A stretch of DNA of 64,000 nt, taken from contig NZ_CP099222.1 in NCBI RefSeq assembly GCF_029717145.1, positions 2,108,001 through 2,172,000 on the forward strand, given 5' to 3'. The notes under the pieces are model-generated. The model saw only the letters and a list, made by a program, of their open reading frames with translations. It ran no database searches and was not told where the DNA came from. The position numbers and the translations under genes were made by a program. Positions 1-64,000 of this stretch are shown here, in pieces (position 1 is the first letter of the stretch; each line of letters starts with the position of its first letter). Source of the DNA: Citrobacter freundii (GTDB lineage: Bacteria > Pseudomonadota > Gammaproteobacteria > Enterobacterales > Enterobacteriaceae).

Positions 1-1
1 G

Positions 2-2875
2 GCGGATGTGGCGCTGATCGCCCGTCTGGCGGCAGAACCTCTCTTTTCCTCGTTGATTTTTACCCCGCGCGGCGGCGGCACGGGTACCAATGGTCAGGCG
101 CTGAATCAGGGCATTATCGTGGATATGTCCCGTTATATGAGCCGCATTATTGAAATCAATCCGCAGGAAGGTTGGGTACGGGTCGAAGCCGGAGTGATAA
201 AAGACCAGCTTAACCAGTATCTAAAGCCGTACGGCTATTTCTTCGCACCAGAATTGTCGACCAGTAACCGGGCAACGCTTGGCGGGATGATCAACACCGA
301 TGCGTCCGGACAGGGCTCGCTGGTATACGGTAAAACCTCCGACCACGTACTGGGCGTACGTGCGGTACTGATGGGCGGCGATATCCTTGATACGCAGCCG
401 ATGCCGGTGGAACTGGCTGAAATGCTCGGTAACACCAATACCACCATCGGGCGCATCTATAAGACCGTTTACCAGCGCTGTCGCGAAAATCGTCAGCTGA
501 TCGTGGATAAGTTTCCGAAGCTGAATCGGTTTTTAACCGGCTACGATCTGCGGCACGTCTTTAACGATGAGATGACCGAGTTTGATTTAACCCGCATCCT
601 CACCGGTTCCGAGGGCACGCTGGCATTTATTACCGAGGCTCGCCTCGATATCACGCCATTGCCGAAAGTGCGGCGGCTGGTCAACGTCAAATATGACTCA
701 TTTGATTCCGCTTTGCGCAATGCCCCGGTAATGGTTGACGCGCGCGCGCTGTCGGTAGAAACCGTGGACTCCAGGGTGCTGAATCTGGCGCGCGAAGACA
801 TTGTCTGGCATTCGGTTAGCGAACTGATTACCGATGTACCGAATAAAGAAATGTTGGGACTGAATATCGTCGAGTTTGCCGGTGACGACGAAGCATTGAT
901 TGATGAGCAGGTCAGCGCGTTGTGTGAACGCCTGGACGGTTTAATTGCCCGTCAGGAAGCTGGCGTCATTGGCTGGCAGCTGTGTACTGAGCTGGCGGGC
1001 GTGGAGCGTATCTACGCGATGCGCAAAAAAGCCGTCGGTCTGCTGGGTAATACAAAAGGGGCCGCCAAGCCGATTCCGTTCGCGGAGGATACCTGCGTAC
1101 CGCCTGAACATCTGGCGGATTATATCGCGGAGTTCCGTGCGTTGCTTGACGGCCACGGCCTGAGCTATGGCATGTTTGGTCACGTGGATGCCGGGGTGTT
1201 ACACGTCAGGCCGGCGCTGGACATGTGCGATCCGCAGCAGGAAGTGCTGATGAAACGCATTTCTGATGACGTGGTGGCATTGACGGCAAAATACGGCGGC
1301 CTGCTGTGGGGCGAACACGGCAAAGGATTCCGCGCGGAGTACAGTCCGGCTTTCTTTGGCGATGAATTGTACGGTGAACTGCGCAAGGTTAAGTCGGCGT
1401 TTGATCCGCAAAACCGACTGAACCCTGGTAAAATATGCCCACCGGAAGGCGTCGATGCGCCGATGATGAAGGTCGATGCGGTTAAACGCGGTACCTACGA
1501 TCGCCAGATCCCACTGGCCGTAAGGCAGGAGTGGCGTGGGGCGCTGGAGTGTAACGGCAACGGGTTATGTTTTAACTTCGATGCCAACAGCCCCATGTGC
1601 CCGTCGATGAAAATCAGCATGAACCGAATTCACTCCCCCAAAGGACGCGCAACGCTGGTACGGGAATGGTTACGCCTGCTGGCTGACCGCGGCATCGATC
1701 CGGTTCATCTGGAAAAAGAGTTACCGGAAAAAGGTGCCAGCTTGCGCACGTTAATTGCCCGCACGCGTAACAGCTGGCATGCGCGCAAGGGGGAGTACGA
1801 TTTCTCGCACGAAGTCAAAGAGGCGATGTCCGGCTGTCTGGCATGTAAAGCGTGTTCCACGCAGTGCCCGATTAAAATTGACGTCCCGGAATTTCGCTCT
1901 CGCTTCCTGCAACTGTACCACACGCGCTATTTGCGCCCGCTGCGCGATCATATGGTGGCAACCGTCGAAAGCTATGCGCCGCTAATGGCGCGTGCGCCAA
2001 AAACATTCAACTTCTTCATTAACCAGCCGCTGGTGCGTACGTTGGCCAAAAAGCATATTGGCATGGTGGATTTGCCGCTACTGTCCGCGCCGTCGTTACA
2101 ACGTCAGCTGGTCGGGCACCGCTCCGCCAATATGACGCTGGAACAGCTCGAGCTATTGAGTCAGGAACAGAAAGCCCGCACTGTGCTGGTGGTCCAGGAT
2201 CCGTTCACCAGCTATTACGATGCGCAGGTGGTAGCTGATTTTATCCGCCTGGTGGAAAAACTCGGTTTACAGCCGGTCCTGCTACCGTTCTCGCCTAATG
2301 GCAAGGCGCAGCACATTAAGGGCTTCTTAAACCGTTTTGCCAAAACGGCGAAAAAGACCTCTGAATTTCTCAATCGGGTGGCGACGTTGAACATCCCAAT
2401 GGTCGGCGTCGATCCGGCGCTGGTATTGTGCTATCGCGATGAATACAAGCTGGCGCTTGGCGATCAGCGTGGAGACTTCCATGTACTGTTGGTGAACGAG
2501 TGGCTGTCAACTGTCCTGGCCTCTCAGCAGCCTGCCGCTGTTGCGGGTGAGCCGTGGTATTTCTTTGGACACTGCACCGAAGTAACGGCCCTGCCGGGTG
2601 CGCCAGCGCAGTGGGCGGCCATTTTTGCCAAATTTGGCGCGCAGCTGGAAAACGTCAGTGTCGGGTGCTGCGGCATGGCGGGCACGTACGGTCATGAAGT
2701 GAAGAATCACCAGAACTCGCTGGGCATCTATGAGCTATCATGGCATCAGGTGATGCAGAGACTACCGCGCAATCGCTGTCTGGCTGCGGGATATTCTTGT
2801 CGCAGCCAGGTGAAACGCGTGGAAGGCACGGGCGTTCGCCACCCATTACAGGCACTGCTGGAGATTATTGGATGA
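2..2875 (+). CDS. ydiJ: YdiJ, FAD/Fe-S D-2-hydroxyacid dehydrogenase (5' end cut by window edge)
   Basis: Large membrane-associated oxidoreductase of the FAD-linked 2-hydroxyacid dehydrogenase family; D-2-hydroxyglutarate has been suggested as substrate of the E. coli protein. The visible part starts inside the N-terminal FAD-binding domain (PRGGGTGTNGQ, then GGMINTDASGQG) and continues through the FAD-oxidase C-terminal domain (GHVDAGVLHVRP, WGEHGKG). A ferredoxin-like cluster motif, CLACKACSTQC, and a C-terminal cysteine-rich CCG-type domain (FGHCTEV, GCCGMAGTYG) follow. About 957 codons are visible against about 1018 in E. coli. The reading frame is open to the left edge and the residues ADVAL before the first GTG match the E. 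coli protein, so the true start is upstream. It overlaps menI by ATGA and is probably co-transcribed with menI and ydiH. Confidence 0.95.
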   Translation, partial: ADVALIARLAAEPLFSSLIFTPRGGGTGTNGQALNQGIIVDMSRYMSRIIEINPQEGWVRVEAGVIKDQLNQYLKPYGYFFAPELSTSNRATLGGMINTDASGQGSLVYGKTSDHVLGVRAVLMGGDILDTQPMPVELAEMLGNTNTTIGRIYKTVYQRCRENRQLIVDKFPKLNRFLTGYDLRHVFNDEMTEFDLTRILTGSEGTLAFITEARLDITPLPKVRRLVNVKYDSFDSALRNAPVMVDARALSVETVDSRVLNLAREDIVWHSVSELITDVPNKEMLGLNIVEFAGDDEALIDEQVSALCERLDGLIARQEAGVIGWQLCTELAGVERIYAMRKKAVGLLGNTKGAAKPIPFAEDTCVPPEHLADYIAEFRALLDGHGLSYGMFGHVDAGVLHVRPALDMCDPQQEVLMKRISDDVVALTAKYGGLLWGEHGKGFRAEYSPAFFGDELYGELRKVKSAFDPQNRLNPGKICPPEGVDAPMMKVDAVKRGTYDRQIPLAVRQEWRGALECNGNGLCFNFDANSPMCPSMKISMNRIHSPKGRATLVREWLRLLADRGIDPVHLEKELPEKGASLRTLIARTRNSWHARKGEYDFSHEVKEAMSGCLACKACSTQCPIKIDVPEFRSRFLQLYHTRYLRPLRDHMVATVESYAPLMARAPKTFNFFINQPLVRTLAKKHIGMVDLPLLSAPSLQRQLVGHRSANMTLEQLELLSQEQKARTVLVVQDPFTSYYDAQVVADFIRLVEKLGLQPVLLPFSPNGKAQHIKGFLNRFAKTAKKTSEFLNRVATLNIPMVGVDPALVLCYRDEYKLALGDQRGDFHVLLVNEWLSTVLASQQPAAVAGEPWYFFGHCTEVTALPGAPAQWAAIFAKFGAQLENVSVGCCGMAGTYGHEVKNHQNSLGIYELSWHQVMQRLPRNRCLAAGYSCRSQVKRVEGTGVRHPLQALLEIIG

Positions 2876-3282
2876 TCTGGAAACGTGAAGTTTCACTCGA
2901 GGCGCTCAATGCCATGGGTGAGGGAAATATGGTTGGTCTGCTTGATATTCGTTTTGAGCACATTGGTGACGATACGCTGGAAGCCACAATGCCGGTGGAT
3001 CACCGGACCAAACAGCCTTTCGGTTTGTTACACGGTGGCGCGTCGGTGGTGCTGGCCGAAAGCATTGGCTCGGTAGCCGGCTATTTATGCACTCAAGGTG
3101 ATCAAAAAGTGGTGGGTCTTGAGGTCAATGCCAACCATATTCGCTCCGCGCGGGAAGGGCGAGTGAGAGGGGTGTGCAGCGCGCTGCATACCGGTTCTCG
3201 TCATCAGGTCTGGCAAATCGAAATCTTCGATGAGCAGGGACGGTTATGCTGTACCTCGCGTCTGACGACCGCTATTCTGTGA
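2872..3282 (+). CDS. menI: 1,4-dihydroxy-2-naphthoyl-CoA hydrolase MenI
   Basis: Hotdog-fold thioesterase that releases 1,4-dihydroxy-2-naphthoate from its CoA thioester in menaquinone and phylloquinone synthesis. It is 136 aa, the same length as E. coli MenI (YdiI), and near-identical in recall. The hotdog core QPFGLLHGGASVVLAESIGS carries the catalytic Glu63. The start chosen is the ATG at 2872, which overlaps the ydiJ stop codon in ATGA. A longer in-frame reading from 2740 would lie almost wholly inside ydiJ and is not needed. It is a cytoplasmic homotetramer in the family, and its place after ydiJ suggests translational coupling. Confidence 0.95.
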   Translation: MIWKREVSLEALNAMGEGNMVGLLDIRFEHIGDDTLEATMPVDHRTKQPFGLLHGGASVVLAESIGSVAGYLCTQGDQKVVGLEVNANHIRSAREGRVRGVCSALHTGSRHQVWQIEIFDEQGRLCCTSRLTTAIL

Positions 3283-3359
3283 CGCATGTTGCGTTTGGTC
3301 ATTATCTGCGCAGGGAAAGGTGCTATACTGTGCAGGTTTTGAACACAAGCGAGGATGAT

Positions 3360-3548
3360 ATGTCTACCCAATTAGACCCGGCCCAACTGGCAATAGAATT
3401 TATACGTCGTGATAACAGCGATCTTTCACCGGCTCAGTACCTGAAAAGACTGAAACAATTAGAGCTGGAGTTTGCTGATTTACTGGCGCTTTCTTCGACT
3501 GAACTCAAAGAAGAAATCTATTTTGCCTGGCGGCACGGCGTTCATTGA
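3360..3548 (+). CDS. ydiH: YdiH, small conserved protein
   Basis: A 62-aa protein matching E. coli YdiH almost residue for residue, beginning MSTQLDPAQLAIEF. Its function is not known. The sequence is mostly helical and charged, with no signal peptide and no cysteines. The ATG at 3360 follows GAGGATGAT, which gives a usable ribosome binding site; the longer frame from 3246 would overlap the end of menI and is rejected. A strong hairpin terminator lies about 25 bases after the stop. Confidence 0.9.
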   Translation: MSTQLDPAQLAIEFIRRDNSDLSPAQYLKRLKQLELEFADLLALSSTELKEEIYFAWRHGVH

Positions 3549-3572
3549 TTCCAGTATGCTTATCGTGATGAA

Positions 3573-3603
3573 AACCCCGACACCTGTTCGGGGTTATTTT
3601 TTG
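3573..3603. terminator. Bidirectional terminator between ydiH and the MBL-fold gene
   Basis: Perfect 8-bp stem AACCCCGA / TCGGGGTT with a 7-base loop. It is followed by TATTTTTT on the plus strand and by a shorter T tract on the minus strand. It sits between two convergent genes, ydiH (+) and the MBL-fold gene (-). Confidence 0.85.
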
Positions 3604-3616
3604 CCTTAAATCGGGT

Positions 3617-4468
3617 TTACCATTTCATCTCCCCGGTATTGACCTTCGCACTCAGCTCCAGCGAGCTGTCGTCCGCAAGCCCTGGCCATGCCGCCTTCAT
3701 CGTTTTAATCACATATGCAGACCCTTTTTTTGCGCCCAGCGCCTGCTCAAAAGCGTGCAAGTAATCACCGGTGAAGCGGATCGCTTGATCGCCTGCCGGG
3801 CGTTCGCCGATGTAGTGACCGGGGATCACCTCGGTTGGGCGTAAGGTTTGCATTTCGCTCAGCACGTTGCGCCATGCGCGACGCTGTTCAGGAGACTGTG
3901 TGTCCGCAGTCCAGACATGAATACCGGAAGCCACGCCGGTGCCGCCGAGGATCGCCCGGTTAGCCGGGATCCAGACATAGGCCGCGTAATCATTTGAGCG
4001 GCGCAGTTCCAGCGTTTCACCATCAATGGTAAAGCGTGTCTGCGTCGTGACCTGCGGCACGATGAGCGTCGTTGGTGCGCCGTCTTTCATCTGCGGGCCC
4101 CAAAACTGCAGTTTGGCATCTTTGGTAGCACGAATGTGCTCCACGACGTGCGGTGTTGCCAAAATCTTTACCTCGGGAAAGGCGTTAACAATCGGCTGCA
4201 GACCAAAATAAAAATCCGGATCGCCGGAGGTGATCACGATGGCCTGCAGTTTTTTGCCGCTGTCGCGAATCATCTGCGCCAGCTTTTCACCGTCTTTGGT
4301 GCTGAATTGCGCATCAAATAAAATGGCCTCTTTCGGGCCGGACACCAGCGTTGAGGATACCGGAAAAATAGCTTTTTCCTGGGGATTGTAGACGTCAAGC
4401 TGGAGTGGCGCGGCGAATACCGGCGAGGCAAACAGAGGTAACAGCAGGGCCAGGGCGTTCACTTTCAT
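3617..4468 (-). CDS. Exported metallo-beta-lactamase-fold protein with a degenerate metal site
   Basis: A 283-aa protein with a clear signal peptide (cleavage likely after PVFAA) and an MBL-fold layout: strands leading to LVSGPKEAILFDAQF, then VITSGDPDFYFGL where active enzymes have a HxHxDH motif, and later GHYIGE. The expected histidines are replaced (S, D and F at the first, second and last His positions), so one metal site at least should be lost; a late His (IPGHYIGE) remains. Function unknown: it could be a binding protein, or a hydrolase with an altered site. It is divergent from a LysR gene 122 bases away, which is its likely regulator. This pair lies between ydiH and rydB, where K-12 has neither. 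Confidence 0.75.
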   Translation of the reverse strand: MKVNALALLLPLFASPVFAAPLQLDVYNPQEKAIFPVSSTLVSGPKEAILFDAQFSTKDGEKLAQMIRDSGKKLQAIVITSGDPDFYFGLQPIVNAFPEVKILATPHVVEHIRATKDAKLQFWGPQMKDGAPTTLIVPQVTTQTRFTIDGETLELRRSNDYAAYVWIPANRAILGGTGVASGIHVWTADTQSPEQRRAWRNVLSEMQTLRPTEVIPGHYIGERPAGDQAIRFTGDYLHAFEQALGAKKGSAYVIKTMKAAWPGLADDSSLELSAKVNTGEMKW

Positions 4469-4590
4469 GGGGGATAACCTTTTGCAGATGAAATGTCTTT
4501 TTCTTGTTCTTTATTTTACGGATATTTGGATCTGTTAGAATTCCTCTATCAGGACATGCTGAGTTTCATAAAACGATCGGATGGGATGCA

Positions 4591-5466
4591 ATGGACAGAG
4601 TCATGGCGGCAACGGTGTTTAACCACATCTGCGATTTGGGCAGCCTGAGCGCCGCAGCGCGCGCGCTGGGGCTTTCCCGTCCGATGGTCAGTCGCTACCT
4701 CGACGAGATGGAAAAATGGGCGGGTGCAAGGTTAATCCACCGTTCATCGCGTCGGCTGACCATTACGCCCGCGGGGGAAGAGGCGTTAGTGAAGACACGC
4801 TCGCTGGCGCAGCTGTCGCTGGATATCAGCGCCGCCAGCGCAGCAGAGATTCCTTCCGGCACGCTACGTGTGGCTTGTGCGCATTTTACTGCGATGCATA
4901 TTTTGGCGCCGGTACTGCCCGTTTTTCTGGCGCGTTTCCCTGAACTGCGCATTGAGGTTGAGATTAACAATCAACCGGTGAGCCTGGTCGGTGAACGTAT
5001 TGATGCGGCGATCCGCATTACGGATAATCCTGAACCGGGTACTATCGCCCGTCGTCTGGGTGACTGTGAGTCGGTGTTATGCGCCTCTGCGGACTACCTG
5101 CGCCAGCATGGCATTCCGCAAACCCTGGACTGTCTCGCCCAGCATAATTGCCTTTACTACAGCGGGTTTGCCGGAAAATCATGGCACTTTGATGATGAGC
5201 AGGGCAACGCTGTATCGGTGGCGATAAAGGGAAATCTCAGCGCGGGGATCTCTGCGCTATTATGTGAGTCGGCGTTGGCTGGTATGGGTATTGCGCTGGT
5301 GCCGGAACAAGAGGCGCGTGAAGGGCTGGCACGCGGCCAGTTGATCCGGCTTTTGCCCCAACTCAAGCCGCGACGTCTGCCAATTTACGGCTTATACCTG
5401 TCTCGTGAGCATCAACCGGCAGGGCTGCGTCTGCTATTGGATGCCCTGCATGAGATTCTGGTCTGA
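4591..5466 (+). CDS. LysR-type transcriptional regulator
   Basis: A 291-aa LysR-family regulator. The N-terminal winged helix-turn-helix (GSLSAAARALGLSRPMVSRYLDEME, residues about 17-42) is followed by a periplasmic-binding-like effector domain. The start chosen is ATG 4591 (MDRVMAATVF), which gives the normal family length; the longer reading from 4504 would add 29 residues of non-family sequence. It is divergent from the MBL-fold gene and probably controls it. The inducer is unknown. Confidence 0.85.
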   Translation: MDRVMAATVFNHICDLGSLSAAARALGLSRPMVSRYLDEMEKWAGARLIHRSSRRLTITPAGEEALVKTRSLAQLSLDISAASAAEIPSGTLRVACAHFTAMHILAPVLPVFLARFPELRIEVEINNQPVSLVGERIDAAIRITDNPEPGTIARRLGDCESVLCASADYLRQHGIPQTLDCLAQHNCLYYSGFAGKSWHFDDEQGNAVSVAIKGNLSAGISALLCESALAGMGIALVPEQEAREGLARGQLIRLLPQLKPRRLPIYGLYLSREHQPAGLRLLLDALHEILV

Positions 5467-5540
5467 ATATGTGAGCTGCGTCTGCCTGTAAATCAGACAA
5501 ACCGCAGTTTGTGTTAAAAACACGGCGTCAGGTCGTGAGA

Positions 5541-5605
5541 CTATTCTTATCGCCCCTTCAAGAGCTAAGCCATCGTGAGTGCCGGAGATAAGCGCCGGAT
5601 GGGGT
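5541..5605 (+). ncRNA. rydB: RydB small RNA
   Basis: The stretch starting CTATTCTTATCGCCCC and ending in GGGGTCGG matches my memory of E. coli RydB in both sequence and position, between ydiH and sufA on the same strand. It can fold with CCCC near the 5' end pairing GGGG at the 3' end around an inner CCGG/CCGG hairpin. RydB is about 65-70 nt in E. coli and overproduction lowers RpoS; its native target is unclear. The exact 5' end cannot be fixed from sequence alone. A strong terminator follows within 10 bases. Confidence 0.6.
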
Positions 5606-5610
5606 CGGAA

Positions 5611-5650
5611 CCCTTAAGCCTGCTAATAGAGCAGCCTTAAGGGTTTTTTT
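5611..5650 (+). terminator. Rho-independent terminator after RydB
   Basis: Long stem CCCTTAAGCCTGCT / AGCAGCCTTAAGGG with a single mismatch and a 6-base loop, followed by seven T residues. Confidence 0.9.
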
Positions 5651-5901
5651 ATTGTCTGTCTGCGCTGTTTTGCACGCGGTTACCTCTATTTCTCCGTCTT
5701 TCCCCTATCTCTTAAATAGACATTTTCTATACATCTTTTTGCGTTTTACCTTGCTGAACGATTAACGGTTTGTAACCCATTATTTATCAAAGCATTGAAC
5801 AAAATAATCCCTCTCTGTAAACCCTCGCCGCAGGGTCTATGCTTAATAAAAGTAACCAAAAAGGGCGGTTAACCCGAATGCCCCTGCTGATCAGGGGTTG
5901 A

Positions 5902-5920
5902 AGTGATAATCATTATCACT
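5902..5920. promoter_or_regulatory. Fur box upstream of sufA
   Basis: Perfect 19-bp palindrome AGTGATAATCATTATCACT about 45 bases before the sufA start, a textbook Fur operator. In E. coli the suf operon is repressed by Fur with iron and induced by OxyR, IHF and apo-IscR. I could not place the OxyR or IscR sites with confidence in the roughly 250 bases upstream. Confidence 0.9.
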
Positions 5921-5964
5921 AACATGGTGTTGTAGCGTGCAGGTTAATGACTCGAGGTAACCCT

Positions 5965-6333
5965 ATGGAATTGCATTCAGGAACATTTAATCCGAACGAT
6001 TTTGCATGGCGTGGGTTGACGTTAACGTCAGCCGCAGCGGCGCATATTCGTGAACTGGTGGCGAAACAGCCCGATATGCTGGGCGTGCGGTTAGGCGTGA
6101 AGCAAACAGGATGTGCGGGGTTTGGCTATGTGCTGGATACCGTCAGCCAACCGGAAAAAGACGATCTGGTGTTCGAAACTGATGGCGCCAGGCTGTATGT
6201 GCCGTTACAGGCGATGCCGTTTATTGACGGAACCGAAGTCGATTTTGTTCGTGAAGGATTAAATCAGTTATTTAAATTTCATAACCCGAAAGCCCAGAAC
6301 GAATGCGGCTGTGGCGAAAGTTTTGGGGTATAG
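5965..6333 (+). CDS. sufA: SufA, A-type iron-sulfur carrier
   Basis: Cytoplasmic A-type carrier that passes Fe-S clusters from the SufBCD scaffold to apoproteins. It is 122 aa as in E. coli, with the three conserved ligand cysteines Cys50 (TGCAGFGY) and Cys114/Cys116 (ECGCG) near the C-terminus. The start chosen is ATG 5965 behind GAGGTAAC; six extra codons are open upstream but E. coli starts here. First gene of a six-gene operon under a Fur box. Confidence 0.97.
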
Positions 6334-6341
6334 GCGGTACT

Positions 6342-7829
6342 ATGTCGCGTAACACTGAAGCAACTGACGATGTCAACACCTGGGCTGGCGGACACCTCAA
6401 TTATAAAGAGGGATTCTTCACCCAACTAAAAACTGATGAACTGGCGAAGGGCATCAATGAAGAGGTCGTGCGGGCGATTTCCGCGAAACGCAACGAACCG
6501 GACTGGATGCTGGCATTTCGCCTGGATGCGTTTAAGGCGTGGCTGACGATGGAGGAGCCGCACTGGTTAAAAGCGCATTACGATAAGCTGAATTATCAGG
6601 ATTACAGCTATTACTCCGCACCTTCCTGCGGCAACTGCGATGAGACCTGCGCCTCCGAGCCGGGAGCGGTACAGCAAACGGGCGCGAATGCGTTTTTAAG
6701 TAAAGAGGTTGAGGACGCTTTCGAACAACTTGGCGTGCCGGTACGTGAAGGGCGAGAAGTGGCGGTCGATGCTATTTTTGACTCGGTATCGGTGGCGACC
6801 ACCTATCGTGAAAAGCTGGCGGAGCAAGGCATTATTTTCTGCTCGTTCGGTGAGGCCATTCATGATCACCCGGAACTGGTGAAAAAATATCTCGGCACGG
6901 TGGTGCCGGGCAACGACAATTTCTTTGCCGCGCTGAATGCAGCGGTTGCCTCAGACGGTACGTTTATCTATGTGCCGAAAGGCGTGCGCTGCCCAATGGA
7001 GCTTTCCACCTATTTTCGTATTAATGCGGAAAAAACCGGGCAATTTGAACGCACTATCCTGGTGGCGGATGAAGGCAGCTACGTCAGCTACATTGAAGGA
7101 TGTTCTGCTCCGGTGCGCGACAGCTATCAGCTGCACGCGGCGGTGGTGGAAGTGATCATCCACAAAGATGCTGAAGTGAAATACTCGACGGTGCAAAACT
7201 GGTTCCCTGGCGATGGCAACACCGGCGGCATTCTGAACTTCGTGACCAAACGTGCACTGTGTGAAGGCGAAAACAGCAAAATGTCGTGGACCCAGTCGGA
7301 AACTGGCTCGGCCATCACCTGGAAATACCCCAGCTGTATTTTGCGTGGCGACAACTCCATCGGCGAATTCTACTCCGTTGCGTTGACCAGCGGTCATCAG
7401 CAGGCCGATACCGGCACCAAGATGATCCACATCGGCAAGAACACCAAATCGACCATTATCTCGAAAGGGATCTCCGCCGGGCACAGCCAGAACAGCTATC
7501 GCGGCCTGGTAAAAATCATGCCGACGGCCACCAACGCCCGTAACTATACCCAGTGTGACTCGATGCTGATTGGTGCGGACTGCGGGGCGCACACCTTCCC
7601 GTACGTAGAGTGTCGCAACAACAGCGCCCAGCTTGAACACGAAGCCACCACCTCACGTATTGGTGAAGACCAGCTGTTCTACTGTCTGCAGCGCGGTATC
7701 AGCGAAGAAGACGCCATCTCGATGATCGTCAACGGGTTCTGTAAAGACGTGTTCTCTGAACTGCCGCTGGAGTTCGCTGTTGAAGCGCAAAAACTTCTCG
7801 CCATCAGCCTTGAACACAGCGTCGGTTAA
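6342..7829 (+). CDS. sufB: SufB, Fe-S cluster scaffold subunit
   Basis: Core scaffold of the SufBC2D complex on which clusters are built under iron limitation and oxidative stress. It is 495 aa, matching E. coli. It has the SufB/D beta-helix core and the cysteine-rich stretch near residues 400-425 (QCDSML...[12 protein letters not shown]) containing the proposed assembly cysteine. The ATG at 6342 starts 9 bases after the sufA stop; the frame is open further upstream only through sufA. Confidence 0.97.
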
Positions 7830-7845
7830 AATTTAAGGAAAGCAC

Positions 7846-8592
7846 ATGTTAAGCATTAAAGATTTACAGGTCAGCGTCGAAGAGAAGGCGATCCTGCGCG
7901 GGCTGAGCCTGGAGGTCCGCCCGGGTGAAGTTCACGCCATTATGGGACCGAACGGTTCAGGAAAAAGCACGCTGTCGGCAACATTGGCCGGGCGTGATGA
8001 TTATGCCGTCACCGGGGGAACGGTGGAATTTAACGGTAAAGATTTACTGGAACTGTCGCCGGAGGACCGGGCCGGTGAAGGCATCTTTATGGCGTTTCAA
8101 TACCCGGTGGAAATTCCCGGCGTCAGCAATCAATTTTTCCTGCAAACCGCGCTTAATGCAGTGCGCGGTTACCGTGGCGAAGACGCGCTGGATCGATTCG
8201 ACTTCCAGGATTTGATGGAGGAGAAAATCGCGCTGTTGAAAATGCCGGAGGATTTGCTCACCCGCTCGGTAAACGTCGGTTTCTCCGGCGGTGAGAAAAA
8301 ACGCAATGATATTTTGCAGATGGCGGTGCTGGAGCCTCAGCTGTGCATTCTCGACGAGTCTGATTCGGGGTTGGATATTGATGCGCTAAAAATTGTCGCT
8401 GATGGCGTCAATTCGCTGCGCGACGGCAAGCGTTCATTCATTATTGTCACCCACTATCAGCGCATCCTCGACTATATCAAACCCGATTACGTCCATGTTT
8501 TGTATCAGGGACGCATTGTTAAGTCCGGCGATTTCACGCTGGTTAAACAGCTGGAGGAGCAAGGATATGGCTGGCTTAGTGAACAGCAGTAA
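7846..8592 (+). CDS. sufC: SufC, ABC-type ATPase of the Suf complex
   Basis: Cytoplasmic ATPase whose dimerisation drives conformational change of SufBD during cluster assembly. It is 248 aa. Walker A is GPNGSGKS at residues 34-41, the signature is FSGGEKKRND, and Walker B is the SufC-specific form LDESDSGLD. A good AAGGAA site precedes ATG 7846. The sufD start lies inside its 3' end, which implies coupling. Confidence 0.97.
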   Translation: MLSIKDLQVSVEEKAILRGLSLEVRPGEVHAIMGPNGSGKSTLSATLAGRDDYAVTGGTVEFNGKDLLELSPEDRAGEGIFMAFQYPVEIPGVSNQFFLQTALNAVRGYRGEDALDRFDFQDLMEEKIALLKMPEDLLTRSVNVGFSGGEKKRNDILQMAVLEPQLCILDESDSGLDIDALKIVADGVNSLRDGKRSFIIVTHYQRILDYIKPDYVHVLYQGRIVKSGDFTLVKQLEEQGYGWLSEQQ

Positions 8593-9838
8593 TGTGCTGC
8601 AGCAGTGGCATCACTTGTTTGAGTCACAGGGCGAAACCCGCTCGCAGCACGCGCAGCAGCACTTACAGCAGATGCTGCGTCTTGGGCTGCCTACGCGTAA
8701 GCATGAAGACTGGAAATACACGCCGCTGGAAGGATTAACCAGTAGCCAGTTTGTTAGTCATCTTGCCGCGATAACCCCGGCGCAGTGCGAGGCGTTAGCC
8801 GCTGGCATTGATGCTGTGCGTCTGGTGTTTGTCGACGGGCAATTCTGCGAAGCGCTTAGCGACAGCACGGACGGTAGCGGCTTTGACATTACCGTTGACG
8901 ATGCGCACCTGTCGCTACCGGCACCGATTCAGCCAGAAGTTTTTCTGCATCTGACGGAAAGCCTGTCGCGCAGTGTGACGCATATCAAGGTGAAGCGTAA
9001 TCAGCGCCCGGCGAAACCACTGCTGTTGATGCACATCACCCAGGGAGTGGCGGGCGATGACGTCAATACCGCGCATTATCGCCACCACCTTGAACTGGCG
9101 GAGGGCGCAGAAGCCACCCTCATCGAATATTTTGTCAGCCTCAACACGCTGAAGCACTTTACCGGCGCGCGCGTTACGATGAACGTGGCGGCCAATGCCC
9201 ACTTGCAGCATATCAAGCTGGCGTTTGAGAACCCGGTCAGCCATCACTTCGCCCATAACGACATTCAGCTGGGCGCAGATGCTACGGCGGTGAGCCACAG
9301 TTTTTTGCTCGGCGACGCGGTGTTGCGTCATAACACCAGCACCCAACTGAACGGCGAAAACACCACGCTGCGGATTAACAGTCTGGCGATGCCGGTGAAA
9401 AACGAAGTCTGCGATACCCGCACCTGGCTTGAGCATAACAAAGGCTATTGCAACAGCCGCCAACTGCATAAAACCATCGTCAGCGATAAAGGTCGGGCGG
9501 TGTTCAATGGTCTGATCAACGTGGCGCAGCACGCGATTAAAACCGATGGACAGATGACGAACAATAATTTGCTGCTCGGTAAGCTGTCGGAAGTGGACAC
9601 CAAACCGCAACTGGAAATCTATGCCGATGACGTGAAATGCAGCCACGGCGCGACGGTAGGGCGGATCGACGATGAGCAGATGTTCTATCTGCGCTCGCGT
9701 GGGATCGGCCAGCAGGATGCTCAACAGATGATTCTCTATGCGTTTGCCGCTGAGCTGACGGAAGCCCTGAGCGATGAAACGCTTAAACAACAGGTTCTGG
9801 CGCGTATAGCCCAACGCCTGCCGGGAGGCGTAGCATGA
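8567..9838 (+). CDS. sufD: SufD, Fe-S scaffold subunit
   Basis: Partner of SufB in the SufBC2D scaffold, needed for iron entry and full ATPase activity. It is 423 aa as in E. coli, with the conserved C-terminal beta-helix ([26 protein letters not shown] region). The start chosen is ATG 8567 ([10 protein letters not shown]) with AGGAGCAAGGAT in front; it overlaps sufC by 26 bases. The longer frame upstream is sufC sequence out of frame. Confidence 0.96.
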
Positions 9839-11055
9839 CATTTCCGATTGAAAAAGTGCGGGCCGATTTTCCGGTCCTGACCCGTGAAGTGAACGGCCTG
9901 CCGCTGGCGTATCTGGACAGCGCTGCCAGCGCGCAAAAGCCGAATCAGGTGATTGATGCCGAAGCTGAGTTTTACCGCCATGGCTATGCGGCGGTTCACC
10001 GTGGTATTCATACCTTAAGCGCCCAGGCGACGGAAAAAATGGAGAATGTGCGTAAGCTGGCGTCGCTGTTTATTAATGCCCGCTCCGCTGAAGAACTGGT
10101 ATTTGTGCGTGGCACGACCGAGGGCATTAATCTGGTAGCCAACAGTTGGGGCACCAGCAATGTGCGGGCGGGGGATAACATCATCATCAGTGAGATGGAA
10201 CACCACGCCAACATCGTGCCATGGCAGATGCTGTGTGCCCGCGTGGGTGCTGAGCTGCGTGTCATCCCCCTGAATGCTGATGGCACCTTGCAGTTGGATA
10301 CTCTGCCAACTCTGTTCGACGAACGCACCCAACTGCTGGCGATTACCCATGTATCCAACGTGCTGGGCACCGAAAACCCGTTAGCAGAGATGATTGCGCT
10401 GGCGCATCAGCACGGGGCAAAAGTGCTGGTCGATGGTGCGCAGGCGGTGATGCACCATAAAGTAGACGTGCAGGCGCTGGATTGCGACTTTTATGTCTTC
10501 TCCGCCCATAAGCTGTATGGACCCACCGGCATTGGCGTGCTGTATGCCCGTGAGTCGTTGTTGCAGGAGATGCCGCCCTGGGAAGGCGGGGGTTCAATGA
10601 TAGCAACGGTTAGCCTGAGCCAGGGAACCACCTGGACGAAAGCGCCGTGGCGTTTTGAAGCGGGAACGCCCAATACCGGCGGTATTATCGGCCTGGGCGC
10701 TGCCATTGAATATGTGAGTGCGCTGGGTCTGGATAACATCAGCGAGTACGAGCAGTTCATGATGTGCTACGCGCTAGAACAGCTGGCCAGTGTGCCGGAT
10801 CTGACGTTGTACGGTCCGCAGGCGCGTCTGGGCGTCATCGCGTTTAACCTCGGTAAACACCACGCCTACGACGTGGGTAGTTTTCTTGATAACTACGGTA
10901 TTGCCGTACGCACCGGGCACCACTGCGCCATGCCGTTGATGGCATATTATAACGTCCCTGCGATGTGCCGGGCCTCGATTGCCATGTACAACACTCAGGA
11001 AGAGGTGGATCGACTGGTAACGGGACTTAAACGTATTCATCACTTATTGGGATAA
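9835..11055 (+). CDS. sufS: SufS cysteine desulfurase
   Basis: PLP enzyme that takes sulfur from L-cysteine, giving alanine and a persulfide handed to SufE. It is 406 aa. The PLP lysine lies in [10 protein letters not shown] and the catalytic cysteine in [10 protein letters not shown] (Cys364 by E. coli numbering), typical of group II desulfurases. Its ATG overlaps the sufD stop in ATGA. Confidence 0.97.
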
Positions 11056-11067
11056 CAGGGAGGGGGT

Positions 11068-11484
11068 ATGGCTGCGCTACCGGATAAAGAAAAGTTGTTG
11101 CGTAATTTTCTGCGCTGCGCGAACTGGGAAGAGAAGTATCTGTATATCATTGAATTAGGTCAGCGTTTACCAGAATTAAATGCTGATGATCGCTGTGAGA
11201 AAAATAGTATTCAGGGCTGTCAGAGTCAGGTATGGATAACAATGCGTCAGAATGCTGACGGAATTATTGAATTACAGGGCGACAGTGATGCGGCAATTGT
11301 GAAAGGACTGATTGCTGTGGTATTCATTTTATATGATCGAATGACTGCCGAAGATATTGTGCGTTTTGATGTGCGTCCGTGGTTCGAGAAAATGGCGCTG
11401 ACGCAACATCTCACGCCATCGCGTTCACAGGGGCTGGAAGCGATGATTCGCGCTATTCGTACGCAAGCGGCAACTCTTAGCTAA
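11068..11484 (+). CDS. sufE: SufE sulfur acceptor
   Basis: Accepts the persulfide from SufS and delivers sulfur to SufB. It is 138 aa, with the acceptor Cys51 in [11 protein letters not shown] strong GGAGGGGG site precedes ATG 11068. Last gene of the suf operon. Confidence 0.97.
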
Positions 11485-11499
11485 ACTGATAAAACACGT

Positions 11500-11582
11500 T
11501 ATCCGGCAAACCTTGCAGGATAGCGCTGAGCAGATTTATGCAATGACTCGTCGGCCGGATACCGCAGCAGCCGTTATCCGGC
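11500..11582. repeat. Two adjacent hairpins between sufE and ldtE, REP-like
   Basis: The first hairpin (11500-11522) pairs TATCC-GCAA with TTGC-GGATA around one mismatch. The second (11554-11582) pairs GCCGGATA with TATCCGGC. Both carry the CCGGATA-type core of enterobacterial REP elements but no T tract. They probably mark the suf 3' end, protect it or weakly terminate transcription. The second ends only 10 bases before the ldtE ribosome binding site. Confidence 0.5.
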
Positions 11583-11607
11583 AATAACGCCAGGGGGGTG
11601 AGTGAGT

Positions 11608-12609
11608 ATGAAACGCGCGTCTATTATTACTCTAATGCTAATTGGCGCTTACAGCGCTATACAGGCCGCCTGGGCGGTCGATTATCCTTTGCCTGCGGCG
11701 AACAGTCGTCTTGTCGGGCAGAATCAAACCTACACCGTGCAGGAAGGCGATAAAAACTTGCAGGCAATAGCCCGCCGGTTTGATACCGCCGCGATGCTGA
11801 TCCTCGAAGCGAATAATACGATCGCCCCGGTACCCAGCCCCGGCACCCTGATTACGATTCCTTCGCAACTGCTGTTACCGGATGCGCCGCGCGAAGGTAT
11901 TATTGTTAATCTGGCAGAATTGCGTCTGTATTATTTCCCGCCGGGAGAGAATATTGTTCAGGTATTCCCGATTGGCATTGGTTTACAGGGACTGGAGACC
12001 CCGGTGATGGAAACTCGGGTGGGACAGAAAATCCCTAACCCTACATGGACCCCAACACCAGGCATCCGTAAGCGTTCTCTGGAGCGCGGCATTACGCTAC
12101 CCCCTGTAGTGCCCGCCGGGCCCAATAATCCGTTAGGACGCTTTGCGCTGCGTCTGGCGCATGGAAACGGTGAATACCTCATCCACGGTACCAGCGCACC
12201 CGACAGTGTAGGCCTGCGCGTCAGCTCTGGCTGTATTCGCATGAACGCGCCGGACATCAAAGCCCTGTTTGCTCAGGTCAGAATCGGCACGCCGGTCAGA
12301 GTGATTAATGAGCCGATAAAGTACGCCATCGAGCCTAACGGCATGCGTTATGTTGAAGTGCACCGACCATTGTCGCCAGAGGAAGAACAAAACGTACAGA
12401 CCATGCCGTATGTACTGCCTGCCGGTTTTACCCAGTTTAAAGACAGTAAAGCCGTAGACCTGGGGCTGGTGGATCGGGCGCTGTATCGTCGGGCAGGTTA
12501 TCCGGTTACCGTTACGGCCGGGCAGGCACCGATTGTGGCCAACGGGCCAGAGGTGAAGTCGGCACAGAATGGATTGCCAGAAGCAGGGGACGTGCGGACG
12601 ATGCAGTAA
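11608..12609 (+). CDS. ldtE: L,D-transpeptidase LdtE (YnhG)
   Basis: Periplasmic L,D-transpeptidase that forms 3-3 (mDap-mDap) crosslinks in peptidoglycan. It is 333 aa: signal peptide ending near AAWAVDY, a LysM-like domain ([17 protein letters not shown]), and a YkuD catalytic domain with HGT...SSGCIRM and catalytic Cys209. ATG 11608 is preferred over the in-frame GTG 11602 because the AGGGGGG site is correctly spaced only for the ATG. Confidence 0.93.
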
Positions 12610-12631
12610 CAGGGAAGGAGGAATGAAGGGC

Positions 12632-12661
12632 AAAAAAATGGCGCACAATGTGCGCCATTTC
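12632..12661 (-). terminator. lpp terminator
   Basis: Perfect stem ATGGCGCAC / GTGCGCCAT with a 3-base loop, followed on the minus strand by a run of seven T residues, just after the lpp stop. It is a canonical strong terminator. Confidence 0.9.
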
Positions 12662-12677
12662 TATTACACAGATACTA

Positions 12678-12926
<249 letters not shown>

Positions 12927-12959
12927 CTAGATTGAGTTAATCTCCATGTAGCGTTACAA

Positions 12960-12990
12960 GTATTACACAAAGCTTTTTAGGTTGAGAATA
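12960..12990 (-). promoter_or_regulatory. lpp promoter
   Basis: On the minus strand a TAATAC -10 element (12960-12965) lies 17 bases from a CTCAAC-like -35 region. This matches the E. coli lpp promoter arrangement, with the AT-rich stretch upstream of it and a short untranslated leader ending in GAGGG before the lpp start. Confidence 0.65.
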
Positions 12991-13168
12991 TTTTTTTGAT
13001 GCGAATGCACTTATTTTTGATCGTTCGCTCAAAGAAGCATCGAATTGTGCAAAAACGGCTAAAAACCCGAGTGAAAACAGAAAGCTTCCATCGGATTCAT
13101 CTTAGATAATCTCTAATTAGATAGTGAAATCCGATTTGATTTTTTATTAATAGTAGCTATCGCGGAAA

Positions 13169-13196
13169 TAAAAAAAGCGCCGCAAGGGCGCTTTTT
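13169..13196 (-). terminator. pykF terminator
   Basis: Stem AAAAAGCGCC / GGGCGCTTTTT with a GCAA/TTGC loop and A and T tracts on both sides, just downstream of the pykF stop on the minus strand. Confidence 0.9.
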
Positions 13197-13222
13197 AGGC
13201 AAATTAATTCCCGATGGAATTA

Positions 13223-14644
13223 TTACAGCACGTGAACAGATGCCGTGTTGGTGGTGCCGCTCGGTACCAGCGCACCGGAAACCATCACTACAACGTCACC
13301 TTTCTGTGCCAGGCCGCGCTCAACTAACTGCAGCGCAACTTCTTTACCCAGACGGTAGAAATCATCAGTAGAAGCGATTTCTTTCACCAGGTGCGGCACC
13401 ACGCCTTTGCTGAGAACCAGCTGACGCGCAGTCACTTCGTTGGTGGTCAGCGCCAGAATGGTCGCGTTCGGGAAGTATTTACGTACGGCTTTAGCAGATT
13501 TACCACCCTGGGTCGCTACGACGATCAGCGGAGCTTCCAGTTTTTCAGCGGTTTCTACAGCACCACGGCAAACGGCTTCGGTAATACGCAGTTTGCGGTT
13601 GTCATGGCTGTTGTCCAGACGGCTGGTCATCACGCGGTCGGTACGTTCACAGATGGTTGCCATGATAGAAACGGCTTCCAGCGGGTATTTACCTTTAGCG
13701 GATTCACCAGACAGCATGACTGCATCAGTACCGTCGAGGATGGCGTTTGCCACGTCACCGGCTTCAGCACGGGTCGGACGTGGGTTTTTGATCATGGAGT
13801 CCAGCATCTGAGTCGCGGTGATAACCACTTTACGTGCGCGCACGCATTTTTCGATCATCATCTTCTGCGCGAAGATAACTTCTTCAACCGGGATTTCTAC
13901 GCCCAGATCGCCACGTGCAACCATGATGCCGTCAGACGCTTCGAGGATCTCGTCGAAGTTGTTCAGGCCTTCCTGGTTTTCGATTTTGGAGATGATCTGA
14001 ATGTTTTCGCCGCCGTGCGCTTTCAGGTGCTCACGAATTTCAATGACGTCAGAACGTTTACGGATAAAGGACGCCGCAACGAAGTCAACGCCTTGCTCGC
14101 AACCGAAGATCAGGTCCTGTTTGTCTTTTTCAGCCAGTGCTGGCAGCGCGATAGAAACGCCCGGCAGGTTAACGCCTTTGTTTTCGCCCAGGTCGCCGTT
14201 GTTCAGCACTTTACAGATAACTTTGTTACCTTCGATTGCGGTAACTTCCATGCCGATCAGACCATCGTCAACCAGCACGGTGTTGCCAACGGACAGGTCA
14301 TTGGTGAAGCCTTCATAAGTAACAGCAACGATTTCGTTGTTACCTACGACAGATTTGTCGGTGGTGAACGTGAAGGTCTGACCCGCTTTCAGAGAAACGT
14401 CGTTACCGCCTTCCAGTTTAATGGTACGGATTTCCGGACCTTTAGTGTCGAGCAGGATGGCCGCTTTCTTGCCGGTCTTGCTCATCACGTTGCGCAAGTT
14501 CTTAATGCGCTGACCGTGTTCTGCGTAATCGCCGTGGGAGAAGTTCAGACGCATGACGTTCATGCCCGCGTCCAGCATTTTGGTTAACATCTCTTCGGAT
14601 TCGGTTTTCGGACCGATGGTGCAAACAATTTTCGTCTTTTTCAT
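13223..14644 (-). CDS. pykF: Pyruvate kinase I PykF
   Basis: Fructose-1,6-bisphosphate-activated pyruvate kinase: phosphoenolpyruvate + ADP to pyruvate + ATP. It is 473 aa against 470 in E. coli; the three extra residues lie near the C-terminus, around [10 protein letters not shown]. The N-terminal [19 protein letters not shown], the barrel motif [12 protein letters not shown] and the C-terminal [12 protein letters not shown] are all present. It starts at ATG 14644. A Cra site covers the region just downstream of its promoter. A 398-codon antisense open frame across it is a codon-bias shadow. Confidence 0.98.
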
Positions 14645-14848
14645 GACAGTCTTAGTCTTTAAGTTGAGAAGGATATGGAAATCTGGCTTCCGTCGCGCAC
14701 GGATGGGAAGCTAAACCTGAGTTACGAAAGTTGTGATGCCTCGCTCTAAGGATAGGTGACATCGAAAGAGCGTGCAGAGGAATGTGTGCTTGCGTTTCAG
14801 CCCAACGGGTAGGAGAGTTTTGTAGTCGTTGAGTTTTACAGGTCAATG

Positions 14849-14886
14849 TGCTGAAACCATTCAAGAGACAATTGGCGCGCATTATA
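14849..14886 (-). promoter_or_regulatory. pykF promoter with Cra (FruR) operator
   Basis: On the minus strand a perfect -10, TATAAT (14881-14886), is followed about 15-30 bases downstream by TTGAATGGTTTCAGCA (14850-14865). The latter differs at one core position from the Cra consensus TGAAWCGWTTCA. An operator just downstream of the start point fits the known repression of pykF by Cra. Confidence 0.8.
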
Positions 14887-14985
14887 CGCTGAAAATTATC
14901 TAAAAGGAAAATGGAAACGGTGTTTCAAAAGCGTTCTGTGTAGTTTCACGAAAAAATATCCATAAAATTGTGACCGTCGTATCGC

Positions 14986-15012
14986 AAAAATGCCGCCCAG
15001 AGCAGGGCGGCG
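14986..15012 (-). terminator. Terminator of the 15-19 kb operon
   Basis: On the minus strand the stem GCCGCCC / GGGCGGC with a short TGCTCT loop is followed by ATTTTTG. It lies about 50 bases after the stop of the APC permease gene. Confidence 0.75.
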
Positions 15013-15059
15013 TTGCGCAACAAAAAAGAGTACGTATCGACAAGGACATTTTCTGCGTC

Positions 15060-16403
15060 TTAGTCCAACAGCTTTTGGCCTTCAAGATCGATGTTGATAT
15101 CCTGCTTGTTCGCTTTCCGATACCACAAAATGGCCAGACCAAGGGTCGTCCAGATTGCCCCCAGCGTTAGCGCATGTATGTTCATATTCATGCATACGTA
15201 GCCGATGACCACCATGCCTATCACGGGTGATATAATGTGGGGGAAAAGGCGTCGATGTTGTTTCATCTTTACGTTGTAGAGTACGAATACGCACAAATTC
15301 ACCACGAAGAAGGCGAAGAGCGCGCCAAAGTTGACAAGCGTTGATATGGATTCAATTTTCCCGGAAAACAGGTAGCTGAGTATCAGCGTTACGGCCCCGG
15401 TGAACAAAATGGCGTAGTCGGGCGTTTTTCTTTTGCTGTGAACGTGCGCCAAAAAACGAGGCAGCATATTGTCTCGTCCCATTGAGAACAGAACGCGAGA
15501 AACGGCCGTTTGCGCGGTGATGATGTTGCCTACGGCACAAACGAACGCCACGATGATAGAAAAGGCAACTTTGAGCCAGATGCCACCGACGTCGCCTGCG
15601 ATAGTGAAAAAGGCCTCGTTCGTCGCAGTACCGTCGGCAAAACTGGCGATATTGCCCGTGGCAAATGCGGCAAATGTCACCACAATAATAAATAGTACGG
15701 TAGCGAGAACCAGTGCGAGAAGTGTGGCTTTACTGACCGCCTTGCCGCCGCCTTCGCTCTCTTCACTTAAGGTGCTGATTGCGTCAAACCCCAGGAAGTT
15801 AAGTGCCGCGACGGAAATTGCGGTTGCAATTAATCCGGGTGTAAACCATTGAGAGTCGAAAAACGGTTTAAAAGAGAATGTCACAGGACTACTGTCCAGC
15901 ATCAGCAGGCGTGAAATCAGCACCACAAAAATAGCCAGGATACCGAGTTGGATAAAGACCAGCAGTTTGTCAAATTTTGCCGTTTGCTGTATGCCCAGAT
16001 AATTAACTCCCGTCCCGATTGCAACGTAAATTAAAGGCCAGAGCCAAATAGGTATCTGTGGAAGAATGGCATGCACAGCAACACCGCCTAAAACAGCGAC
16101 TAGCGTTGGGAATAGCAGGTAATCCAACAGCAAAATCCAACCGGTAATAAATCCAACCGCAGGGTTTATACAAACACCTGCATAGGTATAGGCTGAACCG
16201 GAGGATGAGATGTGTTTTGATAATGTTGCGTAACTGTGTGCGGTGAAAAACATCGCAATCGCGCCTATGATATAGACCAGTGCGACCATGCCATGGGACA
16301 GATTATAGACAACGCCGTAGAGAGAGACCGGTGCGATGGGAACCATAAACACCAAACCGTACAGGACCAGGTCAGTAAGTGATAATTTTTTAATTTTACT
16401 CAT
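15060..16403 (-). CDS. APC-family amino acid/amine permease (Salmonella orf48 type)
   Basis: A 447-aa inner-membrane transporter with about 12 hydrophobic segments. The APC-family start (LSLTDLVLYGLVFMVPIAP) and the conserved FDAISTLSEES segment after helix 6 are typical of amino acid or putrescine carriers such as PuuP; the substrate cannot be read from sequence. It is the last gene of a four-gene minus-strand operon, 20 bases after the hydrolase. In Salmonella the same set sits in SPI-2 between pykF and ttr. The likely role is to import what the hydrolase and kinase act on. Confidence 0.8.
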   Translation of the reverse strand: MSKIKKLSLTDLVLYGLVFMVPIAPVSLYGVVYNLSHGMVALVYIIGAIAMFFTAHSYATLSKHISSSGSAYTYAGVCINPAVGFITGWILLLDYLLFPTLVAVLGGVAVHAILPQIPIWLWPLIYVAIGTGVNYLGIQQTAKFDKLLVFIQLGILAIFVVLISRLLMLDSSPVTFSFKPFFDSQWFTPGLIATAISVAALNFLGFDAISTLSEESEGGGKAVSKATLLALVLATVLFIIVVTFAAFATGNIASFADGTATNEAFFTIAGDVGGIWLKVAFSIIVAFVCAVGNIITAQTAVSRVLFSMGRDNMLPRFLAHVHSKRKTPDYAILFTGAVTLILSYLFSGKIESISTLVNFGALFAFFVVNLCVFVLYNVKMKQHRRLFPHIISPVIGMVVIGYVCMNMNIHALTLGAIWTTLGLAILWYRKANKQDINIDLEGQKLLD

Positions 16404-16423
16404 AGTGAATACCTCAATTTGTA

Positions 16424-17317
16424 TTAATCAAGGCCGCGTAAGAACTCACGGACCGCGCTGAGGCAAGGCTCGGCGTTTTCTTCGTGCGGGTTATGACTAC
16501 TGTCAGGAATTGTGATGGCATAGCAGTCAGAAATATGGGTAATAAGCGGTTGAACGACCTGCGATGTCGCCTGATCATGCTCTCCATGCAGCACTAATCC
16601 CGGGCACAGAACCTTATGCAATGACGCGGTAATGTCCCAATGTTCAAGTACGCCATGTACCGCAAGCTCATTGGCACCCCAAAGAATATGGTAAGCCGTT
16701 GGATCAGCAGCGAATTGTGCATTAGAACGCTGAATGTGGAGAGGTTCTTCCGCCAGGGTATAAACATGTTTCGCATAGTAAGCCACAAGCTGTTCAGGCG
16801 GATGCTGATAAATTCTTGCCTGCATGATTGAATCATCAAGTACATCATCAGTAACTTCAGTGATCGCATTAACGAGCCGTAACACCTCACTTTGCCAAAG
16901 GGGAATGCTGGCAGGTGAGCTGGCGTAAATAACGGCATGTAACCCTTTAGGTTGCGAGCAGGCATGCTCCGCCGCTAACATGCCTCCCCAGGAATGTCCA
17001 AGTAATGAATAACGTTCTCCAATACCCAGATGATTAATTAATTGTTGAAGCTGTTGCAGGTAGCGTTCAATTGTCCAGAAAGAAGCATTAGCCATCGGAA
17101 AGTGTGTAGAACGACCGCAACCAAATTGATCGTAAAACACAACCCTACGTCCATCATCAGAAAGTTCATGGTAATTTAAAAGATAATCAAAGCCGCCTGA
17201 TGGACCACCATGTAAAATGACCAATGGAATTAATGATGATGTTGGGTCACCATAGATACGATAGCTGGTTAATATATCATCACAAAACATTTCGCCATAT
17301 TCGTAGTTATTTTGCAT
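16424..17317 (-). CDS. Proline-iminopeptidase-like alpha/beta hydrolase (orf32 type)
   Basis: A 297-aa cytoplasmic alpha/beta hydrolase of the prolyl aminopeptidase / tricorn-interacting F1 type. It shows the oxyanion segment LHGGPSGG, the nucleophile elbow GHSWGG, a cap domain, and a late Asp (HGEHDQ) and His (SSHNPHEE). It may cleave N-terminal residues or an amide from a small peptide or conjugate; the substrate is unknown. The start chosen is ATG 17317; a TTG four codons upstream is also open, and neither has a strong ribosome site. Part of the four-gene operon. Confidence 0.75.
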   Translation of the reverse strand: MQNNYEYGEMFCDDILTSYRIYGDPTSSLIPLVILHGGPSGGFDYLLNYHELSDDGRRVVFYDQFGCGRSTHFPMANASFWTIERYLQQLQQLINHLGIGERYSLLGHSWGGMLAAEHACSQPKGLHAVIYASSPASIPLWQSEVLRLVNAITEVTDDVLDDSIMQARIYQHPPEQLVAYYAKHVYTLAEEPLHIQRSNAQFAADPTAYHILWGANELAVHGVLEHWDITASLHKVLCPGLVLHGEHDQATSQVVQPLITHISDCYAITIPDSSHNPHEENAEPCLSAVREFLRGLD

Positions 17318-17379
17318 ATTCTTAACCAATAACGAAGGTTGAGGGCAGGTGACAGAATATTCACCTGCAGACGGATAGT

Positions 17380-18117
17380 TTATTTTTTGATTGATAGTAG
17401 AACGTTATACCAAAAGGACGTGTAATTTTCCCACTGCATGAACTGTGGACTTCCCCAATGAGGTGCGCAGTCACTGGCAAAACAACCCACTTTTCCATTG
17501 TTGTAATCACCCAATACGAGTAATGGGTCATTATTTATTTTAACGAGTGTGTTACTGCCGATTTTTGCACGAAATTTGTTATATCCTAACAAAGGGGGCC
17601 ACTGTTGCAATTTCTGTGTGATGATATGCTGTGTATCAGTATTAACGGGGCAGCATCCTTCCGGTATCTCAACACGATCATCATGGTCAAGCATTTCAAC
17701 AGGTAACACGTCGGCAAGAAGAGTATTTTTATAATTGGCTTTTGCCTCTATCCCAGTAAAGGAAAGATAACCGCCAATCATTAACAGGCCACCTCCATCA
17801 GAGACATACTCTTTAATCAGGGCTAGCGCATTAGGGATAATATTCATCTGGTAAAATGTCGTATTCTGCAGTAAAAAAGTATTGCTTCCAATATCACTAA
17901 TAATGATGGCGTCGTAGCATTCTAATTCCTTAACGGTTTGCGGAAAGCGAGTTTGAACAATATGTGCTGGCATGTAGTCAATTTCAACATTTTCCTTGCG
18001 CAGACAGGATAGGAGATATTCGGCACCTTCCTCATATTTACTGGATGTGAAGCTGTCGTACCCTTTGGAATGGATCATATGAATGTGCCATGATTCACCG
18101 ATGAATAAAATTTTCAT
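17380..18117 (-). CDS. Putative glutamine amidotransferase-like protein (orf245 type)
   Basis: A 245-aa cytoplasmic protein, the same length as Salmonella orf245. It has a flavodoxin-like/class I amidotransferase-like fold with KILFIGESWHIH at the start and GGGLLMIGGYLSFTG mid-protein. A classical GxCxG nucleophile elbow is not evident, so it may not be a true glutaminase. The function is unknown; such proteins often accompany sugar or uronate utilisation genes. It lies 12 bases after the HTH-kinase gene and is translated with it. The DNA here is visibly more A+T-rich than the flanking core genes. Confidence 0.6.
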   Translation of the reverse strand: MKILFIGESWHIHMIHSKGYDSFTSSKYEEGAEYLLSCLRKENVEIDYMPAHIVQTRFPQTVKELECYDAIIISDIGSNTFLLQNTTFYQMNIIPNALALIKEYVSDGGGLLMIGGYLSFTGIEAKANYKNTLLADVLPVEMLDHDDRVEIPEGCCPVNTDTQHIITQKLQQWPPLLGYNKFRAKIGSNTLVKINNDPLLVLGDYNNGKVGCFASDCAPHWGSPQFMQWENYTSFWYNVLLSIKK

Positions 18118-18129
18118 GCTGATACCCTG

Positions 18130-19356
18130 TTATTTAATATTAATAATATCGTGCGATTGCGTGCGCATCCGATGCTGTACTTGCGCATGTTGCGGCATGC
18201 TTGACGCGCCTTCTTGTTCTACTGCCAGTGACGCAAAGGCTGAGGCATACTGAATGGCTGACACCAGATCGGACTTGCGCGCCAGAGAAGTGGCCAGTGC
18301 GCCATTAAAGGCATCACCTGCGCCAGCGGCATCTTTGACGACGGCGCTCCAGGCCGGGATAAATAATGTGCGGTTACTTTCGCACAGTAATGATCCTTGT
18401 GCTCCCAGAGTAATAATGACTTTCTTAACTCCTGATTGCAGAATAATATTTCCTGCTTTCTTCGCATCCTTGATGTCTGAAATAGTTATACCGGATAAAA
18501 ATGAAGCCTCCGTTTCATTTGGCGTCAAGATATCAATAGACGATAATAAACTGTTGGCATTTTTAGTATACGGTGCAGGATTAAGAATAATGGTCTTATT
18601 CTCCTGTTTTCCCAAACGGACAAACTCACCTATCGCATCAATATTTGTTTCAAGTTGCATTAGGAGGACATCTGCTGCGGAGATGTAACTTTTCTGCTCA
18701 TTAATTTCCTGCGGGCTTAACATCATATTGGCGCCAGGATAGATTGCGATGATGTTATCGCCGTCTTCTGCACATACGTAAATTAAAGCACTTCCTGTCG
18801 GTGCTTCATCAGTTTGGTAGGCGCTGTATGAATTTATGCCAGACTGAATGATATGATTGAGCGCGAAAGAACTGAACTGATCTTTTCCCACTTTAAAAAT
18901 GAAATGGACATCGGCACCTGCGTTATGTGCAGCCAATGCCTGGTTTGCACCTTTACCTCCTGGATAGAAGCCGAACTGACTTGCCAGAATCGACTCGCCA
19001 CTCTGCGGAAGCCAGGGCACGGTAGCCGATACATCAATATTAAACGAACCTAAAATACATACTTTTCCCGACATTTTAGCGCCTTCTCTGTTTAATCGAA
19101 TACCTTTGTTTGCGGGAGTTGTGACTACACCGGAGATATCTATTTTGTTCTCAGTAATTAATTTACTCAAGGCATGGCGATTGATAATACCGCCACCATA
19201 ACAACGCAGGAGCATACCTGTTTTCTGAAAATAACAAAGATCTGAGCGGATAGTCTCCTGGCTAACATTAAAGAGAATGGCAAGTTTGCTCACACTTACG
19301 CTATTATCCTTGATGAGTAAATTAAGAATAGCTGTGCGCCTTTCTTCTTTAAACAT
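18130..19356 (-). CDS. DeoR-type HTH fused to a PfkB/ribokinase-family kinase (orf408 type)
   Basis: A 408-aa fusion. Residues 1-60 are a DeoR-family helix-turn-helix (SVSKLAILFNVSQETIRSDL...LLRCYGGGI). From about residue 98 the protein is a ribokinase-like PfkB kinase: NID..., PGGKGANQALAA, NPAPY, PNETEA, and the anion-hole motif DAAGAGDAFNG (about 342-352) with catalytic Asp348. The kinase probably phosphorylates a sugar, nucleoside or similar substrate, while the HTH controls this operon, so catalysis or substrate binding may gate transcription. It equals Salmonella orf408 in length and is first in the operon. The start is ATG 19356 behind GGAGGC. Confidence 0.85.
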   Translation of the reverse strand: MFKEERRTAILNLLIKDNSVSVSKLAILFNVSQETIRSDLCYFQKTGMLLRCYGGGIINRHALSKLITENKIDISGVVTTPANKGIRLNREGAKMSGKVCILGSFNIDVSATVPWLPQSGESILASQFGFYPGGKGANQALAAHNAGADVHFIFKVGKDQFSSFALNHIIQSGINSYSAYQTDEAPTGSALIYVCAEDGDNIIAIYPGANMMLSPQEINEQKSYISAADVLLMQLETNIDAIGEFVRLGKQENKTIILNPAPYTKNANSLLSSIDILTPNETEASFLSGITISDIKDAKKAGNIILQSGVKKVIITLGAQGSLLCESNRTLFIPAWSAVVKDAAGAGDAFNGALATSLARKSDLVSAIQYASAFASLAVEQEGASSMPQHAQVQHRMRTQSHDIINIK

Positions 19357-19861
19357 GAAAGCCTCCTTTTATTTCGTTGAATTGTATTTATAGTAATGTT
19401 GACGTGTGGTGAAATGAATCACAGATCATGCTGGAAATCGGAAGTAAAACCAAATTTATACGAAAAATAAAAAGAGGATCGACCCTATGTTACGATTAAA
19501 TATTTACAATTAATGGATTATGTTTTGTGATGATAATCATATTGCAGTTATGCAATTTTTTAATGTGCATTCTAAAATTGCTGGCTTGCTCGATTCAGTT
19601 TTAATTATGCGCACAGAGAGATTTGAAGACATCGGCGAAAAAGGATTGCGAAATATTTTAATCTTCGTTACTGAATTTGTGTACGTCACGAACGCCGGAC
19701 AGCGCCGTGTAAACCTTTTTATTCCTTAAAGTTATATCAAATTCTTTTTAATTCATATCAAAAGCCCATTTCCCTGATTACACTCGTTTGGACATCCATA
19801 CTGCTAAACAGCCAAAAGCGTTAGCAGGATAACGATAAGCAGCAGCGGATACCCAAACGAC
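19357..19861. other. 505-base A+T-rich intergenic region
   Basis: It holds the minus-strand promoter of the HTH-kinase operon and the leader of the MetN-like gene. A 69-codon open frame (19520-19729) has no clear ribosome site or family resemblance and is not called. A 7-bp hairpin (CTGCTAA / TTAGCAG, 19801-19827) lies in the leader, and GGACATCC at 19790 resembles one MetJ half box; both are weak signals. Confidence 0.5.
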
Positions 19862-20884
19862 ATGATTGTCCTGAAAAATATTTCGAAAGTGTTTACGCCA
19901 GGCAGGCTTGCTATTACCGCTGTCGATAACGTCAACCTGACGGTTGAACAGGGGCAGATTTACGGAATTATTGGCTACAGCGGTGCCGGTAAGAGCACCC
20001 TGATTCGCCTGCTTAACGGCCTTGAACAGCCAACTTCCGGCAGTGTGACCGTCAATGGTCACGATATCTCCACGGCGCGCGGGGAATCGTTACGCCAGGC
20101 ACGACTGAAAATCAGCATGGTGTTTCAGCACTTTAATCTGCTGTGGTCGCGGACCGTCAGCGAAAACATTGCCTTCTCAATGCAAATCGCCGGTGTACCA
20201 AAAGCAAAAATTAAAGCACGTGTGGCCGAACTGATTACATTGGTCGGGCTGGATGGTCGAGAAAACGCCTGGCCGTCGCAGCTCAGCGGTGGGCAAAAAC
20301 AGCGTGTCGGGATTGCCCGTGCGCTGGCGAACAACCCGGACGTGCTGTTGTGCGACGAAGCCACTTCCGCGCTGGATCCGCAAACCACCGATCAAATCCT
20401 GGATTTGCTGCTCGATATTAACCGGCGTTTCAAATTAACCATTGTGCTGATCACCCATGAGATGCACGTGGTGCGCAAAATTTGCGATCGCGTGGCGGTG
20501 ATGGAGAACGGCAAAGTGGTTGAAGAGGGCGATGTGCTCAGCGTGTTTAGCCACCCGCAGCAGCCGATCACCCGTCAGTTTGTCCGTCAGGTAAGTCAAT
20601 ATGCCGAGGAAGATGAGTTTAATCCGCAACTGGCAAGCGAACTCGGCGGTGCGGTGATTAAGTTAACGTTTACCGGACAGCGTACCCATCGGCCGGTGGT
20701 CGGGGAGCTGACCCTGCGCTACGGCCTGCCGTTTAACATTCTGCACGGCAAGATGACGCAAACCGCCCATGGCGCGTTTGGTCAACTGTGGGTGCATGTG
20801 GTGGCCACTGAAGAACAACTCAACAATATTCTGGCCGATCTGCGCCACAGCGACGTTGACGGCGAGGTTATCCAACATGGCTGA
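19862..20884 (+). CDS. MetN-type ABC transporter ATPase
   Basis: A 340-aa ATPase of the methionine uptake (MUT) family. It has Walker A GYSGAGKST, signature LSGGQKQRVG, Walker B DEATSALDP, and a C-terminal NIL/ACT-like domain (about residues 265-340) that in MetN senses cytoplasmic methionine. It is a paralogue of chromosomal metN and could carry D- or L-methionine or a related amino acid. It overlaps the permease gene by 8 bases. It sits between the orf408 operon and ttr, where Salmonella has no transporter. Confidence 0.85.
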   Translation: MIVLKNISKVFTPGRLAITAVDNVNLTVEQGQIYGIIGYSGAGKSTLIRLLNGLEQPTSGSVTVNGHDISTARGESLRQARLKISMVFQHFNLLWSRTVSENIAFSMQIAGVPKAKIKARVAELITLVGLDGRENAWPSQLSGGQKQRVGIARALANNPDVLLCDEATSALDPQTTDQILDLLLDINRRFKLTIVLITHEMHVVRKICDRVAVMENGKVVEEGDVLSVFSHPQQPITRQFVRQVSQYAEEDEFNPQLASELGGAVIKLTFTGQRTHRPVVGELTLRYGLPFNILHGKMTQTAHGAFGQLWVHVVATEEQLNNILADLRHSDVDGEVIQHG

Positions 20885-21545
20885 TTCCCTGTTTCCCCAT
20901 CTGAAATGGGACCAACTGTTCGCGGCAACTCAGGAAACGCTCTACATGACCGCGCTTTCCGGTGTGGCGACCTTTGTGCTGGGTATTGCGCTCGGACTGG
21001 CGCTATTTCTGACCGCGCGTGGCGGCCTGTATCAGAACCGCACGCTGTACAGCGCCATCTCGTTGATCGTGAATATTTTCCGCTCAATCCCGTTCATCAT
21101 TTTGATCGTGCTGCTGATCCCGGTGACCAAAACGCTGGTTGGCACCATTCTTGGTGCCAACGCCGCGCTACCCGCGCTGATCGTGGGTGCCGCACCGTTC
21201 TATGCCCGTCTGGTCGAAATTGCCCTGCGTGAAGTAGATAAAGGCGTTATTGAAGCGAGCCGCTCCATGGGGGCACGTCTGAGTACGCTTATTTTTCGGG
21301 TTTTACTGCCGGAATCATCGCCCGCTCTGGTGTCCGGTATCACCGTGACGCTGATTGCCCTGGTTAGCTACAGCGCAATGGCTGGTGTGATTGGTGCCGG
21401 TGGTTTAGGGAATTTGGCTTATCTGGAAGGATTCCAGCGCAACCACAGCGACGTTACGCTGGTGGCGACGGTGACCATTCTGGTTATTGTCTTCATCATC
21501 CAGTTTTGCGGCGATGTGATCACCTCTCTGTTAGATAAACGCTAA
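20877..21545 (+). CDS. MetI-type ABC permease
   Basis: A 222-aa inner-membrane permease with about five transmembrane helices and the cytoplasmic coupling loop IEASRSMGARLSTLIFRVLLPES that docks on the ATPase. The start chosen is ATG 20877 (MADSLFPHLKWDQ), overlapping the end of the MetN-like gene; the longer upstream frame is out-of-frame metN sequence. Confidence 0.87.
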   Translation: MADSLFPHLKWDQLFAATQETLYMTALSGVATFVLGIALGLALFLTARGGLYQNRTLYSAISLIVNIFRSIPFIILIVLLIPVTKTLVGTILGANAALPALIVGAAPFYARLVEIALREVDKGVIEASRSMGARLSTLIFRVLLPESSPALVSGITVTLIALVSYSAMAGVIGAGGLGNLAYLEGFQRNHSDVTLVATVTILVIVFIIQFCGDVITSLLDKR

Positions 21546-21566
21546 TAAAATACGGAAACCATTATC

Positions 21567-22379
21567 ATGAAAAAATCACTGACATTACTCGCCGCCGCCA
21601 CCTTAAGCGCCCTGAGCTTTGCGTCGTGGGCAGATACGCTGACCGTGGGCGCGTCCAACGTGCCGCACGCTGAGATCCTCGAACAGGCGAAACCGATCCT
21701 GGCAAAGCAGGGGATCGAGCTGGAGATTAAACCGTTCCAGGACTACATTCTGCCAAACACCGCGCTGGCGGGGCGTGAGATTGACGCCAACTACTTCCAG
21801 CATATTCCGTACCTGAACAGCGTACTGAAGGATCATGCGGGTGATAAGACCTATGATTTCGTCAGCGCCGGGGCGATTCACATTGAGCCGATTGGTATCT
21901 ATTCTAAAAAGGTAAAGTCGCTGAAGGACCTGCCGGAGGGCGGAAAGATCATCATGCGTGATGCGGTGTCCGAAGAAGGGCGCATTCTGTCGATTTTCGA
22001 AAAAGAGGGTGTGATTAAGCTCAAGCCAGGCGTTGATAAAGTCACCGCGCGCATCAGCGACATCGTTGAGAACCCGAAAAAGCTGAAGTTCCTGCCTAAC
22101 GTTGAAGCGGCACTGTTGCCGCAGATGTATAACAACGATGAAGGCGATGCAGTGGTGATCAACGCCAACTACGCTATCGATGCCGGGCTGGATCCGGTGA
22201 AAGATCCGATTGCTGTCGAAAGCGGCGAAAACAACCCGTATGCCAACATCATTACCGTGCATCGCGGCGATGAGAAGAAAAAGGATATTGTGGCGCTGGT
22301 TGACGCACTGCACTCAAAAGAAATTCAGGACTGGATCCGCACCCAATATAAAGGCGCGGTGATCCCGGTAAATAACTGA
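21567..22379 (+). CDS. MetQ/NlpA-family periplasmic substrate-binding protein
   Basis: A 270-aa NlpA-family binding protein for the MetNI-like pair. The signal peptide is followed by ASWADTLTVGAS with no lipobox cysteine. Unlike MetQ, which is a lipoprotein, this one should therefore be a soluble periplasmic protein. The family core (QDYILPNTALAGREIDANYFQH, IPNVEA-like LPNVEAALLPQMYN) is present. The substrate is unknown; methionine or a relative is the default guess. Confidence 0.85.
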   Translation: MKKSLTLLAAATLSALSFASWADTLTVGASNVPHAEILEQAKPILAKQGIELEIKPFQDYILPNTALAGREIDANYFQHIPYLNSVLKDHAGDKTYDFVSAGAIHIEPIGIYSKKVKSLKDLPEGGKIIMRDAVSEEGRILSIFEKEGVIKLKPGVDKVTARISDIVENPKKLKFLPNVEAALLPQMYNNDEGDAVVINANYAIDAGLDPVKDPIAVESGENNPYANIITVHRGDEKKKDIVALVDALHSKEIQDWIRTQYKGAVIPVNN

Positions 22380-22388
22380 TCCACTTTC

Positions 22389-22465
22389 TGCCGGGTGGCG
22401 GCTTCGCCTTACCCGGCCTACAACGTCTGTAGGCCGGGTAAAACGCAGTAGCGTTGCCATCCGGC
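22389..22465. repeat. REP/BIME element
   Basis: Two inverted REP units, GCCGGGTGGCGGCTTCGCC..ACCCGGCCTAC and its counterpart GTAGGCCGGGTAAAACGC..GCCATCCGGC, in the convergent gap between the MetQ-like gene and ttrA. It can fold into a long hairpin and probably terminates or stabilises both transcripts. Confidence 0.85.
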
Positions 22466-22466
22466 G

Positions 22467-25400
22467 CTAGAGTTGCACTCGCTCGATTCTCGCCGGTAGC
22501 CCTTGGCGCACAGACGCTCCTGAGACCCAGTCCAGCCAGGTATTGGCCACCTGACGCGTCGGGTCGGCAAAACCCAAATCGTTAATATTAATCCCCGATT
22601 TAATCTTTTCATCAAACGCCATCGGCTCTCCGTCAAGCGTATGCTGTGCTGCCCCCATTTCTTTATGTCCGTAGCCATGTTCAATTGCGATAACGCCCGG
22701 CATAACGCCGTTGAGCAGGCTGACCTGCGCTTGTGCGTGTCCACCCGGCGTGATGATGCGCACCGTGTCGCCGTGTGACACACCATAACGCGCGCCGTCC
22801 TGCGGGTTGAGCGCCACCAGATTCACAGGCTTGAGATGGTGAAGACGTGGGATCACCGCCGAGGCGCTGGACATGGTATTGGACTTAAAGGAGATCATCT
22901 TCAGTGGCCATTCCTGCTGCGGAAACAATTCGTCCACCGAACGCCCGTCGGACAGGCGGGAAGGATACCAGGCCGGACAGCCGCTGTAGCGCTCGCCGGT
23001 GATCGCATGGCGGTGCGCGGCGACATCCGCGTTCCAGATTTGCAGAGGTTTCTCCCACGCATTACCGACGCGGTTATCGGTGCGGCCACTCTTATCTGGC
23101 GCAAAACGACCACCGCGCGAGTAGACAAACGCCACGCGACGAACTTCGTCGGCTTTTAGCGTGTCGGTGATGACCGGCAGGATCCGCGTCACGCCGGTCA
23201 GCGAGATATCTTCCGGCGCGGCTTCGGCGACCGGCGCCTTACCCATAAACGCAATGTTGGCGGCCAGGCGCAGGTAGTAATCTTCCGCGCGGTTCAGCGG
23301 ATAGTGATTGCCCTGCGGATCGGTAATGGCGTTATCGCCAAAGCCCGGCAGCCCAATGCGTTTTGCCACCGCGATGCAAAATGACTCCATGGATGCTGGT
23401 TGGCCGTCGGCGGTTTTGCTGGTGGCGGGTGCAACAATCGGCCAGCGGGCGGTGGTGGCCTTGCTCGCCACGCCTGCCCACGGGGCGCTGAATCCCCAGC
23501 TTTCGAAGTTGTGGGTATCCGGGACAATATAGTCCGCCAGCGCGGTGGTTTCGTTCATAAAAGCATCAATGGCAATAAATAGCGGCAGACGCGCCGGATC
23601 TTTGAGCTTTTCTTCCGCTACGCCACGCAGCCCCGCAATGCCGTAAAACGGGTTGGTCATGTTGGAGATCCAGGCTTTTAGCGGATACGGGTAGCCTTCG
23701 AGCGCCGAGACGAGTAATTCGGTCAACTGCCCGGCGACAAACGGATACCATGGGGCTTTCGCCGGGAAGGGCGATTGTCCGGCAGCCACTTTATTACGGT
23801 ACTCTTCCGAGGATTCATAGGCGGTTTTACTGCGCGCGATGCTCAGGCCTTTCGGCTTCACCTTTCCGGCGAAACTGTCCATATTGTAGCGCGGTCCGTC
23901 AGTGGCACCGTTGAATTTACCGCCGCCCACAAAGACCCCGCCTTCGAGGCTGAGGTTGCCAATCAGCGCATTCAGCATCATCACCGCCCAGGCGTTGTAA
24001 AATCCGTTGCCTGCCATCATCCCGCCGTGGGTGATCACCGCCGCTTTACGCCCGTGACGGGTAAAGGCGTCCGCCAGCGCGCCTATTTTTGCCTCCGACA
24101 CGCCGCACTGCTGGCTGTATTGCGCCAGTGACAGCTTTTCGGCAGACTCTTTCAGACGCTGGAATCCGCTTTTGACCGTCACGGTTTGCCCGTCGGCCAG
24201 CGTTACTTCGCGGGTCACGAACAGCTGTGCGCGTTGACAGCTGCTGGCTGCTACCATGTCACCGGCCTCGTTAACGGCCAGCGGTTCGCCAGGCGCGTCG
24301 GTGTTCAGATGGGCGAGCGTGAGATGCTGTCCGGCAAGCGTTGGGATCTCATCGGTAATCACCAGATGCGTGGCGTTGGTCCAGCTTTTTTCTCCGGCCT
24401 GTTGCATGGCCTGGACACCAGGGATGGCGAGGTAATCGGCGTTGTAACGCTGCTTTTCGATGATCCAGCGGATCATTCCCATTGCCAGCGCCGAGTCGCT
24501 CCCCGGGTGCACAGGCTGCCAGTGACCGCGATCGTCAGCCAGTACTGTGGTTAATGGCAGGGCGGGTGCGACAACGACATACTCGAAATCATTGCGTAAG
24601 CGGGCGCTGGCGAGTTGGCGAGCCTGGCGCTTAAACGGGTTGCCGGACTGCGCCGGGGAGGTGCCCATAAATAACGCGAACTCAACGTTATCCCAGTCCG
24701 GTTTGACGTGGGTGTTTTTATCCAGATCGCCCATTAACGCGCCGGAACCGGCCCGATACGCTAGCCCACAATACGCACCGTGCGCACCGAAGTTTTTACT
24801 ACCAAAACTGTTCAGTGCGAAACGGCGGATAAACGTATCGCGTCCCTCGTCGCTGGTATTGGTGACCAGCAGTTGATTGGATTTCGGGCCAAAGCCGGGG
24901 TGCTTAGCATCTAACGGGGTGATGGGGTCGTGGATGGCCCGCAGGCCGTCAATGTGACCTTCGCCAAACAGGTCGCCGCCTTCCACCACCTCTTTGATGA
25001 GCTGTTCAAAGCTGATGCGCTGCCATTTACCTTCGCCACGTTTACCGACGCGCTTCATCGGCTCCAGAATTCGCAGCGGGCTGTACAGGCCTTCGAGCAG
25101 GGTTGCGCCCCGGGCGCAGGCGGTGGAACGCGCATCAAGACCGCTTTCGCCCGCCAGTTGTTCCATTGCCGTGGCAAACGGAACCGACGAATCAATGTGA
25201 TGTTCATGCGACAGTGGGTGGTAGGGGTTGCCCGCAATGCGCAGAACTTTCCCCGCTTTGCTGTCGACGCGGACTCGCACACCGCACTGGGTCCAGCAGC
25301 CGAAGCACTGGGTCATGGCGATCACCTGCTGCGGATCCTGCTGCCAGCGCGGTTGGGCGTTGGCTTCGGGGATCAGCGCATTGCCGAAGATGCGATCGCG

Positions 25401-25538
25401 GGTGATTTTCCCCGAGGTGCCATCCAGCAAACCGTCAATCGCGCGCTTTGCCACATCCCGATAACTCAGGCCAAAGGTCACCATCCCGCCAACGGCGAGA
25501 CCAACTTTAAGCCACTGACGACGGGTTAAATTAGCCAT
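22467..25538 (-). CDS. ttrA: Tetrathionate reductase catalytic subunit TtrA
   Basis: Molybdopterin enzyme of the DMSO-reductase family that reduces tetrathionate to thiosulfate in the periplasm during anaerobic respiration. It is 1023 aa from ATG 25538, behind GGAG. A Tat signal LTRRQWLKVG is at residues 4-13. The [4Fe-4S] ligands are Cys78, Cys81, Cys85 (CFGCWTQC) and Cys141. The probable molybdenum ligand is Cys257 (AHGAYCGLAY). The frame is open 23 codons further upstream into ttrC but the Tat start is clear. It is the last gene of ttrBCA, overlapping ttrC by 8 bases. Confidence 0.96.
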   Translation of the reverse strand: MANLTRRQWLKVGLAVGGMVTFGLSYRDVAKRAIDGLLDGTSGKITRDRIFGNALIPEANAQPRWQQDPQQVIAMTQCFGCWTQCGVRVRVDSKAGKVLRIAGNPYHPLSHEHHIDSSVPFATAMEQLAGESGLDARSTACARGATLLEGLYSPLRILEPMKRVGKRGEGKWQRISFEQLIKEVVEGGDLFGEGHIDGLRAIHDPITPLDAKHPGFGPKSNQLLVTNTSDEGRDTFIRRFALNSFGSKNFGAHGAYCGLAYRAGSGALMGDLDKNTHVKPDWDNVEFALFMGTSPAQSGNPFKRQARQLASARLRNDFEYVVVAPALPLTTVLADDRGHWQPVHPGSDSALAMGMIRWIIEKQRYNADYLAIPGVQAMQQAGEKSWTNATHLVITDEIPTLAGQHLTLAHLNTDAPGEPLAVNEAGDMVAASSCQRAQLFVTREVTLADGQTVTVKSGFQRLKESAEKLSLAQYSQQCGVSEAKIGALADAFTRHGRKAAVITHGGMMAGNGFYNAWAVMMLNALIGNLSLEGGVFVGGGKFNGATDGPRYNMDSFAGKVKPKGLSIARSKTAYESSEEYRNKVAAGQSPFPAKAPWYPFVAGQLTELLVSALEGYPYPLKAWISNMTNPFYGIAGLRGVAEEKLKDPARLPLFIAIDAFMNETTALADYIVPDTHNFESWGFSAPWAGVASKATTARWPIVAPATSKTADGQPASMESFCIAVAKRIGLPGFGDNAITDPQGNHYPLNRAEDYYLRLAANIAFMGKAPVAEAAPEDISLTGVTRILPVITDTLKADEVRRVAFVYSRGGRFAPDKSGRTDNRVGNAWEKPLQIWNADVAAHRHAITGERYSGCPAWYPSRLSDGRSVDELFPQQEWPLKMISFKSNTMSSASAVIPRLHHLKPVNLVALNPQDGARYGVSHGDTVRIITPGGHAQAQVSLLNGVMPGVIAIEHGYGHKEMGAAQHTLDGEPMAFDEKIKSGININDLGFADPTRQVANTWLDWVSGASVRQGLPARIERVQL

Positions 25539-26553
25539 GTTGCATTCTCCTTGCGATCGCGTTGAGGCCTTCATGAACAATAATGAGTAGCGCAACCCAC
25601 AGGCCAAAGGTGCCTACAATGGCCAGCCAGCCATCTGTGCCGCCGGGCAGGGAGTACGGATTGAATTGCGCGTTAAATTTGGGGATGGTCTGCACCTGAA
25701 TCAGTATCGTCCAGCGCATCAGCCAGCACAGCACCATGGCGCTGAAGGCCAGCGTAATGCGCAGCGGTAATGACGATGGGTGACGTAACACCCATCCGCA
25801 AAGTGCCAGTGAGACAGCCCACAGCACTACCCAGCCGATGGCGTAGTGTCGTGCAGACGCGGCGACATCCAGCCACTGGCGAATCGCCGAGCCGGAAAGC
25901 GTATCGCCGCTCACCCACCACGCCATCACAATGGCCAGGGCGATCAACGTGACAATCTGCCCCCATGCCAGCTTGCGCGGCAGTGTGCTGTCGCGATTTA
26001 TGCTGGCGATAAGCAGGGCGAAGAAGGTTTGCAGCACGCTGAGGAACATCGCCAGCGGGAAGGCATAGCTGAACCAGATGGGACGCGCCTGCACGACGGA
26101 GACTTCGCGGCCGGTATACACCAATAATCCAATGGCTGAGAGCGCGCTGCCCACAGCCAACCATTTAGTGACGCTGTAACTTTTATGCGTAAACCGTTTG
26201 ACCTGCTGCGCCAGAAACCACAGCCCGAGAAACCCGGTGAACAACGGTAAAAACAGTGCCCCCCACGGCATCCATGACCACGGTGTCGGATAGGCATAGA
26301 AATGCCAGACGCGCGCGGTCTGGTGCAGATCCGCGGTCAGCGCCAGCGGGGCGGTGATGGCACAGGTCAGGGCGATCAGCAGCGTCAGGTTTTCTAGCTG
26401 CGGCTGCGCTTTTTTACGCCAGTGGAGCACGCAGGCGAACAGCGCCGCGCAGGCGGCAATGCCAATGAAAAAGAAATACTGTACCGCCCAGGGCAACCAG
26501 CTTATTTCCTGCGGATGGGCCAGCACCTCTTCGATAATCAGTGAATGGGTCAT
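25531..26553 (-). CDS. ttrC: Tetrathionate reductase membrane subunit TtrC
   Basis: NrfD/PsrC-family integral membrane quinol oxidase of 340 aa with about nine transmembrane helices. It passes electrons from menaquinol to TtrB. Its start codon directly abuts ttrB and its stop overlaps the start of ttrA, so the three subunits are translationally coupled in the order B, C, A. Confidence 0.95.
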   Translation of the reverse strand: MTHSLIIEEVLAHPQEISWLPWAVQYFFFIGIAACAALFACVLHWRKKAQPQLENLTLLIALTCAITAPLALTADLHQTARVWHFYAYPTPWSWMPWGALFLPLFTGFLGLWFLAQQVKRFTHKSYSVTKWLAVGSALSAIGLLVYTGREVSVVQARPIWFSYAFPLAMFLSVLQTFFALLIASINRDSTLPRKLAWGQIVTLIALAIVMAWWVSGDTLSGSAIRQWLDVAASARHYAIGWVVLWAVSLALCGWVLRHPSSLPLRITLAFSAMVLCWLMRWTILIQVQTIPKFNAQFNPYSLPGGTDGWLAIVGTFGLWVALLIIVHEGLNAIARRMQHG

Positions 26554-27288
26554 TTAAACCTCCTGCCACAGAGCGGGTTGAGCACGTCCCATCAACGGGG
26601 TGACGAAGGCGTCATCTAGCCCCAGATAGAACACGTGAGGCGAGGTGCCGCTTTCCGGTTTCAGGACTTTGATGGTGTCATGGTGTTCGTGCAGCATGCG
26701 TGAAATCCGGCTGTGCGGATCGTTGATGTCGCCAATGATGCGCGCGCCCCCCACACAGGACTCCACGCAGGCCGGGAGCAGCCCGGCTTCCAGGCGGTGC
26801 ACGCAAAATGTGCATTTGTCGGCGGTCTGCGTTTCATGGTTAATAAACCGAGCATCGTATGGGCAGGCTTGCACGCAGTAGGCGCAGCCCACACAGCGCG
26901 TATTGTCGACCACTACAATGCCATCTTCACGCTGAAAGGTGGCCTGCACGGGACAAACGGGCACACAAGGTGGGTTATCGCAATGGTTACACAGGCGCGG
27001 CAGCAGCACGTTGGTGACGCTTTGCTGACCCTCAACCTGTACCTGATACTGGTTGACGTTGGTACGAAACGCGCCCTGAGGCGTCTGGTTTTCAATGGCG
27101 CAACTGACGGTACAGGCCTGACAGCCGATACACCGCCGCAGATCAATCAACATGGCGTAGCGATGCTGGCGCGACCCCTCGTGGCGTTCTGGCGAGAAGG
27201 GAAACTCGGCCTGAGCCAGGGGAACCAGGGATGCGCCTGCGGTCAGAACGCCCAGTTGCTGGAGAAACTGCCGTTTACTGCTGTCCAT
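26554..27288 (-). CDS. ttrB: Tetrathionate reductase iron-sulfur subunit TtrB
   Basis: Periplasmic ferredoxin-like subunit that links TtrC to TtrA. It is 244 aa from ATG 27288 (MDSSKRQFLQ). It has four [4Fe-4S] cysteine groups: CIGCQACTVSC, CNHCDNPPCVPVC, CVGCAYCVQAC and CTFC...CVESC. The signal carries Lys-Arg at residues 5-6 in place of the usual twin arginine, the natural exception known from Salmonella TtrB. The extra 11 codons upstream are not needed. Confidence 0.96.
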   Translation of the reverse strand: MDSSKRQFLQQLGVLTAGASLVPLAQAEFPFSPERHEGSRQHRYAMLIDLRRCIGCQACTVSCAIENQTPQGAFRTNVNQYQVQVEGQQSVTNVLLPRLCNHCDNPPCVPVCPVQATFQREDGIVVVDNTRCVGCAYCVQACPYDARFINHETQTADKCTFCVHRLEAGLLPACVESCVGGARIIGDINDPHSRISRMLHEHHDTIKVLKPESGTSPHVFYLGLDDAFVTPLMGRAQPALWQEV

Positions 27289-27403
27289 ATTTTCTCCCGT
27301 CACAATGCAACAACGAAACATTGGTCACGCCGTTGGTTTGCGTGTGATGAATAAAGAATCTTGATGATTTACAGTGTAAAAATCGTGGCGGGGGGTACTC
27401 TAT

Positions 27404-27417
27404 TGTGGTTAACCACA
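27404..27417. promoter_or_regulatory. Perfect palindrome between ttrB and ttrS, candidate TtrR site
   Basis: TGTGGTTAACCACA, a perfect 14-bp palindrome in the 179-base divergent promoter region. A TACACT -10-like element for ttrBCA (27373-27378, minus strand) would put the palindrome centre near -44. That is where an activator replacing a poor -35 would bind, and the -35 position itself is poor (AGAGTA). TtrR binding is inferred, not shown. Confidence 0.5.
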
Positions 27418-27431
27418 TACCCGGCTTGTTG

Positions 27432-27445
27432 TTGATCTAAAACAA
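27432..27445. promoter_or_regulatory. FNR-like box in the ttr promoter region
   Basis: TTGATCTAAAACAA differs at one arm position from the FNR consensus TTGATNNNNATCAA. FNR dependence of ttrBCA is known in Salmonella. The site lies on the ttrS side of the palindrome. Confidence 0.4.
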
Positions 27446-27467
27446 CATAAATGACAGGGATAATGGC

Positions 27468-29249
27468 GTGAGATGTAAAGTAGTACATTGCCTGACGGTG
27501 CTGGCAGCGTTGTGGATGCTGAGTGGAGCGGCCTGGGCGCAGACATGGAACATTGGCGTCTTAGCCATGCGTGGGGAGATCACCACACGTAATCACTGGC
27601 AGCCGCTGGAAACCCTGCTGAATCAGCAAATCGCCGGTGAACGGTTTCATATTCAACCGCTGGACCTGCACCAGATGCAAGATGCCGTGAACCGGGGAAC
27701 CGTGCAGTTTGTGGTGACCAATCCGGCGCAGTTTGTGCAGTTAAACAACCGCGCAGCGCTACGCTGGCTGGCATCCTTACGCTCCACCCGCGGCGGAAAA
27801 GCAACCAGCAATGTGATTGGTAGTGCGATCCTGGTCAGGCGTGACGGAGAGATCGCGTCGGCACACGATCTGATCGGCAAAACGATAGGGGCGATCGATG
27901 CCCAGGCATTTGGCGGCTATTTGCTGGGTTATAAAGCGCTTATCGATGCGGGATTGCGCCCGGAGCGCGATTTGCGACTGAGGTTCACGGGTTTTCCTGC
28001 CGATGCGTTAGTGTATTTATTGCGTGAGAAAGCCGTTCAGGCCGTGATTGTGCCGGTGTGTCTGCTGGAAAAAATGGATGAAGAAGGGCTGATCCATAAA
28101 GCCGATTTTAAGGTGGTGCTCAACCATCCGACGTCGATTCCCTGCCTGAGCAGCACGCCGCTTTATCCTGACTGGTCCTTCGCCGCACTGCCCGCAGTGA
28201 GTGATGAACTTGCCGATCGCGTCACCCGGGTTCTGTTTAATGCACCACAAGATGCGCCTTTTCGCTGGGGAGCTCCCGCCTCGACCCGCGAGGTCGAAAC
28301 GTTACTACGTGACGTTCGTCAGCACCCGCAGCAGCGTCAACTGTGGCTGGATATCAAAAGCTGGTTTATCCAGCATCAACTGGTAATGGGGGCCGCAGCG
28401 GTGGTTCTGCTGTTGCTCACACTCAACTACATCTGGGTGATGCTGTTGGTCCGTCGTCGCGGCAGGCTGCTGGAGCGTAACAATGTGCTGTTGCGCAAGC
28501 AGGAGCAGGCACTGGAAACCGCGCGTCAGATGAGCGTCCTCGGCGAGATGACGTCCGGGTTTGCCCATGAACTTAACCAGCCGCTCTCGGCTATCCGTCA
28601 CTATGCGCAAGGCTGCCTGATTCGCCTGCGCGGTCAGGATCAACAGCATCCGCTGTTACCTGCGCTTGAACAGATAGATGCTCAGGCGCAGCGGGGGGCC
28701 GATACGTTGCGCAATCTGCGTCTGTGGGCCAGCCAGGCCCAGGGTAATCCAGTAATGACGGATGACTGGCAGGCGATCAACATCCGTGATGCTGTCCACC
28801 ACGTGTGGCAATTATTGCGTATGACACAGCAATTCCCTGACGTCACGCTGCAAACGACGGTCAGCGCAAACTTAACGCTGACGCTGCCCAGCGTTCTGCT
28901 GGAACAAGTACTGGCAAATCTGGTGCTTAACGCCGCTCAGGCAGGGGCCAGCACGGTGTGGTTTACCGCTCAACATGAGGACGACGGTATCAGCATACAG
29001 GTACAGGATAACGCCGGAGGAATCGATGAAACTCAGCTTTATCAAGCGTTCCAACCGTTTATGACTACCCGCAAAGAAGGAATGGGGCTGGGATTGGTCA
29101 TATGCCAACGCCTGGTTCGCTATGCCGGCGGCGAGATTAGCATCAACAATCAACAGGCTCCAGATGGTCGGGCGGGTGTCGCGGTAAGATTACATTTTAA
29201 GCCAACACAGAAAGGGGGCGATTGTGGCGATCATTCATCTGCTGGATGA
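27468..29249 (+). CDS. ttrS: Tetrathionate sensor kinase TtrS
   Basis: Membrane histidine kinase that senses tetrathionate. It is 593 aa: signal peptide, a periplasmic PhnD/phosphonate-binding-like sensor domain (about residues 25-300), a transmembrane helix (about 305-325), a short linker, then the HisKA domain with phospho-acceptor His367 (GFAHELNQPLSAI) and an HATPase domain (N box near LVLNAAQAG, G boxes DNAGGI and MGLGLVI). It starts with GTG 27468, seven bases after AGGGA. Its 3' end overlaps ttrR. Confidence 0.93.
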   Translation: MRCKVVHCLTVLAALWMLSGAAWAQTWNIGVLAMRGEITTRNHWQPLETLLNQQIAGERFHIQPLDLHQMQDAVNRGTVQFVVTNPAQFVQLNNRAALRWLASLRSTRGGKATSNVIGSAILVRRDGEIASAHDLIGKTIGAIDAQAFGGYLLGYKALIDAGLRPERDLRLRFTGFPADALVYLLREKAVQAVIVPVCLLEKMDEEGLIHKADFKVVLNHPTSIPCLSSTPLYPDWSFAALPAVSDELADRVTRVLFNAPQDAPFRWGAPASTREVETLLRDVRQHPQQRQLWLDIKSWFIQHQLVMGAAAVVLLLLTLNYIWVMLLVRRRGRLLERNNVLLRKQEQALETARQMSVLGEMTSGFAHELNQPLSAIRHYAQGCLIRLRGQDQQHPLLPALEQIDAQAQRGADTLRNLRLWASQAQGNPVMTDDWQAINIRDAVHHVWQLLRMTQQFPDVTLQTTVSANLTLTLPSVLLEQVLANLVLNAAQAGASTVWFTAQHEDDGISIQVQDNAGGIDETQLYQAFQPFMTTRKEGMGLGLVICQRLVRYAGGEISINNQQAPDGRAGVAVRLHFKPTQKGGDCGDHSSAG

Positions 29250-29808
29250 CGATGTAGCCGTCACCCAGGCCTGCGCATTTTTACTGGAAAGTCTGGGATA
29301 CGAGGTCCGGTGCTGGCAGCACGGAGAAACCTTCCTGGCCGAGGTCAATCTGCATCAGGTCGGGGTTGTATTGCTGGATATGCGTATGCCGGGACTGGAT
29401 GGACAAGGTGTACATGACGAGATGCTACGGCGCGGCAGCACGCTGGCGGTGGTCTTTCTTACCGGGCATGGCGATGTACCGATGGCGGTCGCGCAAATGA
29501 AACGTGGAGCGGTCGATTTTCTGCAAAAGCCGGTTTCTGCCGGACCACTTCAGGTCGCGTTGGAACATGCTCTGCAGGTTTCCATTACGGCATGCACGCG
29601 CCATGAGATTGTCGCTTGCTACCAACAGCTTACCCCAAAGGAACGCCAACTGGCCGGTCTGGTGGCACAAGGGTTGATGAACCGGGAAATCGCAGATGCA
29701 ATGAATATTGCGGTCCGTACCGTTGAGGTTCACCGGGCAAGAGTGATGGAAAAAATGCAGGCGGGGAGCCTGGCTGAGCTGGTTCACCGACTCCAGCAGG
29801 TTCTGTAG
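29224..29808 (+). CDS. ttrR: Tetrathionate response regulator TtrR
   Basis: FixJ/NarL-type response regulator of 194 aa. The receiver domain has the acidic pocket (DDD at 8-10) and phosphorylation site Asp52 (LLDMRMPG), with Lys in FLQKP. The C-terminal LuxR-type HTH covers TPKERQLAGLV...NREIADAMNIAVRTVEVHRARVMEKM. It starts at GTG 29224 behind AAAGGGGG, 26 bases inside ttrS. It activates ttrBCA with tetrathionate. Confidence 0.95.
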   Translation: MAIIHLLDDDVAVTQACAFLLESLGYEVRCWQHGETFLAEVNLHQVGVVLLDMRMPGLDGQGVHDEMLRRGSTLAVVFLTGHGDVPMAVAQMKRGAVDFLQKPVSAGPLQVALEHALQVSITACTRHEIVACYQQLTPKERQLAGLVAQGLMNREIADAMNIAVRTVEVHRARVMEKMQAGSLAELVHRLQQVL

Positions 29809-29901
29809 ATTCATGACAGTTATTTGATTTTCATTGATTTTTTGTCTAATAAGCCAGACTGATATATGCTGTTGGTTTGAGCTAATGACGAGCAGGCAAA
29901 T

Positions 29902-30111
29902 ATGGGTAATCAGACCAAAGATGACGAACTGTACCGCGAGATGTGCAGAGTTGTTGGTAAAGTAGTACTGGAAATGCGCGATCTGGGACAAGAGCCTAAG
30001 CATATCGTCATTGCCGGTGTACTGAGAACCACCCTCGCCAATCAGCGTGTGCAACGCAGTGAGTTAGAAAAACAGGCCATGGAGACGGTGATTAAAGCGT
30101 TAGCCGGTTAA
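29902..30111 (+). CDS. fumD: FumD (YdhZ), small fumarase-like protein
   Basis: 69 aa, nearly identical in recall to E. coli FumD (YdhZ) and to Salmonella orf70 of SPI-2. A weak fumarase activity has been reported for FumD; the physiological role is unclear. It is all-helical with no signal peptide. In K-12 it lies next to pykF and ydhY, so this gene marks the point where the backbone resumes after the ttr insert. A GGGCGGT / ACCGCCC hairpin (30121-30145) without a T tract follows it. Confidence 0.92.
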   Translation: MGNQTKDDELYREMCRVVGKVVLEMRDLGQEPKHIVIAGVLRTTLANQRVQRSELEKQAMETVIKALAG

Positions 30112-30373
30112 TCCTGAAAAGGGCGGTGGAGAAAGGCTACCGCCCTGTAATTCTGCCACGGTATTCTATCAATATATATAATTCATCTTTGAAAATAAAA
30201 AGTGCAGAAAAATGTATTTGTCGTTATGTATTATATTATATATCGATTAAAACAAACGCTTATATTTGGAGGTGTAATCACAAATATTTGTAATGCAGAT
30301 GAAATACTATTTCAACCTGCCTTAATGATAATAAATATCACTCCGCATTAATTATTCTCCTTCCCGTTTTTAC

Positions 30374-30387
30374 TTGATAACGATCAA
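30374..30387. promoter_or_regulatory. FNR box of the ydhYVWXUT operon
   Basis: TTGATAACGATCAA is a perfect FNR consensus. With its centre at -41.5 the start point would be near 30422, and CATTAT at 30410-30415 fits the -10. This agrees with the known FNR-activated class II ydhY promoter of E. coli. The untranslated leader would be about 200 bases, part of a 510-base stretch (30112-30621) with no gene. Confidence 0.85.
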
Positions 30388-30424
30388 GGTTACAGGCTAT
30401 GAATAACCACATTATTTATCCGCC

Positions 30425-30440
30425 TAACCCTAAAGGGTTA
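30425..30440. promoter_or_regulatory. Candidate NarL/NarP 7-2-7 site
   Basis: TAACCCTAAAGGGTTA is a perfect 7-2-7 palindrome about 11 bases downstream of the predicted ydhY start point. Each half differs at one position from the Nar heptamer TACYYMT. NarL and NarP repress this operon in E. coli, and this location fits repression. Confidence 0.55.
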
Positions 30441-30621
30441 TTCCTGTCTTGAGGGTAAAGATTCACTCCGTTTAACCACCGTCATTGATGCGATCAGGTT
30501 AGGGCAAAAATATCACGTGTTGTCGGCAACATCAGTGGCCCGATTTGGCCTGCCCGGCGCGTATAAACATGAGCACTGGATGTGTTGCTGCTACAGCGTT
30601 TGCGAAGAGGATGCGAAATAA

Positions 30622-31248
30622 ATGAACCAGGTTGATCGTCCATTTTTAGATTGTGGTTTAACGCGACTTGAATTTCTACGGATATCAGGAAAAGGTCTGG
30701 CAGGGTTAACCATTGCCCCCGCACTGTTATCACTTTTTGGCTGTAAGCAGGAAGATGTCGATAGCGGCACTGTCGGGCTGATTAACACGCCGAAAGGAGT
30801 GCTGGTGACGCAACGCGCACGCTGCACAGGATGCCACCGCTGCGAAATTTCCTGTACGAATTATAACGATGGCGCCGTTGGCACCTTCTTTTCCCGTATC
30901 AAAATCCATCGCAACTTTTTCTTTGGTGACAACGGTGTCGGTTCCGGTGGCGGACTATACGGCGATTTAAACTACACCGCCGATACCTGCCGCCAGTGCA
31001 AAGATCCGCAATGTATGGCTGTCTGCCCGATAGGCGCAATTACCTGGAAACAGGAAGACGGTTGTATTGCGGTGGATCACAAGCGCTGTATTGGCTGTAG
31101 CGCGTGTACCACGGCCTGTCCCTGGATGATGGCGACCGTGAATACCGAAACTAAAAAATCCTCGAAATGTGTGTTGTGTGGGGAATGCGCCAATGCTTGT
31201 CCGACTGGAGCATTAAAAATTATCGAATGGAAAGAGATTACCGTTTGA
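30622..31248 (+). CDS. ydhY: YdhY, ferredoxin-type protein
   Basis: 208-aa four-cluster ferredoxin-like electron carrier with CTGCHRCEISC, CRQCKDPQCMAVC, CIGCSACTTAC and CVLCGECANAC. The N-terminus (TRLEFLRISGKGLAG) resembles a Tat signal without the second arginine and is followed by LSLFGC, a lipobox-like sequence, so the export route is uncertain. First gene of ydhYVWXUT, thought to deliver electrons to or from YdhV under anaerobiosis. It matches E. coli in length. Confidence 0.93.
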   Translation: MNQVDRPFLDCGLTRLEFLRISGKGLAGLTIAPALLSLFGCKQEDVDSGTVGLINTPKGVLVTQRARCTGCHRCEISCTNYNDGAVGTFFSRIKIHRNFFFGDNGVGSGGGLYGDLNYTADTCRQCKDPQCMAVCPIGAITWKQEDGCIAVDHKRCIGCSACTTACPWMMATVNTETKKSSKCVLCGECANACPTGALKIIEWKEITV

Positions 31249-31329
31249 TGGAAAGCAGGCTTGCCTGATACGCGTCATTAATTGCCAAAAAAATTGCCGC
31301 TATGTACGGAAATGCGGCCAGCAAAATGA

Positions 31330-33471
<2,142 letters not shown>

Positions 33472-33481
33472 GGAACGCGAG

Positions 33482-34159
33482 ATGACTAACGTGAGCGACG
33501 TTCTGGTCGCCGATGAGGAAGCGTGTATAGCGCTTCCTGATGAGGTGGATAGCCAAAAACGACAGTGGCTACAGGCGTTACACCCGGCCGTAGAGCACAG
33601 CAACACGCCGCAGGTCGAAGAGCCGGTAACGGCGGAGTCAATAATGGCGGATTTTATCCGCCAGCACTCTACGTCGGGCCAGTTGGTGGCGCGCGGTGTG
33701 TTTTTGCAGCCACCTTATTCAATGCCTGAAACAGACCTTACGCTGCTGCTGGACGCCATGCATGAGCAGGCGGGAAGTGCGGATATTACCTGCGTGCAGG
33801 GTGCGGAAGATGTGTATTTCTACTCGACGCAGACCATGACGGCTAACTATGCCGACATGTGCGTGCAGGTGGTGGAAAACGATATCTGCCGGGCGATCGC
33901 CGAGGCGGTGCGCTTTGACTGCCGAACGTATCCTCGCCCGTATAAGGTCGCCATGCTCGGACAGTCGCCGTATCACTTTGCACCTCAACAGATAGCCGCG
34001 GCGCTGACCGCCATGGAAACGCACCCGGATTACGCAGATATACGCGTTGTGGAAGCGTCGAATGCGGAACCTTATCTGTTTAGCGAGCGCTTTATGCGCT
34101 ACGGCAAGGCGTACGGCCTGTGTGAATGGCTTGAGGTTGAGCAGTACCAGAACCCCTGA
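33482..34159 (+). CDS. ydhW: YdhW, conserved protein of the ydh operon
   Basis: 225 aa, matching the E. coli YdhW pattern (MTNVSDVLV start, SGQLVARGVFLQPPYSMPE core). No known domain is recognised. It has no signal peptide and should be cytoplasmic, perhaps an assembly or partner protein for YdhV. The start at ATG 33482 follows AAGGAACGCGAG; the 20 codons upstream belong to the end of ydhV in another frame. Confidence 0.88.
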   Translation: MTNVSDVLVADEEACIALPDEVDSQKRQWLQALHPAVEHSNTPQVEEPVTAESIMADFIRQHSTSGQLVARGVFLQPPYSMPETDLTLLLDAMHEQAGSADITCVQGAEDVYFYSTQTMTANYADMCVQVVENDICRAIAEAVRFDCRTYPRPYKVAMLGQSPYHFAPQQIAAALTAMETHPDYADIRVVEASNAEPYLFSERFMRYGKAYGLCEWLEVEQYQNP

Positions 34160-34223
34160 ATTGATCAGGTAAATGTCATGGAACGTGTGGACGATCACTG
34201 TCACAGCATTAGAGGATAACCCG

Positions 34224-34892
34224 ATGTCCTTCACCCGACGAAAATTTGTCATTGGCATGGGGACGGTGATTTTTTTCACCGGCCCAGGCCAAACCTTGTT
34301 AGCAAGTACCAAAAATACGCAAGCGGTTCGTTATGTCATGATTCATGATGAGTCATTGTGCAACGGCTGTAATATTTGTGCCCGAGCGTGCAGAAAAACC
34401 AACCATGTTCCAGCCCAGGGTAGCCGTTTGTCGATTGCCCATATTCCGGTGTCGGATAACGACAACGAAACCCTGTATCACTATTTCCGCCAGTCCTGCC
34501 AGCATTGTGACGATGCGCCCTGTATTGAGGTGTGTCCGACCGGTGCTTCCTGGCGCGATGAGAATGGGATTGTGCGGGTTGACGCCGCGCGTTGCATTGG
34601 CTGTAGCTACTGCATAGGGGCCTGTCCTTATCAGGTTCGCTATCTTAATCCGCAAACCAAAGTGGCCGACAAATGTGACTTCTGCGCCGAGTCACGTCTG
34701 GCAAAAGGCTTCCCGCCTATCTGCGTGAATGCGTGCCCGGAACATGCGCTGATATTTGGGCGCGAAGATAGTCCGCAGGTTCAGGCCTGGCTGCGCGAAA
34801 ACAAGTTTTACGAGTATCAGCTGGCAGGCGCCGGGAAACCCCATCTGTATCGTCGGTTCGGTCAACATTTGATTAAAAAGGATAATGTATGA
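34224..34892 (+). CDS. ydhX: YdhX, Tat-exported ferredoxin-like subunit
   Basis: 222-aa four-cluster ferredoxin-like subunit with a twin-arginine signal FTRRKFVIGMG at residues 3-13. The cysteine groups are CNGCNICARAC, CQHCDDAPCIEVC, CIGCSYCIGAC and CDFC...CVNAC. It resembles NrfC/PhsB-type subunits that pair with a membrane cytochrome b, here YdhU. The start chosen is ATG 34224; the longer frame to 34173 lacks family similarity. It overlaps ydhU by ATGA. Confidence 0.92.
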   Translation: MSFTRRKFVIGMGTVIFFTGPGQTLLASTKNTQAVRYVMIHDESLCNGCNICARACRKTNHVPAQGSRLSIAHIPVSDNDNETLYHYFRQSCQHCDDAPCIEVCPTGASWRDENGIVRVDAARCIGCSYCIGACPYQVRYLNPQTKVADKCDFCAESRLAKGFPPICVNACPEHALIFGREDSPQVQAWLRENKFYEYQLAGAGKPHLYRRFGQHLIKKDNV

Positions 34893-35674
34893 ACGCGTCG
34901 CAGAATGCCGAACAGTTTCATGCGCAACTGGCGCAGTACGTCCCCTTGTTTAAGCCCGACTACTGGCCCGTCTGGCTGGTGGCTGCCGGGTTAATGCTGG
35001 TGGGGATGTGGCTGGTGCTGGCGCTACACGCCATGTTGCGCTTTCGCTCTGCCAATAAAGCGTCAGCCGGGCACGGTGAGAAAGTTTATCTGTACTCTAA
35101 GGCGGTCCGCCTGTGGCACTGGTCGAATGCGCTGCTGTTTTTACTGCTGCTGGGCAGTGGCCTGGTCAACCACTTTTCTGCCGTCAGCGCCCCGGTAATG
35201 AAAAGCCTGCATGCTGTGCACGAAATCTGTGGCTTCTTGCTGCTGGCGTGCTGGATTGGCTTTGTGCTGATCAACCTGATCGGTGGCAACGGGCATCATT
35301 ATATGATTAAACGCCAGGGCTGGATTGGGCGGGCGCAACGACAGACGCGGTTTTATCTGTTTGGCATTATGCAGGGTGAGGCACATCCGTTCCCGGCATC
35401 CACGCGGTCTAAGTTCAACCCGTTACAGCAGGCGGCCTATGTCGGCGTAATGTACGGACTGTTACCGCTGTTGCTGATTTCTGGTTTGCTGTCGCTGTAT
35501 CCGCAAGCGGTGGGCGATCTGTTCCCGGGTGTGCGTTACTGGTTGCTGCAGGCGCACTTTGCGCTGGCGATAGTGAGTCTGTTTTTCATTTTTGGACATC
35601 TTTATCTCTGCACCACGGGACGCACACCGGGCGAAACCTTCAGGTGCATGGTGGATGGCTATCATCGGCATTAA
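34889..35674 (+). CDS. ydhU: YdhU, membrane cytochrome b subunit
   Basis: 261 aa, PhsC-like membrane cytochrome b with four to five transmembrane helices. Heme-ligand histidines are likely in RLWHWSNALL, LHAVHEICGF and HFALAIVSLFFIFGHLY. It probably exchanges electrons between the quinone pool and YdhX. It starts at ATG 34889, overlapping the ydhX stop. Confidence 0.92.
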   Translation: MNASQNAEQFHAQLAQYVPLFKPDYWPVWLVAAGLMLVGMWLVLALHAMLRFRSANKASAGHGEKVYLYSKAVRLWHWSNALLFLLLLGSGLVNHFSAVSAPVMKSLHAVHEICGFLLLACWIGFVLINLIGGNGHHYMIKRQGWIGRAQRQTRFYLFGIMQGEAHPFPASTRSKFNPLQQAAYVGVMYGLLPLLLISGLLSLYPQAVGDLFPGVRYWLLQAHFALAIVSLFFIFGHLYLCTTGRTPGETFRCMVDGYHRH

Positions 35675-35677
35675 GCA

Positions 35678-36490
35678 ATGATGATAACCTCTAGTGACTT
35701 ACGGGCCTGGCGCGTCGGGCCCGTGTTGTACCGCTGGTTTCTGCGTTCGTTTCCGGACGGTGGCAGCTATGCGGATGTTCACCGTGCGCTTGAGCGAGAG
35801 GGTTTCGGCGACTGGGCGGACAGCCTCGTGGAATATGGCTGGTCTAAATGGTTGGATGAAGCACGTTTTGTGCAGCAGGATATTTTCGCGATGGCGCGTT
35901 TAGCCAGCCCGCAAACGGCAGACGACAATGGCAGACAGCTGGCGAGTGCAACGGACAGCGACAGCCTTGGCAGTGCAGGTGATAACGTCAAAATCGCCAG
36001 CGCCGGGTACGCCGCACAGATTGCCAGCGCGGGGTACAGCGCCCGCATTGGCAGCGTGGGGTACAATACGCATGTCGGCAGCTCCGGCAATCGCAGCAGA
36101 ATTGCGGTTGCGGGAAATTCCACGCGCGTCAGCAGCGTGGGAAACGGCACGCGCATCGCCAGTACCGGCATGCGTGTGCGTATCAGTTCGTTGGGCGAGC
36201 GCAGCCGTATTGCCAGCAGCGGCGATCTCACGCAGATCGCCAGCTTTGGCCCTGAGTCAAAGATTGCTAACTGTGCTGACAATGTGCACATTATTGCCAG
36301 CGGTGAAAATGCGGTCGTTGCCAGTACCGGCGAGGTCGATTCAATCATTCTCGGCCCCGGTGGATGTGCCGCGCTTGCCTATCACGACGGGGAGAGAATG
36401 CGGTTTGCCGTGGCCATCGAGGGTGAGAATAATATCCGTGCCGGTGTGAAATACCGGCTCAACGACGACCACCAGTTCGTGGCCTGTTGA
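35678..36490 (+). CDS. ydhT: YdhT, protein with thirteen nonapeptide repeats
   Basis: 270 aa, last gene of the ydh operon. Function unknown. Residues 1-100 are a non-repetitive head. Residues 101-217 are thirteen tandem nine-residue units of the form G-x-x-[AST]-[RQK]-[IV]-[AGS]-S-x (for example GYAAQIASA, GYSARIGSV, GNGTRIAST, GERSRIASS), with only two or three units imperfect. A short non-repeated tail follows. The regularity predicts a beta-solenoid or beta-roll. There is no signal peptide. The periodicity also creates a long antisense open frame that is not a gene. Confidence 0.9.
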   Translation: MMITSSDLRAWRVGPVLYRWFLRSFPDGGSYADVHRALEREGFGDWADSLVEYGWSKWLDEARFVQQDIFAMARLASPQTADDNGRQLASATDSDSLGSAGDNVKIASAGYAAQIASAGYSARIGSVGYNTHVGSSGNRSRIAVAGNSTRVSSVGNGTRIASTGMRVRISSLGERSRIASSGDLTQIASFGPESKIANCADNVHIIASGENAVVASTGEVDSIILGPGGCAALAYHDGERMRFAVAIEGENNIRAGVKYRLNDDHQFVAC

Positions 36491-36499
36491 GCCGTGGCA

Positions 36500-37177
36500 T
36501 TATTTTAGCGCGAACCGATGCCGGGCGACTTTCTCCAGCCCAAAACACAGCAGGTAGTAAACCAGTCCGGTAAAGACAAAAATCGCAGCCGGGTAAATCT
36601 GCACGCGGCTGTTCACCTGACCGGCAACCGTCGTCAGTTCAGGGACGTTGACGATAAACGCCAGCGACGTATCTTTTAGTAACCCAATAAAAATCCCCGT
36701 CAGCGATGGCAGAATATTACGCAGCACCTGTGGCAGTAAAATCAGCCACAACGTCTGAAACGGGCGAAATCCTTGAGCCACTGACGCTTCATACTGACCG
36801 CCAGGCAGCGCGTTTAAGCCCGCATACACGGAGTGCATTACCGAGGCGGCGGTAAACCAGGCTAGCGCCAGCGTGACGGTCGCCGCCCCTGGCAGATCGC
36901 TGCCTGTCAGCATGGGCAGCAGGTACCACATCCAGAAAATGACAAAAATGAGCGGAATACCGCGAATAAACTCCGCCCAGACAAACAGTCCCTTGCGCAC
37001 CACGCCCGGGAACCGCCACGCGCAGCAGGCGAGGAGAATCCCGGCGGGCAGCGCCAGCACCGCAGCGCCAATTGCCATCAGTAACGTGAGCAGAACTCCC
37101 CCCGGCTGTCCCTGTGCCGCGCGTCCCCACAGGAGATAGTCCAGATTGTCGGTAATCACCGAAATATTAGCGATCAT
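36500..37177 (-). CDS. Polar amino acid ABC permease (GltK-like)
   Basis: 225-aa inner-membrane permease of the histidine/glutamate/arginine uptake family, with about five helices and the coupling motif YEASVAQGFRPFQTLWLILLPQ. Last gene of a four-gene minus-strand operon (binding protein, ATPase, two permeases). It ends 9 bases from the convergent end of ydhT, with no separate terminator visible. It overlaps the preceding permease gene by 11 bases. Confidence 0.88.
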   Translation of the reverse strand: MIANISVITDNLDYLLWGRAAQGQPGGVLLTLLMAIGAAVLALPAGILLACCAWRFPGVVRKGLFVWAEFIRGIPLIFVIFWMWYLLPMLTGSDLPGAATVTLALAWFTAASVMHSVYAGLNALPGGQYEASVAQGFRPFQTLWLILLPQVLRNILPSLTGIFIGLLKDTSLAFIVNVPELTTVAGQVNSRVQIYPAAIFVFTGLVYYLLCFGLEKVARHRFALK

Positions 37178-37952
37178 GCTGTGGACTCCGGATGCTCAAG
37201 ATGTGGATTTTTACCGCAGATCGTTTTGCCGGTACGGGCCGAGGGCCAAGTCGCGTGAGCAGCATTCCCAGCACAAGCCCAGTGAGCAGATACAGCCCGG
37301 TGCCGACGGCAAACGCTTCCAGTGCGTGGGCGTTATAACTCTCGATTTGCCGAACCTGGTAGGTCAGTTCAGCGAAACCAATACCGCTGGCAAGCGATGA
37401 GAGCTTCATTAAATTGAGATACTGCCCGACGATTGGCTGCCAGGCGTTCGCCAGGCCCTGAGGCAACAGAATATGCCGAAAGGCCGCCCAGGAAGAAAAA
37501 CCCTGCGCCACGGCGGCTTCCCGCTGCCCGCTGGACACCGCCTGTAAACCGGAGGCGATTTCCTCCACCAAAAAAGCTGACGTAAAAATCCCCAGCCCCC
37601 AGGCCGAACAGAGAAACTCCGGCGTTAACCACCAGACCTCTCCCGGCAGAATGGACCACGGGTGCTCAGCATTGATGAAGGTAATTACCCCTCGGGGAAG
37701 CAGATTCCATGCGGCGAAATACCAGAACATCAGTTGTACCAGTAACGGCGTGTTGCGAAAAACTGAAACCCACACGCTGACCATGCCACCGGCGATGCGA
37801 TTACCCGAAAGGCGCAGGCCGAGCAGTAAGATGGCCAGCAATGTGGCGAGTACGATCCCCACCAGTGTCACCCATAGCGTGGTCAGAAAACCTGACATTA
37901 TCCATTGCAGAGGTTGCCCGCTCAGCACTCCCTGCCAGTCCATTGCGTGCAT
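37167..37952 (-). CDS. Polar amino acid ABC permease (GltJ-like)
   Basis: 261-aa permease partner with the same family coupling motif (REAAVAQGFSSWAAFRHILLPQG). Its ATG at 37952 shares a base with the ATPase stop (TAATG), a typical re-initiation coupling. A second in-frame Met three codons on is possible. Confidence 0.88.
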   Translation of the reverse strand: MHAMDWQGVLSGQPLQWIMSGFLTTLWVTLVGIVLATLLAILLLGLRLSGNRIAGGMVSVWVSVFRNTPLLVQLMFWYFAAWNLLPRGVITFINAEHPWSILPGEVWWLTPEFLCSAWGLGIFTSAFLVEEIASGLQAVSSGQREAAVAQGFSSWAAFRHILLPQGLANAWQPIVGQYLNLMKLSSLASGIGFAELTYQVRQIESYNAHALEAFAVGTGLYLLTGLVLGMLLTRLGPRPVPAKRSAVKIHILSIRSPQHDR

Positions 37953-38770
37953 TATAACGATGACTCCTGATGTAACGGGTCGAGAACTTTTTTCAGGAAA
38001 CGTCGGGTCCTTGGGTGCTGCGGGCGGGTAAAGAACGCCTCGGGGGGCGCCACTTCGAGAATGTCGCCGCCATCAATGAAAACCACCCGATCGGCAATCT
38101 CGCGGGCGAAATGCATTTCGTGAGTGACGACAATCATCGTGATGCCACTATGGGCGAGGTTTTTCATCACCAGCAGCACTTCGCCGATCATTTCGGGATC
38201 CAGCGCGGAAGTGGGTTCATCAAACAGGATGATTTGTGGAGAGGAGGCCAGGGCGCGCGCGATGGCAACGCGCTGTTGCTGACCGCCGGAAAGCTGTGCG
38301 GCGTAGGCCCCGGCTTTGTCAGCCAGTCCGACCTGTTCCAGCAGCTCAAGTGCGCGTCGTTTCGCCTCCGTTTTATTCCAGCCGTGAACATATTCCAGCG
38401 CCAACGAGATGTTCTGCTGCGCCGTCAGATGTGCGTAAAGATTGAACTGCTGGAACACAAAACCAATGCGACTGCGTAACTGACGTAAGGCCGCGCCGCG
38501 CAGCTGGCCGATCGGGTGGTCATCAATGAAAATATCGCCCCCGCTAAGTGATTCAAGCTGATTGATCAGGCGAATAAGCGTAGATTTCCCTGAGCCGGAA
38601 GGGCCCAGAATGGTGACCACTTCACCGGGCTCCACGGTCAGGTTAACGTCATTTAACACCACCTGTGCGTCATACTGTTTATGCACATTGCGCAGCTCGA
38701 CCCGCGCCTGACGCAACTGCGTAAAATCCGCAGCTGGCGCTGCGGAGCGAGGAAACAGACCTGAGAGCAT
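37952..38770 (-). CDS. Amino acid ABC transporter ATPase (GltL/GlnQ-like)
   Basis: 272-aa ATPase with Walker A GPSGSGKST, signature LSGGQQQRVA and Walker B LFDEPTSALDPE. The N-terminus is about 25 residues longer than GltL (MLSGLFPRSAAPAADFTQLRQARVELRN), so a later start is possible, though none is obviously better. It follows the binding-protein gene by one base. Confidence 0.9.
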   Translation of the reverse strand: MLSGLFPRSAAPAADFTQLRQARVELRNVHKQYDAQVVLNDVNLTVEPGEVVTILGPSGSGKSTLIRLINQLESLSGGDIFIDDHPIGQLRGAALRQLRSRIGFVFQQFNLYAHLTAQQNISLALEYVHGWNKTEAKRRALELLEQVGLADKAGAYAAQLSGGQQQRVAIARALASSPQIILFDEPTSALDPEMIGEVLLVMKNLAHSGITMIVVTHEMHFAREIADRVVFIDGGDILEVAPPEAFFTRPQHPRTRRFLKKVLDPLHQESSL

Positions 38771-38771
38771 A

Positions 38772-39605
38772 TTACTTCGCTTCTATTTTAAAGGCGCGGG
38801 GCTGGGGATTTTTGGTTTCAGGCCCAAACCAGACATCGTAGATTTTGGCCGCCTGACCGGTCGACTCAAGTTTCAGCAGTTCGTCGTTTACCGCGTTTAA
38901 CAGCGCCGTTTCGCCTTTTTTCACCCCTACGCCGATCTCTTCTTTACTCAGCAGGTCAGGTAAAATTTTGAAATCTGCTTTATCCGGTGCGCCACCTAAC
39001 AGGCCCGCCAGAATAGTACTGTCCTGGGTGATGGCCTGAACATTGCCATTGCGCAGTGCGGTCAGCGCCAGCGGAATATCGTCGTAAGCCAGCACGCGTG
39101 ACTGTGGGAAGCGCTGATGTAGCGCTTGTTCACCGGTAGTGCCTTTCACCGCGCCGATGCGTGCCTTGCTGTAATCATCAAGCTTGTCCGGGGATTTTGC
39201 GGGTACCAGGAACTGCTGTCCGGTGACAAAATAGGGGACCGAAAAGTCGATGACCTGCGCCCGCTCCGGCGTAATCGTAATATCCGCAACGATTAAATCG
39301 GCCTTACCGGATTGCAACAGCGGAATGCGGTTGGCCGGATTGGTTGCCACCAGTTCCAGTTTTACACCGAGTGATTTTGCCAGCGCTTCGGCAAAGTCCA
39401 CGTCGTAGCCGACAATTTTATGTGTTTTCGCATCAACAGAGCCAAACGGTGGGTTAGCGTCGAACGTCGCGACTTTCACCACGCCTGCAGCTTTGATATC
39501 GGCCAGTTGATCGGCCTGAGCCTGCGAAACCATCATGCCCGACGCGGACAATATGCTAAGTGCCAGGATTGATTTTTTAGCGCGCTGAATTTTCGTTGCC
39601 ATCAT
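38772..39605 (-). CDS. Periplasmic amino acid-binding protein
   Basis: 277-aa solute-binding protein family 3 member with a signal peptide (cleavage near SQAQADQ). The family core is DANPPFGSVDAKTHKIVGYDVDFAEALAKSLG and the ligand Arg/Asp motif is ITITPERAQVIDFS. It likely binds an acidic or polar amino acid such as glutamate or aspartate; the exact ligand cannot be read. First gene of its operon, with an A+T-rich promoter region upstream. Two adjacent ATGs are possible starts. Confidence 0.88.
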   Translation of the reverse strand: MMATKIQRAKKSILALSILSASGMMVSQAQADQLADIKAAGVVKVATFDANPPFGSVDAKTHKIVGYDVDFAEALAKSLGVKLELVATNPANRIPLLQSGKADLIVADITITPERAQVIDFSVPYFVTGQQFLVPAKSPDKLDDYSKARIGAVKGTTGEQALHQRFPQSRVLAYDDIPLALTALRNGNVQAITQDSTILAGLLGGAPDKADFKILPDLLSKEEIGVGVKKGETALLNAVNDELLKLESTGQAAKIYDVWFGPETKNPQPRAFKIEAK

Positions 39606-39872
39606 TATATGAAATCCCTGTAGTTATTGGTTTGTGCTATTAACGCTCCCATAACTTATCGATGGCGCAAAATAAGAAAAAATTCTTATCTATATACAAA
39701 ATGATATTAGTGAAATAGCTGTTAACAATTGGTAAATACAATGCAAATTATCCAGAAACGCTACTGTATTTCCATGCGGGCTTGTACCGATAATCGATGT
39801 GGGATTGGGGCCAGTCATGCTGCGTGATAATTTTAACGATCTCTATTATCTCAAAGACGGCCAGGCGCTGCG

Positions 39873-39970
39873 TGTACGGGTTATTATTTGTATTATCCCA
39901 GTCGCAAACAGCACACCGCTGCCTTTGCACCGCTGATTGAAGCATTGCGCTATACACGCAGACTGGAGAT
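39873..39970 (+). pseudogene. Remnant of a LysR-type regulator C-terminus
   Basis: One frame here reads GYYLYYPSRKQH followed by TAAFAPLIEALRYTRR, a typical end of a LysR effector domain. No helix-turn-helix or rest of the protein is found upstream; stops and frame changes break the preceding 100 bases. It lies in the roughly 400-base gap before the amino acid ABC operon and may be the relic of that operon's old regulator. Confidence 0.5.
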
Positions 39971-39996
39971 AAAAAAAACCGGCATTACGCCGGTTC
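39971..39996 (-). terminator. Terminator of the 46-codon minus-strand gene
   Basis: On the minus strand ACCGGC / GCCGGT with a GTAAT loop is followed by eight T residues, immediately after the small gene. Strong canonical terminator. Confidence 0.88.
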
Positions 39997-40001
39997 AGGG
40001 A

Positions 40002-40142
40002 TTAGATTTTGCAGGCATCGCCGCAGTCATTATCCGCAATCATTTCCTGTGCTTTTTTGTCTGCATCTTCCAGACGTTCCGCATTGCGCTCTTGCGCTTC
40101 ATCGAGCCCATCAAAGACCAGATTATCGAGATCAATTTCCAT
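40002..40142 (-). CDS. Small acidic protein of 46 aa, function unknown
   Basis: Reads MEIDLDNLVFDGLDEAQERN and ends DNDCGDACKI: an acidic, helical, charged small protein with a C-terminal CxxxC pair. The call rests on gene structure. A TATAAT -10 (40181-40186, minus) lies upstream, AGGTGA is 6 bases before the ATG, and a strong terminator follows the stop. No signal peptide or known domain. I do not recognise a named homologue. It lies between the amino acid ABC operon and the DgoR-like regulator. Confidence 0.7.
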   Translation of the reverse strand: MEIDLDNLVFDGLDEAQERNAERLEDADKKAQEMIADNDCGDACKI

Positions 40143-40237
40143 CAGTCACCTGTTCAGGTTCAGCGTTTAACATCCCCCTTATTATATTGCAAAAATGTTG
40201 CTGAACAGCAGCGATTCTTGCGATTTAGAGGCGACTA

Positions 40238-40969
40238 TCAAATCAGATGTGCGTATTTTTCCGGTAGCGTGGTCCACAGATGTCGGTTGGCGGCGCTCAG
40301 GATGATATCCCGCATGCACTCCCGCGCCGTAACGCCTTGGCGAAGGCGAATGGCTTCCAGCAGCAGGCGGTGCTGTTCTACAGCATGCTCTGTTTCCCTG
40401 ACCGAAGCCTCCTGTGTCTGTTTAAATGACAGCATCATAGCTGCTGAAAGCGCATTGCCAATCGACATCAAAAACGGGTTATGGCAGGACTTTAACAGCG
40501 CCGTGTGAAAGGCCAGATCGCCTTCCTCAAACAGCGCGATCTTATCCTGCTGTTGTCCACGCGACATCAGCGTCCAGGCCTCCTCAATGGCGGCCAAATC
40601 GCGGGCAGTGGCGTTGGCGGCGGCCAGCGCGGCGGCGTTAGGTTCGAACATTAGACGCGTTACCACCAGTTGTTCTGCGACATCAGGCGCAATACCCACT
40701 TCTTCCATCCAGCCCAGCACGTCGGTGTCGAGAAAACTCCAGAGTTCGCGCGGGTTTACCGTGCTGCGCCGTTTTGCCTGAATTGACAGCAAGCCTTTGG
40801 CTGACAGGACATGCAGCGCGTTTCGCACTGAGGTTCGCGAGGCAGAGTACTGCACGGCAAGTTCATTTTCACCGGGGAGCATCTCCCCATCGCTCAGGGT
40901 CCCGCAGATGATCTTCATTGCCAGATCGCGGGTGATCGTTTCGGAAATTGTGGCCTGGGGCGTCGTCAT
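40238..40969 (-). CDS. dgoR: GntR/FadR-family regulator (DgoR-like)
   Basis: 243-aa repressor with an N-terminal winged HTH (LPGENELAVQYSASRTSVRNALHVLSAKGLL) and a C-terminal FCD ligand domain (metal-binding type Asp/His residues such as EGDLAFHTALLKSC). It resembles E. coli DgoR, the D-galactonate-responsive repressor. The start chosen is ATG 40969 (MTTPQATIS); 20 more codons are open upstream. It is divergent from dgoK with a clear palindrome between them, so it most likely controls the sugar-acid operon. Confidence 0.82.
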   Translation of the reverse strand: MTTPQATISETITRDLAMKIICGTLSDGEMLPGENELAVQYSASRTSVRNALHVLSAKGLLSIQAKRRSTVNPRELWSFLDTDVLGWMEEVGIAPDVAEQLVVTRLMFEPNAAALAAANATARDLAAIEEAWTLMSRGQQQDKIALFEEGDLAFHTALLKSCHNPFLMSIGNALSAAMMLSFKQTQEASVRETEHAVEQHRLLLEAIRLRQGVTARECMRDIILSAANRHLWTTLPEKYAHLI

Positions 40970-41128
40970 AGTGTGCCTTGAAGATAAGAGAGTCCTTTCA
41001 TTGTAACTATAAAGCAGTAGGTAACGCATACAAGATTTTATTTCATGTCCGTTCAGATTAATAAATATAACGATTTATTGCACTTCTCGATCGCGCTCAC
41101 AGATCGTTCATATAAAATTAACTACATT

Positions 41129-41141
41129 CTTGTAATACAAG
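41129..41141. promoter_or_regulatory. Palindromic operator upstream of dgoK
   Basis: CTTGTAATACAAG is a perfect 13-bp palindrome of the TTGTNNNACAA form bound by FadR-subfamily GntR repressors, 22 bases before the dgoK start. A matching half site, ATACAAG, lies about 100 bases upstream near 41028, on the regulator side. Binding by the adjacent DgoR-like protein is inferred. Confidence 0.65.
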
Positions 41142-41163
41142 ATTGAGTTATTGAGGTTACAAG

Positions 41164-42069
41164 ATGGCTGGGGCGTGGATTGCGATTGACTGGGGAACGT
41201 CTAACTTCCGAGCGTGGTTGATCAACGATAAAGACGTGCTGGATAAGCGCAGCGCCAACTGCGGGCTGCTTCATGTTGGACAAGGTCAGTTTGACGCGAC
41301 GCTGAAAACGCTGTTAGGCGACTGGCTTACGCATGCCGCGCCGGTCATCGTGATGGCCGGGATGGTCGGCTCACAGCAGGGCTGGCATGACGTGGATTAT
41401 TGTCCGATCCCAGCCGGGGTCGACAGTTTGATTTCGCGTAGCAAATATTTCATCACCTCATGGGGGAGCGAGGCGTGGATTATTCCGGGACTTCGTCAAT
41501 CTTCCTCGGGTGAAATACCGGATGTGATGCGCGGTGAAGAGGTCCAGTTGCTCGGGCTGGCTTTACTGGCAGGGCTTGACGATTTTCAGGCGATTTTACC
41601 CGGTACGCACAGTAAACACGCTCGGGTCCGGCAGCGGCAGGTCACCGATTTTTCAACCTACATGACCGGTGAGTTGTACCACCTGCTGCTCGCGCATTCG
41701 CTGCTCGGACGCGCACTACCGGAAGCCGTTGAGGATGAGTCTGCTTTTTTGCGCGGCGTGAACGTTGCCCGTCGGGACCAGCCGTTAAGCCAACTGCTTT
41801 TTTCTGCCCGAACGCTGCGGCTTTCGGGAGAATTGCCTGCTTCCTCGGTAGGCGACTATCTCTCCGGCTTATTAATGGGGGCGGAGTTTACTACGGACTA
41901 CTCCGGGCAAATCTGGCTTGTGGGCAGCGCGGCATTGACGCGTCGCTATCAGCTTGCCGCGACCGTGTGTGGGGTTCAGACACGCTGCATTGATGGCGAT
42001 CGCTGTTTTATCGCCGGGATGCAGTCTCTTCAACATCAATTAACAGAGAAACGTAATGGACAGTTTTGA
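41164..42069 (+). CDS. dgoK: 2-dehydro-3-deoxygalactonokinase DgoK
   Basis: 301-aa kinase that phosphorylates 2-keto-3-deoxy-galactonate with ATP in the DeLey-Doudoroff pathway. The N-terminal phosphate motif IAIDWGTSNFRAWL and the TGELYHLL segment are typical of DgoK. It starts at ATG 41164 behind GAGG. It overlaps dgoA by 14 bases. Confidence 0.9.
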   Translation: MAGAWIAIDWGTSNFRAWLINDKDVLDKRSANCGLLHVGQGQFDATLKTLLGDWLTHAAPVIVMAGMVGSQQGWHDVDYCPIPAGVDSLISRSKYFITSWGSEAWIIPGLRQSSSGEIPDVMRGEEVQLLGLALLAGLDDFQAILPGTHSKHARVRQRQVTDFSTYMTGELYHLLLAHSLLGRALPEAVEDESAFLRGVNVARRDQPLSQLLFSARTLRLSGELPASSVGDYLSGLLMGAEFTTDYSGQIWLVGSAALTRRYQLAATVCGVQTRCIDGDRCFIAGMQSLQHQLTEKRNGQF

Positions 42070-42703
42070 TTTTGCCACGCTGTGGCAGAAAACGCCGCTG
42101 CCGATGATCGCCATTCTGCGCGGCCTGACGCCGGAGGACGCGCCTGAAATTGGTGACGCATTGCTTGAGGCGGGATTCACCTGGCTGGAGGTTCCGCTAA
42201 ATTCACCGCGAGCGCTCGATTCGATCACGCTGCTACGTGAATGCGCTGGCGCGCATGCTATCGTCGGGGCGGGTACCGTGTTGACGCCTGAACAGGTCGA
42301 CAATGTCGTGGAGGCGGGCGGGCAGATGATTATCTCGCCAAATATGAACACGTCAGTGATCCACCGCAGCCGGGAACGTGGCGTCATCAGCTTACCGGGT
42401 GTGACGACACCGAGCGAAGCATTTATGGCGCTGGAGGCCGGAGCCAGTGGGCTGAAGTTTTATCCGGCGGAAATGATCTCCCCGGAGATACTGCGGGCGA
42501 TGTGCGTGGTGCTGCCACCTCATATTGTTTGCATGCCGGTTGGCGGCGTTTCCGCCGAGGCGCAGCAGCTGAGACGCTGGTGCATGGGCGGTGCAAAAGG
42601 CTTTGGCTGCGGCGGCGGTCTGTACCGTGCGGGCGTAAGTCGTGAACAGGTTCTTCATAACGCACAGGCCTATGCGCAGGCATGGCAACAGGTAAACACC
42701 TGA
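42056..42703 (+). CDS. dgoA: 2-dehydro-3-deoxy-6-phosphogalactonate aldolase DgoA
   Basis: 215-aa class I aldolase of the KDPG/KDPGal family that cleaves KDPGal to pyruvate and glyceraldehyde 3-phosphate. Schiff-base Lys134 lies in LKFYPAEM, and Glu in WLEVPLNSP is the usual general base. With DgoK it makes the phosphorylative arm of the operon complete. No enolase-type DgoD is present; an IlvD/Edd-type dehydratase takes its place downstream. Confidence 0.9.
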   Translation: MDSFDFATLWQKTPLPMIAILRGLTPEDAPEIGDALLEAGFTWLEVPLNSPRALDSITLLRECAGAHAIVGAGTVLTPEQVDNVVEAGGQMIISPNMNTSVIHRSRERGVISLPGVTTPSEAFMALEAGASGLKFYPAEMISPEILRAMCVVLPPHIVCMPVGGVSAEAQQLRRWCMGGAKGFGCGGGLYRAGVSREQVLHNAQAYAQAWQQVNT

Positions 42704-42736
42704 TCGTGCATCAATAACCCTTCAAGAGGCTGAAAG

Positions 42737-44107
42737 ATGAATACGCGTACCCTTGATAGCGAAAATAAAAATGCGGTTTATCGTAAAGTGACCCGACGGC
42801 TGATCCCGTTTTTAATCCTGTGTTATTTCTTTGCTTACCTTGATCGTGTGAACGTGGGATTTGCCAAACTCCATATGCAGGATGCGCTGAATCTCAGCGA
42901 TACGGTGTATGGCATTGGCGCGGGCATCTTTTTCATTGGTTACTTTATTTTTGAAGTACCCAGTAACCTGCTGATGCAGCGCTTTGGCCCCCGTTTTTGG
43001 ATAGCGCGCATTATGGCCAGTTGGGCGGTGCTATCCGCATTAACGATGTTTGTCACCACCCCAACTCAGTTCTATGTCATTCGCTTCCTGCTCGGTGTAG
43101 CGGAAGCCGGGTTCTTCCCGGGTATTGTGTACTATTTAACGTTGTGGTTTCCCTCATGGCGCTCGGCGCGCACGCTGGGTCTGTTTATTCTGGTGACTCC
43201 GCTCTCGACTATTATCGGCAGCCCGCTGTCAGGGTTGATCCTGAAAATGTTTGAAGGTGTGGGTAATCTGCACAACTGGCAGTGGTTGTTCCTGGTGGAG
43301 GCGATCCCCTCATTCCTGCTGGCGTTTGTGGTACTGCGTTATCTCGACAACGATGTGAAATCGGCGACCTGGTTATCGGACCAGGAGAAAGCAGTAATTG
43401 AGCAGGATCTGCAAAAAGACCAGTTGGATAAAGACGCCGCCAATGCGGGAATGCCACAACATAGCCTGTCTGCGATGTTGCGTAACCGCTTTGTCTGGCT
43501 GCTGGCGGTGATCTTCTTTAGCTTCAACATTGGCTACTACGGGATTAACTTCTGGCTGCCGTCGATCATAAAAAGCTCAGGTGTGCAGGATGATTTAACG
43601 ATTGGTCTGCTGGCAGCAGTTCCCTATATCTTCGGCGCAGCCTTCATGTTGTGGAACAGTCGTCATTCGGATTTGAAACAGGAGCGTCGCTGGCATATTG
43701 CGATCCCGGCAATCGTTGGCGCCATTGGACTGACATTCAGCGCCCTGAATGAAGGTTCAACGTTCTGGATGATGGCGTGGATCTGCGTGGCGATGTCCGG
43801 CACGTTATCACTGATTCCCACCTATATCAGCTTGCCTGGGACGCTGCTTTCGGGCACGGCCGCCGCCGCAGGCATCGCATTAGTCAACTCCATCGGTAAT
43901 CTGGCCGGGTTCTTTGGCCCCACGGTTCTCGGCTGGCTGAAGGACACCACCGGCAGTACCAGCAGTGGATTGTACATTCTGGCGGGATTTCTGGTGCTGT
44001 GCGCACCGCTAATCTTCCTCATCCCGGCTCGCCTGGTTAACCCTCGCGATCGAAAAACGGCGGTACAGGCAGAAAACACCGTATTAACCAAAAGAGGTCA
44101 TATATGA
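42737..44107 (+). CDS. MFS transporter of the anion:cation symporter family
   Basis: 456-aa, 12-helix major facilitator of the ACS subfamily (like DgoT, GudP, ExuT), with the typical RLIPFLILCYFFAYLDRVNVGFAKL start. It probably imports a hexonate or related sugar acid. It sits 33 bases after dgoA with GAGG before its ATG and overlaps the dehydratase gene by 4 bases. Confidence 0.88.
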   Translation: MNTRTLDSENKNAVYRKVTRRLIPFLILCYFFAYLDRVNVGFAKLHMQDALNLSDTVYGIGAGIFFIGYFIFEVPSNLLMQRFGPRFWIARIMASWAVLSALTMFVTTPTQFYVIRFLLGVAEAGFFPGIVYYLTLWFPSWRSARTLGLFILVTPLSTIIGSPLSGLILKMFEGVGNLHNWQWLFLVEAIPSFLLAFVVLRYLDNDVKSATWLSDQEKAVIEQDLQKDQLDKDAANAGMPQHSLSAMLRNRFVWLLAVIFFSFNIGYYGINFWLPSIIKSSGVQDDLTIGLLAAVPYIFGAAFMLWNSRHSDLKQERRWHIAIPAIVGAIGLTFSALNEGSTFWMMAWICVAMSGTLSLIPTYISLPGTLLSGTAAAAGIALVNSIGNLAGFFGPTVLGWLKDTTGSTSSGLYILAGFLVLCAPLIFLIPARLVNPRDRKTAVQAENTVLTKRGHI

Positions 44108-45819
44108 GCAGTTGTGGCAGCGGATGTGGCGGTTGTGGTGGCGAACACTTCAATCCGATCCTCAGTGGTGATGATGGCGCGTTAAAGCGCGCCCTCTACA
44201 AATCGATGGGCCACACGGACGAGCAACTTCGCCGTCCGGTGATTGCCGTAGTTAATAGCTACACCAATGCGACGGCGGGGCATGCCAACCTCAATGAGCT
44301 GACCGCACATGTACTGAAAGGGATTGATGAAGCGGGCGGGGTGGGGATGGTATTTGGCACTATCGCCCCCTGCGACGGCATTGCCGAAGGGCATCTCGGC
44401 ATGCGCTATATTCTGGCGGCGCGTGAAATCATCGCCAGTTCGATAGAAGTGATGATGCGTGCCCACCGCTTTGATGGCATGGTGCTGCTGGGCTCGTGCG
44501 ACAAAATTGTTCCGGCTATGCTGATGGCGGCAGCGCGACTCGATATTCCGGCGATTCTGCTGAACGGCGGGCCGATGTATCCCGCAGAATATAAAGGCAA
44601 ACACTGGGACGGCAATATTGTCACCGAGGCCATTGGCTGGAAACGTCGTGGCGAAATTGATGATGCTGAGTTCCGCCATATTGAGGATATTGCGGAGCCG
44701 GGACACGGTTCCTGCACCATGTACGGTACCGCCAATACCATGTGCTGTATTGCGGAAGTGCTGGGCATGAGCCTGCCGGGGAGCAGTACGTTGCCCGCTA
44801 TCTCGGGTGAACGACGGGAGTGCGCCTATGCAACAGGGATGACCGCAGTCGATTTGGTGAAGCGCAGTGTGAACGCCCGTCAGATTATTACGCGCGAATC
44901 TATCCTTAATGCGATGACCTATTTATTGGCGACGGGGGGATCAACGAACGCCATTCTGCATCTACAGGCCATTTATTACGAAGCGGAACTGGGCCATCTT
45001 CCTCTCTCGGAATTTGACGCCCTCAGTCATCAGGTGCCACTGGTAGCCTCGCTTTATCCTGCATCGGAATACGACATGATCGATTTCTGGGAAGCGGGAG
45101 GCGTAGCGGCGGTGGAAAAAGAGATCGTCAATCTGCTCGATCTCACTTGCCTGACGGTGAATGGGCAGACAAAAGGAGAATGGCTGAGAGACGTTCCGGT
45201 CACCCGTCGCCCGGAAGTGATTCATACTCTGGCAATCCCGGTGCGAAATGAGTCAGGCGTCGCCGTGCTGCACGGCAATCTTTCGCCGATGGGTTGTGTG
45301 GTGAAACCTGCAGCGGTCCCGGATCATTTGATGGTATTCACCGGGCCGGCCGTGGTCTTTAACAGTGAAGACGACGCGGTGGCGACGATCCTCTCGGGCG
45401 ATATCCAGCCCGGCAGCGTGCTGGTCTTGCGCTATGAAGGACCGAAAGGTGGGCCCGGGATGCCGGAAATGTACAAGCCAATGAAATTCCTCGAAGGGAT
45501 GAACCTCTCTGATTCCTGCGCGCTGATCACTGACGGGCGTTTTTCAGGCTCGAATCGCGGACTATTCGTGGGGCATATTTCGCCCGAAGCCAGCGATGGC
45601 GGTGTACTGGCGTTGGTTGAAAACGGTGACTCCATCAGCATTGATATTCCAAAGCGCACCTTAACGCTGAATGTGGCCGAGTGCGAGCTGAACGAACGTC
45701 AGCAACGTTGCCAACTGGTGCATAAAGAGGTCCCCCGCGGCTTCTTGCGGCTGTATCGTCGCTGGGCGTTACCGGCAGCGCAGGGGGCTGTGCTGGCTGA
45801 CAGGGAGGACTTTTTATGA
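44104..45819 (+). CDS. IlvD/Edd-family sugar-acid dehydratase with a Cys-rich N-terminus
   Basis: 571-aa Fe-S dehydratase of the IlvD/Edd family. It shows the three expected cluster cysteines in APCDGIAEGH, LGSCDKIVPAM and GHGSCTMYGTANTM, and the Mg/substrate motif LLATGGSTNAILHL. Relatives dehydrate L-arabonate, D-xylonate, gluconate or galactonate to 2-keto-3-deoxy acids. In this operon it should feed DgoK/DgoA or the last-gene aldolase. The N-terminus is unusual: SSCGSGCGGCGGEH, with three extra cysteines spaced C-x3-C-x2-C before the family domain. It is coupled to both neighbours by ATGA-type overlaps. Confidence 0.85.
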   Translation: MSSCGSGCGGCGGEHFNPILSGDDGALKRALYKSMGHTDEQLRRPVIAVVNSYTNATAGHANLNELTAHVLKGIDEAGGVGMVFGTIAPCDGIAEGHLGMRYILAAREIIASSIEVMMRAHRFDGMVLLGSCDKIVPAMLMAAARLDIPAILLNGGPMYPAEYKGKHWDGNIVTEAIGWKRRGEIDDAEFRHIEDIAEPGHGSCTMYGTANTMCCIAEVLGMSLPGSSTLPAISGERRECAYATGMTAVDLVKRSVNARQIITRESILNAMTYLLATGGSTNAILHLQAIYYEAELGHLPLSEFDALSHQVPLVASLYPASEYDMIDFWEAGGVAAVEKEIVNLLDLTCLTVNGQTKGEWLRDVPVTRRPEVIHTLAIPVRNESGVAVLHGNLSPMGCVVKPAAVPDHLMVFTGPAVVFNSEDDAVATILSGDIQPGSVLVLRYEGPKGGPGMPEMYKPMKFLEGMNLSDSCALITDGRFSGSNRGLFVGHISPEASDGGVLALVENGDSISIDIPKRTLTLNVAECELNERQQRCQLVHKEVPRGFLRLYRRWALPAAQGAVLADREDFL

Positions 45820-46736
45820 GTTCGGTCGATAACATTCGGGGCGTAAATCCCATTGTGGCGATGCCGTTTACGCCGCAAGGTGACGTTGATAGGGTGAGTT
45901 TTCGCCGCCTGTTAGCCCATCTTAGTGCCACCGGCGTTAACGGCCTGACGCTGTTTGGCATTGCCAGCGAATTTCCCAAGCTTGACGACAGTGAGCGAGG
46001 GCAGCTGGCGGAAACCTTTCTGGCTGAACTGGCGGATAGCCGCGTGTTTCGCGCGATCTCTGTTACTGACCACAGCACCGACCTTGCTGTACGTCGGGCG
46101 CGTCGGTATCAGAGTATGGGGGCTGACGCGCTGATGCTTTTGCCTCCGTTTTTCCTGCAACCGTCACTTGCGGCCGTTCAGGCGCATATTTCTGCGGTGC
46201 TGGAGGCGGTGACTATTCCCGTGATGGTGCAATACGCACCGGGTGAGACCGGATTTCCGGTCACGCCAGCGCAGTTAGCCGAGGTGGCCAAACGCTATCC
46301 GCACGCAGTATTTAAGATTGAATGTAATCCGCCGGTGGCGTACACCCGCGAGTTTCTCCTGCATGCACCCGACGCCCACGTACTGAACGGCTACGCCGGT
46401 CTGTATATGCTACAAATGCTGGAAGCTGGAGGGAAAGGCGTGATGCCGGGGTGCTCGTTCAGCGAAATTTATGTGCGTATTTATCGTCACTGGCTGGCCG
46501 GAGAGCCGCAGCAGGCCGCGCAATTACATGACGCGCTGTTACCCTATATCCAGCGCTGGATGCAGCATTGTGAATACATCATTCAGATTGAAAAAAGGAT
46601 ATTGCTACGTCGGGGGATTATTGCTGATGAGTATTGTCGAAAACCCGGCTGGGCCTTAACGGATGAGGATAGAAATACAGTCGATCGCTTTATTGAACAG
46701 TTCGGTTTGTCGGTGTTGTCCGAACCGATAACCTGA
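45816..46736 (+). CDS. DapA-family class I aldolase (KDG aldolase-like)
   Basis: 306-aa dihydrodipicolinate synthase/N-acetylneuraminate lyase family protein with the barrel start GVNPIVAMPFTPQGDVD, Tyr in MVQYAPGE and Schiff-base Lys167 in FKIECNPP. Relatives such as YagE and YjhH cleave 2-keto-3-deoxy sugar acids without phosphorylation. As the last gene of the operon it gives a second aldolase beside DgoA, so the operon may serve two substrates or two routes. The substrate is unknown. Confidence 0.82.
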   Translation: MSSVDNIRGVNPIVAMPFTPQGDVDRVSFRRLLAHLSATGVNGLTLFGIASEFPKLDDSERGQLAETFLAELADSRVFRAISVTDHSTDLAVRRARRYQSMGADALMLLPPFFLQPSLAAVQAHISAVLEAVTIPVMVQYAPGETGFPVTPAQLAEVAKRYPHAVFKIECNPPVAYTREFLLHAPDAHVLNGYAGLYMLQMLEAGGKGVMPGCSFSEIYVRIYRHWLAGEPQQAAQLHDALLPYIQRWMQHCEYIIQIEKRILLRRGIIADEYCRKPGWALTDEDRNTVDRFIEQFGLSVLSEPIT

Positions 46737-47010
46737 CATGCACGCCAACGCCGCGCCCCTGAACTGAAACACCGCTCCGGTGCGCGGCGGACCTCGCTAA
46801 CCACCTCTTTTTTGTCCGTTTTTGGACCCGTCACAACTCGCCAAGATGTTAATAATATGTTTCGCAATCATGCGGCAAGCCTGTTTATTCAGGAACGTGA
46901 TGCGCGATCATTTTTAACAATATCATGACAAAATCACTATACATATAACTTAATATCTTTTATACATTAATCGTTAACCCCTGTGACTATTCCACAAAAG
47001 AGAAAGAGAT

Positions 47011-48492
47011 ATGGAACAGATACCTGATAATAAAAACGATAATTTTCAAAAAGATGGCAAAGAGCAGTTCAACCGTTCGATCGGACTTATCTCTAACTTT
47101 GCGCTGGGTTTTACCTACCTGTCGCCACTCACCGCCGTGTATTCGCTGTTTGCGCTTGCTGTAACGCTGGCAGGGCCACCGGCGGTATGGTGGATTTTAA
47201 TCGTCGCCTGTGGGCAGCTTCTGGTTGCGCTGGTGTTTGGCGAAGTGGCGTCTCAGTATCCGATAACCGGAGGGCTGTATCCCTGGGCCAGAAGGTTGTG
47301 GGGGAAAAAATATGCGTGGATCGCCGCCTGGATTTACCTGTGGGCGCTGGTGGTGACCATCACCTCAATCGCGGAATACACCTCTACCTTCGTCGAGTCA
47401 TTATTCCACTATGGTCAGACTCCGGCCACCATGCTGCTGACATCCGTGGTGCTGCTGCTCTTGATGATGGCGGTGAATATGTCCGGGACAAAGAATCTTG
47501 CCCGGGTCGCCAAAATTGGTTTCTGGTGTGAGATCGTCAGCGTGATTGCGCTGGGGATTTACCTGCTGATATTCCACCGTTCACAGCCATTCTCGGTGAT
47601 ATTTGATTCAATGGGCGTGCTGGCCCAGGACGGGAGCTACTCCACCGCCTTTATGTCTGCCGCGCTGATGGGCCTGTTTATGTTCTTTGGCTTTGAAGCC
47701 TGCGGCAACGTTGCGGAAGAGGTGAAGAACCCAAGCAAAAAAATCCCGATTGCGATGATCCTGAGTATCGTGTTTGGTGCGATCTCGGCCATTATTTCCG
47801 TCATGGGGTATCTGCTGGCTTCGCCGAATCTGGTCAGTATTGTCAACGGTAAAACGGCCGATCCGATCCCGGCTATCCTCAATGAGGCCCTGGGGGAAAC
47901 CGGCGCGACGGTCTTTATCATCGTCGCGATTATCGCCATGCTGTCGTGTATTCTGTCTCTCCAGGCTGCGCTGAGCCGCCTTATCTTCTCTTTCTCCCGT
48001 GACAGAATGCTGCCGGGAAGCGAGTGGATGTCCAAAATCTCTAAAAATGGTGTTCCCGATAATGCCATGGTGGTCAGTTGCTTACTGCCGGTGATTATCT
48101 GTGTTTGGGTCTATTTCCAGCCCGATAATCTGTCGCGCATTACCGCGTTTGCCGTTATCGGTATCTATATTTCCTTCCAGATGGTCGTGCTGGCAGCGCT
48201 GCGCCAGCGCCTGAAAGGCTGGAAACCGGCGGGTGAGTGGACCATCGGTGGTTGGGGGACTCTGGTTAACGTGCTGGCGTTAGCTTACGGGTTGTGCGGG
48301 ATTTGGCTGCTAGCCCAACCCGCTGACAGCAGTGATTTCATCGACCGCTGGACGGTGCTGTTTGGCCTGGCGATTGTGGTGGGTTCGGGGCTTATCTACA
48401 TGTTCCTGACGCGTCCGTTTGGTCGCTCTGCTGCGCCGGAAAATGATGCGATAGCCTACGCAAACAAGCTCAATATGGGGCAGGATAATTAA
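47011..48492 (+). CDS. APC-superfamily amino acid/polyamine permease
   Basis: 493-aa inner-membrane permease with about 12 helices of the GABA/choline/amino acid (ACT/BAT1-like) type. Typical features are IGLISNFALGFTYLSPLTAVYS at the start, GGLYPWARRLWG, and FGFEACGNVAEEVKNPSKKIP in the middle. Given the genes that follow, a polyamine, GABA or aminoaldehyde precursor is a likely substrate, but this is inference. It has its own promoter region (46737-47010, no gene seen) and AAAGAGAAAGAG before the ATG. It is convergent with the Cache/GntR pair. Confidence 0.8.
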   Translation: MEQIPDNKNDNFQKDGKEQFNRSIGLISNFALGFTYLSPLTAVYSLFALAVTLAGPPAVWWILIVACGQLLVALVFGEVASQYPITGGLYPWARRLWGKKYAWIAAWIYLWALVVTITSIAEYTSTFVESLFHYGQTPATMLLTSVVLLLLMMAVNMSGTKNLARVAKIGFWCEIVSVIALGIYLLIFHRSQPFSVIFDSMGVLAQDGSYSTAFMSAALMGLFMFFGFEACGNVAEEVKNPSKKIPIAMILSIVFGAISAIISVMGYLLASPNLVSIVNGKTADPIPAILNEALGETGATVFIIVAIIAMLSCILSLQAALSRLIFSFSRDRMLPGSEWMSKISKNGVPDNAMVVSCLLPVIICVWVYFQPDNLSRITAFAVIGIYISFQMVVLAALRQRLKGWKPAGEWTIGGWGTLVNVLALAYGLCGIWLLAQPADSSDFIDRWTVLFGLAIVVGSGLIYMFLTRPFGRSAAPENDAIAYANKLNMGQDN

Positions 48493-48495
48493 ACA

Positions 48496-48513
48496 AAGGG
48501 CCTACGGGCCCTT
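48496..48513. terminator. Hairpin in the convergent gap
   Basis: Perfect 7-bp stem AAGGGCC / GGCCCTT with a 4-base loop. On the minus strand it is followed by TTGTTTAATT, so it best serves the Cache-domain gene. No T tract on the plus strand. Confidence 0.5.
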
Positions 48514-48526
48514 AGAGCCTATCCCC

Positions 48527-49225
48527 TTAGTGTTGATAGTGGTAAAGAATGAAGTAGTCGCTCTGATACACAATACGGGTATTCATCGGTGACAGTAATT
48601 CTCCCACGCGACAGCGCGGCCAACTGGAAAAGATAATCCGGTTTTCCAGATTGGTCAGAATGACATAGTCAGGTTGAGGGCAGGAGAGCAGTTCTGCCTC
48701 GATCTGGCTAACCAGCAGATCGACAGCGGCGACGCCAAGAAACTGGTCATGGTAGTAAACGGGCACCGCCGAGGTCAGTGTGTAAGAAATGTTGCAGATA
48801 TAGTCGACGTAAGGCCCGTGAATATAGGCTTCACCTGCAGGAGGAGAATGCTTAAACCACTCGAAGGTTCTGAAATCCAGCCGCTGTTGGGTAGCCTGAT
48901 CTAAATCCAGATGCGCCTGACTCAGACCGTTATCTTTCTTATACCACCACTCCAGCAGCCAATACTCGTTGCGGGTTGGCGTATTCTCAATATGGCTGGC
49001 GAATCCGGCACCCGAGCAATAGTGATTGTGATTCAGCGTGTGTTTAATGTGCTGCTGAACAGTGGCTCTCACTGCCGGGTCGAGGACCACCTCTGCCGAC
49101 CCTTTTTGTACACCGGCAATCGCCTCGTGGATGCTCCTCGCCAGCGCAACGGTAGACTCTACGGTAGAGACAGTAATATCATCAATTTTACGGATTAATG
49201 CGCTAAGGGATGTCGAAGAGCTCAT
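48527..49225 (-). CDS. Stand-alone Cache-domain (ligand-sensing) protein
   Basis: 232-aa protein that is essentially one Cache/PDC sensor domain. The late part FRTFEWFKHSPPAG...PYVDYICN...TSAVPVYY...GVAAVDL follows the double-Cache amine/amino-acid pattern (a W/F-rich strand, PYVD, then AVPVY and the terminal VDL). It has no signal peptide, no membrane helix and no kinase, cyclase or chemoreceptor output domain. It is 24 bases after the GntR gene on the same strand, so it probably senses a cytoplasmic metabolite for that regulator or its pathway. The start at ATG 49225 follows AGGAAAG. Confidence 0.7.
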   Translation of the reverse strand: MSSSTSLSALIRKIDDITVSTVESTVALARSIHEAIAGVQKGSAEVVLDPAVRATVQQHIKHTLNHNHYCSGAGFASHIENTPTRNEYWLLEWWYKKDNGLSQAHLDLDQATQQRLDFRTFEWFKHSPPAGEAYIHGPYVDYICNISYTLTSAVPVYYHDQFLGVAAVDLLVSQIEAELLSCPQPDYVILTNLENRIIFSSWPRCRVGELLSPMNTRIVYQSDYFILYHYQH

Positions 49226-49249
49226 GGTCTTTCCTGCCTTCACTGATGG

Positions 49250-49975
49250 TCAGTTCGCGTTATATTTCAGCTTTTTTTCAATAAGATAATAGGTACAGGT
49301 ATCGATAATCTGGGTGGCAAATTGCACCGATTCTGTCTCATTATGCGCGGCCAGCGCATCGGCCAGCGCCGAATAGAGCGCAATGATCTCGGCGTGAATA
49401 GTGCCAGAACGATAGAGTATAGCGACCAGGGAAGCCCATTCCGCCTGCACCTGCAATTCCTGGTTCGCCAGCCGCGCTGAATGCGAACTGGCGGCGATCG
49501 CCAGCAGGCAACGCATATCGGCCTGAGTCATTAATTCGGGTGAATCAGCCTTTCTTAACACCTCAACAAACTCGCGAAATTTAGCGATATCCGCATTGGT
49601 CATGCGCCGGGAGGCCAGCCTGGCGCTGTGGCTGATAATGGCGCAATGCATTTCGCCTAAGTCGGAAAGGTAATCGGTGCCAATCGATTTAAACGGATGC
49701 AGGACGCTATTTTTGCCATCAATATTTTCGCAAACGAAGCTGCCGCCATTTCGGCCACGAACCGTATGGATAAGATTATTAGCCCGAAGCGTGTTGAGTG
49801 CTTCTCTGATGGTGATATGTGAGACGCCCATCATCTTTGCCAGGTCGGTTTCGTTGGGCAGTTGCTCTTTTGGCTCGAGCAATCCCGTAATGATGGCGTT
49901 TGAAAGGCGCTGCACAATCTGGTCGGAACGACTGACCTGCCCGATAGGCGCAAATATGACCGCATGAGTAATCAT
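49250..49975 (-). CDS. GntR/FadR-family regulator of the polyamine region
   Basis: About 241 aa. The winged HTH (LPNETDLAKMMGVSHITIREALNTLRANNLIHTVRGRNGG) and FCD ligand domain are clear. It is divergent from the aldehyde dehydrogenase operon across about 290 bases and upstream of the Cache gene. The start is uncertain: ATG 49975 is chosen, and a TTG six codons upstream is also open; neither has a strong ribosome site. The effector is unknown; an amine or aminoaldehyde fits the context. Confidence 0.8.
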   Translation of the reverse strand: MITHAVIFAPIGQVSRSDQIVQRLSNAIITGLLEPKEQLPNETDLAKMMGVSHITIREALNTLRANNLIHTVRGRNGGSFVCENIDGKNSVLHPFKSIGTDYLSDLGEMHCAIISHSARLASRRMTNADIAKFREFVEVLRKADSPELMTQADMRCLLAIAASSHSARLANQELQVQAEWASLVAILYRSGTIHAEIIALYSALADALAAHNETESVQFATQIIDTCTYYLIEKKLKYNAN

Positions 49976-50226
49976 AATCTTTTCTGCACTCAATTCCCTG
50001 AAACAACGACCCTTTCTAACACAAGCCTGTCAGGCAAGGAAGGTCAGAATAGTCGCGTTATTTTACCTGCCCATGCACAAAACCGTTGCACAGGCGGATG
50101 TGTGTCCCGTTAGCGTCAAATGACGATGAATAACCTTACCGCGAAAATGTAAAATTTAAGTTAAAAATGCGACGTTTATCATACTGTCAATGTTGCGCAT
50201 TTGAAAAAATTTTACAATATATATAT

Positions 50227-50246
50227 TACATAAGATTCTTTATGTA
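50227..50246. promoter_or_regulatory. Inverted repeat before the aldehyde dehydrogenase gene
   Basis: TACATAA-GATTCT-TTATGTA, a perfect 7-bp inverted repeat with a 6-base spacer, 20 bases before the ATG at 50267 and next to a GGAG site. It lies in a very A+T-rich stretch that likely holds the promoter. A role as operator for the adjacent GntR protein is a guess. Confidence 0.4.
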
Positions 50247-50266
50247 TTAACGGACAGGAGATAGCC

Positions 50267-51694
50267 ATGAAAACCCTGAAGCATTTTATTAACGGACGTT
50301 ACGTGGCGGGCAGTACCGAAGACGCGTTTGAGCTGGTCAGCCCGGTGGACGGTGAAACATACGCGTTATCGCCCAATGGTGGGGTAGCAGAAGTCGATCT
50401 GGCCTACTCGGCCGCCGCTGCCGCGTTCAGTATCTGGAAGAAATCGACACCCGCACAGCGGCAAAAAGCGCTTCTGGCGCTGGCTGATGAAATCGAACGC
50501 AATGTAGAGCGACTGGTTAACGCCCAGAGTCAGGAAACTGGACAGCTGCGCCATTTTATTGAGAAAGAAGAGATCGCGGCCTCCTGCGACGCCATTCGAT
50601 TTTTTGCCGGTGCCGCGCGCTGCCTTGAAGGGAAGGCTGCCGGTGAATATTCTGCCGGGTTCACCTCAACCATTCGTCGCGAACCGCTGGGTATTGTGGG
50701 GCAAGTCACGCCGTGGAATTACCCGTTTATGATGGCGGTGTGGAAGATAGCCCCTGCGCTGGCGGCAGGCAATACGGTGGTGCTTAAACCGAGTGACACC
50801 ACGCCGGTCAGCACGCTGCTGCTGGCTGAGCTGGCCGCGCCGCTGTTCCCGAAAGGGGCGTTTAATGTGGTATTAGGGAAAGCCAAAACCGGTTCGCTGG
50901 TGGTGTCGAACCCGTCGGCCTCACTGGTTTCGATTACTGGCTCGGTACGTGCGGGTCTACAGGTGGCCGCGTCGGCGGCGGCAAACCTGACCAAAGCCCA
51001 TCTGGAGTTGGGCGGTAAAGCGCCCGCCGTGGTATTTGCCGACGCGAATATCGACAGGGCGATTGAGACGATCGCTACCGCCGGCTTTTTCAATGCCGGG
51101 CAAGATTGTACTGCCGCCACGCGAATTCTCGTCGAGCAGTCCGTTTATGCTGAGTTTTTGGAAAAATTGATCCAGAAAACAAAAAGCATCAAATTTGGTC
51201 CCCCGCAGGATAGGGATGCGCTATATGGCGCGTTGAATAGCCGGAACCAACTGGAGCAGGTGCAAGGTTTTATTGCGCGTCTGCCTGCGCATGCAAAAAT
51301 TGAAACGGGTGGCAGAGCAGGGCCCGGACCGGGCTTCTACTTTGAGCCAACCATCATCTCCGGTCTGCATCAGCACGACGAAGCCATTCAACATGAAGTG
51401 TTTGGTCCGGTAATGGCGATTCAGTCCTTTTCGACTGACGAAGACGCGTTGCACAAAGCCAATGATGTGGAATACGGCCTGGCCGCAAGCGTCTGGACCG
51501 GTAACCACGGCCGCGCACAGCGTTTTTGCATTGATCTCGATTTTGGCACGGTGTGGATCAACAACCATATTCCACTGTGTGCGGAAATGCCGCACGGCGG
51601 GTTCAAGAAATCCGGCTACGGTAAAGATCTCTCCTCTTATTCACTCGATGAGTACACCCGAGTGAAACATATCATGTGCGATATTTCTGAATAG
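50267..51694 (+). CDS. Aldehyde dehydrogenase, probably 4-aminobutyraldehyde dehydrogenase
   Basis: 475-aa NAD(P)-dependent aldehyde dehydrogenase of the betaine/aminobutyraldehyde (PatD/YdcW) type. Key elements are TPWNYPFMMAVWKIAPALAAGNTVVLKPSD, general-base Glu247 in LELGGKAP and catalytic Cys281 in AGQDCTAATR. It probably oxidises 4-aminobutanal to GABA, since the same operon carries a spermidine-dehydrogenase-like enzyme whose expected product is 4-aminobutanal. Cytoplasmic. It starts the operon ALDH-SnoaL-flavoprotein-cytochrome c. Confidence 0.82.
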   Translation: MKTLKHFINGRYVAGSTEDAFELVSPVDGETYALSPNGGVAEVDLAYSAAAAAFSIWKKSTPAQRQKALLALADEIERNVERLVNAQSQETGQLRHFIEKEEIAASCDAIRFFAGAARCLEGKAAGEYSAGFTSTIRREPLGIVGQVTPWNYPFMMAVWKIAPALAAGNTVVLKPSDTTPVSTLLLAELAAPLFPKGAFNVVLGKAKTGSLVVSNPSASLVSITGSVRAGLQVAASAAANLTKAHLELGGKAPAVVFADANIDRAIETIATAGFFNAGQDCTAATRILVEQSVYAEFLEKLIQKTKSIKFGPPQDRDALYGALNSRNQLEQVQGFIARLPAHAKIETGGRAGPGPGFYFEPTIISGLHQHDEAIQHEVFGPVMAIQSFSTDEDALHKANDVEYGLAASVWTGNHGRAQRFCIDLDFGTVWINNHIPLCAEMPHGGFKKSGYGKDLSSYSLDEYTRVKHIMCDISE

Positions 51695-51705
51695 CGGGTA
51701 ATACG

Positions 51706-52179
51706 ATGAAAACATTAAAAATAGCTGCGCTGTCGCTGGTGATGTTCTCGGGGTTTAGTCTGGCAGACAGCTCCCCGCTGAACACCGTAAAAGCGTATAT
51801 GGCGGCCTGGAATGCGCATAACGCGCCGCTCGCAGCGCAGTATCTGGCCGACGACGCGGTCTATTACGATGCCGCCGCCGGGGAGCCGATAACTGGCAGG
51901 GAAAAAGCCGAGAAAGAGGTGATTGGAGCATTCATTGAGGCGGTCCCGGATCTGAACTGGAAAATGGTCGGCAAACCCGTCTATGACGAAGATACCGTGG
52001 CATTTCGTTGGGAGTTCTCGGGTAAAAATAGCGGCGAATGGGCAGGAAGTCCGCCGACAAATAATCCGATTAAATTTGAAGGCGTCAGCTATATTCATGT
52101 TAAGGCAGGAAAAATCACCTGGCAGGGTGATTATTATGATTCTAAAAAACTGGATGAAGAACTCAAGCCAGTGAAGTAG
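51706..52179 (+). CDS. Exported SnoaL/NTF2-like protein
   Basis: 157-aa protein with a signal peptide (cleavage near SLADSS) and an NTF2-like cone fold pattern typical of SnoaL-like polyketide-cyclase relatives (AYMAAWNAHNAPLAAQYLADDAVYYDAAAGEPITGREK). Its role is unknown; in this operon it may bind or isomerise a reactive aminoaldehyde/imine in the periplasm, or assist the flavoprotein. The gene begins 11 bases after the aldehyde dehydrogenase stop. Confidence 0.7.
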   Translation: MKTLKIAALSLVMFSGFSLADSSPLNTVKAYMAAWNAHNAPLAAQYLADDAVYYDAAAGEPITGREKAEKEVIGAFIEAVPDLNWKMVGKPVYDEDTVAFRWEFSGKNSGEWAGSPPTNNPIKFEGVSYIHVKAGKITWQGDYYDSKKLDEELKPVK

Positions 52180-52184
52180 TCGGT

Positions 52185-52208
52185 GGTCCCCCTTGTGAGA
52201 GGGGGACC
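52185..52208 (+). promoter_or_regulatory. Strong hairpin between the SnoaL and flavoprotein genes
   Basis: Perfect 9-bp stem GGTCCCCCT / AGGGGGACC with a 6-base loop and no T tract, five bases after the SnoaL-like gene and 53 bases before the flavoprotein start. It may be an mRNA-stability or attenuation element setting the ratio of the upstream and downstream products. Confidence 0.5.
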
Positions 52209-52261
52209 CTCTCATTTGTGCTGTGTTTAGGGCAGTGTGTGCGTGGCAAAAGGACAAGTTA

Positions 52262-54154
52262 ATGGCAATTACCCGACGTGATTTTCTCAACGGTGTGGCG
52301 GTCACCATCGCCGCGGGGCTGACCCCTCTGGATATGGTCAGAGCGGCAGGAAAAGAACATGAATTTATCGATGGAAGTTATTACCCTCCCAGCCTGACGG
52401 GGCTGCGTGGTAACCATCCGGGCTCGTTTGAAATGGCTCACGCGCTGGGCCGGGAACAGAAAAAATTTGATTTAACGGCGCTTCCGGTCGAGGAAGAGTA
52501 CGACCTGGTGGTGGTTGGTGGCGGCATTAGCGGGCTGGCGGCCGGATGTTTCTGGCGGCAACTTGTCGGGCAAAACAGCAAGGTTCTGATCCTCGACAAC
52601 CATGATGATTTTGGCGGCCACGCCAAACGTAACGAATTTAGCACAGCCGGAAAAAAACTGATCGGCTATGGCGGCAGTGAGTCGTTTCAGTCGCCAGCGC
52701 ATAATTTCAGCCCGGACGTACAAAAGCTGATGGAAACACTCGGCGTGAGCGCCACCAAGCTCAAAGAGAGTTTTGACGTCAACTTCTATCCAGACTGGCA
52801 GCTCAGTCGCGGCGTCTTTTTCGACAAAAAGAATTTTGGCGAGACCAAAATCGTCAGCGGCGATCCGGGACGCGCGGTTTCCGACGATATTCCACCGGAC
52901 CGGCTCAACGGTCGTAAGATTGAAGACTTTATCAATGATTTTCCGTTGAGTGAGAGCGACCGAAAAGCGCTTATCGATCTGCATGTACGCCCTGGCGACT
53001 ACCTTCCGGGCATGACGGTCGAGGAGAAAAGTAGCTGGCTGGATACCCACAGCTACAGTGAATTTCTGGCCACGAAAGTCGGTTTAAGCAAAATGGCACT
53101 GCTCTATTTCCAGCAGCGCTCCAACGATTTCTTTGCTATCGGCATTGAGGGCATTTCCTGTAGCGATGCCCGGGCATGCGCCTTACCGGGCATGGAAGCG
53201 TTAGGTCTGCCGCCGCTGGACGGCGAGTCACTGGCCGACCTCGAAGAGCCGTATGTTTATCACTTCCCCGATGGCAACGCGGGACTGGCACGAATAATGG
53301 TCAGATATATGCTCCCGGATGCCTTGCCGGGGACCACCATGGAGGATTCCGTCCTCGCCAGATTACATTACGAAAAGCTGGATCTGCCGGAAAATACCAC
53401 GCGTTTGCGCCTCAACAGTAGCGTGATTAATGCGGCCAACGTGCCGGGCGGCGTGGCCGTAACCTATCTGCGTGACGGCAAATTGCATCGTGTGCACGCA
53501 AAAAACGCCATCATGGCGGGTTATAATATGATGATCCCGTACCTGGTGCCGGAAATGCCGAAACAACAGCAGGCAGACCTCAAGCTGAACGTAAAGGCGC
53601 CGCTGGTGTACACCAACGTAGTGGTGAAAAACTGGCAGGCGTTTAAGCAACTCGGCGTACACGAGTTTTATTCCCCGGCTGCGCCGTACAGTCGCATTAA
53701 GCTCGACTATCCAGTCAGCATTGGCGGCTATCAGCACCCGGCGACCCCGGACGATCCGATGGTGATTCATATGGTCTATGTGCCAACCTATCCGGGCAGT
53801 AACTTACCGGCGAGAGAACAATTCCGACTGGGACGGGCCTATCTGCTGGGGACCACGTTTGCTGCGCATGAAGAGATGATCCGTGGCCAGTTGCAGGAGA
53901 TGTTTGGCTCGACAGGCTTTGACAATCAACGTGATATCGCGGCTATTACGGTTAACCGCTGGGCACATGGCTATGCCTATTACGCCAACCCGCTGTTCGA
54001 CGACATGGATGAAATGGAGACGGTTGTTGAGCGGGCACGCCAGCCCATCGGCCGAATTGCGATTGCTAACTCTGATGCCGACTGGAGCGCGTATGCACAT
54101 GCGGCGATCGATCAGGCATTGCGGGCGGTTAACGAACTCAAGGGTATGAGGTGA
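52262..54154 (+). CDS. Tat-exported flavoprotein, probable spermidine dehydrogenase
   Basis: 630-aa FAD oxidoreductase. The Tat signal ITRRDFLNG (3-11) is followed by the dinucleotide fold YDLVVVGGGISGLAAG near residue 80, and by an amine-oxidase-like C-terminus ending GRIAIANSDADWSAYAHAAIDQALRAV. It resembles the spermidine dehydrogenase (SpdH) described from Pseudomonas, and a membrane-bound spermidine dehydrogenase has been purified from Citrobacter freundii. That enzyme cleaves spermidine to 1,3-diaminopropane and 4-aminobutanal. The start is ATG 52262 behind AAAGGACAAG; 13 more codons are open upstream. It pairs with a cytochrome c that should take its electrons. Substrate is inferred from resemblance and context. 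Confidence 0.7.
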   Translation: MAITRRDFLNGVAVTIAAGLTPLDMVRAAGKEHEFIDGSYYPPSLTGLRGNHPGSFEMAHALGREQKKFDLTALPVEEEYDLVVVGGGISGLAAGCFWRQLVGQNSKVLILDNHDDFGGHAKRNEFSTAGKKLIGYGGSESFQSPAHNFSPDVQKLMETLGVSATKLKESFDVNFYPDWQLSRGVFFDKKNFGETKIVSGDPGRAVSDDIPPDRLNGRKIEDFINDFPLSESDRKALIDLHVRPGDYLPGMTVEEKSSWLDTHSYSEFLATKVGLSKMALLYFQQRSNDFFAIGIEGISCSDARACALPGMEALGLPPLDGESLADLEEPYVYHFPDGNAGLARIMVRYMLPDALPGTTMEDSVLARLHYEKLDLPENTTRLRLNSSVINAANVPGGVAVTYLRDGKLHRVHAKNAIMAGYNMMIPYLVPEMPKQQQADLKLNVKAPLVYTNVVVKNWQAFKQLGVHEFYSPAAPYSRIKLDYPVSIGGYQHPATPDDPMVIHMVYVPTYPGSNLPAREQFRLGRAYLLGTTFAAHEEMIRGQLQEMFGSTGFDNQRDIAAITVNRWAHGYAYYANPLFDDMDEMETVVERARQPIGRIAIANSDADWSAYAHAAIDQALRAVNELKGMR

Positions 54155-54157
54155 TCT

Positions 54158-55369
54158 ATGCGTAATGTAACCGTTCTTGTCGCCTGTTTGTTTAGCGCGA
54201 CGGTTTCCGCCGCGGACTCTCACGGTGAGTACATCGCCAGAATTTCAGACTGTGTAGCCTGTCACACCGCTGAGGGTGGGGACGCGATGGCAGGGGGCAA
54301 AAAGTTTCCCACGCCGGTCGGTGATATTTTCTCGACAAATATCACGCCGGACAAAACCCACGGCATCGGTAACTATTCCTACGAGGATTTTGAAAAAGCG
54401 GTGCGTCAGGGCATTGCCAAAGATGGCCATCCGCTTTACCCGGCCATGCCATATCCGTCTTACGCAAAGCTCTCCGACGAAGATGTCCAGGCGCTGTATC
54501 GCTACTTTATGCATGATGTCACGCCGTCTGCGACAGCAAATAAAGAGAATGAGATCCCCTGGCTGATTTCAGCCCGCTGGCCGCTGCATATCTGGAACTG
54601 GCTCTTTACCGACGCTCCTGCAACGGCTGCGGTAGGTAGCAACAGTACCGATGCCAGTGCCGCGCGGATCCAGCGCGGAGCTTATCTGGTTGAAGGACCC
54701 GGCCACTGTGGCTCCTGCCATACCCCGAGGGGAATGGCGATGAATGAGAAAGCCTATACTCATGCCGATGCACAGTACCTGAGCGGGGCGATGATTGACG
54801 GCTGGTATGCGCCGTCCCTTCGGGGCACCGGGATGTCTGAGCAGGAGTTAACGTCGCTGTTACTGACCGGTAAAAGCAAGCATGCTGCGGTTTCGGGTTC
54901 AATGGCTGAAGTCGTCAGTGAGAGTACGCAATACCTGACGGATGAAGATGCCGCAGCGATTGCACAGTATCTGCGGAGCCTGAAAAACGCCAAACCGGAG
55001 CCGACACGAGCGGGCACCACCACGGCGTCCTGGTCGAATTCACCGCAGGCGGGAAAAGTGGTCTACAACCGTTATTGCTCGACCTGTCACGGTCTGGAAG
55101 GCAAGGGCACGGATAACAACGCGCCGTCACTGATCCACAATCCGCTGGTGATGGTTGACGATCCGACCCCGCTGTTCAGGGTGATTTCGCAGGGCGCGGA
55201 AACGCCGACCACGCGGGGCAACGTGTCGTTTAAGATGCCAGCGTATAACGGATTGCTGACCGAAGTTGAGATGCGCGATGTGATCAACTATGTACGAAAA
55301 AGTTGGGGTGAAGGCAATGGCGAGGTCAGTCAGGAGGAGCTTGCCGGACTTAAACCAGCTACACACTAA
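54158..55369 (+). CDS. Triheme cytochrome c, electron acceptor of the flavoprotein
   Basis: 403-aa periplasmic protein with a signal peptide (cleavage near VSAADS) and three c-type heme motifs: CVACH (32-36), CGSCH (184-188) and CSTCH (307-311). The layout matches cytochrome subunits of membrane-bound alcohol, gluconate and sorbitol dehydrogenases. The gene starts 3 bases after the flavoprotein stop, so it is surely its partner, passing electrons to the quinone pool. No hydrophobic anchor is obvious at the C-terminus. Confidence 0.88.
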   Translation: MRNVTVLVACLFSATVSAADSHGEYIARISDCVACHTAEGGDAMAGGKKFPTPVGDIFSTNITPDKTHGIGNYSYEDFEKAVRQGIAKDGHPLYPAMPYPSYAKLSDEDVQALYRYFMHDVTPSATANKENEIPWLISARWPLHIWNWLFTDAPATAAVGSNSTDASAARIQRGAYLVEGPGHCGSCHTPRGMAMNEKAYTHADAQYLSGAMIDGWYAPSLRGTGMSEQELTSLLLTGKSKHAAVSGSMAEVVSESTQYLTDEDAAAIAQYLRSLKNAKPEPTRAGTTTASWSNSPQAGKVVYNRYCSTCHGLEGKGTDNNAPSLIHNPLVMVDDPTPLFRVISQGAETPTTRGNVSFKMPAYNGLLTEVEMRDVINYVRKSWGEGNGEVSQEELAGLKPATH

Positions 55370-55374
55370 GCGTT

Positions 55375-55456
55375 ATGCCTGATGGCGCTGCGCTTATCCG
55401 ACCTATAAAAACCGTATTGTAGGTCGGATAAGACGCGTTAGTGACGCCATCCGGCA
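55375..55456. repeat. REP/BIME element
   Basis: Inverted pair of REP units (GCCTGATGGCGCTGCGC..ATCCGACCTA and GTAGGTCGGATAAGACGCG..GCCATCCGGC) in the gap between the convergent cytochrome c and MocR-family genes. Confidence 0.85.
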
Positions 55457-55460
55457 ACGT

Positions 55461-56936
55461 TTATCCTACGTTTGCCTTGATAATGCCCGCCAACCGGGAA
55501 AATGCCGCGGCCATCTCATGTTCTTCAATACTGGCAAAACCCAGCAACAGACCGCTGCGTTTCTCTTCGTTGACGTAGTAACGTGACAGCGGTCGTACCA
55601 ATAACCCCTGCGTATTCGCCAGCTGTGCAATCATGCTGTCGTCGGCATGGGCTGGCAATTGTAATATCAGATGCAGCCCGGCGTTACTGTTGAACGGTCC
55701 CAGATAATCCTCTCCGAGTTGCGTGGCGATCAGGTCCACCAGCGTCTGACGACGGCGGCTGTACAGTTGGCGCATTTTACGGATATGCGCGGCGTAGTAG
55801 CCTTCGCGGATAAACTCTGCCAGCGCGGCCTGAATCAAAAGGTGTCCGCCGCGATAGAGGTCGTTATGAACTTTCTTCAGCGGTGCAGCAAGCGGTTTGG
55901 GCAGCACAACATACCCGAGTCGGAGGGCAGGATAGAGCGTTTTGCTGAATGTGCCGATGTAGATAACTGGACTTTCTTCCTCCAGTCCTTGCAGTGAAGG
56001 AATAGGCTGCCCCGAAAAGCGAAACTCGCTGTCGTAGTCATCTTCCACGATCCAACTGCGTGTTTCACGTGCGCGAAACAGTAACTGCCGTCGCCGGCTC
56101 AGGCTCATCACCGACCCCAGCGGATACTGATGTGACGGTGTCACAAAAATTAACTTCGGGGCCATCGCTGACGACACTGGCGGTACCATGCCCTGTTCAT
56201 CAACCGCCATCGCCGAGAAGTTAACCGCGTTGATGCGCAGAATATTTTTGATTCCCCAATAGCCTGGCTCTTCAATCCAGGCGTTATCGCCAGGGTTACA
56301 CAGGGTGCGGGTCACCAGATCCAACGCCTGGTGAATGCCTTCGGTGATCAGTATCTGTTCAGGAGCACACCTGACGCCGCGCGCGGTACGCAAATAGTCC
56401 GCCAGCGCTTCTTTTAGTTCACCGTCGCCACCCGCCGCATCATAGGTGAGAAACTCCGGGCGCAGGCGTCTTGCCAGCCGGTCCTGAATTTTTTTAAGCG
56501 TGCGGTGGGGGAAATGTTGTACATCCGGAACGCCAGGAATAAACGCCCCCCACTGGCGCGGGCTGGCGCTGGCATTACCGAGCAGCTCCAGGCAGCGGGC
56601 GGACAGGCTGGCGCGGTCTTCCTGTGCGGGGGGCGCGTTTTTTTTATCGGGCCGTTGCGCGAGGTTGTCCAGCACGCTATCGGTGACAAATGTGCCGCTG
56701 CTGGTGCGTGCAGAAATATACCCTTCGGCCTGCAGTTGCTCATACACTCGCAGGACGGTATTGCGCGATAACGCCAGTTCGCCCGCCAGATCGCGCGAAG
56801 GTGGCATACGGGTGGCGGGTTTCAAGCTGCCTTCAAGAATGCAGCTGCAGATGGCGGCATACAAACGCCGGTGCAGTTTCTCGTCGGTTTGCTGGCTAAA
56901 TGCATGCTTGATCACATCTCCGGCAAGTGAACGCAT
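55461..56936 (-). CDS. MocR/GabR-family regulator
   Basis: 491-aa fusion of an N-terminal GntR-type HTH (MPPSRDLAGELALSRNTVLRVYEQLQAEGYI) to an aminotransferase class I-like domain with the PLP lysine in GTFSKTLYPALRLG. Such GabR-type regulators bind PLP and often sense GABA through it. It is divergent from a GABA-type aminotransferase gene, its probable target, with 107 bases between them. ATG 56936 is preferred because AAGGA lies 6 bases upstream and it removes 25 atypical residues. Confidence 0.87.
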   Translation of the reverse strand: MRSLAGDVIKHAFSQQTDEKLHRRLYAAICSCILEGSLKPATRMPPSRDLAGELALSRNTVLRVYEQLQAEGYISARTSSGTFVTDSVLDNLAQRPDKKNAPPAQEDRASLSARCLELLGNASASPRQWGAFIPGVPDVQHFPHRTLKKIQDRLARRLRPEFLTYDAAGGDGELKEALADYLRTARGVRCAPEQILITEGIHQALDLVTRTLCNPGDNAWIEEPGYWGIKNILRINAVNFSAMAVDEQGMVPPVSSAMAPKLIFVTPSHQYPLGSVMSLSRRRQLLFRARETRSWIVEDDYDSEFRFSGQPIPSLQGLEEESPVIYIGTFSKTLYPALRLGYVVLPKPLAAPLKKVHNDLYRGGHLLIQAALAEFIREGYYAAHIRKMRQLYSRRRQTLVDLIATQLGEDYLGPFNSNAGLHLILQLPAHADDSMIAQLANTQGLLVRPLSRYYVNEEKRSGLLLGFASIEEHEMAAAFSRLAGIIKANVG

Positions 56937-57043
56937 TTGGATCCTTAAAATAAAACGATTTGGCTCTCGATTAAAGTACCAGATGGCGTCTAGATTTAAA
57001 GGGTAATTCAACCCTGAATGTGTTTATGGACAAGGTGTAGAGA

Positions 57044-58309
57044 ATGAACAATAAAAACCTGCAACAACGTCGTCTGGATGCTACCCCGCGTGGCGTGGGC
57101 GTGATGTGTGACTTTTTCGCCCAGTCGGCAGAAAACAGCACCATTACCGATATCGAAGGCAATCAATATATTGATTTTGCTGCCGGGATTGCCGTCCTGA
57201 ATACCGGACACCGTCATCCTCGTATGGTGCAGGCGGTTGAAGCGCAACTTCAAGCCTTTACCCACACGGCCTATCAGATTGTCCCGTACGAAAGCTACGT
57301 CTCGCTGGCGGAGAAAATCAATGCGGCCGCGCCGATTGACGGTTTGCGTAAAACCACGTTCTTTACCACCGGCGCAGAAGCTGTCGAAAACGCGGTTAAA
57401 ATTGCCCGCGCGCACACCGGCCGTCCCGGTGTGATCGCGTTTGGCGGGGGATTTCATGGCCGTACCTATATGACGATGGCGCTGACTGGCAAGGTCGCAC
57501 CGTATAAAAAAGGCTTCGGGCCGTTCCCGGGATCGGTTTACCACGCACCGTATCCTTCTGAGTTGCAGGGCATCACCACCGCAGATTCGATAAAAGCCAT
57601 CGAGTGTCTGTTTAAAGCTGATATCGACGCCAGCCAGGTCGCAGCGATTATCTTCGAACCCGTCCAGGGTGAAGGGGGCTTTGTGGTGGCCCCACCTGAA
57701 TTCGTTGCCGCTATTCGCCGCATCTGCGATGAGCACGGTATTGTGATGATTGCCGATGAAGTCCAGAGTGGTTTTGCCCGCACCGGCGAGCTTTTTGCCA
57801 TGGACCATTACGCCCACAAAGCCGATCTGATGACCATGGCGAAAAGCCTGGCGGGCGGTATGCCGCTGTCCGGCGTGGTCGGCAAAGCCGAAATTATGGA
57901 TGCCCCAGCACCGGGTGGTCTGGGCGGTACCTATGCCGGTAACCCGCTCGCCGTGGCGGCCGCTCACGCGGTGCTTGATATCATTCATGATGAGCAACTG
58001 TGCCAGCGAGCAGCAGCGCTGGGTGAACAACTGCGTGCTACGCTGACCGATGCCCGTGCGTGGTGTCCGGAACTTGCCGAAGTGCGTGGGTTAGGATCGA
58101 TGATTGCCGCTGAGTTTTGTGATGCCAGCACCGGAGAGCCTTCTGCGGCCACGGCGCAACGCGTACAGAAGAAAGCCCTTGAGCAGGGACTGCTGCTGCT
58201 TACCTGCGGCCAGTACGGCAACGTGATCCGTTTCCTCTACCCGCTGACTATTCCGCAGGAACAGTTCGTAAAAGCGCTGGAAATTATTAAATCCGTCACT
58301 AAATCGTGA
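57044..58309 (+). CDS. 4-aminobutyrate aminotransferase (GabT/PuuE type)
   Basis: 421-aa class III aminotransferase, equal in length to E. coli PuuE. The PLP lysine is Lys267 in MAKSLAGGMPLSG, with the class motif FEPVQGEGGF and DEVQSGFARTG. It should convert GABA and 2-oxoglutarate to succinate semialdehyde and glutamate, the step after aminobutyraldehyde dehydrogenase. No succinate semialdehyde dehydrogenase gene is present in the window. A terminator follows. PuuE and GabT cannot be told apart with certainty from sequence. Confidence 0.87.
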   Translation: MNNKNLQQRRLDATPRGVGVMCDFFAQSAENSTITDIEGNQYIDFAAGIAVLNTGHRHPRMVQAVEAQLQAFTHTAYQIVPYESYVSLAEKINAAAPIDGLRKTTFFTTGAEAVENAVKIARAHTGRPGVIAFGGGFHGRTYMTMALTGKVAPYKKGFGPFPGSVYHAPYPSELQGITTADSIKAIECLFKADIDASQVAAIIFEPVQGEGGFVVAPPEFVAAIRRICDEHGIVMIADEVQSGFARTGELFAMDHYAHKADLMTMAKSLAGGMPLSGVVGKAEIMDAPAPGGLGGTYAGNPLAVAAAHAVLDIIHDEQLCQRAAALGEQLRATLTDARAWCPELAEVRGLGSMIAAEFCDASTGEPSAATAQRVQKKALEQGLLLLTCGQYGNVIRFLYPLTIPQEQFVKALEIIKSVTKS

Positions 58310-58332
58310 TAGTGCGCGTATAGCGTCAACCC

Positions 58333-58366
58333 TGGCCGACGGTGGTACACATCGTCGGCTTTTTTG
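58333..58366 (+). terminator. Terminator after the GABA aminotransferase gene
   Basis: GCCGACG / CGTCGGC stem with an 11-base loop followed by six T residues. Confidence 0.88.
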
Positions 58367-58444
58367 TTCCTGTCGGTTTCTCAACGTCAATTGATCTTCA
58401 TCGGTAGAGTTACCTGATTATTGGAAATTCGTTGCCAAATACCT

Positions 58445-58468
58445 CGTTATATAATTTAATATATATCG
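58445..58468. promoter_or_regulatory. ModE-like operator over the promoter of the FecCD-type transporter
   Basis: CGT-TATAT-N7-TATAT-ATCG: an exact match to the ModE rule TATAT-N7-TAYAT with CG flanks close to those of the E. coli modA operator. It covers a possible -10, TTTAAT (58455-58460), placed 17 bases after TTGCCA (58432-58437). Its end lies about 27 bases before the start codon. Repression by molybdate-loaded ModE is inferred. Confidence 0.65.
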
Positions 58469-58494
58469 ATTTTTCTCCTGTCCAGATGGTATCT

Positions 58495-59550
58495 ATGTTA
58501 ACTCTTCGTTCATTTTTGCTGGTATGCGCCAGCATGTTGTTTGCGTTTTCGGCGCAGGCAGACCGCACGATAACCGATCAGCTTGGCCGCCAGGTCACGA
58601 TCCCCGATAGCGTCAATAAGGTGGTGGTGTTACAACACCAGACGCTGAATATTCTGGTTCAACTGGATGCCACGCAGGACATTGTCGGCGTGATGTCGAG
58701 CTGGAAAAAACAGCTTGGACCGGCGTTCGCCCGCTTTATGCCGACGATTACGACCCTGCCGACGCCGGGCGATCTCACCAGCGTGAATATTGAAAGCCTG
58801 CTGGCTATCCACCCGCAAGTGGTGTTTGTTGCCAACTATGCACCTGCCGAGATGATTCAGCAGATTCAGAATGCCGGGATTCCGGTGGTGGCTATCTCAT
58901 TACGTCAGGATGCTGCTGGCCAGCAGAACAAAATGAACCCGACTATGGCTGACGAAGAGCAGGTCTACAACGAAGGCTTAAAGCAGGGGATTCGCCTGAT
59001 TGCCGACGTGGTGGGACGTAAACCGCAGGCTGAAACGCTGATCGACTACGTTTTTTCGGCCAGGGCTAAATTCAATGCGCCGGTAGCGGCGATTGCACAG
59101 GCGCAAAAAGTCCGTATCTATATGGCCAACCCCGATCTCATGACTTACGGTGCCGGAAAGTACACGGGCCTGATGATGCAGCATGTCGGAGGGCTAAACG
59201 TGGCGGCGGCGAGCGTTAAAGGCGCGCGGCAGGTTTCGCTGGAGCAGGTGTTAGCGTGGAACCCTCAGGTGATTTTTGTCCAGGAGCGCTACCCGCAGGT
59301 GGTGACGGAGATCCTAAACGATCCCAACTGGCAGAACATCGATGCGGTAAAAAATCATCGCGTCTGGCTGATGCCGGAATACGCCAAAGCCTGGGGATAT
59401 CCGATGCCGGAAGCGCTGGCGCTGGGTGAATTGTGGATGGCAAAAAAACTCTATCCGGATGCCTATAAAAACATCGATGTTGATGCGCAGGCACAGGATT
59501 ACTACCACCGTTTTTACCGCGTGAACTGGCAGTCCGATGCCGCTAAGTAA
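58495..59550 (+). CDS. Periplasmic binding protein of a FecCD-type ABC transporter (probable molybdate/tungstate)
   Basis: 351-aa class III (BtuF/FepB-like) binding protein with a signal peptide ending near FSAQADRTITDQLGRQV. Such proteins usually carry ferric siderophores, cobalamin or, in the MolA type, molybdate and tungstate. The ModE-like box upstream and the ModA-like gene downstream favour the oxyanion reading. The start is uncertain: ATG 58495 is chosen (AGATGG 7 bases upstream); ATG 58486 and a longer frame from 58432 are open, but the latter runs through the ModE box. It overlaps the permease gene by 14 bases. Confidence 0.75.
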   Translation: MLTLRSFLLVCASMLFAFSAQADRTITDQLGRQVTIPDSVNKVVVLQHQTLNILVQLDATQDIVGVMSSWKKQLGPAFARFMPTITTLPTPGDLTSVNIESLLAIHPQVVFVANYAPAEMIQQIQNAGIPVVAISLRQDAAGQQNKMNPTMADEEQVYNEGLKQGIRLIADVVGRKPQAETLIDYVFSARAKFNAPVAAIAQAQKVRIYMANPDLMTYGAGKYTGLMMQHVGGLNVAAASVKGARQVSLEQVLAWNPQVIFVQERYPQVVTEILNDPNWQNIDAVKNHRVWLMPEYAKAWGYPMPEALALGELWMAKKLYPDAYKNIDVDAQAQDYYHRFYRVNWQSDAAK

Positions 59551-60541
59551 TCGCGCTTTCCCCCTGCAACCGATACTGATTACCGTGGTGCTACTGCTGG
59601 GTGTTGGTTCACTGTGTGTGGGGCAATATCCGCTGTCGCTGCGCGATGTGTTCTCACTGCTGAGCCATTACGCAGACTCGCAGGGTATGGCGCACCAGGT
59701 CGTCTGGACCGTCAGACTCCCGCGTATTTTGATGGCACTGCTGGCGGGCGGCGCGCTGGGGTTATGTGGGGCTACGCTGCAAGGCGTGTTTCATAATCCG
59801 CTGGTGGACCCGCATATTATTGGGGTGACCTCTGGCTCAGCATTTGGCGGCACGCTGGCGATTTTGCTTGGGCTTGATCCGTTCCTGATGATGGGGTCGA
59901 CGTTCTTCTTTGGTCTGGCGGCGTTGATTCTGGTATATGCCATTGCCGCACTACAGGGGCTGGAAAACACGCTGGTGCTGATCCTCTCGGGCATTATTTT
60001 GAGTGGTTTTTTTGCCGCGCTGGTGAGCCTGATTCAATACCAGGCCGATACCGAAGAGACGTTACCCAGCATTGTATTCTGGTTGTTGGGCAGTTTTGCG
60101 ACCGCCAACTGGCATAAAGTGTGGCTGCTGGCGGTGCCGGTCGGCATTGCGGCCATGCTGTTGTACCAGTTGCGCTGGCGAATCAACCTGTTATCACTCA
60201 ACGATAAAGACGCCAAAGCGCTCGGGGTGGCGGTGGTTCCGCTGCGGCGCAGCGTGTTGCTGTGCTGCGCATTGCTGGTTGCGGCGCAGGTCTCCGTCAG
60301 CGGCAGTATTGCCTGGGTGGGGCTGGTGATCCCGCATCTGGCCCGCCTGCTGGTAGGCGTTGATCACCGTCGGTTACTCCCCTGCGCTTTCTGGCTGGGC
60401 GGCGGTTTTATGATTGTGGTAGATGATATTGCCCGCACGCTGCTACCTGCGGAAATTCCTCTGGGGATCATCACCGCCTTGCTCGGCGCGCCGCTGTTTG
60501 CCTTTTTGCTGATTCAGTCCAGCCGACGGGGGAAACGATGA
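59537..60541 (+). CDS. FecCD/BtuC-family ABC permease
   Basis: 334-aa inner-membrane permease with about ten helices and the family motifs RLPRILMALLAGGALGLCGATLQG and GLVIPHLARLLVG. It forms the channel of the transporter. It overlaps both neighbours (14 and 4 bases), so the three genes are tightly coupled. Confidence 0.87.
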   Translation: MPLSNRAFPLQPILITVVLLLGVGSLCVGQYPLSLRDVFSLLSHYADSQGMAHQVVWTVRLPRILMALLAGGALGLCGATLQGVFHNPLVDPHIIGVTSGSAFGGTLAILLGLDPFLMMGSTFFFGLAALILVYAIAALQGLENTLVLILSGIILSGFFAALVSLIQYQADTEETLPSIVFWLLGSFATANWHKVWLLAVPVGIAAMLLYQLRWRINLLSLNDKDAKALGVAVVPLRRSVLLCCALLVAAQVSVSGSIAWVGLVIPHLARLLVGVDHRRLLPCAFWLGGGFMIVVDDIARTLLPAEIPLGIITALLGAPLFAFLLIQSSRRGKR

Positions 60542-61290
60542 TATCTGCCGCACTTAACGTCGATCAGCTGGAGTATGGTTACCGGATGCCGTTGTTTGCG
60601 CCGCTCACGTTCCGCTGTGAGAAAGGTAATATCTGGGCCGTGCTCGGGCGTAACGGTTTGGGGAAGAGCACGTTGCTGGATACGCTGACCGGTACGCTGC
60701 CGTTGTTGGGTGGAAACATACAAAGTGAGGGGGGAATGGGTATTGTGGCGCAGCATACGCGCTTACCGTTTCCCTACACCGTTAGCGATGTCGTGCTGAT
60801 GGGCCGCGCGCAGCATGTAAAGTTATTTGCTCAACCGGGCCAGCAGGATAAAAAGCGGGCGATGCAGGCGCTGGAGCAGCTCAATATTGCGCATCTTGCG
60901 TCCTGTACCTTTTGTTCACTTTCCGGCGGGCAGCAACAGTTGGTAATGATCGCCCGGGCGTTGGTCACGGATTGTCAAACGCTGTTGCTTGATGAACCCT
61001 GTTCCGCGCTGGATTTAGCCAATCAGCAGGTGGTGCTGCAGCTTATCAGCGATCTGGCGTATCGCCAGGGCTGCAGCATTCTCTTTACAACGCACGATCC
61101 GCAGCATGCACTACAGATAGCCAGTCATACGCTGCTGTTGTTGCCGCAGGGGAGATGGCTGGCGGGGCCAACTCAGGAGATTGTGACGGAAGATAATTTG
61201 TTCCAGGCGTACGGTTTACCGCTGCGAAAATTTAGCGTGGACCCGCATCCGACGCCGTTTATCGCGCCGCTGTTTACCATTCATCGTTAA
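60538..61290 (+). CDS. ABC transporter ATPase (FepC/MolC-like)
   Basis: 250-aa ATPase with Walker A GRNGLGKST, signature LSGGQQQLVM and Walker B LLLDEPCSALD. The FepC/MolC type fits the FecCD permease. Its ATG overlaps the permease stop in ATGA. Its 3' end overlaps that of the convergent ModA-like gene by 17 bases. Confidence 0.87.
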   Translation: MISAALNVDQLEYGYRMPLFAPLTFRCEKGNIWAVLGRNGLGKSTLLDTLTGTLPLLGGNIQSEGGMGIVAQHTRLPFPYTVSDVVLMGRAQHVKLFAQPGQQDKKRAMQALEQLNIAHLASCTFCSLSGGQQQLVMIARALVTDCQTLLLDEPCSALDLANQQVVLQLISDLAYRQGCSILFTTHDPQHALQIASHTLLLLPQGRWLAGPTQEIVTEDNLFQAYGLPLRKFSVDPHPTPFIAPLFTIHR

Positions 61291-61999
61291 GTGTTTTAAA
61301 ACCGGCGCTGGCCAAACATGTTTGTCCGTCGCGCGCGAGGATAAAATCAACCAGCGCTTTGACGTTTTTAGACGCCTCGAGCACCGCCAGCTGGTATTCA
61401 CAGCGAATGTTATGGTCCGTGGGGATCGTTACGCAGCGAATATCGGGCTGCCCGGCAAGTGCTGTTGCATAGTGCGCGTAGCCAATAAACAAATCCGCCA
61501 GGCCCTGGCGAATAATCCACGCGCTGGCCAGTTCGCCATTTGGCACCTTAACCGTGTCACGGCCACCGACAAGGGGAATAGCGCGTTCGCGCAGGCGCTG
61601 TCCAAGGCCGGGTTCGAGCACATCTAGGCTGTCGAATAATGCCCAGGTATAATCCCCGGAAGGGTCACAGCCGGGGGTTGAGGTGCCAATACGCAGGGTT
61701 GGATCTCGCAGTAACTCCAGCCATTCGCCGGTTTTGCGGGTGGTGAGGCTCAGTTGGTTCCAGCAAAAGGTATGCGCGGACAGTGCCCTACCGCTGGCCA
61801 GCAACTGCTGCGGATGTGCACGATTGGCCGAGGCAAATAAGGCACAAGGTTCACCGGCTTCTATACGTTCGCGTAATAATCCGGCCGGGCCGTATTCCAC
61901 ACAAACGTCAATTCCGCTTAGAGACGTGAACTGGTTTATCAGCGGGGTAAAGGCCAGCCGTAAACTGCCAGCAGCGAAGAGCGTGATGGGGCATGACAT
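61274..61999 (-). CDS. ModA-like oxyanion-binding protein without a signal peptide
   Basis: 241-aa type II solute-binding protein of the molybdate-binding (ModA/WtpA-like) group. FAAGSL at residues 8-13, GPAGLLRERIEAGEPCALFASAN and the late PNGELASAWIIRQGLADLFIGYAHYA segment follow the ModA pattern. It begins directly with the mature-like strand MSCPITLFAAGS and has no signal peptide, so it should stay in the cytoplasm. It could be a molybdate or tungstate store or sensor, or a gene that lost its signal. It is convergent with the FecCD transporter. Confidence 0.72.
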   Translation of the reverse strand: MSCPITLFAAGSLRLAFTPLINQFTSLSGIDVCVEYGPAGLLRERIEAGEPCALFASANRAHPQQLLASGRALSAHTFCWNQLSLTTRKTGEWLELLRDPTLRIGTSTPGCDPSGDYTWALFDSLDVLEPGLGQRLRERAIPLVGGRDTVKVPNGELASAWIIRQGLADLFIGYAHYATALAGQPDIRCVTIPTDHNIRCEYQLAVLEASKNVKALVDFILARDGQTCLASAGFKTLNDEW

Positions 62000-62098
62000 A
62001 ATGTAGCGAGTCCTGAATTCGAGGTCCGAAATGAATGACAGACATCTTAAACGTCATCATATTGTATATGACCAACTATTCGATGCAAATGGCAATAA

Positions 62099-63033
62099 TT
62101 ATCTGGGTAATAATTTTTTTAAGATATTAACAATTGAATTAATGATTAGCTGTACCCGGAAAGGCTGCTGTGTCTTTTTACTGTAAATCACAAACAGATC
62201 CAGATGGGTGGAGAAGTTATCAGGAAGTGTAGGGGCCAGACCGTCGATATCTGTTTCTTTAATGATCAACTCGGGCATAAATAAATAACCAAGACCCGCT
62301 TTGGCGAGTTCGATTGCGGCATACGAGTTATCGCAGGCAAAATCACCGCTAATGATTATCTTTCTTATTTTTTTATGTGAGTCGTCATTTATATACCAGA
62401 TGTTATGATTGTCTTCCATATGTGAGAAAAAAGTATACAGGGACTGTGTCCATAATCTTCAATGGAGTGGATCGGATATCTCGCAATCATGTCGCGGGTG
62501 CCATATATATTGGCCGGAATCGATGCGATATTTCGCGCAATAAGTTCGTCATTGTCGGGCAATGAATGCGTAAACAAGATGTCGCAGTCATCACTAAAAG
62601 GGACGCCAAGGGTAAATTCAGCGTTGCTGAGGTTACTGGTGGTCAGCATTAATTTAATTTCCGGATGCTGCGCTTTCAACCCAGGAATGACGTACTTGGA
62701 GATAAATAACAGCTGACCGGTAGGGGCATGGATCCTGACAAACCCATCAGACGCCAGCTTATAGGCCATTGTAAACTTCTGGATATCTTCACATGACTTC
62801 ATGTGTTTTTTGACGTAGGGGAGAAGCTCTTCACCGAAACGGGTCAATTTTATCGGCCGACAAGAGCGATCGAACACGGAGAATCCAAAACGGTCCTCCA
62901 GTTGTTGTAAGGTTCTACTGATATTGGGTTGCGCAATTTTTAGCGTTTCCGCAGCCAGACTCAAACTACGGGTACACGAAAGTTCATAAAGGATACGGAG
63001 TTCGTTATCGTTAAAGCTGATTTTCTGGACCAC
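62099..63033 (-). pseudogene. LysR-type regulator gene interrupted by a frameshift
   Basis: Two overlapping frames together make one normal LysR protein of about 310 aa. The upstream frame (63033 to 62389) carries the HTH (RSLSLAAETLKIAQPNISRTLQQLEDRFG) and half of the effector domain, then ends in off-family residues SHIWKTIITSGI. The other frame continues as SHMEDNHNIWYINDDS to 62099. The switch occurs near a run of six A residues at 62427-62432 (T6 on the coding strand) and equals a one-base loss. It is a recent inactivation, a sequencing error or, less likely, programmed slippage. Confidence 0.75.
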
Positions 63034-63578
63034 TGAGACCTCAGATATGCCTTGTGAATATTATCTGTATACATTCCCGCACGGCTTCGGCCAGTGTCTT
63101 TTGAAATTGAATGTATACAGTCCAGCCAACAAAAATAGCGCAGGAATGTTACGTGAACATACCTTTTAAACGGTTGCACAATAATATTTCAACCAATTCT
63201 TATCCATTAAAAGATAGCATGGTTTGTGTAAGAAAACAAAAAAGCAAAATGCGAAAATTACAATGAATAAACGTGTTGTTACGGGGTTCATGACTATTTT
63301 GATAATGGGTGGGCGGTAGATAAAGCCTGTTTCTACCCATTTTAAGGTTACTGCAGGAGTGTAGGTAACGCATTATATCTATTACGCATAATGTTATGCA
63401 CATTGTTTGCGAGACGCATGAGGTGAATCTGACTAGAATACCGCGCAAATTTATGGTCACAGGCTGGATTCAGGGATAACGAGTTAATACTTAAGCAAAT
63501 TTTACCGAATGAATAACGTTTTATTCACTTTTATTACAAATTAAACCCTGAGCCCTCTGTAAAAGTCGCACACTTATT
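63034..63578. other. 545-base A+T-rich intergenic region
   Basis: Promoter region between the LysR gene (-) and the intimin-like gene (+). I see no open frame of convincing length; an 18-codon frame at 63263 (MNKRVVTGF...) has no ribosome site. No clear hairpin terminator or known operator was found. Confidence 0.4.
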
Positions 63579-64000
63579 ATGATCGAAAGAACTGCATGGC
63601 TTTGCCTGATTGTACACCTGTCGATCATTACGACGCCGGTACTGGCAACAATAACAAGCGAACCTCAATCGTCGCAATGGCAAAGCGAATTACTTGCACG
63701 ACCTTCTGTCGTATATGTGCTTCAGGCCGAAGAAACGACGGATTCCGTTGCCGAACGCTTAGGTCTGACGACCACCCAACTGCGCTATTTCAACCAATTC
63801 AGAACATTTAACAAACCGTTTGAACAATTAGATCAGGGTGATGAGCTTGATATTCCGGCCTCAGCCTCCGGTGGTAATAAGGCGGCAGGCGCGAGTGACA
63901 AGCTACACCAGGAACAGGAAAACGACGCCGGGGTTAAACGCCTTGCCAGCGGTGCTTCTGGCCTGGCGAATATTCTGGAAAACGGCGATGCGGCACAAGC
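63579..64000 (+). CDS. Intimin/invasin-like inverse autotransporter, N-terminus (3' end cut by window edge)
   Basis: Open frame of 140 codons running off the window from ATG 63579; a TGA 30 bases upstream fixes this as the first start. A signal peptide ends near TTPVLATITS. It is followed by a LysM-like segment (VVYVLQAEETTDSVAERLGLTTTQLRYFNQFRTF...LDQGDELDIP) that aligns by eye with the periplasmic LysM of intimin (YTLKTGETVADLS...PGQQIILP). The next stretch, LASGASGLANILENGDAAQ, fits the linker before the beta-barrel. A surface adhesin is likely; the passenger lies beyond the edge. Confidence 0.65.
   Translation, partial: MIERTAWLCLIVHLSIITTPVLATITSEPQSSQWQSELLARPSVVYVLQAEETTDSVAERLGLTTTQLRYFNQFRTFNKPFEQLDQGDELDIPASASGGNKAAGASDKLHQEQENDAGVKRLASGASGLANILENGDAAQ

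Follow-up and report, generated by a model that had tools for sequence, protein, structure and literature searches.

The operon studied here raises a question of cargo. In many enterobacteria, automatic annotation gives it the name of an iron or B12 transporter, and a ModE-like box lies in front of it with a ModA-like gene at its end. The locus was analyzed within a window of 64,000 nucleotides from Citrobacter freundii. The evidence re-assigns the operon, here called mol, to molybdenum/tungsten supply: MolABC is very probably a type II (BtuCDF-fold) molybdate/tungstate importer that stands beside modABC, is repressed by ModE, and has a probably cytosolic ModA-like partner. The transporter itself is of a known kind, and the new points are the ModE control and the partner without a signal peptide.

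Identity of the molABC genes

Three overlapping genes were found on the plus strand. The first, molA (58495-59550), encodes a periplasmic class III binding protein (SBP) of 351 aa (PF01497) with the signal peptide MLTLRSFLLVCASMLFAFSAQA. It is overlapped by molB (59537-60541), which encodes a FecCD-type permease (PF01032, E=1.7e-87), and molB in turn is overlapped by molC (60538-61290), which encodes an ATPase of 250 aa (PF00005). No TOBE regulatory domain was found with Pfam profiles in the 250 aa of MolC. Upstream, a terminator-like hairpin at 58334..58360 on the plus strand (11 pairs and then a T-run in a consensus scan) ends the 4-aminobutyrate transaminase gene (NF007308) and sets mol apart from it.

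The best Pfam and NCBIfam names for the mol genes are generic iron/B12 families, as would be seen if the operon encoded an iron-siderophore, haem or cobalamin importer and the AT-rich ModE-like palindrome in front of it had arisen by chance. However, none of the iron/B12 equivalog cut-offs in NCBIfam was passed, and the scores were all far below them (BtuF, 26.7 vs 234 bits; BtuC, 223 vs 461 bits; FecE, 104 vs 375 bits). MolA matched Haemophilus influenzae MolA (3psa/3psh) with E=8e-134 over residues 22-347, the full mature length. An iron/B12 transporter was rejected on these two grounds, and we consider this reading barely credible.

The preliminary description had proposed that a MolBCA-type importer was hidden behind the iron- and B12-like names. 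This was supported by the MolA orthology, by the gene order molA-molB-molC common to Citrobacter and Haemophilus-type genomes, and by the 135 of 326 MolA positions that are retained in at least 95% of 99 MolA sequences, H. influenzae MolA included. Both presumed permease-docking Glu positions of MolA are invariant (98/98 sequences), and MolB and MolC match the Haemophilus-type counterparts of locus L183 at 52% and 47%. With an orthologous MolA, a FecCD permease and a BtuD-like ATPase in the same order, the cluster is like H. influenzae MolABC (HI1470-HI1472). On the sequence evidence, it is the Citrobacter equivalent of that molybdate importer, and the preliminary interpretation was largely right.

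A ModE box over the predicted molA promoter

The sequence TATAT-N7-TATAT spans 58448-58464, and CG dinucleotides flank it at 58445-58446 and at 58467-58468. The putative ModE operator, to which no strand was assigned, occupies 58443..58470 as the palindrome CG-TTATATA-ATTTAA-TATATAT-CG and covers the -10; the minus-strand reading of these 28 bp is ATCGATATATATTAAATTATATAACGAG. The preliminary description had held that this arrangement fits the ModE rule and had suggested a motif scan. The consensus scored was ATCGnTATATA-N6-TATATAACGAT, with 21 fixed positions, and a form with TATATAnCGAT has been published (PMC545781). The mol box matched 20 of the 21 positions and was the best match in the window.

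The earlier placement of the box over the likely -10 also held. A likely sigma-70 promoter was predicted on the plus strand at 58432..58460, the best pairing in the region with 10/12 matches, and consists of the -35 TTGCCA (58432-58437), a spacer of 17 bp and the -10 TTTAAT (58455-58460), which the box overlaps. Another possible -10 for molA is TATAAT at 58450-58455. A stricter promoter scan did not include the predicted molA promoter in its list.

The box is like the Escherichia coli ModE operators of modA, moaA, dmsA and napF, with their palindrome CG-n-TATATA-N6-TATATA-n-CG, and each of these four promoters bears a box in the present genome too. Its position over the predicted -10 is what a repressed promoter would lead one to expect. 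Unlike the operators named, its target is a FecCD-type importer, and our literature search found no paper naming mol as a ModE target.

Only two exact matches to the core CGNTATATANNNNNNTATATANCG were found in the 4.74 Mb genome, the mol box and one site upstream of yghW/hybO. In the genome pattern search, the mol core CGnTATATA-N6-TATATAnCG had 0 mismatches, and its peers at 0-2 mismatches genome-wide included the textbook ModE targets napF, dmsA, moaA and modA. At up to 3 mismatches, matches to the pattern were no more numerous than to the control and, therefore, weight was given only to sites with at most 2 mismatches.

Of 80 named related loci, 79 have a ModE box in front of molA; the exception, L078, is a Spirochaetaceae MAG. 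The box is conserved through Enterobacterales and Pasteurellaceae. The CG/TATA columns of the box core are retained in nearly all 80 loci. As a null, 752 other 250-bp windows from the 80 loci were scored; their best scores averaged 10.3, and only one window reached 15 or more. A chance origin of the box was rejected on the basis of this comparison and the exact genome matches, and the presence of the box before molA in nearly every relative marks it as a conserved operator. An intact ModE is encoded beside modA (NF007957, 504 bits vs a cut-off of 369).

Molybdate was reported to repress H. influenzae molB 10-fold through "an unknown factor" (Rice et al. 2014, PMC4031551). The head of the Haemophilus-type mol operon bears a ModE box (16/21), and the evidence points to ModE as the likely factor behind the mol repression seen by Rice et al. 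(2014). Together, the conserved box, the intact ModE and the reported molB repression support the earlier suggestion of ModE control, from which we infer ModE binding and the direction of regulation.

The preliminary description had also cited TtrA and YdhV as molybdopterin enzymes in the same window. Both are present, but a genome of this sort has many Mo enzymes and, thus, their proximity is weak evidence for a molybdate importer. No ModE box was found at ttr (11/21 at best); ydhY-ydhV does bear one.

A ModA-like protein without a signal peptide

The gene at 61274..61999 on the minus strand encodes a ModA-like oxyanion-binding-type protein of 241 aa (SBP_bac_11, PF13531, E=7e-38). It is convergent with molC, their 3' ends overlap by 17 bp, and its other neighbor is a lysR-type gene; no modB or modC was found among its neighbors. 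The ModA-like gene noted earlier at the end of the transporter is present. It has no box of its own in the window, and its product, which lacks a signal peptide, is not a second periplasmic binding protein. The protein sequence opens directly at the first strand, and no in-frame upstream start exists in the window or in the identical copy L002, so that a signal peptide hidden behind such a start was rejected. The signal peptide is absent in all of about 70 mol-linked copies, and the ModA-like protein is probably in the cytosol because the export signal is absent.

The arrangement of the gene varies. In the window, the best ModE match before it (12/21) was at the null level. Four Klebsiella loci (L036, L038, L043 and L044) carry a ModE box of its own (17-18/21) at about -35, and in Pectobacterium, Rahnella and Pasteurellaceae the gene is co-directional and directly downstream. 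The Haemophilus mol cluster includes a 'modA', HI1469 (PMC3928620), and in the Haemophilus-type loci examined the protein lacks a signal. In those genomes, the mol genes come after another ModA-type gene, a permease, an ATPase and modD, all within a single run with a ModE box; in Citrobacter, by contrast, molABC is separate and has a box to itself, and the ModA-like gene is not co-directional but convergent. The gene is linked to molA in 87 of 98 classified loci and missing from some mol loci (L016, L184, L188, L192 and L194) and, thus, is accessory.

The closest fold to the AF2 model (pLDDT 96.3) was E. coli ModA (1wod, TM 0.78), and the TIGR01256 score of 62.0 was just under the cut-off of 62.5. 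We take the oxyanion contacts of E. coli ModA to be Ser12, Ser39 and Tyr170. The ModA-like protein resembles periplasmic ModA (1amf/1wod) in fold and in the first of these, Ser12, which is invariant. It differs in its 24% identity, missing signal peptide, Ser39 to Ala replacement and lack of a modBC partner, and the position of Tyr170 is ambiguous in the alignment.

One alternative is that the ModA-like gene is no functional partner of mol but a duplicated modA in decay, with its signal peptide gone. The gene is missing from some mol loci and the L054 copy is truncated, as decay would predict, but the reading frames are otherwise intact, 22 columns of the alignment are invariant and the model has a pLDDT of 96. 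The signal-less form is also retained from Enterobacteriaceae to Pasteurellaceae, is preceded by a separate ModE box in Klebsiella, and stays beside molA where molBC is gone, which makes decay very unlikely. Another role would be that of a MolBC regulator replacing the TOBE (trans-inhibition) domain absent from MolC. Such a role would suit a probably cytosolic protein linked to molBC; nevertheless, we find it quite unlikely given that the protein persists with MolA in genomes without a MolBC orthologue (best FecCD match, 38% identity). Most likely, the ModA-like protein would serve as a cytosolic carrier or buffer of molybdate or tungstate, and it is flagged here as a conserved, unstudied, probably cytosolic ModA-fold binding protein of bacterial molybdenum homeostasis.

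Proposed mechanism and cargo

When cytosolic molybdate is plentiful, ModE-molybdate would sit on 58443-58470 over the -10 and block molABC transcription, as it does for modA. Under molybdate scarcity, transcription would be turned on. MolA would then capture the oxyanion in the periplasm and dock on MolB2C2, which would import it, and the ModA-like protein would probably bind the incoming oxyanion in the cytosol on its way to cofactor synthesis.

FecCD-type importers usually carry chelates, and the mol proteins belong to the FecCD/class III family. The physiological cargo could therefore be a molybdate/tungstate chelate, such as a catecholate complex, in which case ModE control would serve scavenging and the low affinity for the free oxyanion would be incidental. 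H. influenzae MolA is quoted as binding free molybdate weakly, with a Kd of about 100 uM (PMC3928620), and deletion of mol left uptake at low molybdate unaffected (PMC4031551). This is odd for a scarcity-induced importer, and the scarcity-type operator sharpens the paradox of a binding protein with an affinity of only about 100 uM. However, with 100 uM free molybdate, uptake is higher when the mol system is present (PMC4031551). H. influenzae MolA also gave crystals with molybdate and tungstate, which we take 3psa/3psh to be, and an unsystematic look noticed no chelate-synthesis or TonB receptor gene directly beside the loci. We therefore regard a chelate cargo as unlikely and favor the free oxyanion. 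Counting against this main reading are the weak MolA affinity, the unchanged low-molybdate uptake after mol deletion, the optional ModA-like gene, its missing box and the replacement of Ser39 by Ala.

MolA and the ModA-like protein without MolBC

In the Rahnella/Rouxiella/Ewingella lineage, MolA and the ModA-like protein were found as a ModE-boxed pair. No MolBC orthologue was detected in eight such pair-only genomes searched. Decay of MolA to a non-transport role in genomes lacking MolBC was unsupported, as none of the 21 rows without MolB departs from Glu at either presumed docking position. It is possible, if somewhat doubtful, that mol is a two-compartment molybdate/tungstate relay, in which periplasmic MolA is joined by a cytosolic ModA-type partner that passes the oxyanion to cofactor synthesis, and that what one lineage has conserved as a unit is the pair rather than MolBC. 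The pair would then persist behind a ModE box in Rahnella, Rouxiella, Ewingella and some E. coli, and might use another FecCD permease where MolBC orthologues are lacking. A ModE-controlled substitute was not found, with no FecCD match near the ModE sites listed, which left out G229, G239 and G343.

Relatives of the ModA-like protein that bear a signal (e.g. L114, L129, L210 and L225) are about 35-39% identical to it. L114 and L129, the two aligned, share its STP..DP.GDY motif. Unlike the ModA-like protein, these four relatives have kept the signal peptide and have no linked MolA orthologue. The neighbor of the L210 relative resembles a tungstate-binding protein of the type that we presume to be TupA.

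The mol operon and its predicted ModE operator

The binding protein matched Haemophilus influenzae MolA (3psa) over its mature length with E=8e-134, the next solved structure being at E=1.6e-29. Every NCBIfam iron and B12 model fell far under its cut-off and, therefore, an iron or B12 transporter was rejected. On these grounds, orthology and gene order place the transporter in MolBCA, an already known type found here at a new location, as the preliminary description had proposed from sequence features.

The three molABC genes (58495-61290, + strand) overlap. Their products are a class III binding protein that carries a signal peptide, a permease of the FecCD type and an ATPase lacking a TOBE domain. 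They are met by the convergent ModA-like gene (61274-61999, - strand). The nearest named relative of this genome is C. gillenii, whose MolA is 99% identical. The neighboring lysR-type gene (62099-63033, - strand) is split by a frameshift here and is open in C. gillenii (locus L002).

Upstream of mol, a terminator-like hairpin closes a 4-aminobutyrate transaminase gene and, thus, transcription of mol probably starts from a separate promoter. The top sigma-70 pairing predicted before mol was TTGCCA-17-TTTAAT, which was absent from the list of a stricter promoter scan. Its -10 is overlaid by a 28-bp palindrome (58443-58470) that agrees with the published ModE consensus at 20 of 21 fixed positions. 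A box was found within 250 bp of molA in 79 of 80 named loci with a molA relative, counting locus L072, which is boxed under one of the start-codon placements only; the sole unboxed locus was a Spirochaetaceae MAG. Conservation reached 76-80 of the 80 loci at the CG columns and at most of the TATA columns, with C for T tolerated in the right half-site. Control windows (n=752) had a mean score of 10.3, and one scored at least 15. The mol box is most likely a real ModE operator, and the earlier claim of a ModE-like box before a FecCD-type transporter held up in consensus match, position over the predicted -10 and conservation.

Two exact matches to the core pattern were found in the genome: the mol box and a site (G000:C1:702838-702861, locus L082) upstream of a yghW-like small gene and hybO, the hydrogenase-2 small subunit gene. 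Sites with one or two mismatches lay by napF, ydhY, dmsA, moaA, modA and a small gene. Four of these sites are textbook ModE targets. This small gene encodes a membrane protein and comes after an aldehyde dehydrogenase gene; the site upstream of it (G000:C1:136507-136530, locus L088) has two mismatches. At up to three mismatches the pattern gave 18 matches compared to 29 for the reversed control, so weight was given to the strong sites only. The window holds a second strong ModE box (30220-30247, 19/21). It lies about 400 bp ahead of ydhY, whose operon encodes the molybdopterin enzyme YdhV; in an E. coli strain, a 17/21 counterpart precedes ydhY by 358 bp.

Among Pasteurellaceae, L190 carries an 18/21 box immediately before molA. 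L183 and L184 have a 16/21 box at the start of a run comprising a second periplasmic ModA-type gene, permease, ATPase, a modD-position gene and molABC (gene names from PMC3928620), and in L183 the ModA-like gene stands last. Pasteurellaceae locus L186 has an additional FecCD-type transporter adjoining mol (9965-12844) with its own upstream ModE-like box (16/21). Its permease is ~40% identical to MolB and its binding protein ~25% to MolA; it is perhaps another Mo or W importer.

A ModA-like partner without an export signal

The ModA-like protein starts right at the first beta-strand (MSCPITLFAAGSL), and no usable upstream start was found for its gene. The signal peptide is also missing in ~70 mol-linked homologues, including those of Pectobacterium, Rahnella, Hafnia, and Orbaceae-like and Pasteurellaceae genomes; homologues in other genera that are not linked to MolA have one. 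In the tree, one change can account for the signal-less proteins, with modest support (68/99). The structure was predicted confidently (pLDDT 96.3), the closest match being E. coli ModA with tungstate (1wod, TM 0.78), and the family shares a specific conserved motif, STP..DPSGDY. The ModA-like gene previously described beside the transporter is present with a predicted ModA fold, but it is signal-less and convergent.

We classified 98 loci (ARRANGEMENTS), a few of which are the same genome reached twice. molABC occurred with the ModA-like gene in 69, and molA with the ModA-like gene but no molBC nearby in 18. Eight, one of them truncated at a contig end, had molB and/or molC without the ModA-like gene; three, two of them truncated likewise, had neither molBC nor the ModA-like gene. 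The ModA-like gene is convergent in Enterobacteriaceae, follows molC in Pectobacterium, some Serratia, and Orbaceae-like and Pasteurellaceae genomes, and directly follows molA in Rahnella, Rouxiella and Ewingella. Four Klebsiella species (K. spallanzanii, K. indica, K. oxytoca and K. michiganensis) carry a separate ModE box for the convergent gene, at about -35 and scoring 17-18/21. Kluyvera has a 13-14/21 match at a near-constant position before the gene, which may be a degenerate remnant of such a box. None of the gene's own was found in the window.

Proposed regulation and function

Most likely, ModE-molybdate would cover the -10 and repress molABC, and Mo scarcity would open it. MolA and MolB2C2 would then most likely bring in molybdate or tungstate, and the signal-less protein would most likely bind the imported oxyanion inside the cell. 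In H. influenzae, molB is repressed 10-fold when molybdate is added, and the authors invoke an unknown factor to explain this (PMC4031551); the finding fits the proposed ModE regulation. The main tension for an importer opened by scarcity is that deletion of H. influenzae mol had no effect at low molybdate (PMC4031551) and that MolA has an affinity of ~100 uM (PMC3928620). Either the mol system would catch pulses, as the H. influenzae authors propose, or its true cargo would be a chelate. As far as the literature searched shows, which included few subscription papers, the conserved mol ModE operator, the family-wide signal-less ModA-type partner and the MolBC-less pairs are new; any of them may have been mentioned before, for instance in a regulon database.

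molA and ModA-like pairs without MolBC

Eight complete genomes that carry such a pair had a best FecCD permease just 38% identical to MolB, compared to 52-60% for true orthologues. The MolA proteins of these pairs form one clade (100/100) plus one separate Pasteurellaceae case (L193). Two Glu positions, which we take to be the permease-docking residues by analogy with BtuF, were invariant in 21 of 21 MolA rows without MolB, a few of them from short-cut contigs. Thus, MolA in MolBC-less genomes probably docks on another FecCD permease.

A molA relative was found in 46 of 5426 E. coli genomes. In E. coli 95-3322, a 19/21 box precedes molA and the gene for the signal-less protein, and the accompanying FecCD pair is divergent and non-orthologous (34% and 31%). 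Pasteurellaceae locus L188 (6153-7199) has molA alone, with neither molBC nor the ModA-like gene, and a 15/21 ModE-like box. E. coli strain B18271 (L196, 4876-6685) retains a molA remnant with a 16/21 ModE-like box, ended by an IS5 insertion.
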